Part shown: positions 1-34,829 of the stretch, piece after piece
How positions within the stretch are numbered: position 1 is the stretch's first letter
Layout of the letters: the number at the start of each line of letters is the position of its first letter
From: Oscillospiraceae bacterium
Lineage (GTDB): Bacteria; Bacillota; Clostridia; Oscillospirales; Oscillospiraceae
DNA length: 34,829 nucleotides
Direction: 5' to 3'
Assembly (NCBI GenBank): GCA_017435525.1
Contig: JAFSEW010000003.1
Location: 1-34,829, forward strand
Notes under the pieces: model-generated
Seen by the model: the letters and a program-made list of their open reading frames with translations, nothing else
The model's database searches: none
Told to the model about the DNA's origin: nothing
Made by a program: the position numbers and the translations under genes

Positions 1-1509
1 GGCGGCAAGGAGATGGACTTCACCTACGGCGACTGCAAGAAGGAAATGGACATGGTCAACAAGGCCTTCATCGAGATCATGATCGAGGGCGACGCCAACG
101 GCCGTGGCTTCCAGTACCCCATCCCCACCTACTCCATCACCCGTGATTTCGACTGGAGCGAGACCGAGAACAACAAGCTCCTGTTTGAAATGACCGCCAA
201 GTACGGCACCCCCTACTTCTCCAACTATATCAACTCCGATATGGAACCCTCCGATGTGCGCTCCATGTGCTGCCGTCTGCGTCTGGACCTGCGCGAGCTG
301 CGCAAGAAGTCCGGCGGCTTCTTCGGCTCCGGCGAATCCACCGGTTCCATCGGCGTTGTCACCATCAACCTGCCCCGGATCGCTTACCTGGCAGAAAATG
401 AGGCCGATTTCTACGCCCGTCTGGACAAGCTCATGGACATCGCTGCCCGGAGCCTGAAGACCAAGCGTACCGTTATCACCAAGCTGATGGAGAACGGCCT
501 GTATCCCTACACCAAGCGTTACCTGGGCACCTTCTCCAACCACTTCTCCACCATCGGCCTCATCGGTATGAACGAGGTGGGCCTCAACGCCAAGTGGCTC
601 CGGGCCGACCTGACAAGCGAAAAGACCCAGACCTTCGCCAAGGAAGTGCTGGATCACATGCGTGAGCGCCTGAGCGACTATCAGGAGCTGTACGGCGACC
701 TGTATAACCTGGAAGCCACCCCTGCCGAGTCCACCACCTACCGTTTCGCCAAGCACGATAAGGAGCAGTACCCCGATATTATCACCGCCAACGAAAACGG
801 CACCCCCTACTACACCAATTCCTCTCACCTGCCTGTGGGCTACACCGAGGATATCTTCACCGCCCTGGAAATTCAGGACGAGCTGCAGACCCGCTACACC
901 TCCGGCACCGTGTTCCACGCCTTCCTGGGCGAGAAGCTGCCCTCCTGGCAGGCTGCCGCAGCCCTGGTTCGTAAGATCGCGGAGAACCACAAGCTGCCCT
1001 ACTACACCATGAGCCCCACCTACTCCGTGTGTGCCCAGCACGGCTACATTACCGGTGAGCACTACACCTGCCCCACCTGCGGCAAGAAGACCGAGGTCTA
1101 CAGCCGGATCACCGGCTACTACCGCCCGGTGCAGAACTGGAACGACGGCAAGAGCCAGGAGTTCAAGGATCGCAAGGTCTACGATGTGGAAAACTCCGTG
1201 CTGAAGGGCACCGTGAAGGAAGCAGCACCCGTGGCGGAAGAAGCGCCTGTCTGTGAAGCGCCCGCAGGGAAGGAAGTTTCCGGCAAGGCCATCCTTTTCT
1301 CCCGTGTCACCTGCCCCAACTGCCGTGTGGCAGAGGGTCTGCTAAATAAGGCAGGGGTGGCCTTCGAGAAGCTCATCGCCGAGGAGAACCTGGAGCTGGT
1401 TCGCAAGTACGGCGTCAAGGGCGCTCCCACCCTGGTGGTCACCGACGGAGAGAACGCCGTCAGCTACTACAGCGTCCCCGAGATCAAGAAGTATCTGGCA
1501 ACCCTGTAA
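1..1509 (+). CDS. nrdD: Anaerobic ribonucleoside-triphosphate reductase, C-terminal part, with fused glutaredoxin-like domain (5' end outside window)
   Basis: Class III ribonucleotide reductase, which makes deoxynucleotides under anoxia with a glycyl radical. The frame is open from base 1, so the start lies upstream. Visible are the zinc site (SVCAQHG and CPTCGKK, about 1021-1086) and the glycyl-radical loop NWNDGKSQEF, with the radical glycine codon at 1147-1149. After an Ala/Pro/Glu linker (about 1210-1275) comes a thioredoxin-fold domain with the redox motif CPNC (codons 1312-1323) and a cis-proline-like GAPTLVV segment. Classical NrdD uses formate as reductant, while some class III enzymes use thioredoxin or glutaredoxin. 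The fused domain, with a thioredoxin-reductase-like gene immediately downstream, suggests the disulfide-linked type here (inference). An nrdG activase is not in the window. Family call certain; the reductant is inferred. Confidence 0.95.
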   Translation, partial: GGKEMDFTYGDCKKEMDMVNKAFIEIMIEGDANGRGFQYPIPTYSITRDFDWSETENNKLLFEMTAKYGTPYFSNYINSDMEPSDVRSMCCRLRLDLRELRKKSGGFFGSGESTGSIGVVTINLPRIAYLAENEADFYARLDKLMDIAARSLKTKRTVITKLMENGLYPYTKRYLGTFSNHFSTIGLIGMNEVGLNAKWLRADLTSEKTQTFAKEVLDHMRERLSDYQELYGDLYNLEATPAESTTYRFAKHDKEQYPDIITANENGTPYYTNSSHLPVGYTEDIFTALEIQDELQTRYTSGTVFHAFLGEKLPSWQAAAALVRKIAENHKLPYYTMSPTYSVCAQHGYITGEHYTCPTCGKKTEVYSRITGYYRPVQNWNDGKSQEFKDRKVYDVENSVLKGTVKEAAPVAEEAPVCEAPAGKEVSGKAILFSRVTCPNCRVAEGLLNKAGVAFEKLIAEENLELVRKYGVKGAPTLVVTDGENAVSYYSVPEIKKYLATL

Positions 1510-1512
1510 AAG

Positions 1513-1544
1513 AAAAAACAGCCGGGCAAACGCCCGGCTGTTTT
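1513..1544 (+). terminator. Rho-independent terminator after nrdD
   Basis: A 9-bp perfect stem (CAGCCGGGC at 1519-1527 with GCCCGGCTG at 1532-1540, loop AAAC) is preceded by A6 and followed by TTTT. It lies 3 bases past the nrdD stop. Confidence 0.9.
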
Positions 1545-1564
1545 CCGCGACTATCAAAATTGAT

Positions 1565-1671
1565 AATTGACAATTGACAATGGACAATGAAGGGATTTCC
1601 TGCGGAAATGATTTAAAATCATTCGCGAAGCGAATACCATAATTGTCAATTGTCCATTCTCAATTGTCCAT
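1565..1671. repeat. Gene-less inverted-repeat unit built from ATTGACA/ATGGACA heptads
   Basis: The left arm (1565-1588) is heptads ATTGACA, ATTGACA, ATGGACA. The right arm (1641-1671) is the inverted version, TGTCAAT, TGTCCAT and variants. Aligned end to end, the arms pair over about 23 bp with two mismatches. The 52-bp interior holds three small hairpins: ATTTCC-tgc-GGAAAT at 1594-1608, ATGAT-ttaaa-ATCAT about 1608-1622, and ATTCGC-gaa-GCGAAT at 1621-1635. The same heptads form the perfect arms around the four-helix-bundle gene at 25416-25836. The unit sits between the nrdD terminator and the trxB ribosome site. Confidence 0.8.
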
Positions 1672-1693
1672 TTCTATGAAAGGACGATTCCAT

Positions 1694-2602
1694 ATGTATG
1701 ATATTATCATTGTAGGCGGCGGCCCTGCGGGTCTGACTGCCGCGGTTTACGGCCTCCGTGCCGGTAAGACCGTGCTGGTGATCGAGAAGAACAGCTTCGG
1801 CGGCCAGATCGCCTTCTCTCCCAAGGTGGAGAATATCCCCGGCACCATTCAGATCAGCGGCGCGGAATTCGCCGACAAGTTGGTGGAGCAGGCCATGAAC
1901 CTGGGTGCCGAGGTGGAACTGGAAAAGGTAGTGGGCGTAGAAAAGCGCGAGGGCGTGTTCTTCGTATCCACCGAGGAAGGCAGCACATTCGAAGGCCGCA
2001 GCGTGATCCTGGCTCTGGGTGTCAAGCACCGGATGCTGGGCCTGCCGGGAGAATTGGAGCTGATCGGAAACGGCATTTCCTTCTGCGCCGTGTGCGACGG
2101 CGCCTTCTACACCGGCCAGAATGTAGCCATGGTGGGCGGCGGCAACTCTGCATTGCAGGAAGCCCTGCTTCTCAGCGAAGTCTGCACCAAGGTCACCGTG
2201 GTGCAGAATCTGGCGGACTTCACCGGCGAAAAGAAGCTGGCCCAGGCCCTGCTGGCCAAGGAAAATGTGGAAGTGTTCTTCAATCACCTGTCCGTGGGCT
2301 ATGTGACGGAGAACGGCACCCTGACGGGTTTGCAGATCAAGGATTCCGTCACCGGCAATGAAAAGACCATCGCCGTGGACGGCGTATTCCTGGCCGTGGG
2401 CCTGATGCCGGAGAACGAGCCCTTCGGCCACCTGGCAAGCCTCAACGATTGGGGCTACTTCGATTCCCAGGAGGATTGCCGCACTGCCACCGAAGGCCTG
2501 TTTGTCGCCGGCGACTGCCGCAGCAAGCGCATCCGCCAGGTGGTCACCGCCTCTGCCGACGGCGCAGTGGCAGCCATGGCCGCCTGCGCCTATCTGGATT
2601 AA
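1694..2602 (+). CDS. trxB: Thioredoxin reductase-like FAD/pyridine nucleotide-disulfide oxidoreductase
   Basis: Low-molecular-weight thioredoxin reductase family, 302 aa. The N-terminal FAD-binding motif is GGGPAG (residues 8-13), the redox disulfide is CAVC (C131/C134), the second dinucleotide-binding loop is GGGNSA (148-153), and the C-terminal FAD motif is GLFVAGDCR. The start is ATG 1694, with AAAGGA upstream. An earlier in-frame start at 1643 would translate the intergenic inverted repeat and is rejected. Oddity: the basic HRRxxxR motif that grips the NADPH 2'-phosphate in classical TrxB is absent; the equivalent stretch reads VVQNLADFTGEKK. The electron donor may therefore be NADH or another carrier. 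It lies 184 bp after the nrdD-glutaredoxin fusion, behind a terminator, and is a plausible reductase for that domain (inference). Confidence 0.85.
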   Translation: MYDIIIVGGGPAGLTAAVYGLRAGKTVLVIEKNSFGGQIAFSPKVENIPGTIQISGAEFADKLVEQAMNLGAEVELEKVVGVEKREGVFFVSTEEGSTFEGRSVILALGVKHRMLGLPGELELIGNGISFCAVCDGAFYTGQNVAMVGGGNSALQEALLLSEVCTKVTVVQNLADFTGEKKLAQALLAKENVEVFFNHLSVGYVTENGTLTGLQIKDSVTGNEKTIAVDGVFLAVGLMPENEPFGHLASLNDWGYFDSQEDCRTATEGLFVAGDCRSKRIRQVVTASADGAVAAMAACAYLD

Positions 2603-2610
2603 CCCCAACA

Positions 2611-2637
2611 CCCCGGAACTTCCGTTCCGGGGTTTTT
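2611..2637 (+). terminator. Rho-independent terminator after trxB
   Basis: Perfect 9-bp stem CCCCGGAAC (2611-2619) with GTTCCGGGG (2624-2632), loop TTCC, then T5 (2633-2637), beginning 8 bases after the trxB stop. Confidence 0.92.
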
Positions 2638-2644
2638 CATAGGA

Positions 2645-2727
2645 ATGGAAAGCGTTCCAATCCTTCCGTCGCCCCGTAGGGGCCGGTTGAGGCACACCGG
2701 CCCTAAACCGAAGGGCCCGTATCCTAA
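2645..2727. repeat. Dispersed intergenic repeat, copy A
   Basis: This block shares TTCCGTCGCCC and the 20-mer CCGAAGGGCCCGTATCCTAA (2708-2727) with 4601-4662, where the 20-mer recurs identically at 4643-4662. The middle of this copy holds a GGGGCCGG/CCGGCCC palindrome that the other copy lacks. No coding frame is supported. Confidence 0.7.
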
Positions 2728-2734
2728 AAAATCA

Positions 2735-2762
2735 TGTCACACTTTTCTGTGTGATTCGTTTA
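2735..2762 (+). promoter_or_regulatory. Candidate ECF-sigma autoregulatory promoter
   Basis: TGTCAC (2735-2740) and CGTTTA (2757-2762) are separated by 16 bases. This has the CGT-type -10 and the 16-base spacing usual for ECF sigma promoters, directly before the ECF sigma gene. It overlaps a TCACAC-N6-GTGTGA palindrome. Self-regulation is an inference from position and motif shape. Confidence 0.45.
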
Positions 2763-2786
2763 TAAGGTGAAAGGAGGTGGATCGCT

Positions 2787-3281
2787 ACGGACAAGGATAT
2801 TCTGGAACTGCTGTACCGCAAATACTACAGCAGCACGCTGCTCTATTGCACAGCCCTATGCGGCGATATCTACCTGGCCCAGGACTTGGTGGCCGATGCT
2901 TTCGTCAAGGCATATCTGGCCCTCCCGGAGGAGACACCCTCGTTTCAATTCTGGCTGCTGCGGGTGTGTAAAAACCTTTGGTATGACTACATACGCAAGA
3001 AGAAACCCCTGCTGCTGGAAGATTTGTCCCGGGATACCCCATGCCTTGAAACGCCGGAAACCGTGTATCTGGCAGCAGAACGGCAGCAGGCACTTTGGCG
3101 CGCCATCTATGCATTGCCGCTGCCGGACAGGGAGCTGGTAACCTTGCATTATTTTTCCCGGTTAAGCCTGCCGCAGATCGCTTCTCTCACCGGCAAGAGC
3201 CACGCCGCCGTCCGGCAGCGGCTCCACCGCCTGCGTCAGAAACTAAAAACACAATTGGAGGAGGAAGGTTATGGATTTTAA
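2787..3281 (+). CDS. ECF-type sigma-70 family RNA polymerase sigma factor; non-standard start codon
   Basis: About 164 aa. Region 2 (TALCGDIYLAQDLVADAF and the FQFWLLRVCKNLWYDYIRKK segment) is followed by region 4 with the helix-turn-helix SLPQIASLTGKSHAAVRQRL. The reading frame is closed by TAA at 2763 and contains no ATG or GTG before region 2; the first TTG, at 2886, lies inside it. The best-placed codon is ACG at 2787, 9 bases after AGGAGG, giving the ECF-like beginning xDKDILELLYRKYY; ATC 2781 and ATT 2799 are alternatives. A point mutation of ATG to ACG, a near-cognate start or a sequence error would each explain this. The gene overlaps the anti-sigma gene by 11 bases, which suggests translational coupling. 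Family call firm, start uncertain. Confidence 0.8.
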   Translation, partial: TDKDILELLYRKYYSSTLLYCTALCGDIYLAQDLVADAFVKAYLALPEETPSFQFWLLRVCKNLWYDYIRKKKPLLLEDLSRDTPCLETPETVYLAAERQQALWRAIYALPLPDRELVTLHYFSRLSLPQIASLTGKSHAAVRQRLHRLRQKLKTQLEEEGYGF

Positions 3282-4509
3282 GACCGCTATGGAACATGTT
3301 CGGGATGGCACCGCCACCGAGGAAGAACGCCGCCTGGTAGATAGCGAGGTGGACAAGTACCTGCTGATTACAGAGCACCTGGATGCCCGGTGGGAGCGGG
3401 AAGCGCCCCCCATGCCGGAGGTGCTGCCGGAATTGAAGCAGCTGCGTACCAAGCTGCGCCGCCGCAATGCTGTGCTGATCTTTACCTGCCTGCTGCTGGT
3501 GGCTGCCATTGCCGCCGCAGCAGCCGCCTATATCGCCCCCAGAGTGGAGGAAAGGCAGCAGACCCAGGTTCAGCAGCAAGTGCAGCAGGAAGTTGCCCCC
3601 CAGGTTCAGGAGCAGTTGGAGGAGCGGGAAAAAGCTTTGAAAGAAGCCAACGCGAAATACTGGGACCCTACCGCCCATACATATTCCGCGGATTACTCGG
3701 ATCTGCATCTGACCATGGACTGCTATGCAGAGCTGCACCTTTTCAGCTTTCGCAATGTCCATGTGGGAAGTCCCGTCCAAACAGACATCGGCACCTATCA
3801 GATCCCGGTTACCATCGTGAAAAACGGAGAATATAATCCCCAATACCAGGAAATCACCCTGAAAAAGGATGTGCTCACCCTGCCGCCGGAGCTGGACGAC
3901 AGCTTGATGCAGTATATGTTTGGCTGTATGAGCGGCCTGCCCGCAGGAGAGGATCTTGTGGTGAGAACGCCCGATTGGGTGACGGAGGAAATTGCGCAAA
4001 ACTACGAATATTTCACGCAGTGGCTGGCGCAGCTTCCGGATTATTTCAGCGTTGTGGCGGATGTGACATTTCCGGATTTTATGGATATGGAACAGTTCCT
4101 GGCTTTTTATGAACAGTACACAGACAGGATCAATATTGGATGGGTGGGAATCCGGAGTGGTTCGGGCCTTGGTCTTTGCGGCATGTCTCCCTTTACGAAT
4201 CTCAACGGTGCGGAGGATGTGGAAGGCTACCCCCACCTGCAATTCAGAGGCTTTGACGCGGTAACCCCGGAAAATCTGGAGCAGCACTTCATGTCTCTGC
4301 TGCGCTTTGCCCAGGATCAGTTGGATAAAGGCCGCGGTATCGCCAGATACAGTGATCCTGACTTCTACACGGATGTGCTGGGGTTTGTGAAACTGTATGG
4401 CATCAGCACATACGGCTGCCGCATTACCACCACCCCCAGCGTCCTTCTGGAACTGCTGGAAAGCGGCGTGATCAACTATACCCTTGTGCTGGATACCTTT
4501 ATACCCTAA
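3271..4509 (+). CDS. Anti-sigma factor-like membrane protein (Sigma_reg_N/Sigma_reg_C type)
   Basis: A 412-aa protein. A cytoplasmic head (1-65) with charged helices is followed by one transmembrane segment (about 66-89, very Ala/Leu rich), a Gln/Glu-rich coiled coil (about 92-128) and an extracytoplasmic domain to the C terminus. The layout matches the sigma-factor regulator families found beside Firmicutes ECF sigma genes (assignment from memory). The head probably holds the sigma factor encoded by the overlapping upstream gene, and the outer domain senses an envelope signal (inference). It starts at ATG 3271, with GGAGGAGG just upstream inside the sigma gene, so the two proteins are probably made in fixed ratio. 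No clear terminator follows. Confidence 0.75.
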   Translation: MDFKTAMEHVRDGTATEEERRLVDSEVDKYLLITEHLDARWEREAPPMPEVLPELKQLRTKLRRRNAVLIFTCLLLVAAIAAAAAAYIAPRVEERQQTQVQQQVQQEVAPQVQEQLEEREKALKEANAKYWDPTAHTYSADYSDLHLTMDCYAELHLFSFRNVHVGSPVQTDIGTYQIPVTIVKNGEYNPQYQEITLKKDVLTLPPELDDSLMQYMFGCMSGLPAGEDLVVRTPDWVTEEIAQNYEYFTQWLAQLPDYFSVVADVTFPDFMDMEQFLAFYEQYTDRINIGWVGIRSGSGLGLCGMSPFTNLNGAEDVEGYPHLQFRGFDAVTPENLEQHFMSLLRFAQDQLDKGRGIARYSDPDFYTDVLGFVKLYGISTYGCRITTTPSVLLELLESGVINYTLVLDTFIP

Positions 4510-4555
4510 AAACGCTGTTTCTGTTTGCGCATGTAGGGGCCGGTTTTTTATAGAA

Positions 4556-4662
4556 ACGGATCCTTCGACGCGCCTTCGGCTTGCTCAGGATGACAGATCA
4601 ATGGGGAAAGCTTTCCTAATTTTTCCGTCGCCCTGAGCGAAGCCGAAGGGCCCGTATCCTAA
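4556..4662. repeat. Dispersed intergenic repeats: half of the GGATCCTTCGA/CTCAGGATGACA element plus copy B of the CCGAAGGGCCCG repeat
   Basis: 4556-4595 reads ACGGATCCTTCGAC then CTCAGGATGACA, which matches the right half of the complete element at 10489-10587. Bases 4601-4662 match the repeat at 2645-2727, including an identical 20-mer at 4643-4662. The rest of the 252-bp gap 4510-4761 holds only the promoter at 4703-4731. Confidence 0.7.
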
Positions 4663-4702
4663 GCTATTTTGCAAAATTCAAAAAACCTTAAAATTCTGCG
4701 TA

Positions 4703-4731
4703 TTTACACCGGGGAAAACCTTCGCTATAAT
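4703..4731 (+). promoter_or_regulatory. Housekeeping sigma promoter for the YtvI-like permease
   Basis: TTTACA (4703-4708), 17-base spacer, TATAAT (4726-4731). It lies about 30 bases before the start codon, leaving a short leader that carries the ribosome site. Confidence 0.85.
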
Positions 4732-4761
4732 AAAGGCAGAAAGCAACAGGGAGGCGATGCC

Positions 4762-5826
4762 ATGACCATGCAGAAGAAATGGGATTTCCTGGTAAATCTG
4801 GCTTACTGGGCCGTGATTGCCGCCGCGGTCTATGTGGCCTTTAAATATCTGCTGCCGGTATCCGTGCCGTTTATTATCGGTGTGCTGATAGCGCTGCTGG
4901 TGGTGCGGATCTCCCGGCTGATTCGCTGCCCCAATAAGATCGTGCGCAGTTTTATCACGCTGCTGATCTATAGTCTGCTGGGCACCCTGGTGGGCCTGCT
5001 GGCGGTGAAGGGCGTGGATCTGGTGACCAATGTCATTTTGTGGATCTCCGTGGTGTATCGCACCAAGCTGCTGCCCATGCTGGATATGGCCTATAAATGG
5101 ATGGCCACCACAGTGAATATGCTGGACCCCACCTTGATCAGCGTGCTGGATTCTTTGTCCCAGAGCCTGGTATCCGGCCTGGAGGCACTGGTGGGTAAGC
5201 TCTCCGGCGTTGCCATGAATCTGGTGTCCGGGGTAGCCAAGGGTGTGCCCAGCCTGATCCTGAGCCTGCTGGCTATGATCTTCTGCACGGTGTTTGTGGC
5301 CAATGACTATGAAAAGATCCAGAATTTCTACAGCCACCACACCCCGGAAAAGGTGTCGAATATCCTGAAGCAGATTCGCCAGTACCTGACGGGCACACTG
5401 CTGGTGGTAATCCGCTCCTACGCCCTGATTATGCTGCTGACCTTCACGGAGCTGAGCATTCTGTTTGCCGTGTTCGGTATCAAAGCCCCGCTGCTGAAAG
5501 CGTCCCTCATCGCCGTGATGGACATTCTGCCCATTCTGGGCACCGGCACCGTGATGATTCCCTGGTTTGTCATCAGCTTCCTGCTGGGGGATCTGGTAAT
5601 GGGCATCAAGCTGGCAGCCATCTATGTGATCGTCACCGTGGTGCGCAACTATGTGGAGCCCAAGATCGTGGGCGCCCAGCTGGGGCTGCACCCCATCATT
5701 ACCCTGGCCGCTATGTTTATCGGCCTGCGGCTCTTTGGCTTTTTGGCCATGTTCGGCCTGCCCGTGGCCATTTCCTTCCTGTGGAAGCAGCGGCAGGAAC
5801 GCCTGGGGCAGCAAGCACCCCAATAA
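4762..5826 (+). CDS. AI-2E family / YtvI-like integral membrane permease
   Basis: 354 aa with many hydrophobic segments in the AI-2E family arrangement: two N-terminal helices (about 12-50), a helix near 60-80, a long amphipathic middle region, then paired helices through the second half with the family-typical stretches VMDILPILGTGTVMIPW and VVRNYVEPKIVGAQLGLHP. In spore formers the YtvI branch is annotated as a sporulation membrane protein; other members export small molecules or ions. Nothing here fixes the substrate. The start is ATG 4762 after GGGAGG; upstream in-frame codons lie inside the promoter. It stands alone between its own promoter and terminator. Confidence 0.82.
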   Translation: MTMQKKWDFLVNLAYWAVIAAAVYVAFKYLLPVSVPFIIGVLIALLVVRISRLIRCPNKIVRSFITLLIYSLLGTLVGLLAVKGVDLVTNVILWISVVYRTKLLPMLDMAYKWMATTVNMLDPTLISVLDSLSQSLVSGLEALVGKLSGVAMNLVSGVAKGVPSLILSLLAMIFCTVFVANDYEKIQNFYSHHTPEKVSNILKQIRQYLTGTLLVVIRSYALIMLLTFTELSILFAVFGIKAPLLKASLIAVMDILPILGTGTVMIPWFVISFLLGDLVMGIKLAAIYVIVTVVRNYVEPKIVGAQLGLHPIITLAAMFIGLRLFGFLAMFGLPVAISFLWKQRQERLGQQAPQ

Positions 5827-5831
5827 ATCAA

Positions 5832-5857
5832 AGCCCCGGAAAACTTCCGGGGCTTTT
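5832..5857 (+). terminator. Rho-independent terminator after the permease
   Basis: AGCCCCGGAA (5832-5841) pairs perfectly with TTCCGGGGCT (5845-5854), loop AAC, followed by TTTT. Confidence 0.9.
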
Positions 5858-5865
5858 CTGCACCC

Positions 5866-5894
5866 TTGATTTCTTAACAATTCCCCGATATAAT
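5866..5894 (+). promoter_or_regulatory. Housekeeping sigma promoter for glgB
   Basis: TTGATT (5866-5871), 17-base spacer, TATAAT (5889-5894), 35 bases before the start codon. Confidence 0.82.
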
Positions 5895-5929
5895 AAAAGA
5901 AAAAACACCCCATCAGAAAGGAAATGCAT

Positions 5930-7939
5930 ATGTACCGACTTTTGGAACTGAATCCCCAGCTGCAGCCCTTTGCCGGGGATATCGATTTGCGGATGCGCCT
6001 GTACCGGGAGACCAAGGCCCGGATTCTGGGCGAGGATCAGACCCTGCTGGATTTTGCCAATGCCCATGAATACTACGGCATCCACCATCTGGATAATGGC
6101 TGGGTCTACCGGGAATGGGCACCCGGTGCCTATCAGCTGTACCTGGAAGGCGAATTCAACGGCTGGAACCAGACCAGCCACCCCCTGAAAAACATCGGAA
6201 ACGGCACCTGGGAGCGGTATTTCCAGGAAGAAGAACTGTGGGAAGGCTGCAAGGTGAAAACTGTGGTGGACGCCAACCTGACCCGCACCGAGCATATCCC
6301 CCTCTTTGCCCGCCGGGTGGTGCAGGACCCCAACACCATCACCTTCATGGCAGAGGTGGTGGACAGCCGCAAGACCTATCCCTGGACGGACAAGGATTTC
6401 CAGGGTGAAGAGAGCCTGTATATCTACGAAGCCCATGTGGGTATGGCCCAGGAAGAGGGAAAAGTGGGCACCTACCGGGAATTTGCCGACAAGGTGCTGC
6501 CCCATGTGAAGAAGGCCGGCTACAATGCCATTCAGCTGATGGCCATTATGGAGCACCCCTACTACGGCAGCTTCGGCTATCAGGTTTCCAATTTCTTTGC
6601 CGCGTCCAGCTGGTTCGGCAAGCCTGAGGATCTGAAATACCTGGTGGACACCGCCCACGCTATGGGCATCCGGGTGCTGCTGGATGTGGTCCATTCCCAC
6701 GCCGTAAAGAACACCGCCGAGGGCATCCACATGTTCGATGGCACCGTGTGGCAGTTCTTCCACGATGGGGCAAAGGGCGACCATCCCGCCTGGGGCACCA
6801 AGTGCTTTGACTACGGCCGTACCGGTGTGCTGCACTTCCTGCTTTCCAATCTGAAATTCTGGATGACCGAGTACCATTTCGACGGCTTCCGCTTCGACGG
6901 CATCACCTCCATGCTCTATCATGACCATGGCCTGGGCACCGATTTCGACAATAACAGCAAGTACTTCTCCTACAACACCCATGTGGAGGCCATTACTTAC
7001 CTGCAGCTGGCCAACGAGCTGATCCGCCAGGTAAATCCCAAGGCCATCACCATCGCCGAGGATATGTCCGGCATGCCCGGCATGGCGCTGCCCATTGCTG
7101 ACGGCGGCATCGGCTTTGACTACCGCCTGGGCATGGGTCTGCCGGATATGTGGATTAAGACCGTGAAGGACAAGTCCGACGAGCAGTGGGACATTTTCAA
7201 AATGTGGTGCGACATGTGCCTGCGCCGCCCCGGTGAGAACACCGTGGCCTATGTGGAATCCCACGATCAGGCTCTGGTGGGCGACAAGACCATGATCTTC
7301 CGGCTGGCAGACGCCGCCATGTATACGGACATGAATAAGGATTGCCACAACCCCGTCATCGACCGGGCCATCGCCCTGCACAAGATGATCCGGCTCTTTA
7401 CCCTGGGCGGCGGTGGCGAAGCCTACCTGAACTTCATGGGCAACGAGTTCGGCCATCCCGAATGGATCGACTTCCCCCGGGAGGGCAACGGCTGGAGCTT
7501 CCACTATTGCCGCCGGCAGTGGAGCCTGAAGAACAACGGCATGCTTAAGTACCAGTGGCTCAACGATTTCGATGAGGACATGGTGCACCTGACCAAGGAA
7601 GCGAACATGTTCTCTCAGCGCATGGGCGACCTGCGGCTGACCGATGGCAAGGTGCTGGTGTTCTACCGCAACGGCCTGCTGTTTGCTTTCAACTTTGATG
7701 CCCAGGAATCCCGCACCGATGTGGCGGTGGAAGTGCCCAACTATGCCGACTACACCGTGGCCATGAGCAGCGACGATGAAAAGTACGGCGGCTGGAACCG
7801 GATAGCCCATCAGGACTACCAGACAAAACGCAGAGACGGCAAGAATGTGCTGGAGCTGTACCTGCCCGCCCGCACCGCCGTAGTGCTGAAAGAGGGCAAG
7901 ATCAAAAAGATCCCCGGCCCCAAGAAGAAAGCCAAATAA
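5930..7939 (+). CDS. glgB: 1,4-alpha-glucan branching enzyme, eukaryote-type (GH13 subfamily 8-like)
   Basis: 669 aa. It cuts alpha-1,4 chains and rejoins them through alpha-1,6 bonds in glycogen-like polymers. An N-terminal CBM48-like domain (about 40-150, REWAPGA and EGEFNGWN) precedes the GH13 barrel. Catalytic residues are the nucleophile D323 (FRFDGITSM), the acid/base E377 (AEDMSG) and D446 (ESHDQ). The stretches HPYYGSFGYQVSNFFA and GFRFDGITSMLYHDHG are like plant and animal branching enzymes (GH13_8) rather than the common bacterial GH13_9 type. ATG 5930 is preferred over ATG 5924, which would sit only one base from AAAGGA. It has its own promoter and terminator; glgA, glgC, glgD and glgP are not in the window. 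Enzyme class near certain, subfamily from motif memory. Confidence 0.93.
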   Translation: MYRLLELNPQLQPFAGDIDLRMRLYRETKARILGEDQTLLDFANAHEYYGIHHLDNGWVYREWAPGAYQLYLEGEFNGWNQTSHPLKNIGNGTWERYFQEEELWEGCKVKTVVDANLTRTEHIPLFARRVVQDPNTITFMAEVVDSRKTYPWTDKDFQGEESLYIYEAHVGMAQEEGKVGTYREFADKVLPHVKKAGYNAIQLMAIMEHPYYGSFGYQVSNFFAASSWFGKPEDLKYLVDTAHAMGIRVLLDVVHSHAVKNTAEGIHMFDGTVWQFFHDGAKGDHPAWGTKCFDYGRTGVLHFLLSNLKFWMTEYHFDGFRFDGITSMLYHDHGLGTDFDNNSKYFSYNTHVEAITYLQLANELIRQVNPKAITIAEDMSGMPGMALPIADGGIGFDYRLGMGLPDMWIKTVKDKSDEQWDIFKMWCDMCLRRPGENTVAYVESHDQALVGDKTMIFRLADAAMYTDMNKDCHNPVIDRAIALHKMIRLFTLGGGGEAYLNFMGNEFGHPEWIDFPREGNGWSFHYCRRQWSLKNNGMLKYQWLNDFDEDMVHLTKEANMFSQRMGDLRLTDGKVLVFYRNGLLFAFNFDAQESRTDVAVEVPNYADYTVAMSSDDEKYGGWNRIAHQDYQTKRRDGKNVLELYLPARTAVVLKEGKIKKIPGPKKKAK

Positions 7940-7943
7940 ACAA

Positions 7944-7979
7944 AAAGCTCCCGTGAGGAACCTTCCTCACGGGAGCTTT
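7944..7979 (+). terminator. Strong hairpin terminator after glgB
   Basis: A 17-bp perfect stem (7944-7960 with 7963-7979) starts 4 bases after the glgB stop. It begins with A-rich sequence and ends in TTT; the T-run is short but the stem is very stable. Confidence 0.8.
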
Positions 7980-8021
7980 GCATATAGGGGAACGGATTCT
8001 TCGGCGCGCCTCTCCATACCC

Positions 8022-8270
8022 CCGTACGATTTTGCGACCCGGTATCGGTGGGACACACAGGTCCCACCCTACGAACCATATTATAATAGTGCGCGTAGGG
8101 GAGGGCCTGCGTGCCCTCCCCTTACACGGTGCGATATTGTGGCCCGGCATTGGGCGCGGTCATCCGCCCCTACGAATCATCGTGGTCCTACGCCGTAGGG
8201 GCCGATGACCACATCGGCCCACTACCCGGTGCAATATTGTGACCGGGCACGGCGGGAGCAAGCCCCCGCC
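8022..8270. repeat. Island of five palindromes separated by a repeated ATATTGTG-type core
   Basis: Hairpins, in order: GGTGGGAC/GTCCCACC (8047-8068), GGGGAGGGC/GCCCTCCCC (8098-8121), GGGCG/CGCCC (8152-8169), GGGCCGATG/CATCGGCCC (8199-8220) and GGCGGG/CCCGCC (8251-8270). Three of them follow a related core: GATTTTGCGACCCGG (8029-8043), GCGATATTGTGGCCCGG (8131-8147) and GCAATATTGTGACCGGG (8231-8247). The last two are exactly 100 bases apart. The segment GGCGGGAGCAAGCCCCCGCC recurs at 32802-32826. No coding frame is supported in 7980-8291. Confidence 0.7.
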
Positions 8271-8291
8271 CTACATTTGTAAAGCCGAAGC

Positions 8292-8675
8292 TCAGCAGTT
8301 GCCGCAATGGTCGCCGCAGGTGTGGCCTTCGCCGTGGTGGTCGTGGTGGTTGCACCGGACGCAGGGATTATAGTCCAGCTGACCGGCCAGATAAGCTGCC
8401 ACAGCGTCGTCCGCATCGCCGGTAACGCCGCCGTAAAGCTGGATTCCGGCTTCCGCCAGGGCCATCTGGGCACCGCCGCCGATGCCGCCGCAGATCAGCA
8501 CATCTGTCTGGATCAGCTTCAGCAGGCCTGCCAGAGCGCCGTGGCCGCTGCTGCCGGTGTCCACAATGGAGGTGGCGGTAATGCGGCCGTCGGCCACTTC
8601 ATATACTTTGAACTGCCCGGTGTGGCCGAAATGCTGGAAGATCTGGCCGTCGCAATAGGTAACTGCAATTTTCAT
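8292..8675 (-). CDS. NifX/NifB-type dinitrogenase iron-molybdenum cofactor-binding family protein
   Basis: 127 aa. The core is the RNase H-like NifX/VnfY family fold (about 1-100): MKIAVTYCDGQIFQHFGHTG at the N terminus and the CGGIGGGAQMALAEAGIQ loop. Such proteins bind or carry metal clusters; in non-fixing anaerobes they are common orphans of unknown client. The C-terminal 25 residues are a Cys/His-rich tail (CVRCNHHDHHGEGH, then CGDHCGNC) that looks able to bind metal. ATG 8675 follows AAAGGAG. It lies 27 bases after the YwaF-like gene on the same strand and is probably co-transcribed with it. No nitrogenase gene is nearby. Confidence 0.85.
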   Translation of the reverse strand: MKIAVTYCDGQIFQHFGHTGQFKVYEVADGRITATSIVDTGSSGHGALAGLLKLIQTDVLICGGIGGGAQMALAEAGIQLYGGVTGDADDAVAAYLAGQLDYNPCVRCNHHDHHGEGHTCGDHCGNC

Positions 8676-8702
8676 GGTATTTTCTCCTTTGTTTCCGGAA
8701 AA

Positions 8703-9455
8703 TCAAGCGTTTCCGGCTTTTTTGTCTTTCAGATGCCAGGGCAGATATGCCACGCCGAAGAGCAGCGTGATCACAGCCACAATGATGGCGGTGCGCAGGA
8801 AGAAGTTGGGGGGCAGGATGTCCAGCACAGAGGGTGCGGCTTCCGGCTTTGCCAGGAACAGGTAGTTGGCCCCGGGAATCATGGTGTTTACCCAGAAAGC
8901 GATCACTGCCAGCACAAGCAGGGCAATATATGCCTTCAGGATGGATTTGCGGTTGGGCCGCATACCGTGGATGAAGATCATGTAGAACACGGCGATAAAG
9001 GGCAGGGTGTGGGCGGCCCAGAACTGATAGTAGCGGAAGCGGGTGGGGCCGGTGTAGGTCAGAGGGGTGGGGGTCAGCAGGGCGAACACCGAGCCGGACA
9101 GCAGCCAGAAATAGGCAATGTCAAACAAAGTCTGGGACTTGCCGATGACCATATAGCTGCAGAAAATCAGCGCCCAGGTGCAAACGCCGATGGGCAGATG
9201 TTCCACAGGGTTGGGCCCCAGAGAGGGGATGGCTACCAGCCGCCAGTAGTAGGACATTTCGGCGCAGATCAGGCCGAAGGCCAGGATATAGCGCAGATAG
9301 CCCTCGTGCTTCCACTTGCGGATAGGCTCCCGGAACCGATGCAGCAAGAGAATCATAACCACCATCCACACCATGGGCAGAATATGGGCCAGGGTGAACA
9401 GGGCAAACTCCTGTTCGGTGCCCGCGCCAAAGAAATACAGCAGAAAATCTTTCAT
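8703..9455 (-). CDS. TIGR02206 / YwaF-like integral membrane protein
   Basis: 250 aa, about seven hydrophobic segments. It has the family-typical features EQEFALFTLAHILPM near the N terminus, LPIGVCTWALIF in the middle and an NFFLRT segment near the C terminus. The family is widespread in Firmicutes; I know of no firm function. The start is ATG 9455 with AAGAAGG upstream; the longer frame to 9554 runs through the promoter and is rejected. The NifX-like gene follows after 27 bases. The promoter (9491-9519) is divergent from the EamA gene. Confidence 0.8.
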   Translation of the reverse strand: MKDFLLYFFGAGTEQEFALFTLAHILPMVWMVVMILLLHRFREPIRKWKHEGYLRYILAFGLICAEMSYYWRLVAIPSLGPNPVEHLPIGVCTWALIFCSYMVIGKSQTLFDIAYFWLLSGSVFALLTPTPLTYTGPTRFRYYQFWAAHTLPFIAVFYMIFIHGMRPNRKSILKAYIALLVLAVIAFWVNTMIPGANYLFLAKPEAAPSVLDILPPNFFLRTAIIVAVITLLFGVAYLPWHLKDKKAGNA

Positions 9456-9490
9456 AGAAAACCTTCTTTCCGGAGTTGTCAGCAACAACC

Positions 9491-9519
9491 AGTATAGCAT
9501 ATTTTGGCAGAGGGTGCAA
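9491..9519 (-). promoter_or_regulatory. Promoter for the YwaF-like/NifX-like pair
   Basis: On the minus strand TTGCAC (9519-9514), 17-base spacer, TATACT (9496-9491), the -10 preceded by TGC (extended type). It is 36 bases upstream of the start codon. Confidence 0.8.
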
Positions 9520-9546
9520 GAAAATGTAGAATTTTTGCTGCCGCCG

Positions 9547-9555
9547 TGATACAAT
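9547..9555 (+). promoter_or_regulatory. Extended -10 promoter for the EamA transporter
   Basis: TGATACAAT (TGn plus TACAAT at 9550-9555). No good -35 is visible, as is usual for extended -10 promoters. It explains why ATG 9554, inside the -10, is not the start. Confidence 0.5.
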
Positions 9556-9589
9556 GAGGAAAATTTTTCGATCCGGTGAGGAAGGCCCT

Positions 9590-10465
9590 ATGCGATACAT
9601 GGAAAAGCATCCTATGATTATGATTCTGGTGGGCGTGGTGGGAATCTCCCTGTCGTCCATCTTTGTAAAATACTCTGCCGCACCCTCGGCGGTGACGGCA
9701 GCCTGGCGGCTGCTGTGGACGGTGATTTTGCTGACCCCTGCGGTGCTGGGTAAGGCTTCCGTGCGCCGGGAAATGGGGGCGGTTTCTCCCAAACTGGCAA
9801 TCCTCAGCTGCCTCAGCGGTGTGTTTCTGGCCATCCACTTTGCGTTGTGGTTTGAATCTTTGCAGCACACCACCGTGGCCAGCTCCACCACCATCGTATG
9901 CACGGAGGTGATCTGGGTTGCCCTGGGCTACCTGCTGTTTCTGAAGGGAAAGATCTCCGGCAAAGCCGCCGCAGCCATTGCCGTGACGCTTTTGGGCAGC
10001 GTGATCATCGCCTGGTCCGATTCCGGCAGCGATGCGCATTTGACAGGAGATTTGCTGGCCCTGGCCGCTGCGGTGGCGGTGGCGGTGTATACGCTCCTGG
10101 GCCGCATCGTCCGGGAAAAGCTCTCCACCACCGTCTATACCTACCTGGTGTACGCCGCCTGCGCCCTGGTGTTGGTGGCCACCTGTGGGGTGCAGGAGCA
10201 GAAGCTCCTGGGCTACGGCTTCAGCCCGGTGCTGGTGGGCTTGCTGCTGGCGATGTTCTCCACACTGCTGGGCCACAGCATTTTCAGCTGGTGTTTGAAG
10301 TTTTTTTCCCCGGCCTTTGTGTCCGCGTCCAAGCTCTGCGAGCCGGTGGTGGCGGCGATTCTGGCAGCTATCCTCTTTGGAGAACTGCCGGGTATGCTGA
10401 TGCTCCTGGGCGGCGCATTGATCCTGGGCGGCGTGCTGTACTATTCCCGGCTGGAAAGTAAATAA
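9590..10465 (+). CDS. EamA-family (drug/metabolite transporter superfamily) permease
   Basis: 291 aa with ten predicted membrane helices in two tandem EamA repeats (about 8-140 and 152-288). Family features include SLSSIFVKYSAAPS in helix 1-2, the AWR segment after helix 2, TTVASSTTIVCTEVIWVAL in the first repeat and FVSASKLCEPVVAAILA in the second. Members export amino acids, purines or drugs; the substrate cannot be read from sequence. The start is ATG 9590 with GAGGAAGG upstream. It stands alone, followed by a dispersed inverted-repeat element. Confidence 0.88.
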   Translation: MRYMEKHPMIMILVGVVGISLSSIFVKYSAAPSAVTAAWRLLWTVILLTPAVLGKASVRREMGAVSPKLAILSCLSGVFLAIHFALWFESLQHTTVASSTTIVCTEVIWVALGYLLFLKGKISGKAAAAIAVTLLGSVIIAWSDSGSDAHLTGDLLALAAAVAVAVYTLLGRIVREKLSTTVYTYLVYAACALVLVATCGVQEQKLLGYGFSPVLVGLLLAMFSTLLGHSIFSWCLKFFSPAFVSASKLCEPVVAAILAAILFGELPGMLMLLGGALILGGVLYYSRLESK

Positions 10466-10488
10466 AATGTAGGGCGGCTTTCGATTTA

Positions 10489-10587
10489 TGTCATTCTGAG
10501 CGAGCGAAGTGAGTCGAAGAATCCGTAATTTCTCTTGGAGAACGGATCCTTCGACTTCGCGCTTTCAGCGCTTCGCTCAGGATGACA
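10489..10587. repeat. 99-bp imperfect inverted-repeat element (TGTCATTCTGAG ... CTCAGGATGACA)
   Basis: The ends TGTCATTCTGAGCGA and TCGCTCAGGATGACA are inverted copies with one mismatch. Further in, TCGAAGAATCCG (10515-10526) mirrors CGGATCCTTCGA (10543-10554). A solo half lies at 4556-4595. There is no gene inside. It ends 24 bases before the sdpR-like promoter. Confidence 0.75.
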
Positions 10588-10611
10588 TTTGTTTTTATCC
10601 GCCGTTTTTTC

Positions 10612-10655
10612 TTGACAAGGACAGGTATATGACTTATAATTAACCAAAAGGTTAA
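10612..10655 (+). promoter_or_regulatory. Consensus promoter with overlapping palindromic operator for the sdpR-sdpI-like operon
   Basis: TTGACA (10612-10617), 17-base spacer, TATAAT (10635-10640), a perfect consensus match. The perfect palindrome TTAACC-AAAA-GGTTAA (10640-10655) begins on the last base of the -10 and covers the start-site region. That is where an ArsR/SdpR dimer would block RNA polymerase; autorepression is an inference. Confidence 0.85.
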
Positions 10656-10672
10656 ATGATGGGGGTGATCCC

Positions 10673-10957
10673 ATGGCCATGCAAGCCACACTCCGGGCGC
10701 TGTCCGACCCGGTGCGGCGTGAGATTCTGAATCTGCTGAAAGCGGGGCGGCTTTCCGCCGGGCAGATCGGAGAGCATTTCGCCATCTCCGGCGCTGCCAT
10801 TTCCAAGCATCTGGCGGTGCTGAAGGAAGCCGACCTGGTGCGGGACGAACGCCAGGGGAAATACATCTATTATGCCCTGAATGCCACGGTGCTGGAAGAG
10901 ATCCTGCTGTGGCTGAAAGATCTGAAAGGAGCGGATAACCATGCTGAAAAAGAATAA
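10673..10957 (+). CDS. sdpR: ArsR-family transcriptional regulator, SdpR-like
   Basis: 94-aa winged-helix repressor. The helix-turn-helix is LSAGQIGEHFAISGAAISKHLAVLKEADLV with wing RDERQGKYIYYALN. It lacks the ELxVCDL cysteine box of metal-sensing ArsR proteins, as expected for the SdpR branch. Start at ATG 10673 after GGGGGTG; ATG 10679 is a weaker alternative. It overlaps the sdpI-like gene by 17 bases, the same order as sdpRI of Bacillus subtilis. There, SdpI both gives immunity to the SDP toxin and sequesters SdpR at the membrane. It probably represses its own consensus promoter through the adjacent palindrome (inference). No sdpABC toxin genes are in the window. Confidence 0.88.
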   Translation: MAMQATLRALSDPVRREILNLLKAGRLSAGQIGEHFAISGAAISKHLAVLKEADLVRDERQGKYIYYALNATVLEEILLWLKDLKGADNHAEKE

Positions 10958-11585
10958 ATGGGGAATGCTGATTTCTTCCCTTGTGATCCTGCTGCCCCTG
11001 GCGGTGGGTCTGCTGCTGTGGGAGCAGCTGCCGGAGCGGATGCCCATCCATTGGAATGCCGCCGGTGAGGTGGACGGCTGGACGGGAAAGGCAACCGGCG
11101 TATTTCTGGGGCCGGTCATTGTGCTGATCGCCCATTGGCTGTGTGTACTGGTCACCGGCCTGGACCCGAAAAACAAAGATAAAAATGAGAAAGCCAAGCA
11201 GCTGATCCTGTGGATCATGCCGGTGCTGTCGCTGCTGGTAAACGGCCTGGTGTATGCCACGGCTCTGGGCCGGGAAGTGAATGTGGATATGCTGATGCCC
11301 GGAATGATGGGCGTACTGTTTGTGGTGCTGGGCAACATCCTGCCCAAGTGCAGCCGCAACAGCACCATCGGCATCAAGCTGCCCTGGACCCTTCACAGCG
11401 ATGAAAACTGGTATGCCACCCACCGGCTGGCCGGAAAGGTCTGGATCGCAGGCGGCCTGTGCATCGTGGGCACAGTGTGGTTGCCCATGCCCCTGTCTTT
11501 GTGGATCATGCTGCCGGTAACCGCGGCCCTGGTGCTGATCCCCTGCATCTATTCCTATTGGTTCTATAAAACGAAAGAAGCATAA
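10941..11585 (+). CDS. sdpI: SdpI-family immunity/signalling membrane protein (DUF1648 plus SdpI)
   Basis: 214 aa with about six membrane helices. The N-terminal DUF1648 part has the typical LPERMPIHWNAAGEVDGW segment (about 30-47), and the C-terminal SdpI part has GNILPKCSRNSTIGIKLPWT followed by ENWYATHRLAGKVW. In Bacillus subtilis SdpI protects against the SDP peptide and binds the repressor SdpR; DUF1648-SdpI homologues are widespread and many have no known toxin partner. The start is ATG 10941 after AAAGGAG, inside the 3' end of the repressor gene (17-base overlap), so the two are translationally coupled. It ends at a bidirectional terminator. Confidence 0.88.
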   Translation: MLKKNKWGMLISSLVILLPLAVGLLLWEQLPERMPIHWNAAGEVDGWTGKATGVFLGPVIVLIAHWLCVLVTGLDPKNKDKNEKAKQLILWIMPVLSLLVNGLVYATALGREVNVDMLMPGMMGVLFVVLGNILPKCSRNSTIGIKLPWTLHSDENWYATHRLAGKVWIAGGLCIVGTVWLPMPLSLWIMLPVTAALVLIPCIYSYWFYKTKEA

Positions 11586-11612
11586 AAAAGAGGAGGCGAT
11601 GCCTCCTCTTTT
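11586..11612. terminator. Bidirectional terminator between sdpI-like and yitT-like genes
   Basis: Perfect 12-bp stem AAAAGAGGAGGC (11586-11597) with GCCTCCTCTTTT (11601-11612), loop GAT. The A-run and T-run flank it symmetrically, so it serves both converging genes. Confidence 0.92.
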
Positions 11613-12453
11613 ACTTTTTGGGAAGATAGCGCATATCGCTGACGGCATACACCGTTACGAACGCTTTCGGGTCAATCTGCCGCACATAGTCCATCAGCAG
11701 CCGGTATTCCTGCTTGTCCACAATGACGATGACTTCTTTGCGAACCTGCCCGCTGTAAGCGCCCACGGCTTCGTAGAGGGAAGCACCGCTGTGCAGGTCG
11801 TGGAGGATAAATTCCACAATCTCGTCCAGCTTTTCCGAAATGATGCACACCCGGCGCTTGATGTTCAGGCCGAAGATGAAATGATCCAGCACCATGCCGC
11901 CGAAGTAGGTGCCCAGCACGCTGAGAACCACCGTCTTGGCATCGTAGCACAAAGCGGAAGACAGGGCCACCGCCATACCCGCTGCGGACATGGCCTTGCC
12001 CAGCTCCAGCTTCAGGTACTTATGCAGGATCATGGCCACGGTGTCAATGCCGCCGGAGGAGGCGTTATAGGAAAACAGAATGGAAAGGCCGATGCCCACC
12101 ACCAGGATGTAGCAGATCACATCCAGCAGCGGGTCCTGGGTGATGGACTGAAAGTCCGGCAGCACAATTTCCAGCACACCCAGCATCAAAGGCAGCAGCA
12201 CCGTGCCGTACACCGTCTTGAAGCCGAAATCGGCGTCCACCAGGAAAAAGCCCAGCACCATCAGCGCCAGATTCAGCGCCATGGAGATGACGGAGATATT
12301 CAGGGGGATGAAATTGCTCAGCACCATAGCCAGGGCGGACACGCTGCCCACGGAAACATGGCTGGGCAGCATAAAGAAATACACCGCAATGGCCACCACG
12401 CCGGTGCCCAGGGTGATGCCGATATATTCTTTCAGGGTGTTTCGCAGCTTCAT
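11611..12453 (-). CDS. YitT-family membrane protein (DUF161 plus C-terminal DUF2179)
   Basis: 280 aa. Five or six membrane helices (about 12-190) contain the family-typical SGGIDTVAMILHKYLKLELG segment. They are followed by a cytoplasmic DUF2179 domain (about 200-280; RRVCIISEKLDEIVEFILHD and RKEVIVIVDKQEYRLLMDYV). DUF2179 resembles a ligand-binding ACT-like domain; the family's function is not established. The start is ATG 12453; a longer frame to 12516 would run through the promoter. Transcribed alone from 12488-12516 and converging on the sdpI-like gene. Confidence 0.87.
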   Translation of the reverse strand: MKLRNTLKEYIGITLGTGVVAIAVYFFMLPSHVSVGSVSALAMVLSNFIPLNISVISMALNLALMVLGFFLVDADFGFKTVYGTVLLPLMLGVLEIVLPDFQSITQDPLLDVICYILVVGIGLSILFSYNASSGGIDTVAMILHKYLKLELGKAMSAAGMAVALSSALCYDAKTVVLSVLGTYFGGMVLDHFIFGLNIKRRVCIISEKLDEIVEFILHDLHSGASLYEAVGAYSGQVRKEVIVIVDKQEYRLLMDYVRQIDPKAFVTVYAVSDMRYLPKK

Positions 12454-12487
12454 GGGCAAAAACCTCGTATCCGTAAGAGTCACGCTT

Positions 12488-12516
12488 ATTATACACACCG
12501 GAAGCGAAATGTCCAA
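12488..12516 (-). promoter_or_regulatory. Promoter of the YitT-like gene
   Basis: Minus strand TTGGAC (12516-12511), 17-base spacer, TATAAT (12493-12488), 35 bases before the start codon. Confidence 0.82.
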
Positions 12517-12533
12517 GGGTTTTTCAGAAAAAC

Positions 12534-12560
12534 ACAGACGGCGCGTATTGCGCCGTCTGT
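12534..12560 (-). terminator. Terminator after the 12.6-14.0 kb lipoprotein gene
   Basis: 11-bp perfect stem (12534-12544 with 12550-12560), loop of five. On the minus strand it is followed by TTTTT (12532-12528). It lies 14 bases past the stop codon. Confidence 0.85.
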
Positions 12561-12574
12561 CTATATATACGGGG

Positions 12575-13987
12575 TTATTCCGCCCGGCGGAAGCAGCTGT
12601 AGCTGACCATGGGCGCGCCTTCCATTTCCCAGGCCTGCTGCATCAGCAGGGTGCCATCGTCCAATACGGTGAGGCTGTATTCTGTGCCGAAGGCATTTAC
12701 ATAATTGACGGTGGCCGACCACTGATCGTTCCGGCAGTGGTAGTACAGCGCCTCCGGGAACACCACCAGCTCCTTGCCCCGGTAGCTCCAATCGGAGAAA
12801 TCCCGGTCGATGAAGTCGATCCAATACAGACCCGCGCCGTCTGTGGTGATCATCACGGTCTGATTGCCGGGGTCATCCTCGTTCCGATAGCCCTCCACTT
12901 CCGTCCAGGCCAGCTCCCAGGTGCCAACCATATCCTCCGGCGGCGGAATGAGAATCTCCGCCGGGGTCAGCCACTGGTACAGGGAATCCCAGCCGATCTC
13001 GATGCTTTCGTCGGAAATATCCATGGCAATATAGAGCAGTTCCAGTTCCCGGTGGATCAGCACATTGTAGCGCTTCACCCCGGCGAATTCCTCGAAATCG
13101 ATGGTCAGGATGGCATAGCCTTCCGCATAGTCCAGCTGCCAGGGGGCATCCGGATATTCGTGGTTTTCCGTGCCGTCAGTCCAGCGGACATCGCAGACAT
13201 CATCCCGGAAGGTCACCTGGTAGCTGTCCTCACCGAAGCCGTAGCTCCAGTCAGCGCCAAAGAGATCCGACACCGTGGGATAATCCCAATGGCTGTCCAG
13301 GCAGCTTTCGTGCTCCCGGCGCAGAGTCTCCACATAGGGCGTGAAGTCCCACAGCAGCGCTTCCCCGGCATCATTGCGCAGCGTATCGACCCAGCGCAGA
13401 CGGTTGATTCTGGGGTACCAGGTGACGCTGGTGCCGTCGGATTCGGTGATCACCACCTGGGTGTCAGGCTCCCAGCCTGCGTTGTTGCAGAACAGCAGGA
13501 TGGGATCGCCCTTTTCACTGCGGTAGATCACATCCGTGTAGTCATACACTTCGCTGCTTTCATTCCAGATGCCCCGGTTTACAGCGACGGTGGCATTGGG
13601 ATCCCGGGGAACGATGCAGAACAGCTCGCCGTAGCGTTCACCTACGATATGTTCATCGGGAATCCCCAGCAGGAACGGCAGATCCGCGCAAAGCTGCGGG
13701 GCCTGCTCCCCCATCACCGCGAAGGGATCCACAGGATCGTCGGAATCAATGGTATCCGCATAGCCGAAATAGGCGGCGGCAAACACCTGGGGCGTCTCCA
13801 CCATGGCCTGCCGGAAGGGATATATGGACACATCCTCGGCTTCAGGTGCGGCAGTGGCGGCCGTTGTGGGCGCCGTTTCCGGGGGCTGTATGGCCGGGGG
13901 TGCTGTCGTAACAGCCGGTGGAGATTCCTGGCAGCCGGCCAGCAGCAAAGCCAGAAGCACGAGAAGGGCAAACAACTGTTTTTTCAT
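12575..13987 (-). CDS. Putative secreted lipoprotein of unknown function
   Basis: 470 aa. The signal peptide MKKQLFALLVLLALLLAGC ends in a lipobox with the lipidated Cys at 19. A Pro/Thr/Ala-rich linker (about 20-50) follows, then an acidic, Trp/Tyr/Asp-rich beta-type domain. The last ~110 residues (from DMVGTWELAWTEVEGY) resemble a lipocalin-like module by their GTWEL start, which is only suggestive. I do not recognise a named family. ATG 13987 has AAGGAGG upstream. It begins 22 bases after the 5'-nucleotidase-family gene on the same strand and very probably shares its transcript. A terminator follows. It should be anchored on the outer face of the cytoplasmic membrane. Confidence 0.75.
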   Translation of the reverse strand: MKKQLFALLVLLALLLAGCQESPPAVTTAPPAIQPPETAPTTAATAAPEAEDVSIYPFRQAMVETPQVFAAAYFGYADTIDSDDPVDPFAVMGEQAPQLCADLPFLLGIPDEHIVGERYGELFCIVPRDPNATVAVNRGIWNESSEVYDYTDVIYRSEKGDPILLFCNNAGWEPDTQVVITESDGTSVTWYPRINRLRWVDTLRNDAGEALLWDFTPYVETLRREHESCLDSHWDYPTVSDLFGADWSYGFGEDSYQVTFRDDVCDVRWTDGTENHEYPDAPWQLDYAEGYAILTIDFEEFAGVKRYNVLIHRELELLYIAMDISDESIEIGWDSLYQWLTPAEILIPPPEDMVGTWELAWTEVEGYRNEDDPGNQTVMITTDGAGLYWIDFIDRDFSDWSYRGKELVVFPEALYYHCRNDQWSATVNYVNAFGTEYSLTVLDDGTLLMQQAWEMEGAPMVSYSCFRRAE

Positions 13988-14009
13988 ACCGGTTACCTCC
14001 TTGGGGTGG

Positions 14010-15473
14010 TTATTCCACCACCAGTCTGCCGCAGACAGTACGGTCCAGATTCTGATGGCTGGACAGGTATTCTTCCAGAATATCCTGGCAGGAGGAGGCG
14101 ATCATGGCGGGCGCGCCGTTGGTGGCGATATCCTCCTGCGTTACGGAGAAGAAGCTCTCCAGATTCATAAAGTGATAATGCTGCAGACCCACTTTGTAGA
14201 TCTGCTGATCTTCAATGGGCGCACCGTTGAGGGCAAACTCCCGGAACTCCCGGCTGGCTCTGCTGTAGACCACCCGCATGCCCCGGGAGAACTGGTAGAA
14301 TTCGCAGTGGGCGCCTTCCCATACCGCATCCCGGAGCATGAAGCGGATCATCTGCTTCAGCTGCCGGCCTGAGACCCGCAGCAGATGGATAGCATCGTCA
14401 TAGGGGAAGCACTCCGTCAGATCTGCCAGCAGCACAAGGGGACCCAGTGCTTCACCCCGGATACTGCCGGAACCCAGCAGCATCAGATCCAGGGAGAGGC
14501 TTTCCTGCAGGATATCCGCCAGCAGGTTGCCCAACTCCGTTTCCCGGTTGCGGTCGGGATGGGTCAGGCAGCGCTTCAGCCGGGTGACCACGCGGCTGTA
14601 GATCCGGTCTGTGGCGTCCTTGTAGTAGGTAAGCACATCCTCCAGCGCAAGATCCTTGGGGCAGGTTTCCCCGGTGATGGGGACGCTCTGCCAGCGGTAG
14701 CTGTGGAGGCTGTTGCTGTCGGTGTCGATCTCCAGATCGAAGCGGCCGATCTGATCGGTGCCGGTGCCGGCATGGGCGATGACGATGCCGTTCACCTCCA
14801 CCGCCTGCTCCAGGAAGGTGTGGGAATGGCCACCGATGATCAGATCCACACCCAGAGCCGGGTCCAGCTGCGCGGCCAGCTGCTTGTCCTCCTCAAAGCC
14901 GATATGGGTCAGCAGCACCGTGCAGTCGATGTCCAGGGCGTTATAGGCGTTGCAGATCCGGGCCACCTCCTGGGCGGCCTCGTGGATATCCACGAAGGTG
15001 CCGATCAGATTCTCATGCCTGGTCTGGGAAAGCACCGATTCTGTCAGGATGCCGATAAACAGGATCTTCATGCCGTCAATTTCCAGGATGTAATGGGGGC
15101 GGAACAGGCGGGCGTTGTTGGTAGTGATGTGCAGGTTGGCGTTGATGATTGGGAATTTTGCGCATTTTTCAATAAAGAGCAAATGGGCAATGCCGTAGTC
15201 GGTTTCGTGATTGCCGATGGTCACCACATCCGGGCTGAGCATATTCATGATCTCGATGGTGGAGATCCCCCGGAATTCCGAATCGATCACAGAACCCCGG
15301 AACATGTCGCCGGCAATGCAGTAGATGGTGTTTTTCTCTTCCCTGCGCACCTGGCTGATATAGCCGGAGAGCATGGAAACGCCGCCGATCAGCTGAGAAT
15401 CCACTTCAGCGGCCAGAAAATCGCCGTGCATGTCATTGGAATGCAGAAGTGTGACTGTTTTGCAATTTGCCAT
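14010..15473 (-). CDS. Bifunctional metallophosphatase / 5'-nucleotidase family protein, no signal peptide
   Basis: 487 aa. The N-terminal calcineurin-like phosphoesterase domain has all the metal-binding motifs: D14 and H16 (HSNDMHGDF), D56 (AGDMFRG), N88-H89 (GNHETDYG), H190 (LLTHIGF) and H216/H218 (GGHSHTF). The C-terminal 5'-nucleotidase domain (about 300-487) has GNLLADIL, the GSGSIRG segment and FPYDDAI. UshA/YfkN-type relatives are normally secreted; this start (ATG 15473 after AAAGGA) gives no signal peptide, so a cytoplasmic enzyme acting on nucleotides or similar phosphoesters is expected. The lipoprotein gene follows after 22 bases. Family certain, substrate unknown. Confidence 0.9.
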   Translation of the reverse strand: MANCKTVTLLHSNDMHGDFLAAEVDSQLIGGVSMLSGYISQVRREEKNTIYCIAGDMFRGSVIDSEFRGISTIEIMNMLSPDVVTIGNHETDYGIAHLLFIEKCAKFPIINANLHITTNNARLFRPHYILEIDGMKILFIGILTESVLSQTRHENLIGTFVDIHEAAQEVARICNAYNALDIDCTVLLTHIGFEEDKQLAAQLDPALGVDLIIGGHSHTFLEQAVEVNGIVIAHAGTGTDQIGRFDLEIDTDSNSLHSYRWQSVPITGETCPKDLALEDVLTYYKDATDRIYSRVVTRLKRCLTHPDRNRETELGNLLADILQESLSLDLMLLGSGSIRGEALGPLVLLADLTECFPYDDAIHLLRVSGRQLKQMIRFMLRDAVWEGAHCEFYQFSRGMRVVYSRASREFREFALNGAPIEDQQIYKVGLQHYHFMNLESFFSVTQEDIATNGAPAMIASSCQDILEEYLSSHQNLDRTVCGRLVVE

Positions 15474-15535
15474 AATCCCAATCCTTTCCTTCGTATTTGA
15501 CCAATGCAGAGGGTCCACACAGGAAAAACTTCGAA

Positions 15536-15564
15536 AGTATCAAAAACTTTCCTGCAGGGATCAA
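15536..15564 (-). promoter_or_regulatory. Possible promoter for the nucleotidase-lipoprotein pair
   Basis: Minus strand TTGATC (15564-15559), 17-base spacer, GATACT (15541-15536), 63 bases before the start codon. The -10 has two mismatches, so this is tentative. Confidence 0.4.
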
Positions 15565-15573
15565 AAGCCGATG

Positions 15574-15603
15574 GGGAAGTGGCGGGTTGCCCCGCCACTT
15601 CCC
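15574..15603 (-). terminator. Hairpin closing the eight-gene operon
   Basis: 13-bp perfect stem (15574-15586 with 15591-15603), loop TTGC, 16 bases past the last stop codon. The T-run on the minus strand is weak (one TTTT ten bases on), so termination may be partial. Confidence 0.6.
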
Positions 15604-15619
15604 GCACCGCTGTGCTGCA

Positions 15620-17089
15620 TCAGGAGATAGAAAGTTTAAATGCAATGGCTTCCATTGCGGATCCGTCTGCACGGTCTTCGGTCATAACCACAAGAATGCT
15701 GCCGTCATCCATCACATCGCCGGTTGCAAACCAGGGGTAGTAAGTACCGAACAGATCGCCATCCTCCACAGCGCCCAGCCAGGTGCCATCGGCTGCCCAC
15801 AGGACAACCTCACGCATATTGCCGTCCATTGCCAGGAATCCGTTGGCAGTTTTTGCCGTGAAGGTAACGGAACCGAGACCGAAGCTGCTGGTGGGATCGC
15901 CGCACAGCTCCAGCTGCAGGTTGCCGCTGTGATCGTAGACGCAGACCTGGTGATCGCCGTCATCGGCAGGTGTGCCGCTCACATAGATGTAGCTGTCGTC
16001 TATGCAAAGGTGACTGACGCTCTTCATTTCAGGGAACGGGAACGATTGGCCAACCAAGCCGCCGTCCTGGAAAGTGTATTTCTCGCAGGCATCCCCGTCA
16101 TAGAACCAGCTGATACCCCAGGTGCCGTCGGGTGCCACAGCGAATTTATCAGGTCCGTCGTAGGAGTAGAGAATGCTGTCTCCATCGTGACCGATGACAG
16201 GATTCATGAAGGAGGACAGGACCATTGCACCATTGGCGCTCTCCACGAAATCATACTCATCATCCAGAGGAATCTCACGCAGGAGGGTCAGTCCGCTGTC
16301 CTCCAGCGCATATTCATAAAGCAAATAATCACTGAGCAGATACACCTTGTCGCCAATGACTTCCACATCATGATTGAATGTCTCAAAGGTTGTCAGCGAT
16401 TGGGACATGGGGAGGAATGTGGCGCTTACGGTGTAGGTGCCTACAGCGGCACTGAGATTTTCGCTGCTGAAGGGTTCACCATCCCAGGGCCAGGGGGGTT
16501 CGATGTTGTCGGTGCCGGATGCGGTGCAGGTAATGCTTGCCACCAGAGCGGGAACCCGGGGATCTTCCCATTGGCAGGCATAGATATTGTAGGTAACGCC
16601 TGCAGCCTCATTACGGCCATAGAAATACCGGTCGCTGCCCTGATCTACCAGCAGCATAGGCTGGCCGCCGATATCGGTGGTTTCCACTTCACCTGCCACA
16701 TAGGCCATCATATCTACCTCATAGTAATCCAGCTCTTCCCGGAAAGACTCAGGATCGTCCAGTTCCGCTTCAATTGTGACATCGATCACAACATCACCGG
16801 CTTCGTCCAGAATACAAAGGGTCGCATAGCCGCCGTCGCTGTCGAAGTAGTAATCCTCCTCGGACAGCGTCCAGCCGTCCTTTTCGTTGTAAGCCACGGT
16901 AAAAAATGCGTTTTCATGAACAGTCAGCGAGGGGTCGGAGGTGTTTTGCGTAGGGGATGCGGGTTCTTTTTGTCCGTTTGTCTGTTCGGGTACCTTTGGG
17001 GGATCGGTGGGGGTGTTTTCTCCACCGCCGCAAGCTGCCAGACTCAGCAGCATAAGCACTGCCGTCAGCAACGCCAGAAACTTATTCAT
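15620..17089 (-). CDS. Putative lipoprotein, last gene of the zinc-ribbon/SPFH operon
   Basis: 489 aa. The signal peptide ends in lipobox LSLAAC (Cys 20), followed by a Gly/Pro/Thr linker (about 21-60). A compact domain follows (about 62-200, starting HENAFFTVAYNEKDGWTL), then a C-terminal half with repeated blade-like strands (DSILYSYDGPDKFAVAPDGTWG, SYIYVSG, GFLAMDG, LGAVEDGDLFG) that looks like a beta-propeller. I do not recognise a named family. ATG 17089 follows AGGAGGAA. It lies 35 bases after the DUF4428 gene and is therefore placed in the same operon. As the only clearly outer-face protein of the set it could be the sensing or substrate-binding arm (inference). Confidence 0.78.
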   Translation of the reverse strand: MNKFLALLTAVLMLLSLAACGGGENTPTDPPKVPEQTNGQKEPASPTQNTSDPSLTVHENAFFTVAYNEKDGWTLSEEDYYFDSDGGYATLCILDEAGDVVIDVTIEAELDDPESFREELDYYEVDMMAYVAGEVETTDIGGQPMLLVDQGSDRYFYGRNEAAGVTYNIYACQWEDPRVPALVASITCTASGTDNIEPPWPWDGEPFSSENLSAAVGTYTVSATFLPMSQSLTTFETFNHDVEVIGDKVYLLSDYLLYEYALEDSGLTLLREIPLDDEYDFVESANGAMVLSSFMNPVIGHDGDSILYSYDGPDKFAVAPDGTWGISWFYDGDACEKYTFQDGGLVGQSFPFPEMKSVSHLCIDDSYIYVSGTPADDGDHQVCVYDHSGNLQLELCGDPTSSFGLGSVTFTAKTANGFLAMDGNMREVVLWAADGTWLGAVEDGDLFGTYYPWFATGDVMDDGSILVVMTEDRADGSAMEAIAFKLSIS

Positions 17090-17124
17090 ATGCGATTCCT
17101 CCTGTTCATGGATGTATAGAAAGG

Positions 17125-17889
17125 TTACTGGTTGTAAGGTGCCAGTGCGGCATCTGCTTTTGCGATCCACTGGGTTCTGTCACCTTGCAGATATGCGCCT
17201 ACGGCATCCACGGTCTCAGCGGCCTGTGCTTCATCCAGCGTGCCGTTGGCAGCGGCCTTCACAGTGTTTGCCACAGACTTGATAGCATCCAGCTGCCGCT
17301 TGGCGTTCTTGAAGGAGTTACCCAGTGTTCGCTGAATACCGAAGAGAGTATCAAAATACTTAGCAGCGCTTTCATAGGACTTGCTGTTGGCCATTTCAAG
17401 ACGGAAGCTGTGCATGCCGGTGGTGTCCTTGAAGACCATGGCGCAGAATTCCTTCTTTTCCATCTTGCCGTCGGAATTCTTCACGGTTTCTTCCTCGTAG
17501 TCATACTGCACCAGGTCTGCGATCCGATATACGCAGGCCAGCTCGCTTTTGCCGAAGATGAAGATCTTGTAGCGGGTCTCCACCAAAGCCATTAAACCTG
17601 TGGAGGGAGATACATACAGCAGCGGTCCGCCAACACCAAATATCTTGAGCTTTTCATCCTTGTTTTTGGACTTCTTCAGGGGCAGGAGCAACTCGTTCCA
17701 GATCCTGGTGCCCTTTTCGATTTGTGCGATATGGGCGGTGACATCGCCCAGGGTCGCGGAGATTTTGTCAAAGTTCTTGAAGGTCTTTTTGCTGCAGACT
17801 TTTCTGCAGATGTAGCTGCCATCGGCCAGCTTCTGCTCGGACATCAGGCCTACCTCTGCTCCGCAAATCGCGCAATTATGCTTTGCCAT
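17125..17889 (-). CDS. DUF4428 zinc-finger protein (second DUF4428 gene of the operon)
   Basis: 254 aa. The N-terminal zinc-binding module has CAICG at residues 6-9 and YICRKVCSKK at about 27-36, the DUF4428 pattern of a C-x2-C knuckle, a Leu/Asp loop and a second Cys pair. A central domain (about 75-190) reads like a PH/GRAM-type beta-domain: YKIFIFGKSELACVYRIADL and EFCAMVFKDTTGMHSFRL. The C-terminal region is helical, Ala-rich. No signal peptide or membrane helix. Function unknown. The start is ATG 17889 with AAAAGGAGG upstream; the 68-base gap to the TPM gene is the longest in the operon and holds a small CACCG/CGGTG hairpin. It shares its N-terminal module with the protein at 19843-20706. 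Confidence 0.82.
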   Translation of the reverse strand: MAKHNCAICGAEVGLMSEQKLADGSYICRKVCSKKTFKNFDKISATLGDVTAHIAQIEKGTRIWNELLLPLKKSKNKDEKLKIFGVGGPLLYVSPSTGLMALVETRYKIFIFGKSELACVYRIADLVQYDYEEETVKNSDGKMEKKEFCAMVFKDTTGMHSFRLEMANSKSYESAAKYFDTLFGIQRTLGNSFKNAKRQLDAIKSVANTVKAAANGTLDEAQAAETVDAVGAYLQGDRTQWIAKADAALAPYNQ

Positions 17890-17957
17890 TCTCTTTTCCT
17901 CCTTTTAAATGATATGTATTCACCGACGTTACGGTGAGATGGACATAGGGGTATATG

Positions 17958-18710
17958 CTAGAAGGAACCGCCGCCGACGCTGCGGGAGCCGCCGGAACGG
18001 GAACCGGAGGAATTGCTGGATTCCTTCTTGGTTCTGGTCACATTCCGGTAAAGGAAAATGTCGTTGGAGAGGGTCAGCTGCATGCTGCCGTCGCGGACAT
18101 AGCTGTTGGCCTGACCCTGCTTCCGCACTGATTTCAGCTGGCCTTTCAGCACGGAGGTAACAATCAGCGCCAGCACAAGGCCTACCACAAGGGCGATGAC
18201 CAGATTCCGACCGGTCTTGAAGGGGAAGCCGTTGCGGTAGCCGTCCAGGTAGTAGTCGCACTTTTCGGCGAAAATTTCAAAAGCATCGGCGTAATCCCCT
18301 TCGGAGAGATCGGATACAATGGCATCGCCGATGGTATCGATGACGCCGGGATCAATGGCGTCGCCTGCGTAGCCGTTGCTGAGGATCCGGTATTCTCTGG
18401 GATCCATGCAGACCAGCAGCAGAACGCCGTCCCGGAGCGGACCGAAGCCAAAGCCCATGGAGTCGTACACTTCATTCACCAAATCGTCCGGGTCTTTGCC
18501 CCCGGCGGAAGCTACGGTGGCCACGATCATCTGGGCTTCGTAGGCGGTGCCCACTTCCGTCAGCTTCCGGGTAAGGGCCTGCTCTTCCGCCTGGGAAAGC
18601 AGGTCGGCATCATCCATTACGATGCCCGCGGCGGCAGAAGCGGAGCCGGAGACAGCAAGCCCCATACAAAGGGCCAGGATAAGCAGCAGGATCAAAAATC
18701 GTTTCATCAT
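17958..18710 (-). CDS. TPM-domain (TLP18.3/Psb32/MOLO-1) membrane protein, YdjH-like
   Basis: 250 aa. A signal peptide or anchor (about 3-27) is followed by a TPM domain (about 32-160: MDDADLLSQAEEQALTRKL, the QMIVATV strand, FGFGPLRDGVLLLV, NGYAGDAI). One membrane helix (169-188) leads to a cytoplasmic tail ending in a Gly/Ser-rich GSRSVGGGSF stretch, typical of this family. The domain faces outward by topology. In Bacillus subtilis the TPM protein YdjH works with YdjG to keep the SPFH protein YdjI, and through it PspA, at the membrane. ATG 18710 is chosen because it lies 6 bases from GGAGG; the GTG at 18716 overlaps that site. It starts 10 bases after the YdjG-like gene. Confidence 0.85.
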   Translation of the reverse strand: MMKRFLILLLILALCMGLAVSGSASAAAGIVMDDADLLSQAEEQALTRKLTEVGTAYEAQMIVATVASAGGKDPDDLVNEVYDSMGFGFGPLRDGVLLLVCMDPREYRILSNGYAGDAIDPGVIDTIGDAIVSDLSEGDYADAFEIFAEKCDYYLDGYRNGFPFKTGRNLVIALVVGLVLALIVTSVLKGQLKSVRKQGQANSYVRDGSMQLTLSNDIFLYRNVTRTKKESSNSSGSRSGGSRSVGGGSF

Positions 18711-18720
18711 GCCCACCTCC

Positions 18721-19806
18721 TTACAGCAGCCAGAGCAGATAGCTCAAAGCGAAAACTGCGGCGGTGCCTGCGGCAGCCAGACCCGCAAACCATTTCCGGA
18801 ATGCGCCCCGATCCATTGGCAGGTCACCGGCGATTTTGCCGGTCTGCCCGTTGACGGCAAAGGTAAAGTTCTGACCGTTCCACTTGGTGTTCAGAATCCA
18901 CACGGGGTACAGAGCATATCTGGCCCGGCCGTTTTGCAGATTGATGGTGGTGCTGGTGGGAATAACGGAAGAATAGCCCACAACTGTGGCAGCGAAGGCT
19001 TCCTCGGTGCTCTGCTTGATGCGATCATTGGCTCTGCCAATGCTGGCTTCGGCATCCACATCGTATTTGTCCGCCAGATAGCCGGAGAGGTATGCGGTCT
19101 GGAAATCCACGGCATCGCCGATGTGGAAAGGCTCGATGGATTCCATCAGGGCATCGTCCATCTTGGTGGAGCCGTCCACCGGCACATTCTCAAAGCCGAT
19201 ACCACCGGCCCGGACCACGGCGTAGTAGCTGGTTTCGGTGTAATTGTAGTTGCTGTCGCTCCAGTGACGGGTGCGGGTGGCCTTGTAGCGCACATGGGCA
19301 TCGGCATCGGTGTCGAAAAGCCACACCGGTACATACAGACCCTTCACTTCTTTAATATGGTTCTGATCCTTAAAGACCTTGGGCAGCAGCACCTTGCCTT
19401 TGTAGTGATTCTGCAGGGCTTCCATGGCGGCCTTCTTATCCACTTTGAAGGGAATCACCAGATCCGGCTTCAGATCGCCTGCAAACTGGCCGGTCATCAC
19501 CACGGGATTGCCGCAGAAGGGGCATTCGGTGGCGCCGGTGGTTTCATCGGCCACGATCTCACCGCCGCAGGTGTTGCAGGTGTAGAGGCGCAGCCCTTCG
19601 GATTCTCCCGGCGTCCATTCCTGACCGGCAGCGGTGTCCCAGGTCATATTGTCCTGAGGCTGTCCGCGCAATTCCGCGTCATAGGATTGCAGGGTTTCCA
19701 GTTCAAATTCGGTGTCGCAGTAGGGACATTTCATTTTCTGCAGTCCGGCGTCAAATTCGATGGCACCGTCACAGCAGGGGCATTTGTATTGTTGCAGTAC
19801 AGACAA
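18721..19806 (-). CDS. Zinc-ribbon membrane protein, YdjG-like (often misannotated as PriA-like)
   Basis: 361 aa. Two zinc ribbons come first: CPCC with CPYC (residues 9-30) and CNTC with CPFC (about 77-98). A mixed alpha/beta domain follows (about 110-320: LVIPFKVDKKAAMEALQNHY, GLYVPVWLFD, ALYPVWILNTKWNG). A C-terminal hydrophobic segment (about 341-361) forms a tail anchor. This is the layout of Bacillus subtilis YdjG and relatives, labelled TFIIB-type zinc-ribbon or primosomal-N'-like in databases; no helicase motifs are present. The start codon is TTG at 19806 with AAAGGAG upstream. It sits between a DUF4428 gene (36 bases) and the TPM gene (10 bases). Confidence 0.83.
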   Translation of the reverse strand: MSVLQQYKCPCCDGAIEFDAGLQKMKCPYCDTEFELETLQSYDAELRGQPQDNMTWDTAAGQEWTPGESEGLRLYTCNTCGGEIVADETTGATECPFCGNPVVMTGQFAGDLKPDLVIPFKVDKKAAMEALQNHYKGKVLLPKVFKDQNHIKEVKGLYVPVWLFDTDADAHVRYKATRTRHWSDSNYNYTETSYYAVVRAGGIGFENVPVDGSTKMDDALMESIEPFHIGDAVDFQTAYLSGYLADKYDVDAEASIGRANDRIKQSTEEAFAATVVGYSSVIPTSTTINLQNGRARYALYPVWILNTKWNGQNFTFAVNGQTGKIAGDLPMDRGAFRKWFAGLAAAGTAAVFALSYLLWLL

Positions 19807-19842
19807 GGTTTCTCACTCCTTTATAAAAAGTGTTTGGGGTGA

Positions 19843-20706
19843 TCAGAATTTTGTGCCGCAGTACTGGCAGAACTTGCCGCCTTCGTTGGCAGCGCCGCAG
19901 CCGGGGCAGAACTTGGGGCCTGCGGGTTCTGCAGGTGCGGCGGGAGCAGCGGGTTCTGCGGCAGCAGGCTGTGCCACAGGGGCAGCCGCGCTTTCGTAGC
20001 CGGGCAGTACCATGCCGTTCATGCCGCAGCGGAACAGTTCTTCCAGATCGTCGCAGTCCTTGCGGTACTTCCGGTACTCCGGATACAGGGTCGGCTCAAA
20101 GTCCCGGCGCATGGCACCCATGCCGATGTTTGCGCGGATACCTACAGGGCGCTGGTTCACGGTTTCCAGATTCAGGGTCTCCCGGTTGATCCGGAAACGC
20201 ATATCGTCGAAATAGGGGTGATTCACGGTGATTTCTCCATAGAAATCATAGCTGTATTCATACCGGGGCGGGTTGTAGCTGACTTCCTCGCCCTGGCTGT
20301 TTGTGAATTTCAGCTCATCCCGGTCTTCCTGGATATCGATGTTGAAGGAAGTCACATCCCGGAAGCTGACCAGATCCGCATTCTCTTCCCGGTAGCCGTC
20401 GTAGCGTTCAATGACGAATCGGGAAGGAACGCCGTTTTCCAGCTCTGCCCGGAGGGTATAGTCCTCGCCGAAGGCCAGGGTGGGACGGAAGCCGCTGAGC
20501 GCCGCTTCATTTTCCTCCCGGTATGCCAGCTGCTGTTTGATCTGATCTACGGTGGAGTGGCGGCGGTCATCAAACCAGGGAGAGAGCTTTGCGGCACATT
20601 CCTTGCAGCAGTTGCCGTCTTCCAGCTTCCGGTTGCCCAGCAGGCCGATCTCGCCGCCGCAAAGGGAGCATTCTTTCTTCTCAAACATTTTCTTAAAGAA
20701 ACCCAT
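19843..20706 (-). CDS. DUF4428 protein with C-terminal zinc ribbon
   Basis: 287 aa. The N-terminal DUF4428 zinc module has CSLCGGEIGLL (Cys 13, 16) and NCCKECAAKL. The middle domain (about 65-215) is beta-rich: PSRFVIERYDGY, SFNIDIQEDRDELKFTNSQG, and a PPRYEYSYDFYGEITVNHPY stretch. A Pro/Ala linker (about 240-262) leads to a C-terminal double zinc ribbon, FCPGCGAANEGG then FCQYCGTKF. The C-terminal ribbon is of the same zinc-ribbon_2 type as those on the SPFH protein, so both may dock on a common partner (inference). ATG 20706 has GGAGGTATC upstream. Function unknown. Confidence 0.82.
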   Translation of the reverse strand: MGFFKKMFEKKECSLCGGEIGLLGNRKLEDGNCCKECAAKLSPWFDDRRHSTVDQIKQQLAYREENEAALSGFRPTLAFGEDYTLRAELENGVPSRFVIERYDGYREENADLVSFRDVTSFNIDIQEDRDELKFTNSQGEEVSYNPPRYEYSYDFYGEITVNHPYFDDMRFRINRETLNLETVNQRPVGIRANIGMGAMRRDFEPTLYPEYRKYRKDCDDLEELFRCGMNGMVLPGYESAAAPVAQPAAAEPAAPAAPAEPAGPKFCPGCGAANEGGKFCQYCGTKF

Positions 20707-20748
20707 AGTGATACCTCCGTTTCAGAATGCTTTTGTTATTCCTGCGAA

Positions 20749-22170
20749 TCAAACGATGTCGCCGTTGTCAAAGGGGTCGCCGCATTCGGGGCAGAACCGG
20801 GGTGCCTTGGTGGGGTCGGCAGGCTGCCAGCCGCACTTGTCGCACTTATACTGGGGTACCCCTGCGGGCTTCTTGCTGCCGCACTCAGCGCAGAACTTAC
20901 CCTTGTTTCTGGCACCGCAGCTGCAAGTCCAGCTGCCGTCATCGGCGGGCTTGGGACTGCCGCATTCCGGGCAGAACTTGCCGGTGGCGGTGGCACCGCA
21001 GCTGCACTTCCAGCCGGCAGCGGGTTCCGGCTTCTTGCTGCCACACTCGGGGCAGAACTTGCCGGTGGCAGTAGCGCCGCAGCTGCACTTCCAGCCTTCT
21101 GCCGCGGCAGCTGCCTGCTGCTGTGCTTGCTGCTGCGCCTGCTGCATCTGTTGCTGCTGCACGCCCATCTGGTAGAAGTTCTGGGCTGCGCCGTTGCCGC
21201 CCATAGCGCCTGCCATGCCCATGCCCATGAAGCCGGCCATGGCGCCGGAAGCGTTGTTGGCAGCGGCGACTCTGGCTTCAGCTATGGAGGTAGTTTCCAG
21301 ACCGGCCATCATGAAGGGGTTCTGACCTGCGGTCATGCCATCTTCCAGGAACTGGATCTTCTGCATATCCTCGGGGCTCAGGGTGATGGGATTCAGGGCG
21401 ATCTTTTCAATGGAGAGGCCGCGGTTCTCTGCCCATTCGGTCTGCAGGGCATCGTTCATGGCCTTCTTCAGCTCATTGGCCTTGGCAGGGATCTGTGCGG
21501 GACGGATCTCCATCTCAGCCAGCGCGCCGAAAGCGGGCTGCAGAGCATCCACGAACTCCGCCTTCAGCTGCTCGTCGATGATGTCACGGGTGTAGACATC
21601 AGAAACATTGCCTGCGATCCGGGTGTAGAACAGCAGAGGATCGGAAATGATGTAGGAATACACGCCGTTGCAGCGGATATTCACGGTGCGGTACATGTTC
21701 AGCCGCTTGTTGCATACCTCGAAGATGATGGGGCTGGGGGTGCCGAACTTGTTGCCCATGATCTCCTTGGTGTTGAAGTAGTAAACTCTCTGGTCTTTGC
21801 CGGTGTCGCCGCCGTAGGTGAAGCGCTTGCCGATGGCCTTGAAGGTGTCCTTCAGGCTCTGGCCGAACTTGCCTGCAAAGATGGAGGGCTCGGTGGAGGT
21901 GTCGTAGGTGTATTCGCCGGGCTCGGCGCAGACTTCCACAACCTTGCCCTGCTCCACAATGATCATACACTGGCCGTCGGCCACGGCAATACCGGAGCCG
22001 TTAGAGATAATGTTGTCGCTGCCTTTGGTGTTGGAGCTGCGCTTACCGCTGCGCTTCTGGCCCTTCACCATCAGGGTATCCATATCCAGGGCATCGCAAT
22101 AGAAGAATTCCTTCCACTGATCTGCCAGAACGCCGCCCAGGGCGCCGATACCTGCTTTAATAAGTCCCAT
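20749..22170 (-). CDS. SPFH-domain protein with four C-terminal zinc ribbons, YdjI-like
   Basis: 473 aa. The SPFH/band-7 domain (about 20-250) has the virion-core-type features of the YdjI branch: WKEFFYCDALDMDTLMVKG, GSGIAVADGQCMIIVEQGKV, then PGEYTYDTSTEPSIF. Helices and a Gly/Ala/Met segment (about 300-330) and a Gln/Ala-rich stretch (337-357) follow. Zinc ribbons lie at about 361-377, 388-404, 415-431 and 443-464. The first two are almost identical and the first three repeat every 27 residues. No signal peptide. In Bacillus subtilis YdjI links PspA to the membrane; no PspA gene is seen here. ATG 22170 follows AAAGGAG. The minus-strand call is secure although a long shadow frame runs opposite. 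Confidence 0.9.
   Translation of the reverse strand: MGLIKAGIGALGGVLADQWKEFFYCDALDMDTLMVKGQKRSGKRSSNTKGSDNIISNGSGIAVADGQCMIIVEQGKVVEVCAEPGEYTYDTSTEPSIFAGKFGQSLKDTFKAIGKRFTYGGDTGKDQRVYYFNTKEIMGNKFGTPSPIIFEVCNKRLNMYRTVNIRCNGVYSYIISDPLLFYTRIAGNVSDVYTRDIIDEQLKAEFVDALQPAFGALAEMEIRPAQIPAKANELKKAMNDALQTEWAENRGLSIEKIALNPITLSPEDMQKIQFLEDGMTAGQNPFMMAGLETTSIAEARVAAANNASGAMAGFMGMGMAGAMGGNGAAQNFYQMGVQQQQMQQAQQQAQQQAAAAAEGWKCSCGATATGKFCPECGSKKPEPAAGWKCSCGATATGKFCPECGSPKPADDGSWTCSCGARNKGKFCAECGSKKPAGVPQYKCDKCGWQPADPTKAPRFCPECGDPFDNGDIV
20889..21131 (-). repeat. Three tandem ~81-bp units encoding zinc ribbons of the SPFH protein
   Basis: Related segments starting near 20889, 20970 and 21051 are spaced 81 bases apart. 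The latter two differ by only a few third-position changes over about 45 bases, consistent with recent in-frame duplication. Confidence 0.7.
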
Positions 22171-22184
22171 AGTTCATGTCTCCT

Positions 22185-22451
22185 TTATGTTGATTTTTTA
22201 GAATACGGATTTTTATTTTCTTTGGGTGGGTCTTTTCCCGCGCTGCAGCGGGCGGCCCAGCCCATCAGCCACATGCCCGGCAGGATGCGAAGGATCCACA
22301 GGGCAAAACCGCCCACAGCCCACCACACCGGGATCTGCAGCCACAGGTGCAGCCCCAGCAAAAGCCAGCCGGGAATGCTCCACTGCCAGTTCAGCAGCAG
22401 GTTCAGCAGGAAACTCAGCCAAAACCCGCCGGATTGTCCCACGCGCCCCAT
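22185..22451 (-). CDS. Small Trp/Leu-rich membrane protein
   Basis: 88 aa, unrecognised. Two hydrophobic, Trp-rich segments (about 10-35 and 40-66) fill most of it, followed by a basic tail (KDPPKENKNPYSKKS). ATG 22451 has AAGGTG upstream. It lies 10 bases after the zinc-protein gene and 14 bases before the SPFH gene, so it belongs to the same transcript. Its size and topology would suit a membrane anchor or partner for the SPFH protein (inference from position only). Confidence 0.65.
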   Translation of the reverse strand: MGRVGQSGGFWLSFLLNLLLNWQWSIPGWLLLGLHLWLQIPVWWAVGGFALWILRILPGMWLMGWAARCSAGKDPPKENKNPYSKKST

Positions 22452-22461
22452 GGTCTGCACC

Positions 22462-22836
22462 TTACATTGCCGCTTCGACCACTTCCGCCGCCACAGGCAT
22501 GCCCTTCTGATCCAGTGCGCCAGCGCATTGGCGGCACATGTCCAGATCATCGCAGATCAGGAAGCACCGGTCGCAAACAATGCGCTTGCAGATGGGGCAG
22601 TAGTTCATGCGCTCTGCGGCGTTGCGGATGGCGTAGAGGCGGGCAGTTTCCTGCTCCTGGCTGTAAACGGCATGCAGGAGGGTTTGCTTGCCCGGGGTGT
22701 CGGCAATACTGTCTGCCCGGGAAAACCGTACCGGCCTGCTGGTATATTCCGTAGCGCAGCCGGCGCAGGATACGCGGAAGAGAAACACCTCCCGGGTGGA
22801 CAGATCTTCCAGAACGGATGCTACCAGTTTTCGCAA
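22462..22836 (-). CDS. Small treble-clef/zinc-ribbon protein, first gene of the SPFH operon
   Basis: 124 aa. An N-terminal part carries VSCAGCATEYTSRP, and a C-terminal cluster carries YCPICKRIVCDRCFLICDDLDMCRQC, pairs of cysteines spaced to bind two zinc ions (the C-terminal part is about residues 80-107). A helix lies between (about 55-78). No membrane segment. It is not a named family I can place. The start is TTG 22836, with AAAGGGGGG 7-8 bases upstream; in-frame ATGs further up lie in or before the promoter. It starts just inside the promoter at 22871-22898 and opens an eight-gene run in which at least five products bind zinc. Confidence 0.75.
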   Translation of the reverse strand: MRKLVASVLEDLSTREVFLFRVSCAGCATEYTSRPVRFSRADSIADTPGKQTLLHAVYSQEQETARLYAIRNAAERMNYCPICKRIVCDRCFLICDDLDMCRQCAGALDQKGMPVAAEVVEAAM

Positions 22837-22870
22837 TACGCAGCCCCCCTTTACAGCTTTGGATACTCTC

Positions 22871-22898
22871 ATTATAACGGAAACCGGCGGCAATGCAA
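22871..22898 (-). promoter_or_regulatory. Promoter of the eight-gene zinc-ribbon/SPFH operon
   Basis: Minus strand TTGCAT (22898-22893), 16-base spacer, TATAAT (22876-22871), 35 bases before the TTG start. This is a housekeeping-type promoter; no ECF-like CGT -10 is seen. Confidence 0.7.
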
Positions 22899-22942
22899 TC
22901 ATTCCGGGAATACTTTTCAAAAAGTATCCTGAGGATATAGGA

Positions 22943-22980
22943 AAACTGCACAGGAAGCCATGGCGTTACCTGTGCAGTTT
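22943..22980 (-). terminator. Terminator after the 7TM-LuxR gene
   Basis: AAACTGCACAGG (22943-22954) pairs with CCTGTGCAGTTT (22969-22980); the loop contains the self-complementary GCCATGGC. On the minus strand a TTTT follows. It begins 6 bases past the stop codon and separates this gene from the next promoter. Confidence 0.8.
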
Positions 22981-22986
22981 GCTGAT

Positions 22987-24024
22987 TTAGTTGGGGGTCG
23001 GCTCCATACCTTCCCCGGTGAGCTCTCCCAGCCTGCCGCAGCAGCGGAACAGCTCGATATAAAGCATCAGCTCATCCCGGGAGGCAACCGCCAGCTTCTG
23101 GTAGATGCTGCGGTTGTGTTTTTTCACGGTGTGGATGCTGATGAAGGCAAGCTCCGGGATATCCGCGGTCTCATAGCCGTCGATGTAGTAGTTCAGGATC
23201 CGCCGTTCGGCGGAGGAAAGGGTCTGGGCTTTTTCCGCAAAGCTGCGGAACATATCTTCCATGCCGGAAGGCAGGGCATGGGGCTGCACCTGCCGGGTAT
23301 TCAGCTGGGTCAGCAGCTGCACGCTGAGAATGCCGGCTTCCGGATGGACGATTCCATAGTCGCAGAGCATGCCGTAGATCAGCAGCAGCAGAACCTCCGT
23401 GGCGATGTAAGACACGGAAAGAAATTCAAAATCCACATGGATGATCTGCTCCACCAGCCACACGCCCAGATTCAGCAGCACCGCAGTAAACAGAAACAGG
23501 GTATACTTGGGAGAGGCCAGCCGCTTTGTTTTGGACGCCTGGGCAATGGCTGCCACCATGATCGCCATATACAGCCCCAGATACATCGCGTAAAGGCTGT
23601 GCAGGGGGCCGTATTCCTTGATCAGCCGGGTGGTGCCGTTGATGGTTTCCAGGGAGATAGCCTTGTAGTAAAGCCCCATCCAGTCGCCGCCGGCAGCCAG
23701 CAGGAAGGCGGCGGTGCTGATGGCAGTGAGGGTAACGACCGTCCATTTTTTCATCCGGAAGCCGCACACATTGCAGATGATCAGCAGCATCACCAGCATG
23801 GAAAAGGCGGTGCCGAAATAGGATATGCCGTTGGCCACCCTGGCCACAGCCAGTGAGCTGCAGACCGAAAGCAGGAAGTAGCCGCCGTTTGCCGCTGCCA
23901 CGCAGCCGAACAGGGAAGCAAACTGCCGGTTTTTCCGTTTGTCAAACATCAGATATCCCAGCCACAGCAGTACGGACAGCAGCGCTACGAATCCGTACAC
24001 CATGGCTGTATTTCCGTTTTTCAT
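22987..24024 (-). CDS. Membrane-embedded LuxR-type regulator with N-terminal 7TM domain
   Basis: 345 aa. About seven hydrophobic helices occupy residues 7-240, resembling the 7TM region found at the N terminus of some histidine kinases. A cytoplasmic linker (about 245-270) leads to a LuxR/GerE helix-turn-helix (about 275-335: LSSAERRILNYYIDGYETADI, then ISIHTVKKHNRSIYQKLAVAS). No kinase or receiver domain is present, so it would sense at the membrane and act on DNA directly. ATG 24024 has AAAAGGAGGGGG upstream and its own promoter, divergent from the ruv operon. The next operon downstream on the same strand is the SPFH/zinc-ribbon cluster, a possible target (inference). Domain call good; ligand unknown. 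Confidence 0.82.
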   Translation of the reverse strand: MKNGNTAMVYGFVALLSVLLWLGYLMFDKRKNRQFASLFGCVAAANGGYFLLSVCSSLAVARVANGISYFGTAFSMLVMLLIICNVCGFRMKKWTVVTLTAISTAAFLLAAGGDWMGLYYKAISLETINGTTRLIKEYGPLHSLYAMYLGLYMAIMVAAIAQASKTKRLASPKYTLFLFTAVLLNLGVWLVEQIIHVDFEFLSVSYIATEVLLLLIYGMLCDYGIVHPEAGILSVQLLTQLNTRQVQPHALPSGMEDMFRSFAEKAQTLSSAERRILNYYIDGYETADIPELAFISIHTVKKHNRSIYQKLAVASRDELMLYIELFRCCGRLGELTGEGMEPTPN

Positions 24025-24059
24025 AGAGCTGCCCCCTCCTTTTTTGGAATCTTTTGCTT

Positions 24060-24088
24060 ATTATAGGGTCAATGGAGAGAAAAAGCAA
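24060..24088 (-). promoter_or_regulatory. Promoter of the 7TM-LuxR gene
   Basis: Minus strand TTGCTT (24088-24083), 17-base spacer, TATAAT (24065-24060). Confidence 0.8.
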
Positions 24089-24133
24089 GCCGTATATTTT
24101 TTCAAAAAAGTTGTAGGAAACCTAAAACAAATG

Positions 24134-24142
24134 TGCTATAAT
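24134..24142 (+). promoter_or_regulatory. Extended -10 promoter of the ruv operon
   Basis: TGCTATAAT (TATAAT at 24137-24142) stands 19 bases before the GTG start. A poor TTGTAG lies 20 bases upstream of the -10, so the extended -10 probably carries the promoter. Confidence 0.7.
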
Positions 24143-24161
24143 AAACCCCGAGGTGAGAAAT

Positions 24162-24302
24162 GTGGAAGAAAGAGAAGAAGTCCTGGAGGAAGGCTACAAG
24201 CCCCGGCCCAAGTGGCAGGTGTGGCTGGCCCGGCTGGGCCTGCTGGTGTTTCTGATTTTTGTGGCGCTGTTCTATTTCGGCCTGTTCGGAGGTGGCACCT
24301 GA
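24162..24302 (+). CDS. 46-residue single-pass membrane peptide leading the ruv operon
   Basis: GTG start at 24162, 6 bases after GAGGTG. An acidic N terminus (EEREEVLEEGYKPRPKWQ) is followed by one membrane helix (about 20-42, LLVFLIFVALFYFGLF). It ends in TGA at 24300-24302, overlapping the ruvC ATG by one base (TGATG), the signature of translational coupling. Promoter, ribosome site and coupling all support a real gene. Function unknown; it may serve mainly to drive ruvC translation. Similar to nothing I can name. Confidence 0.65.
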   Translation: MEEREEVLEEGYKPRPKWQVWLARLGLLVFLIFVALFYFGLFGGGT

Positions 24303-24799
24303 TGCGGATTCTGGGCATCGACCCCGGCTACGGCATCACCGGCTTCGGCGTTGTGGAAGCGAACCGGGGCAATTGCCGTCTGGTGCGCTGCGGCGCCATC
24401 ACCACCCCGGCAGGGATGGATTTTTCCGCCCGGCTGGAAATCATCTATGAAGATATGCGCCAGCTTCTGGAAGTGGCCAAGCCCGATTGCGTGGCCATTG
24501 AAGAGCTGTTTTTCGGCCAGAATGTCACCACCGGCATCGGCGTTGCCCAGAGCCGGGGCGTGATACTCCTTGCCATCCGGCAGGCGGGGCTGGAAGTGTT
24601 TTCCTATAAGCCTATGCAGGTAAAGCAGGCGGTGGTGGGCTACGGCAACGCCACCAAGCATCAGGTGCAGGATATGACCCGGCGGATTTTACAGCTGGAT
24701 GCCATGCCCAAGCCCGATGACGCGGCGGATGCCATCGCCATTGCCCTGTGCCACGCCCGGTCCAGCACATCCCTGCTGGCAAGACTCCGGGAACAATAA
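24302..24799 (+). CDS. ruvC: Crossover junction endodeoxyribonuclease RuvC
   Basis: 165 aa. RuvC cuts Holliday junctions symmetrically during recombinational repair. The four acidic catalytic residues are in place: D7 (GIDPGYG), E67 (AIEELFF), and D140/D143 (DDAADAIAIALCH). The start is ATG 24302, overlapping the preceding TGA by one base; no separate strong ribosome site is visible, so translation is likely coupled. ruvA follows after 16 bases. It acts on junctions bound by RuvAB, encoded next. Confidence 0.97.
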   Translation: MRILGIDPGYGITGFGVVEANRGNCRLVRCGAITTPAGMDFSARLEIIYEDMRQLLEVAKPDCVAIEELFFGQNVTTGIGVAQSRGVILLAIRQAGLEVFSYKPMQVKQAVVGYGNATKHQVQDMTRRILQLDAMPKPDDAADAIAIALCHARSSTSLLARLREQ

Positions 24800-24815
24800 C
24801 CCTTGGGAGGAACCT

Positions 24816-25421
24816 ATGATTTATTATGTATCCGGCGAAGTGACGGTGCTGGAGCCCGGCCTTGCGGTGATTGACTGCGGCGGCGTTGGCTACGGCTGCC
24901 GGGTCACTGCCTACACCGCATCCCAGCTGAAGCTGCACCAGAAGGCAAGGCTGTATGTCACGGAGTCCATCCGGGAGGATGCTTACGATCTTTACGGCTT
25001 TATTTCCCGGGAGGAGCAGCGGTGCTATGAGCTGCTCACCTCCGTCAATGGCGTGGGCCCCAAGGCGGCGCTGTCCATTCTGTCCGCCGGCGGCCCTCAG
25101 AATTTCACCCTGGCTGTTATGACCGGGGACGAGAAAATGCTTACCGCCGCCCAGGGCATCGGCAAGAAGATCGCCCAGCGGATCATCCTGGAGCTGAAGG
25201 AAAAAATCGGCGGAAGCTCCATGGAATTCGATTTCTCCGCCGGAAGCGCGGTTTCCGCACCTGTGCAGCAGGGAGGCAGCGTGGCCCTAGCCAGAGCCGC
25301 CCTGCAGGAGCTGGGCTACAGCCCCGCCGAGATCCAGTCCGCCCTGAAGGGCGCCGACCCCAACGCCACCACCGAAGAACTGGTCCGCCACGCCCTGCGC
25401 GCCATGGTTATGCGCAATTGA
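24816..25421 (+). CDS. ruvA: Holliday junction branch migration protein RuvA
   Basis: 201 aa. Domain I, an OB fold (1-64: MIYYVSGEVTVLEPGLAVID), is followed by domain II with two helix-hairpin-helix motifs (VNGVGPKAALSIL and GIGKKIAQRIILELK). A short linker (about 145-155) leads to C-terminal domain III, which contacts RuvB (LARAALQELGYSPAEIQSAL, then EELVRHALRAMV). The start is ATG 24816 after TGGGAGG. The last codon and the TGA stop are contributed by the left arm of the 421-bp inverted-repeat unit (25416-25447), so insertion of that unit has set the C terminus. ruvB, normally next, is displaced by about 430 bases. Confidence 0.97.
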   Translation: MIYYVSGEVTVLEPGLAVIDCGGVGYGCRVTAYTASQLKLHQKARLYVTESIREDAYDLYGFISREEQRCYELLTSVNGVGPKAALSILSAGGPQNFTLAVMTGDEKMLTAAQGIGKKIAQRIILELKEKIGGSSMEFDFSAGSAVSAPVQQGGSVALARAALQELGYSPAEIQSALKGADPNATTEELVRHALRAMVMRN

Positions 25422-25836
25422 CAATTGACAATGGACAATTGACAATTCAGGAGTTGCGAATATGGAAAAAGCCATTCAGGAAAAAAGCTTTCGGTTCGCT
25501 GTGCGTATTGTGAATCTGTGCAAATACTTGCAGGCGGAAAAGAAGGAATACATTTTATCCAAACAGGTGCTGCGCAGCGGAACCAGCATTGGTGCCAATG
25601 TTGCAGAAGCCCAACAGGCACAAAGCCGCCCGGATTTTATCAGCAAGCTGAATGTTTCGTTAAAAGAAGCATACGAAACCAATTACTGGCTGCGGTTATT
25701 GCATGAAACGCAGTATTTAAGCCAGGAAGCGTTTGAATCAATTATTGCGGATTGCAGTGAAGTTGAGAAGCTGTTAATCTCTATCATAAAAACAACGAAA
25801 GAATAATTGTCAATTGTCCATTGTCAATTGTCAATT
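25416..25836. mobile_element. 421-bp unit with perfect 32-bp terminal inverted repeats carrying a four-helix-bundle gene, inserted between ruvA and ruvB
   Basis: The left arm 25416-25447 and right arm 25805-25836 are exact reverse complements over 32 bases. Each arm is AATT-bounded heptads: ATTGACA, ATTGACA, ATGGACA, ATTGACA. The interior is one AT-richer gene with its own ribosome site. The left arm supplies the ruvA stop codon; the right arm overlaps the last two bases of the inner gene's stop and ends against the ruvB ribosome site (GGGAGG, 25837-25842). No target duplication is evident beyond the palindromic AATT ends. In RNA the arms would form a 32-bp helix. Mobility is inferred from structure and from the related unit at 1565-1671. 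Confidence 0.7.
25462..25806 (+). CDS. Four-helix-bundle protein (23S rRNA intervening-sequence / TIGR02436 family)
   Basis: 114 aa. Helical throughout, with family features: [15 protein letters not shown], the conserved [20 protein letters not shown] segment, then [26 protein letters not shown]. The family was first seen in intervening sequences of bacterial 23S rRNA and is related to the Avd proteins of diversity-generating retroelements, which bind nucleic acid. Start ATG 25462 with CAGGAG upstream. Codon use and base composition are AT-richer than the flanking ruv genes, consistent with acquisition. It lies wholly between perfect 32-bp inverted repeats inside the ruv operon. Biological role unknown; RNA binding is an inference from the family. 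Confidence 0.9.
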
Positions 25837-25850
25837 GGGAGGAAATCCAA

Positions 25851-26888
25851 ATGAGCTTAGAATTCTCTGAAGAGCTGTCCGCTCCCATTATCTCTCCCAC
25901 CTTTGCGCCCCAGGATGCGGGGGAGATCGGCCTGCGGCCGAAGCTGTTGGCGGATTACACCGGCCAGGAGAAGGCAAAGGGCAACCTGGCCATTTATATT
26001 GAAGCAGCCCGCCGCCGTGGGGAGCCCCTGGATCACACCCTGCTCTACGGCCCTCCCGGTCTGGGCAAAACCACCCTGGCGGGGGTCATTGCCAACGAAA
26101 TGGGCGTGAATATCCGCATCACCTCCGGCCCGGCCATTGAAAAGCCCGGTGACCTGGCGGCCCTGCTGACCAACCTGAACCCCGGTGACATTCTCTTCAT
26201 CGATGAGATCCACCGGCTGAACCGGGTGGTGGAGGAGATTTTGTATCCCGCCATGGAGGACTTTGCCATCGATATCATTGTGGGCAAGGGCCCCAGCGCC
26301 AATTCCATCCGGCTGGATCTGCCCAAATTCACCCTGGTGGGCGCTACCACCCGGGCAGGTCAGCTGTCTGCCCCTCTGCGGGACCGTTTTGGCGTGAATC
26401 TGCGGCTGGAGCTGTATAACCCGGAGGAACTGGCCCGGATCGTGAAGCGAAGCGCCACCATTCTGGGCATGCCCATTGAGCCCTCCGGCGCCATGGAAAT
26501 CGCGAAGCGAAGCCGTGGCACCCCCCGTATCGCCAACCGGTTTTTGCGCCGGGTAAGAGACTTCGCCGAAGTTATGGGCAACGGCACCATTACCAAGGAA
26601 GCGGCAGACCTGGCGCTGCAGCGATTGGAAGTGGATCAGCTGGGCCTTGACAATATTGACCGCCGGATGCTTACCGCCATTATCCGCAATTACGGCGGCG
26701 GCCCCGTAGGTCTGGAGACCCTGGCGGCCACCATCGGTGAAGAGGCGGTAACATTGGAAGATGTGTACGAGCCCTATCTGATGCAGCTGGGCTTCCTGAC
26801 CCGCACCCCCAGAGGCCGCTGCGTCACCCCCCTGGCCTATGACCACCTGCATATTGATTATACAGGCCAGGCCCAATTTGAAATCTGA
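25851..26888 (+). CDS. ruvB: Holliday junction branch migration DNA helicase RuvB
   Basis: 345 aa AAA+ motor that drives branch migration with RuvA. Walker A GPPGLGKT (67-74), Walker B LFIDEIH (115-121), the GATTRAG sensor (164-170), the arginine-finger region LRDRFG (176-181) and the C-terminal winged-helix domain (about 265-345, [14 protein letters not shown]) are all present. ATG 25851 is chosen, 8 bases after GGGAGG; an upstream TTG at 25821 would lie in the inverted repeat. Separated from ruvA by the four-helix-bundle unit. No terminator hairpin is obvious directly after the stop. Confidence 0.97.
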
Positions 26889-26953
26889 TTGTTCTGATTG
26901 TTTGGAAATTTGCATAAAACAGGAAATTATCCAGGAAAAAATTTCATAAACGA

Positions 26954-26982
26954 TTGACAAGAGGTTAAGCCGCGTGTATAAT
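26954..26982 (+). promoter_or_regulatory. Consensus promoter of the small zinc-ribbon gene
   Basis: TTGACA (26954-26959), 17-base spacer, TATAAT (26977-26982), both perfect. The leader is about 100 bases and starts with the hairpin TGGCGAA-gt-TTCGCCA (26991-27006). Confidence 0.88.
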
Positions 26983-27087
26983 GCGGTTTATGGCGAAGTT
27001 TCGCCAATTTCACTGACCCTGCGTTATGACCAGTTAATTTTTCCGGGCTTTCACGGGGCATCAACTAACCGAAGAGAGGTAAACACA

Positions 27088-27366
27088 ATGTACGAAGACA
27101 AGACTTTAGTTTGCAAAGAGTGCGGCAACGAATTCGTTTTCACCGCCGGTGAGCAGGAATTCTACGCAGAGCGCGGCTTCCAGAACGAGCCCCAGCGCTG
27201 CAAGGCTTGCCGTGACGCTCGCAAGAACGCCACCCGTGGTCCCCGTGAGTTCTTCACTGCTACCTGCGCCCGCTGCGGCGGCGAGGCAAAGGTGCCCTTC
27301 CAGCCCAAGTCCGATCGTCCCGTTTTCTGCAGCGAGTGCTTCGCTCAGATGCGCAACGAGGGCTAA
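27088..27366 (+). CDS. Small double zinc-ribbon protein
   Basis: 92 aa. Two C-x2-C pairs form each ribbon: CKEC (9-12) with CKAC (about 37-40), and CARC with CSEC (about 60 and 81). The first ribbon, VCKECGNEFVFTAGEQEFYA followed by FQNEPQRCKACR, is the recognised zinc-ribbon type common in Clostridia and in Chloroflexi, sometimes linked to cold shock or translation; no firm function is known. ATG 27088 has GAGAGGT upstream; the in-frame extension to 26974 is leader RNA downstream of the -10. Perfect promoter, biased codons and a strong terminator suggest high expression. Confidence 0.85.
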   Translation: MYEDKTLVCKECGNEFVFTAGEQEFYAERGFQNEPQRCKACRDARKNATRGPREFFTATCARCGGEAKVPFQPKSDRPVFCSECFAQMRNEG

Positions 27367-27381
27367 TTGCCAAGAAAGAAA

Positions 27382-27414
27382 CAGCGCCAACCATCCGGTT
27401 GGCGCTGCTTTTTT
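27382..27414 (+). terminator. Terminator after the zinc-ribbon gene
   Basis: 11-bp perfect stem CAGCGCCAACC (27382-27392) with GGTTGGCGCTG (27397-27407), loop ATCC, then C and T6. It reaches the stop codon of the converging carboxypeptidase gene and may serve both strands. Confidence 0.92.
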
Positions 27415-28564
27415 AGCCTTTCGCTGCCATGGTCACCCGGCGCAGGATCTTCAGGAAAATCTGCCCGAAGGTGAGCCGGGGCACCGCTTCTTCCGCAACC
27501 AGGGGAATCTGGGCCAAGGTCTGTCCCCCGGCGGTGACGGTGAGGGTGCCCAACCGCTGCCCTTTGCTTACCGGGGCTTCCACTTCCAATTCCAGGGCCA
27601 CCTGGGTTTCTACCAGGGATTTCTGGCTTTTCTCCACCAGCAGCTGGGTATCTTCCGCGGGAATGGCCCGCACCTGGGGCTGCAGCCCCAGCTTTACACC
27701 GACCCGGGCATCCGGGGCTTCCGGCGTTACCAGGGCATAGGTGGCAAAGCCCTGATCCAGCAGTTGCCTGCAGGCGGTGAACCGCTGCGCGGAAGTTTCA
27801 CAGCCCATGACCACGGCGATGAGCCCCAAGCCATCCCTTTCCGCCGAAGCGGAAAGGCAGTAGCCCGCCCCGGAAGTGAAGCCGGTTTTCAGCCCCGTGG
27901 CCCCGGGATAAAACCGGATCAGCTTATTGGTATTGGAAAGGCCGAACTGCCCATTTCGTACTGTGTCCATCCAGATGGTGGTGTATTTGAGAATATCCGG
28001 GTGGTATTTCAGCAGCTCCCGGCTCATCAGGGCAATGTCATAGGCGCAGGTGAGATGGTTTTTGGCATCCTCGCTGTCATCCAGGCCGGTGCAGTTGACA
28101 AAATGGGTATCCGCCATTCCCAATTCCCTGGCCCGCTGATTCATCTTCTCCACGAAAGCAGCTTCCGAGCCTGCAATATGCTCCGCCATGGCGCAGGCGC
28201 AGTCATTGGCAGAGCTGACGGCAATGGATTTGACCATGTCCGCCACAGACATAGTCTCTCCCACTTTCAGATAGATTTGGCTGCCCCCTTTGGCAGCAGC
28301 GGCTTCCGAAGCGGTGACGGTATCGTTCCAGCTAAGTGCGCCGGAATCGATGGCCTCCATAATCAGCAGCATGGTCATCACCTTGGTTACGGAAGCAGGG
28401 GCCAGGGCTTCGTGGGCATTCTTTTCAAAGAGCACCTTCCCGGTGGCAATGTCCATCAAAAGGGCGCTTTTCCCCGGAATTTCCTGCTCCGCAGCGGCGG
28501 CACCCGGTGGCAGCGCAGCCCCCAAAACCCCGAAAATCAATATCCAACACAACAGCCGCTTCAT
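27413..28564 (-). CDS. D-alanyl-D-alanine carboxypeptidase (peptidase S11, DacF/PBP5-like)
   Basis: 383 aa. It trims the terminal D-Ala from peptidoglycan stem peptides outside the membrane. The signal peptide (about 1-25, ALPPGAAAAEQ) precedes the penicillin-binding domain with S58-V-T-K61 (catalytic serine and lysine), S118-A-N120 and K226-T-G228. The C-terminal beta domain (about 290-350) carries LEVEAPVSKGQRLGTLTV, and the last residues (FGQIFLKILRRV) look like an amphipathic membrane anchor. The start is ATG 28564 with GGGAGG upstream. No clear promoter was seen in the 145-bp divergent gap to the ABC genes. Confidence 0.94.
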   Translation of the reverse strand: MKRLLCWILIFGVLGAALPPGAAAAEQEIPGKSALLMDIATGKVLFEKNAHEALAPASVTKVMTMLLIMEAIDSGALSWNDTVTASEAAAAKGGSQIYLKVGETMSVADMVKSIAVSSANDCACAMAEHIAGSEAAFVEKMNQRARELGMADTHFVNCTGLDDSEDAKNHLTCAYDIALMSRELLKYHPDILKYTTIWMDTVRNGQFGLSNTNKLIRFYPGATGLKTGFTSGAGYCLSASAERDGLGLIAVVMGCETSAQRFTACRQLLDQGFATYALVTPEAPDARVGVKLGLQPQVRAIPAEDTQLLVEKSQKSLVETQVALELEVEAPVSKGQRLGTLTVTAGGQTLAQIPLVAEEAVPRLTFGQIFLKILRRVTMAAKG

Positions 28565-28643
28565 AGCACGCCTCCCAAAACCTTTGTGGTGCAGTCTATG
28601 GCCGGTTTGTGAAGAGTATGTCCCTTTATTTTAAATTCTTCTC

Positions 28644-28672
28644 TTCCAATTTCAGGCAGGCTGTGATATAGT
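28644..28672 (+). promoter_or_regulatory. Promoter of the ABC exporter operon
   Basis: TTCCAA (28644-28649), 17-base spacer, TATAGT (28667-28672), the -10 preceded by TGA (extended). It is 37 bases before the start codon. Confidence 0.65.
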
Positions 28673-28709
28673 ATTGCTTAATGTTTCCTGAAAAGAGGAG
28701 TGAGAGAAA

Positions 28710-30491
28710 ATGATATTCGGCAAGCACATCAACCGGTATTACCTGAAGTATAGCTGGATGCTGGTGCTGGGTCTGGCCGCCCTGGTGATGGTGGACTTTT
28801 TGCAGCTGGAGATCCCCAAGCTGTACCGCATGGTCATCGACGGCATGGCCTACGGCTCTGTGGCCGAAGGGGGCGCGCAGCTGGCCTTTGATATGGATTT
28901 CCTGGTGGACCGGATCTGTATGCCCATGGTAAAGATCATTCTGGCCATGGTGTTCGGCCGGTTCCTGTGGCGCATCTGCTTCTTCGGCTCTGCCGTGCAG
29001 CTGGAAGAGGATCTGCGCAACCGGATGTTCAGCCATGCCAAGGAGCTGAGCCGCCAGTATTACCAGGTCAACAAGGTGGGCGACCTCATGAGCCTGTTTA
29101 CCAACGACCTGGACACCGTGCAGGAATGCTTCGGCTGGGGCGTGATGATGTTCTTTGACGCGGTGCTGCTGGGCATTCTGGCAGTGACGGATATGTGGGG
29201 AATGAACCCGGTGCTGACCATGCTGTCCATGATCCCCATGATCTTCCTGCTGGCCTCTGCCACCATCGTGGGCAAGCGGCTGATGAAGAAGTGGGATACC
29301 CGGCAGGCGGCTTTTTCCAAGCTGTCGGATTTTTCCCAGGAGAGCTTCTCCGGCATCGCGGTGATCAAGGCTTTCGTGAAGGAAGCCAAGGAGCTGTGGG
29401 CCTTCAAGCAGCTGAATGTGGAAAATGAGGAGGCCAACATCGACCACACCAAGACCTCCGTGCTGTTCCGGGTGATGGTTACCCTGTTCGTGGAAAGCGT
29501 TATCTGCATCATTCTGGGCTACGGCGGCTACCTGGTGTATAAAGATGTGTTTACCGCAGGCCAGCTGATGGAGTTCATCGGCTATTTCACCGCGGTGATC
29601 TGGCCCATTATGGCTGTTTCCGAGCTGATCGACATGGGCTCCCGGGGTAAGGCATCCCTGGAGCGTATCGGCCAGCTGCTGGATGCTCCCGTGGATGTGA
29701 AGGACCGGGAAGGCGTTCAGCCCCTGCCGGAAATTCGCGGCGATATTGAGTTTCGGGATCTGTCCTTCCGCTATCCCGACGGCGAGTTTGATGCCCTGAA
29801 GAATATCTCCTTTAAAATCAATGCCGGTGAGAATGTGGGTCTTGTGGGTAAGACCGGCTCCGGCAAGACCACCCTGGTAGATCTGATTCTGCGTACCTAC
29901 AATGTGCCCGACGGCACCTTGTTTATTGACGGTCACGATGTGAACCATGTGGCCATCCGGGATCTGCGTTCCGGCTGCGCCTATGTGCCCCAGGACAATT
30001 TCCTGTTCTCCGATACCATTGAGAATAACATCGCCTTCGGTGTCAAGGAGCCCACCGTGGGTGCTGTTACCCAGGCTGCCCGGCTGGCGGATGTTCACAG
30101 CAACATCAAGGAATTCCAGCAGGGCTACGGCACTGTGCTGGGCGAACGGGGCGTTACCGTTTCCGGCGGCCAGAAGCAGCGCATCTCCATTGCCCGGGCA
30201 CTGATGAAGGATGCTCCCATCCTGATTCTGGACGATTCCGTTTCCGCCGTGGATACCAAGACGGAAACCACCATTCTGAGCAACCTGCGCCAGACCCGTG
30301 CGGGCAAGACGACGATTCTGATTGCCCACCGGATTTCCACCATCGAGAAGATGGACAAGATCCTTTTCATTGAGGACGGCTGCCTGGCAGGTGTCGGCAC
30401 CCATGAGCAGCTGTACGCTGCCAATGCGGAGTACCGCAAGATGGTGGATCTGCAGCGGCTGGAAGAGGAAGGAGGCGAGCAAAATGCGTGA
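28710..30491 (+). CDS. ABC exporter half-transporter, subunit with degenerate ATP site
   Basis: 593 aa. Six-helix type IV exporter membrane domain (about 15-310), then an ATPase domain: Walker A GKTGSGKT (380-387), Q-loop VPQDN, signature VSGGQ (484-488), Walker B LILDD (505-509) and switch His 540. The catalytic Glu after Walker B is replaced by Asp (D509), the hallmark of the inactive site in heterodimeric multidrug-type exporters such as BmrC/BmrD and TM287/288. The partner gene overlaps by 8 bases and has the intact Glu. Substrate unknown. ATG 28710 has AGAGGAG upstream. Confidence 0.93.
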   Translation: MIFGKHINRYYLKYSWMLVLGLAALVMVDFLQLEIPKLYRMVIDGMAYGSVAEGGAQLAFDMDFLVDRICMPMVKIILAMVFGRFLWRICFFGSAVQLEEDLRNRMFSHAKELSRQYYQVNKVGDLMSLFTNDLDTVQECFGWGVMMFFDAVLLGILAVTDMWGMNPVLTMLSMIPMIFLLASATIVGKRLMKKWDTRQAAFSKLSDFSQESFSGIAVIKAFVKEAKELWAFKQLNVENEEANIDHTKTSVLFRVMVTLFVESVICIILGYGGYLVYKDVFTAGQLMEFIGYFTAVIWPIMAVSELIDMGSRGKASLERIGQLLDAPVDVKDREGVQPLPEIRGDIEFRDLSFRYPDGEFDALKNISFKINAGENVGLVGKTGSGKTTLVDLILRTYNVPDGTLFIDGHDVNHVAIRDLRSGCAYVPQDNFLFSDTIENNIAFGVKEPTVGAVTQAARLADVHSNIKEFQQGYGTVLGERGVTVSGGQKQRISIARALMKDAPILILDDSVSAVDTKTETTILSNLRQTRAGKTTILIAHRISTIEKMDKILFIEDGCLAGVGTHEQLYAANAEYRKMVDLQRLEEEGGEQNA

Positions 30492-32379
30492 GTATCTGCC
30501 CATTTTGATCGCAGGCGCCATCATCGGCGTGTTTACGGCGCTGTTTCTGGTGGCCTATGCCATTTTGAAGCGTCATAAGGAAGACATGACCGACCGGGAG
30601 CGGAACATGTCCGATAAGGAAATCGTCACCCGCCTGCTGGCTTACGCCAGGCCCTACTGGAAGCGCTTTGTGGCGGTGTTCTTCGTGATGCTTCTGTCCA
30701 TTGTGTACGATCTGATTTCTCCCCTGCTGCTGGCCCACATCCAGGATGTGATTAAGCAGGAACCCACCTTCGATCTGCGCTATCTCTTCGGCGTGGTGGC
30801 ATTCTACGCCGGCGTGCTGGCCGTCTCCCTGATATGCACCTATGTGCAGGCCATGATTCTGCAGAAGACCGGCCAAAAGATCCTGTCCCAGATCCGTCTG
30901 GATGTATTTACCCATGTGGAAAAGCTCAGCCATGAGCAGCTGAACAATATCCCCGTGGGCAAGCTGGTCACCCGCGTTACCAACGACCCCAACGCCATCA
31001 GCTTCATGTTTACCAACATTCTGGTAACCTTGCTGAAGAACTCCATGGTGGTGGTGGGTATCCTGGTGGTGATGCTGGCGGTGAACTATGTGCTGACCCT
31101 GATGGTGCTGTGCTTCGTGCCCTTTGTGGTGCTGTTTACGGTGATTTTCCGGCAGTTCTCCCGCCGGGTCCACCGGCAGGTGAGCAACGCCACCACCGAT
31201 ATCAACACTTACCTCTCCGAAAACCTCTCCGGTATCAAGATTACCCAGATCTTCAACCAGGAAGAGCAGAAAATGCAGGACTTCGTGACCCGCAGCCGGA
31301 AGCTGCGGAAAGCCAAGTACAACCGCATGTATGTGTTCGGCGTGTTCCGGCCCATGGTGTATATGCTCTTCATCTCCAGCCAGATGTGCCTGTTCTACTT
31401 TGGTGCCAAGGGCTACATCCAGGACACTTCCTTCCTGGGCCAGACCATTACCAGCTATACCCTGGTTGCCTTCTACGGCTATATTTCCCGGTTCTTCAAC
31501 CCCATCCAGACCCTGGCAGAGCAGTTTGATATGCTGCAGCGCTCCTTCGCCTCCGCGGAGAAGATCTTCACCATTCTGGACATGGTTCCCCAGGTGGTGG
31601 ATGAAGAAGATGCCATGGAACTGGATGAAATCAAGGGCGAGATCGAGTTTAAGGATGTCTGGTTTGCCTATAAACCCGGCGAGTGGGTGCTGCAGGGTGT
31701 TTCCTTCCATGTGGCGCCCAAGCAGACCGTGGCCTTCGTAGGCTCCACCGGCTCCGGCAAGACCACCATTCTCAGCCTGATTTGCCGCAACTACGATATC
31801 CAGAAGGGCCAGATCCTCATTGATGGCATCGACATCAAGAAGATCAAGATCGCATCGCTGAGAAAGCACTTCGGCCAGATGCTGCAGGATGTGTTCCTGT
31901 TCTCCGGCGATATCCGCAGCAACATTCTGCTGCGCAGCGAAGGTATTTCCGATGAAGAGGTCTGGGAAGCCTGCCGCTATGTCAACGCCGATTCCTTCAT
32001 CGGCAAGCTGGAAAACGGCCTGGACGAAGTGGTGCGGGAGCGGGGCAACAACTTCTCTGCCGGTCAGCGGCAGCTATTAAGCTTTGCCCGTACCATCATC
32101 CACAAGCCCGCGGTGATGATCCTGGACGAAGCCACCGCCAATATCGACACGGAAACCGAAGTGCTGATCCAGGATTCTCTGGAGAAGATGAAAAACATCG
32201 GCACCATGCTGGTGGTTGCCCACCGGCTTTCCACCATCCAGCATGCGGATAATATCATCCTGCTGTCCAAGGGCAAGATCCTGGAGCAGGGCACCCATCA
32301 GGAACTGCTGCACCTGAAGGGTCGCTACCACCATCTGTATACCCTGCAATACAACAAGCAGCAGCTGCAGAACAGCTAA
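30484..32379 (+). CDS. ABC exporter half-transporter, subunit with intact Walker B Glu
   Basis: 631 aa. An extra N-terminal membrane helix (about 5-28) and charged linker (30-46) precede the usual six-helix domain (about 60-350). ATPase motifs are Walker A GSTGSGKT (420-427), signature FSAGQ (524-528, altered from LSGGQ), Walker B with D548-E549, and switch His 580. Pairing its weak signature with the D509 site of the partner makes one degenerate site, and its own intact Walker B with the partner's VSGGQ makes one active site, as expected for a heterodimer. ATG 30484 lies inside the 3' end of the upstream gene (8-base overlap), preceded by GGAGG. Confidence 0.93.
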   Translation: MREYLPILIAGAIIGVFTALFLVAYAILKRHKEDMTDRERNMSDKEIVTRLLAYARPYWKRFVAVFFVMLLSIVYDLISPLLLAHIQDVIKQEPTFDLRYLFGVVAFYAGVLAVSLICTYVQAMILQKTGQKILSQIRLDVFTHVEKLSHEQLNNIPVGKLVTRVTNDPNAISFMFTNILVTLLKNSMVVVGILVVMLAVNYVLTLMVLCFVPFVVLFTVIFRQFSRRVHRQVSNATTDINTYLSENLSGIKITQIFNQEEQKMQDFVTRSRKLRKAKYNRMYVFGVFRPMVYMLFISSQMCLFYFGAKGYIQDTSFLGQTITSYTLVAFYGYISRFFNPIQTLAEQFDMLQRSFASAEKIFTILDMVPQVVDEEDAMELDEIKGEIEFKDVWFAYKPGEWVLQGVSFHVAPKQTVAFVGSTGSGKTTILSLICRNYDIQKGQILIDGIDIKKIKIASLRKHFGQMLQDVFLFSGDIRSNILLRSEGISDEEVWEACRYVNADSFIGKLENGLDEVVRERGNNFSAGQRQLLSFARTIIHKPAVMILDEATANIDTETEVLIQDSLEKMKNIGTMLVVAHRLSTIQHADNIILLSKGKILEQGTHQELLHLKGRYHHLYTLQYNKQQLQNS

Positions 32380-32384
32380 CGCAA

Positions 32385-32414
32385 AAAAGCGCGTGCCGGG
32401 TGGCACGCGCTTTT
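32385..32414 (+). terminator. Terminator of the ABC operon
   Basis: 13-bp perfect stem AAAAGCGCGTGCC (32385-32397) with GGCACGCGCTTTT (32402-32414), loop GGGT. Confidence 0.92.
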
Positions 32415-32425
32415 CTTATGGGGAA

Positions 32426-32830
32426 CGGATTCCCACGGGCCTTACGGCTCTCGGAATGACACCGAAAAAAGCTTGTCATTGCGAGGCGCGCAGCGCCGTG
32501 GCAATCCGCGTCTTATGTAGGGGAAGAATCCAAAATTTCTTTTGCATCCTTCGCCCTTTGCGCGCGTTGTTCGCATCTTACCGGTGATACACTTGACGAA
32601 ATGCCTTGCGGCTGTGCGTATCCGCCGTCGCGGTGTAGGCTGACCTTTGGCACTTCGTCCATAGCTAGCATGCCCCGTTGCTTGTGCCTTATACAAAAAT
32701 AAATTTCGACTTTCACCGTAGGGCGTGGCCTTGGTCCCGCCGTGCAGCGGATGCTTCCGTATTTGCATTGACCCGCGGTGCATCTGTACCTGCTTCCGCA
32801 GCGGCGGGAGCAAGCCCCCGCCCTACACCT
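32426..32830. repeat. Repeat-rich non-coding stretch between the ABC operon and alaA
   Basis: Recognisable pieces: GGAACGGATTCCCACGGG with CTCGGAATGACA (32421-32462); GTCATTGCGAGG with GTGGCAATCCG (32476-32509), a palindromic intergenic repeat; and GGCGGGAGCAAGCCCCCGCC (near 32802), shared with 8251-8270. Bases 32520-32720 have no promoter or ribosome site that I trust. Open frames here on the minus strand run through the repeats and are not called. Confidence 0.6.
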
Positions 32831-32840
32831 CCTTGCATGT

Positions 32841-32870
32841 AAAAAGGCGTGCCGCTTGGCACGCCTTTTT
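32841..32870 (-). terminator. Terminator after alaA
   Basis: 13-bp perfect stem AAAAAGGCGTGCC (32841-32853) with GGCACGCCTTTTT (32858-32870), loop GCTT; it ends 10 bases from the alaA stop. Confidence 0.92.
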
Positions 32871-32879
32871 GATATGAAA

Positions 32880-34097
32880 TTAGCCCTGGCGGTAGTGCTC
32901 CAGGAAGTGGGCCAGCTTATCGGTGGCGGACTGCAGGTCTGCCACCCGGGGCAGGTACACCACCCGGAAATGGTCCGGCTGCTTCCAGTTGAAGCCGCTG
33001 CCGGGGATAATCAGCACCCGCTTCTCCTTCAGGAAATCCAGGGCGAACTGGGTGTCGCTGGTGATGTTGAATTTTTTGGTGTCGATTTTGGGGAAGATGT
33101 AGAAGGCGGCCTTGGGACGCACGGCGCTGATGCCGGGAATATCGTTCAGGGCCTTGCAGATAAACTCTCTCTGGTCATAGATCCGGCCGCCGGGGACGGT
33201 GTACTCATTGACACTCTGGTAGCCGCCCAGGGCAGTCTGGATAATGGACTGGCCGGGGACATTGGAGCACAGACGCATGTTGGAGAGCATGTTGATGCCG
33301 GCGATATAGTCCCGTGCCAGAGCCTTGTTGCCGGAGAGGATCATCCAGCCTACCCGGAAGCCGCACACCATGTGGGATTTGCTCAATCCACTGAAGGTGA
33401 CGCAGAACAGGTCCGGGGCCAGAGACGCGGTGGAAATATGCTCCAGGCCGTCCATCACCAGCCGGTCATAGATCTCATCGGAGAAGATAATCAGCTCATG
33501 CCGCCGGGCGATATCCACGATTTTCTCCAGCAGCTCCCTGGGATACAGAGCGCCGGTGGGGTTGTTGGGGTTGATAATGACGATGGCCTTGGTTTTGGGG
33601 GTGATCTTGCTTTCAATGTCCGCAGGATCGGGATACCAGTCGGATTCCTCGTCGCAGATGTAGTGCACAGCCTTGCCGCCGGCCAGATTGGTGCAGGCGG
33701 TCCACAGGGGATAGTCCGGAGAGGGGATCAGCACCTCGTCGCCGGTGTTCAGCAGGGCGTTCAGGGAAAGCTGGATCAGCTCGCTGGCACCGTTGCCGGT
33801 AAAGATGTCCTTCATCTGCACATTGGGGATGTGCTTCAGCTGGGCGTACTGCATAATGGCTTTCCGGGCGGCGAAGATGCCCCGGGAATCGGAATAGCCC
33901 TGGCAGTTGACAATGTTATCTCGGATGTCCTGAATCACTTCTTCCGGTGCCTGGAAGCCGAAGGGGGCGGGATTGCCGATGTTCAGCTTCAGCACCCGCA
34001 TGCCGTTTTCTTCCATCCGGTTGGCTTCGTCCACAACGGGGCCACGGACATCATACAGAACATTTTCCAGTTTACTTGCTTTGTTAAAAGTTCTCAT
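32880..34097 (-). CDS. alaA: AlaA-type alanine/pyruvate aminotransferase (PLP, class I)
   Basis: 405 aa. It transfers amino groups between alanine and 2-oxoglutarate or related acids, in the cytoplasm. It matches the E. coli AlaA (YfbQ) type along its length: SKLENVLYDVRGPV at the N terminus, LKLNIGNPAPFGF, PDYPLWTA, IINPNNPTGA, then GLSKSHMVCGFRVGW with the PLP lysine at K240, and MRLCSNVPGQ. The start is ATG 34097 with AAGGAG upstream; the longer frame to 34148 would run through the glyS terminator. The synthetase gene glyS ends 61 bases upstream on the same strand, with an intrinsic terminator between them and no promoter visible, so expression probably depends on read-through. Confidence 0.93.
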   Translation of the reverse strand: MRTFNKASKLENVLYDVRGPVVDEANRMEENGMRVLKLNIGNPAPFGFQAPEEVIQDIRDNIVNCQGYSDSRGIFAARKAIMQYAQLKHIPNVQMKDIFTGNGASELIQLSLNALLNTGDEVLIPSPDYPLWTACTNLAGGKAVHYICDEESDWYPDPADIESKITPKTKAIVIINPNNPTGALYPRELLEKIVDIARRHELIIFSDEIYDRLVMDGLEHISTASLAPDLFCVTFSGLSKSHMVCGFRVGWMILSGNKALARDYIAGINMLSNMRLCSNVPGQSIIQTALGGYQSVNEYTVPGGRIYDQREFICKALNDIPGISAVRPKAAFYIFPKIDTKKFNITSDTQFALDFLKEKRVLIIPGSGFNWKQPDHFRVVYLPRVADLQSATDKLAHFLEHYRQG

Positions 34098-34110
34098 AGG
34101 ATTCTCCTTG

Positions 34111-34139
34111 AAAAAACAGCGGGCGGCAAATTGCCGCCC
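34111..34139 (-). terminator. Intrinsic terminator between glyS and alaA
   Basis: On the minus strand GGGCGGCAA pairs with TTGCCGCCC (34139-34121), followed by GCTG and TTTTTT (34116-34111). The T-run ends 13 bases before the alaA start, immediately against its ribosome site. Confidence 0.85.
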
Positions 34140-34158
34140 CTGTATCAATTGGGTTCAA

Positions 34159-34829
34159 TCAGAAGTTGCACTTTTCAGCGATATATGCCTTCAGATCCTG
34201 GATGGGGATACGCACCTGCTCCATGGTGTCGCGGTCGCGGACGGTGACGCAGTTGTCGGCTTCGGTAGTCTCGTCGCCCACGGTCTGGAAGTCCACGGTG
34301 ATGCACAGAGGGGTGCCGATCTCGTCCTCACGGCGGTAACGCTTGCCGATGGAACCGGCATCGTCGAAGTCCACCATGAAGTCCTTACGCAGCTCGCGAT
34401 AGATCTCTTCTGCCTTGGGGCTCAGCTTCTTGGAAAGGGGCAGGATGGCAGCTTTGAAGGGAGCCAGAGCGGGATGCAGGCGCAGCACGGTACGCACATC
34501 GGGGTTGCCCTTCTTGTCGTAGCCAACCACTTCCTCGTCGTAAGCTTCGCACAGGAAAGCCAGTGCCACACGGTCGCAGCCCAGGGAGGGCTCGATGACA
34601 TAGGGGATATAGTGTTCGTTCCGCTCCTGATCGAAGTAGGTCAGCTTCTTGCCGGAGGCTTCCTGGTGGCGGCCCAGGTCATAGTCGGTACGGTCGGCAA
34701 TGCCCCACAGCTCGCCCCAGCCGTTGCCGAAGGGGAACTGATACTCGATATCGGTGGTAGCCCGGGAGTAGAAGGCCAGCTCAGCGGGGTCATGGTCACG
34801 CAGGCGCAGGGAATCTTCCTTGATACCCA
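34159..34829 (-). CDS. glyS: Glycine--tRNA ligase (dimeric class II type), C-terminal part; 5' end outside window
   Basis: It charges tRNA-Gly in the cytoplasm. The frame is open to the window edge, with the first whole codon at 34827-34825. Visible are the end of the class II catalytic core ([33 protein letters not shown]) and motif 3 ([14 protein letters not shown], with the motif 3 arginine). The anticodon-binding domain follows ([55 protein letters not shown]). It is the single-chain alpha2 form, not the split glyQ/glyS form. The stop is followed at 20 bases by an intrinsic terminator, then alaA. Confidence 0.95.

Follow-up and report, generated by a model that had tools for sequence, protein, structure and literature searches.

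A candidate PspA-free SPFH-YdjG-TPM membrane complex with numerous accessory proteins in an Oscillospiraceae bacterium

In Bacillus, YdjG, YdjH and YdjI are currently regarded as helper proteins that anchor PspA; recruitment of YdjI and PspA to the B. subtilis membrane depends on both YdjG and YdjH (PMC8581546). What, then, could such proteins do where PspA is missing? The question is raised by a 34,829-nucleotide stretch of DNA from an Oscillospiraceae bacterium (the window), in which a first-pass annotation had described an eight-gene operon resembling ydjGHI. We propose that the eight genes, A to H, encode an accessory-rich variant of a membrane complex that is conserved and lacks PspA, in which an SPFH scaffold would be the effector, a reading based on sequence comparisons to which we assign a probability of roughly 55%.

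All eight genes were indeed present as minus-strand open reading frames between 22836 and 15620, with intergenic gaps from A to H of 10, 14, 42, 36, 10, 68 and 35 bases, and the range of 10 to 68 bases given in the annotation was thus correct. SD-like sequences precede the starts of A to H, and gene A starts with TTG, with AAAGGGGGG upstream. The single promoter postulated ahead of the run could be located as a likely promoter with a perfect -10 box (TATAAT, 22876-22871, minus strand) and a weak -35 box (TTGCAT, three of six matches, 22898-22893, minus strand) at a spacing of 16. This site was not on the list of a sigma-70 scan, which gave 5 sites for 14500-24000, counting both strands, versus 4.6 expected and, hence, no excess. 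On the same strand, a hairpin with an outer stem of 12 pairs followed by a U run (22943..22980; z of -4.7 for the stretch) ends the upstream regulator gene R before A, and a strong GC-rich hairpin of 13 pairs with a weak U run lies 3' of H (15574..15603; z of -4.9 for the stretch). A to H are one closely spaced gene run bounded by two strong hairpins.

Three of the products make up the core. C (22170-20749, minus strand, as are all genes described here) is an SPFH protein (Band_7_1, 69.5 bits; cut-off, 24) with a C-terminal zinc-ribbon array containing five CxxC pairs. E (19806-18721, TTG start) is YdjG-like, with two zinc ribbons, a conserved domain and one C-terminal transmembrane segment; it had no Pfam match over the cut-off, and zinc ribbons matched below the cut-off only. 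Over 356 positions it shares 32% identity with the YdjG-like protein encoded in a pspA operon, and its cysteines are invariant. F (18710-17958) is a TPM protein (84.5 bits; cut-off, 22.1) that consists of a signal or transmembrane segment, the TPM domain, a second transmembrane segment and a Ser/Gly-rich tail; the hydrophobic segments span residues 5 to 23 and 170 to 188, and the TPM domain is predicted to lie on the extracytoplasmic side.

The SPFH-YdjG-TPM core recurs across Clostridia, for the most part with no PspA gene next to it. Among 178 nonduplicate loci, 145 have a YdjG-like gene and only 10 have a PspA gene; all three core genes are found together in 118 of the 145 YdjG loci, and the other 27 lack SPFH or TPM within the stretch, some of them at contig ends. 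Three duplicates (L158, L180 and L195) were left out of these counts and are absent from both trees described below but are still included in the LuxR and directon tables. YdjG occurred without PspA within the stretch in 135 of the 145 loci, a set that favors close relatives, and in 30 of 40 loci of a wider phylum sample. PspA-free YdjG is therefore the usual form in the sampled loci, and a trio lacking an adjacent PspA is not peculiar to the A-to-H operon. The trio is also present in an Enterococcus gallinarum plasmid record, and in Pseudomonadota plasmid records (Comamonas, Vibrio and Paracoccus), an SPFH gene is followed by a YdjG-like gene as in the window, with no PspA or TPM annotated within 5 kb in plasmid gene tables that are incomplete. 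Could the genes simply adjoin without being related? Accessory gene content differs between genomes, and 17 of 43 loci of the bacterial family with a C-type SPFH gene have no YdjG gene within the stretch, as would fit chance neighbors. Yet the trio is held together in the 118 loci, DUF4428 and C-type SPFH occur together in 20 of 25 DUF4428 genomes (Fisher's P = 1.7e-8, relatedness ignored), and Frisingicoccus locus L147, labeled Lachnospiraceae, keeps A, SPFH, G, YdjG, TPM and H together, so that we regard mere adjacency as the least probable of all the explanations weighed here.

The absence of PspA noted in the annotation held: none of A to H matched PspA in Pfam, no PspA was found in the window with a model, and a search of the rest of the genome, which is 77% complete, did not find one either. 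Moreover, G049 and G135, two congeneric genomes that are 99% complete and contain the trio, gave no PspA match. PspA exceeded the cut-off in 4 of 150 genomes of the family, and none of these 4 is among the 45 with C-type SPFH, of which G129, G062, G036 and G123 were assigned by profile match alone. At the 26 loci of the family that combine SPFH-II with YdjG, no PspA match was found within the stretch around the locus. The same was true for 77 nonduplicate named loci (from the best 80 of 589, biased to close kin), searched within the stretch only and with a model built from four sequences rather than PF04012. The Faecalibacterium and Blautia loci showed no PspA in the 21 kb covered. By hand count, 39 genomes of the phylum have a YdjG match with an E value of at most 1e-20; of these, 22 have no PspA over the cut-off, 10 have it adjacent and 7 have it elsewhere. 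The last group, together with the incomplete genome of the window and a 66-amino-acid PspC-domain gene on its contig C57, would fit a remnant or split Psp system, in which PspA has recently been lost, or is encoded in sequence missing from the assembly, while the trio continues to serve it. But the PspC gene is flanked by parB and serS, and the two nearly complete genomes as well as the 26 and 77 loci without a PspA match speak against this explanation, which we consider improbable. As the trio occurs in many gut Clostridia with no PspA gene next to it, it probably has a function of its own.

How closely does the core resemble a known pspA operon? For this comparison, 10 pspA-linked loci from the phylum sample's other genomes stood in for the B. 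subtilis sequences. The likeness to pspA-ydjGHI lies in a two-ribbon YdjG-like protein, an SPFH protein with C-terminal ribbons, a TPM tail ending in Phe and the arrangement of the genes side by side. The differences are that A to H lack pspA, that the SPFH protein falls into another group and has more ribbons and that DUF4428, lipoprotein and small genes are added; the gene order differs too, with SPFH first in the window type versus last in the pspA loci (pspA-ydjG-[TPM]-SPFH). The resemblance to YdjG, YdjH and YdjI thus stood for E and F but less so for C, which lies outside the SPFH group of pspA operons. In a tree of 55 hand-picked SPFH rows, from which L278 was left out and which does not include B. 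subtilis YdjI, C fell into a 23-row group (support, 100/100) that excludes the SPFH proteins encoded in pspA operons, and function transfer to C is weaker because of this. The SPFH proteins of the PspA-free loci L272 to L275 formed a group of their own, four rows outside the 23-row group. C is 23% identical to a pspA-linked SPFH protein and F is 26% identical to a pspA-linked TPM protein. CxxC pairs numbered two in 10 of 10 pspA-linked SPFH rows, whereas 27 of the 28 PspA-free rows had three to seven and the remaining one had none; the C homologues were aligned in 42 rows. In a YdjG tree of 78 hand-picked rows, whose root is not fixed, the window was placed in a 52-row PspA-free group (97/83).

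The C-terminal tail of F (17961..18023) ends in GGGSF. A terminal Phe on a Gly/Ser-rich tail was found in 109 of 132 trio-linked TPM proteins (the open-ended protein L199 was left out), and 6 of the 23 linked proteins without it end in Trp or Tyr. All 7 TPM proteins from pspA operons have a terminal Phe, and the tail in Enterococcus ends in RSF. In contrast, none of 23 unlinked TPM proteins from the same bacterial family ends in Phe: they have the same Pfam TPM domain and mostly a Gly-rich tail, but 22 end in Arg and 1 ends in Lys. These 23 were what remained of the 30 best TPM loci once two open-ended ones and the linked ones had been set aside; for this control, a locus was called linked if YdjG or SPFH matched no more than 1.5 kb away, and L302, being the L073 operon, was counted as linked. 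We propose, from these counts, that the tail serves as a hook which the zinc-ribbon proteins recognize. A lineage resembling Ruminococcus flavefaciens has kept the trio and lacks the tail, and the hook is therefore not always needed. Whether tail loss covaries with changes in YdjG or SPFH was also analyzed; mainly SPFH positions stood out, but the comparison was discarded as confounded, since title or tree position marks 8 of the 15 loci whose tail does not end in an aromatic residue as Ruminococcus flavefaciens-like. Neither a PspA-free trio nor the Phe tail was found described in the open-access literature searched.

Two of the accessory proteins contain DUF4428, as annotated, both over the PF14471 cut-off of 27.8 bits. 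D (20706-19843; 54.1 bits) has a second domain and a C-terminal zinc ribbon, and G (17889-17125; 35.9 bits) has a C-terminal part that looks helical by eye. The two could be aligned with each other over 145 columns including DUF4428 (hhalign, 95%). The annotation had seen DUF4428 in place of PspA; the domain is present, but it is no fixed stand-in, with D in 16 and the G type in 8 of the 178 loci. A PH-like domain after DUF4428, suspected by eye, had no Pfam support in 8 G-type and 17 D-type alignment rows. When profiles were compared with the PDB, C, D, E and G gave matches of the metal-ribbon type and chance ones; rubrerythrin was best for D (E, 4e-4), and the match of E to RNA polymerase subunit P (E, 5e-4) was of the metal-ribbon type. 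DUF4428 is N-terminal in D and G and is also found at the N terminus of some SNIPE nucleases (PMC13190303), and phage SPP1 induces pspA-ydjGHI in B. subtilis (PMC11153139), which would fit an anti-phage system. Unlike in SNIPE, DUF4428 is encoded here by separate genes, with no nuclease domain over the cut-off beside it in D or G and no nuclease match over the cut-off in any of A to H; HNHc_6, seen in 2 of 8 G-type rows, had an E value of 0.25 or worse and was rejected as chance level. In addition, none of A to H matched PADLOC at an E value of 0.01, and among the flanking genes are ruvA, ruvB and one of the nrdD type rather than a defense island. An anti-phage role is thus very unlikely.

The remaining accessories are small proteins and lipoproteins. 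A (22836-22462) is a Cys-rich protein of 124 amino acids with four CxxC pairs, whose 8 cysteines are invariant in five rows (the window, L061, L091, L141 and L147); its RING-like Pfam matches stayed below the cut-off (Prok-RING_2, 15.0 versus 22.4 bits). B (22451-22185) had been described as a small Trp-rich membrane protein. It has 10 Trp in 88 amino acids, but no 19-residue window with a KD value of at least 1.6 was found, and we consider it a probable membrane protein; it matched no Pfam family, and relatives occur shortly 5' of SPFH in L065, L082, L096 and L160. H (17089-15620; 489 amino acids), annotated as a propeller-like lipoprotein, has a signal segment with a lipobox Cys (LAAC, judged by eye) and MNKFLALLTAVLMLLSLAAC at its N terminus, in line with a lipoprotein, and no Pfam match over the cut-off; a propeller fold is conjectural for it. 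The directons of L066, L075, L093, L137, L146 and L147 contain relatives of H, and short relatives are found in L059 and L206. A further probable lipoprotein, c6 (12575..13987), is encoded two genes beyond H, and its relatives lie within the SPFH/YdjG directon of other genomes; counting the window, eight nonduplicate loci have it. DUF4428 proteins, the lipoprotein and the small proteins are recurrent accessories of the trio. The predicted locations inside, in and outside the membrane agree with the annotation. Its expectation that at least five of the eight products bind zinc has a counterpart in A, C, D, E and G, whose Cys pairs are conserved in aligned relatives and make them putative zinc proteins. 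These pairs in five of eight products could point to a zinc buffer or zinc-sensing assembly, with the ribbons storing zinc at the membrane. Structural zinc ribbons usually bind zinc tightly, though, and no zinc transporter or Zur-type match was found among the scanned subset of window genes; we consider such a function even less likely than phage defense.

If the trio guards the membrane, the SPFH scaffold would be the effector, and PspA, where present, an added client, as we propose. By analogy with YdjG and YdjH, which serve B. subtilis YdjI, TPM and YdjG would be the membrane receptor on which SPFH subunits could form a ring or cage displaying many zinc ribbons; a distant bacterial SPFH protein is a 24-mer on the membrane (PMC10936438). 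The TPM tail would reach in, and its terminal Phe may be bound by the ribbon side of SPFH or YdjG. The DUF4428 proteins could dock as adaptors through their ribbons, and the lipoprotein(s) may act outside the cell. The assembly would stabilize fluid membrane and keep cell wall synthesis in place under envelope stress; in B. subtilis, loss of YdjG and YdjH under alkaline shock misplaces cell wall synthesis (PMC8581546). Alternatively, the proteins may assemble or repair membrane protein complexes like chaperones, with TPM akin to Psb32 and SPFH to HflKC and no stress scaffold involved. Chaperone-like roles have been proposed for PspA-associated band-7 and TPM proteins (PMC11237479), and accessories that vary by genome are expected of client-specific adaptors, but no fixed client or protease gene was noticed, in passing, among the recurrent clusters, and the B. 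subtilis data indicate membrane fluidity and the cell wall (PMC8581546); we consider this alternative unlikely. The fuller version of the membrane-guarding proposal, an independent machine with an SPFH cage latched by Phe hooks, lineage-specific adaptors and outside sensors, to which PspA was added in some lineages, is put forward tentatively. Should many Clostridia indeed retain the helpers in the absence of PspA, the helper function would be primary and open to study free of PspA, the terminal Phe would offer a one-residue handle on how the complex holds together and gut-bacterial genes named only "SPFH," "TPM" or "hypothetical" would gain a common system.

Expression of A to H might be switched on by the adjoining gene R (22987..24024), which encodes a regulator with a 7TM domain (HisKA_7TM, 50.0 bits) and a LuxR-type HTH (39.5 bits), both over the Pfam cut-off. 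R is a candidate controller, separated from A by the hairpin. Of 163 anchored loci, only 13, a duplicate pair included, have a LuxR gene within 6 kb upstream, and a LuxR-HTH gene was present within 6 kb upstream of SPFH in all five A loci, in L061 on the opposite strand.

The eight genes A to H (22836-15620, minus strand) are separated by gaps of 10, 14, 42, 36, 10, 68 and 35 bases. A perfect TATAAT ends 34 bases upstream of A, preceded by a poor -35 element; it was not listed by a general promoter scan, whose total shows no excess over chance. In the folding analysis, a hairpin whose outer stem has 12 pairs and which has a U run lies between A and R, the upstream gene of a 7TM regulator with a LuxR-type HTH (22987-24024, minus strand); another, of 13 pairs and with a weak U run, lies 3' of H. 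Close gaps, the TATAAT before A and hairpins at both ends therefore support well, at the DNA level, that A to H form one unit, and the coordinates agree with the promoter and eight same-strand genes with gaps of 10-68 bases described in the first-pass annotation. Pfam identified C as SPFH (Band_7_1), D and G as DUF4428 and F as TPM above the cut-off. The YdjG-like E had zinc-ribbon matches and the Cys-rich A (124 aa) RING-like matches below the cut-off only, the Trp-rich B (88 aa) had no Pfam match, and the lipoprotein H had none above the cut-off. None of the eight products was named by NCBIfam above the cut-off or matched by PADLOC at E 0.01.

For the neighbourhood survey with and without PspA that the annotation had called for, 60 stretches were fetched around Band_7_1 matches across a 150-genome sample of the window's family. 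Once the window was added to these, 43 stretches encoded a window-type SPFH (phmmer E < 1e-60), with YdjG also present in 26 of the 43. Searching named genomes with a YdjG alignment confirmed at least 589 loci; the 80 best entered the analysis (all Clostridia or titled only Bacillota, titles read by eye). The alignment also matched 45 of 398 genomes of the phylum, from which 40 stretches were fetched. After removal of three duplicates, 178 loci remained; the 77 named ones among them are closely related to the query, which biases the sample. YdjG was found in 145; anywhere in the stretch, SPFH accompanied it in 130, TPM in 130 and both in 118. PspA lay within the stretch in 10 of the 145, all from the phylum set (10/40). 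The order was pspA-ydjG-[TPM]-SPFH in these 10 and mostly SPFH-YdjG-TPM in PspA-free loci. SPFH, a hypothetical (YdjG-like) protein and TPM are also encoded consecutively on the annotated Enterococcus gallinarum plasmid pK205-4a-A, outside the locus sets. In plasmid records of Comamonas, Vibrio and Paracoccus (L312, L313, L314), SPFH adjoins a YdjG-like gene, with a TIR-domain gene (Vibrio) or a toxic anion resistance gene (Paracoccus) nearby. L136 and L138 carry YdjG-TPM, a G-type DUF4428 and a relative of c6, a probable lipoprotein gene, and gave no SPFH match within the stretch. Unannotated "phage" records (MT838724, OR846590, OR848382 and others) encode SPFH proteins related to C at up to 48% identity and may be misfiled bacterial sequence.

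The claimed absence of PspA held up in a search of the rest of the window's genome (completeness 77%). That genome has a PspC-domain gene (66 aa, L310:5880-6080) between parB and serS. Neither of the two other genus genomes sampled, each 99% complete, had a PspA match, and both carry the trio of SPFH, YdjG-like protein and TPM (L062, L064, L076). In the family, PspA exceeded the cut-off in 4 of 150 genomes, none of them among the 45 with window-type SPFH (4 of the 45 assigned without a fetched stretch). In the phylum, 39 genomes had YdjG at E <= 1e-20; by hand count, PspA was adjacent in 10, elsewhere in 7 and not above the cut-off in 22. In the reverse direction, 105 of 398 genomes had PspA above the cut-off and just the 17 already counted a strong YdjG. 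A conserved PspA-free complex is very likely.

In PspA-free loci, two hydrophobic segments flank the TPM domain in 114 of 129 YdjG-linked TPM proteins, followed by a Gly/Ser-rich tail. The last residue was Phe in 109 of 132 non-duplicate closed YdjG-linked proteins, among them 7/7 TPM proteins of PspA operons, the remaining 3 of 10 such operons having no TPM match. A typical end is SSTHTSSSGxTHGGGGGKF; F ends in GGGSF and the plasmid pK205-4a-A protein in RSF. Among unlinked controls (23 closed proteins from the family's 30 best TPM loci), the end was Arg in 22 and Lys in 1. The Gly-rich tail is missing from Ruminococcus flavefaciens-like loci (L164, L174, L178, L181, L185, L205, L207, L208), and where the TPM tail does not end in an aromatic residue, 6 of 14 SPFH rows have lost the Cys residues at window positions 68 and 81.

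According to PMC8581546, YdjG and YdjH (TPM) of B. subtilis recruit YdjI (SPFH) and PspA. Membrane fluidity changes when YdjI is lost, and cells that have lost YdjG or YdjH misplace cell-wall synthesis upon alkaline shock (PMC8581546). The PspA-free trio shares the YdjG family and the Phe-ended tail with this system but lacks PspA. By analogy, the trio alone most likely performs the membrane part of the YdjGHI/PspA job. The chances of an envelope-stress role are about even. The TPM tail would hook onto an SPFH scaffold, which would in turn act on the membrane; we give this mechanism about one chance in three.

In a YdjG tree of 78 rows (root unknown), the proteins of PspA operons fell into two separate groups and that of the window into a 52-row PspA-free group (support 97/83). 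In an SPFH tree of 55 rows, flagged by the tool for long inner branches, SPFH of the 10 PspA operons grouped with the family sequences L050 and L051 (100/100), the window's protein belonged to a different 23-row group (100/100), and four PspA-free rows (L272-L275) formed a third. Nested in the 23-row group is a 100/100 set made up of the window, L065 and Frisingicoccus caecimuris L147 (labelled Lachnospiraceae). L147 also has A, G and H, which suggests that the accessory-rich version may have been transferred between families.

Counting non-duplicate loci including the window, D occurred in 16, G-type genes in 8, c6 in 8, A in 5 and H-like genes, some short, in 9 (in the directon). The alignment of D with G spans 145 columns and takes in DUF4428 (hhalign probability 95%). 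Of the 150 family genomes, 25 have DUF4428 above the cut-off, and 20 of these also have a window-type SPFH (relatedness ignored). c6 (12575-13987) lies two genes past the operon, and because its relatives sit inside the SPFH/YdjG directon elsewhere (L065, L136, L137, L138 and others), the system may extend beyond H and the 5'-nucleotidase-like gene. Three sequences from two of these loci were used to build a LuxR-type HTH model, which gave 19 matches across all three locus sets. Of these, 15 lay no more than 6 kb upstream of the anchor gene; they belong to 13 loci, one duplicate pair included, out of 163 with an anchor. Each of the five A-carrying loci has such an upstream match, which in one locus is on the opposite strand. 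By eye, L141 and L147 carry response-regulator-like genes, a LuxR-HTH membrane protein and a solute-binding-like lipoprotein upstream of the operon, in the place of R. The window also encodes a 412-aa protein with a Sigma_reg_C domain at 3271-4509.
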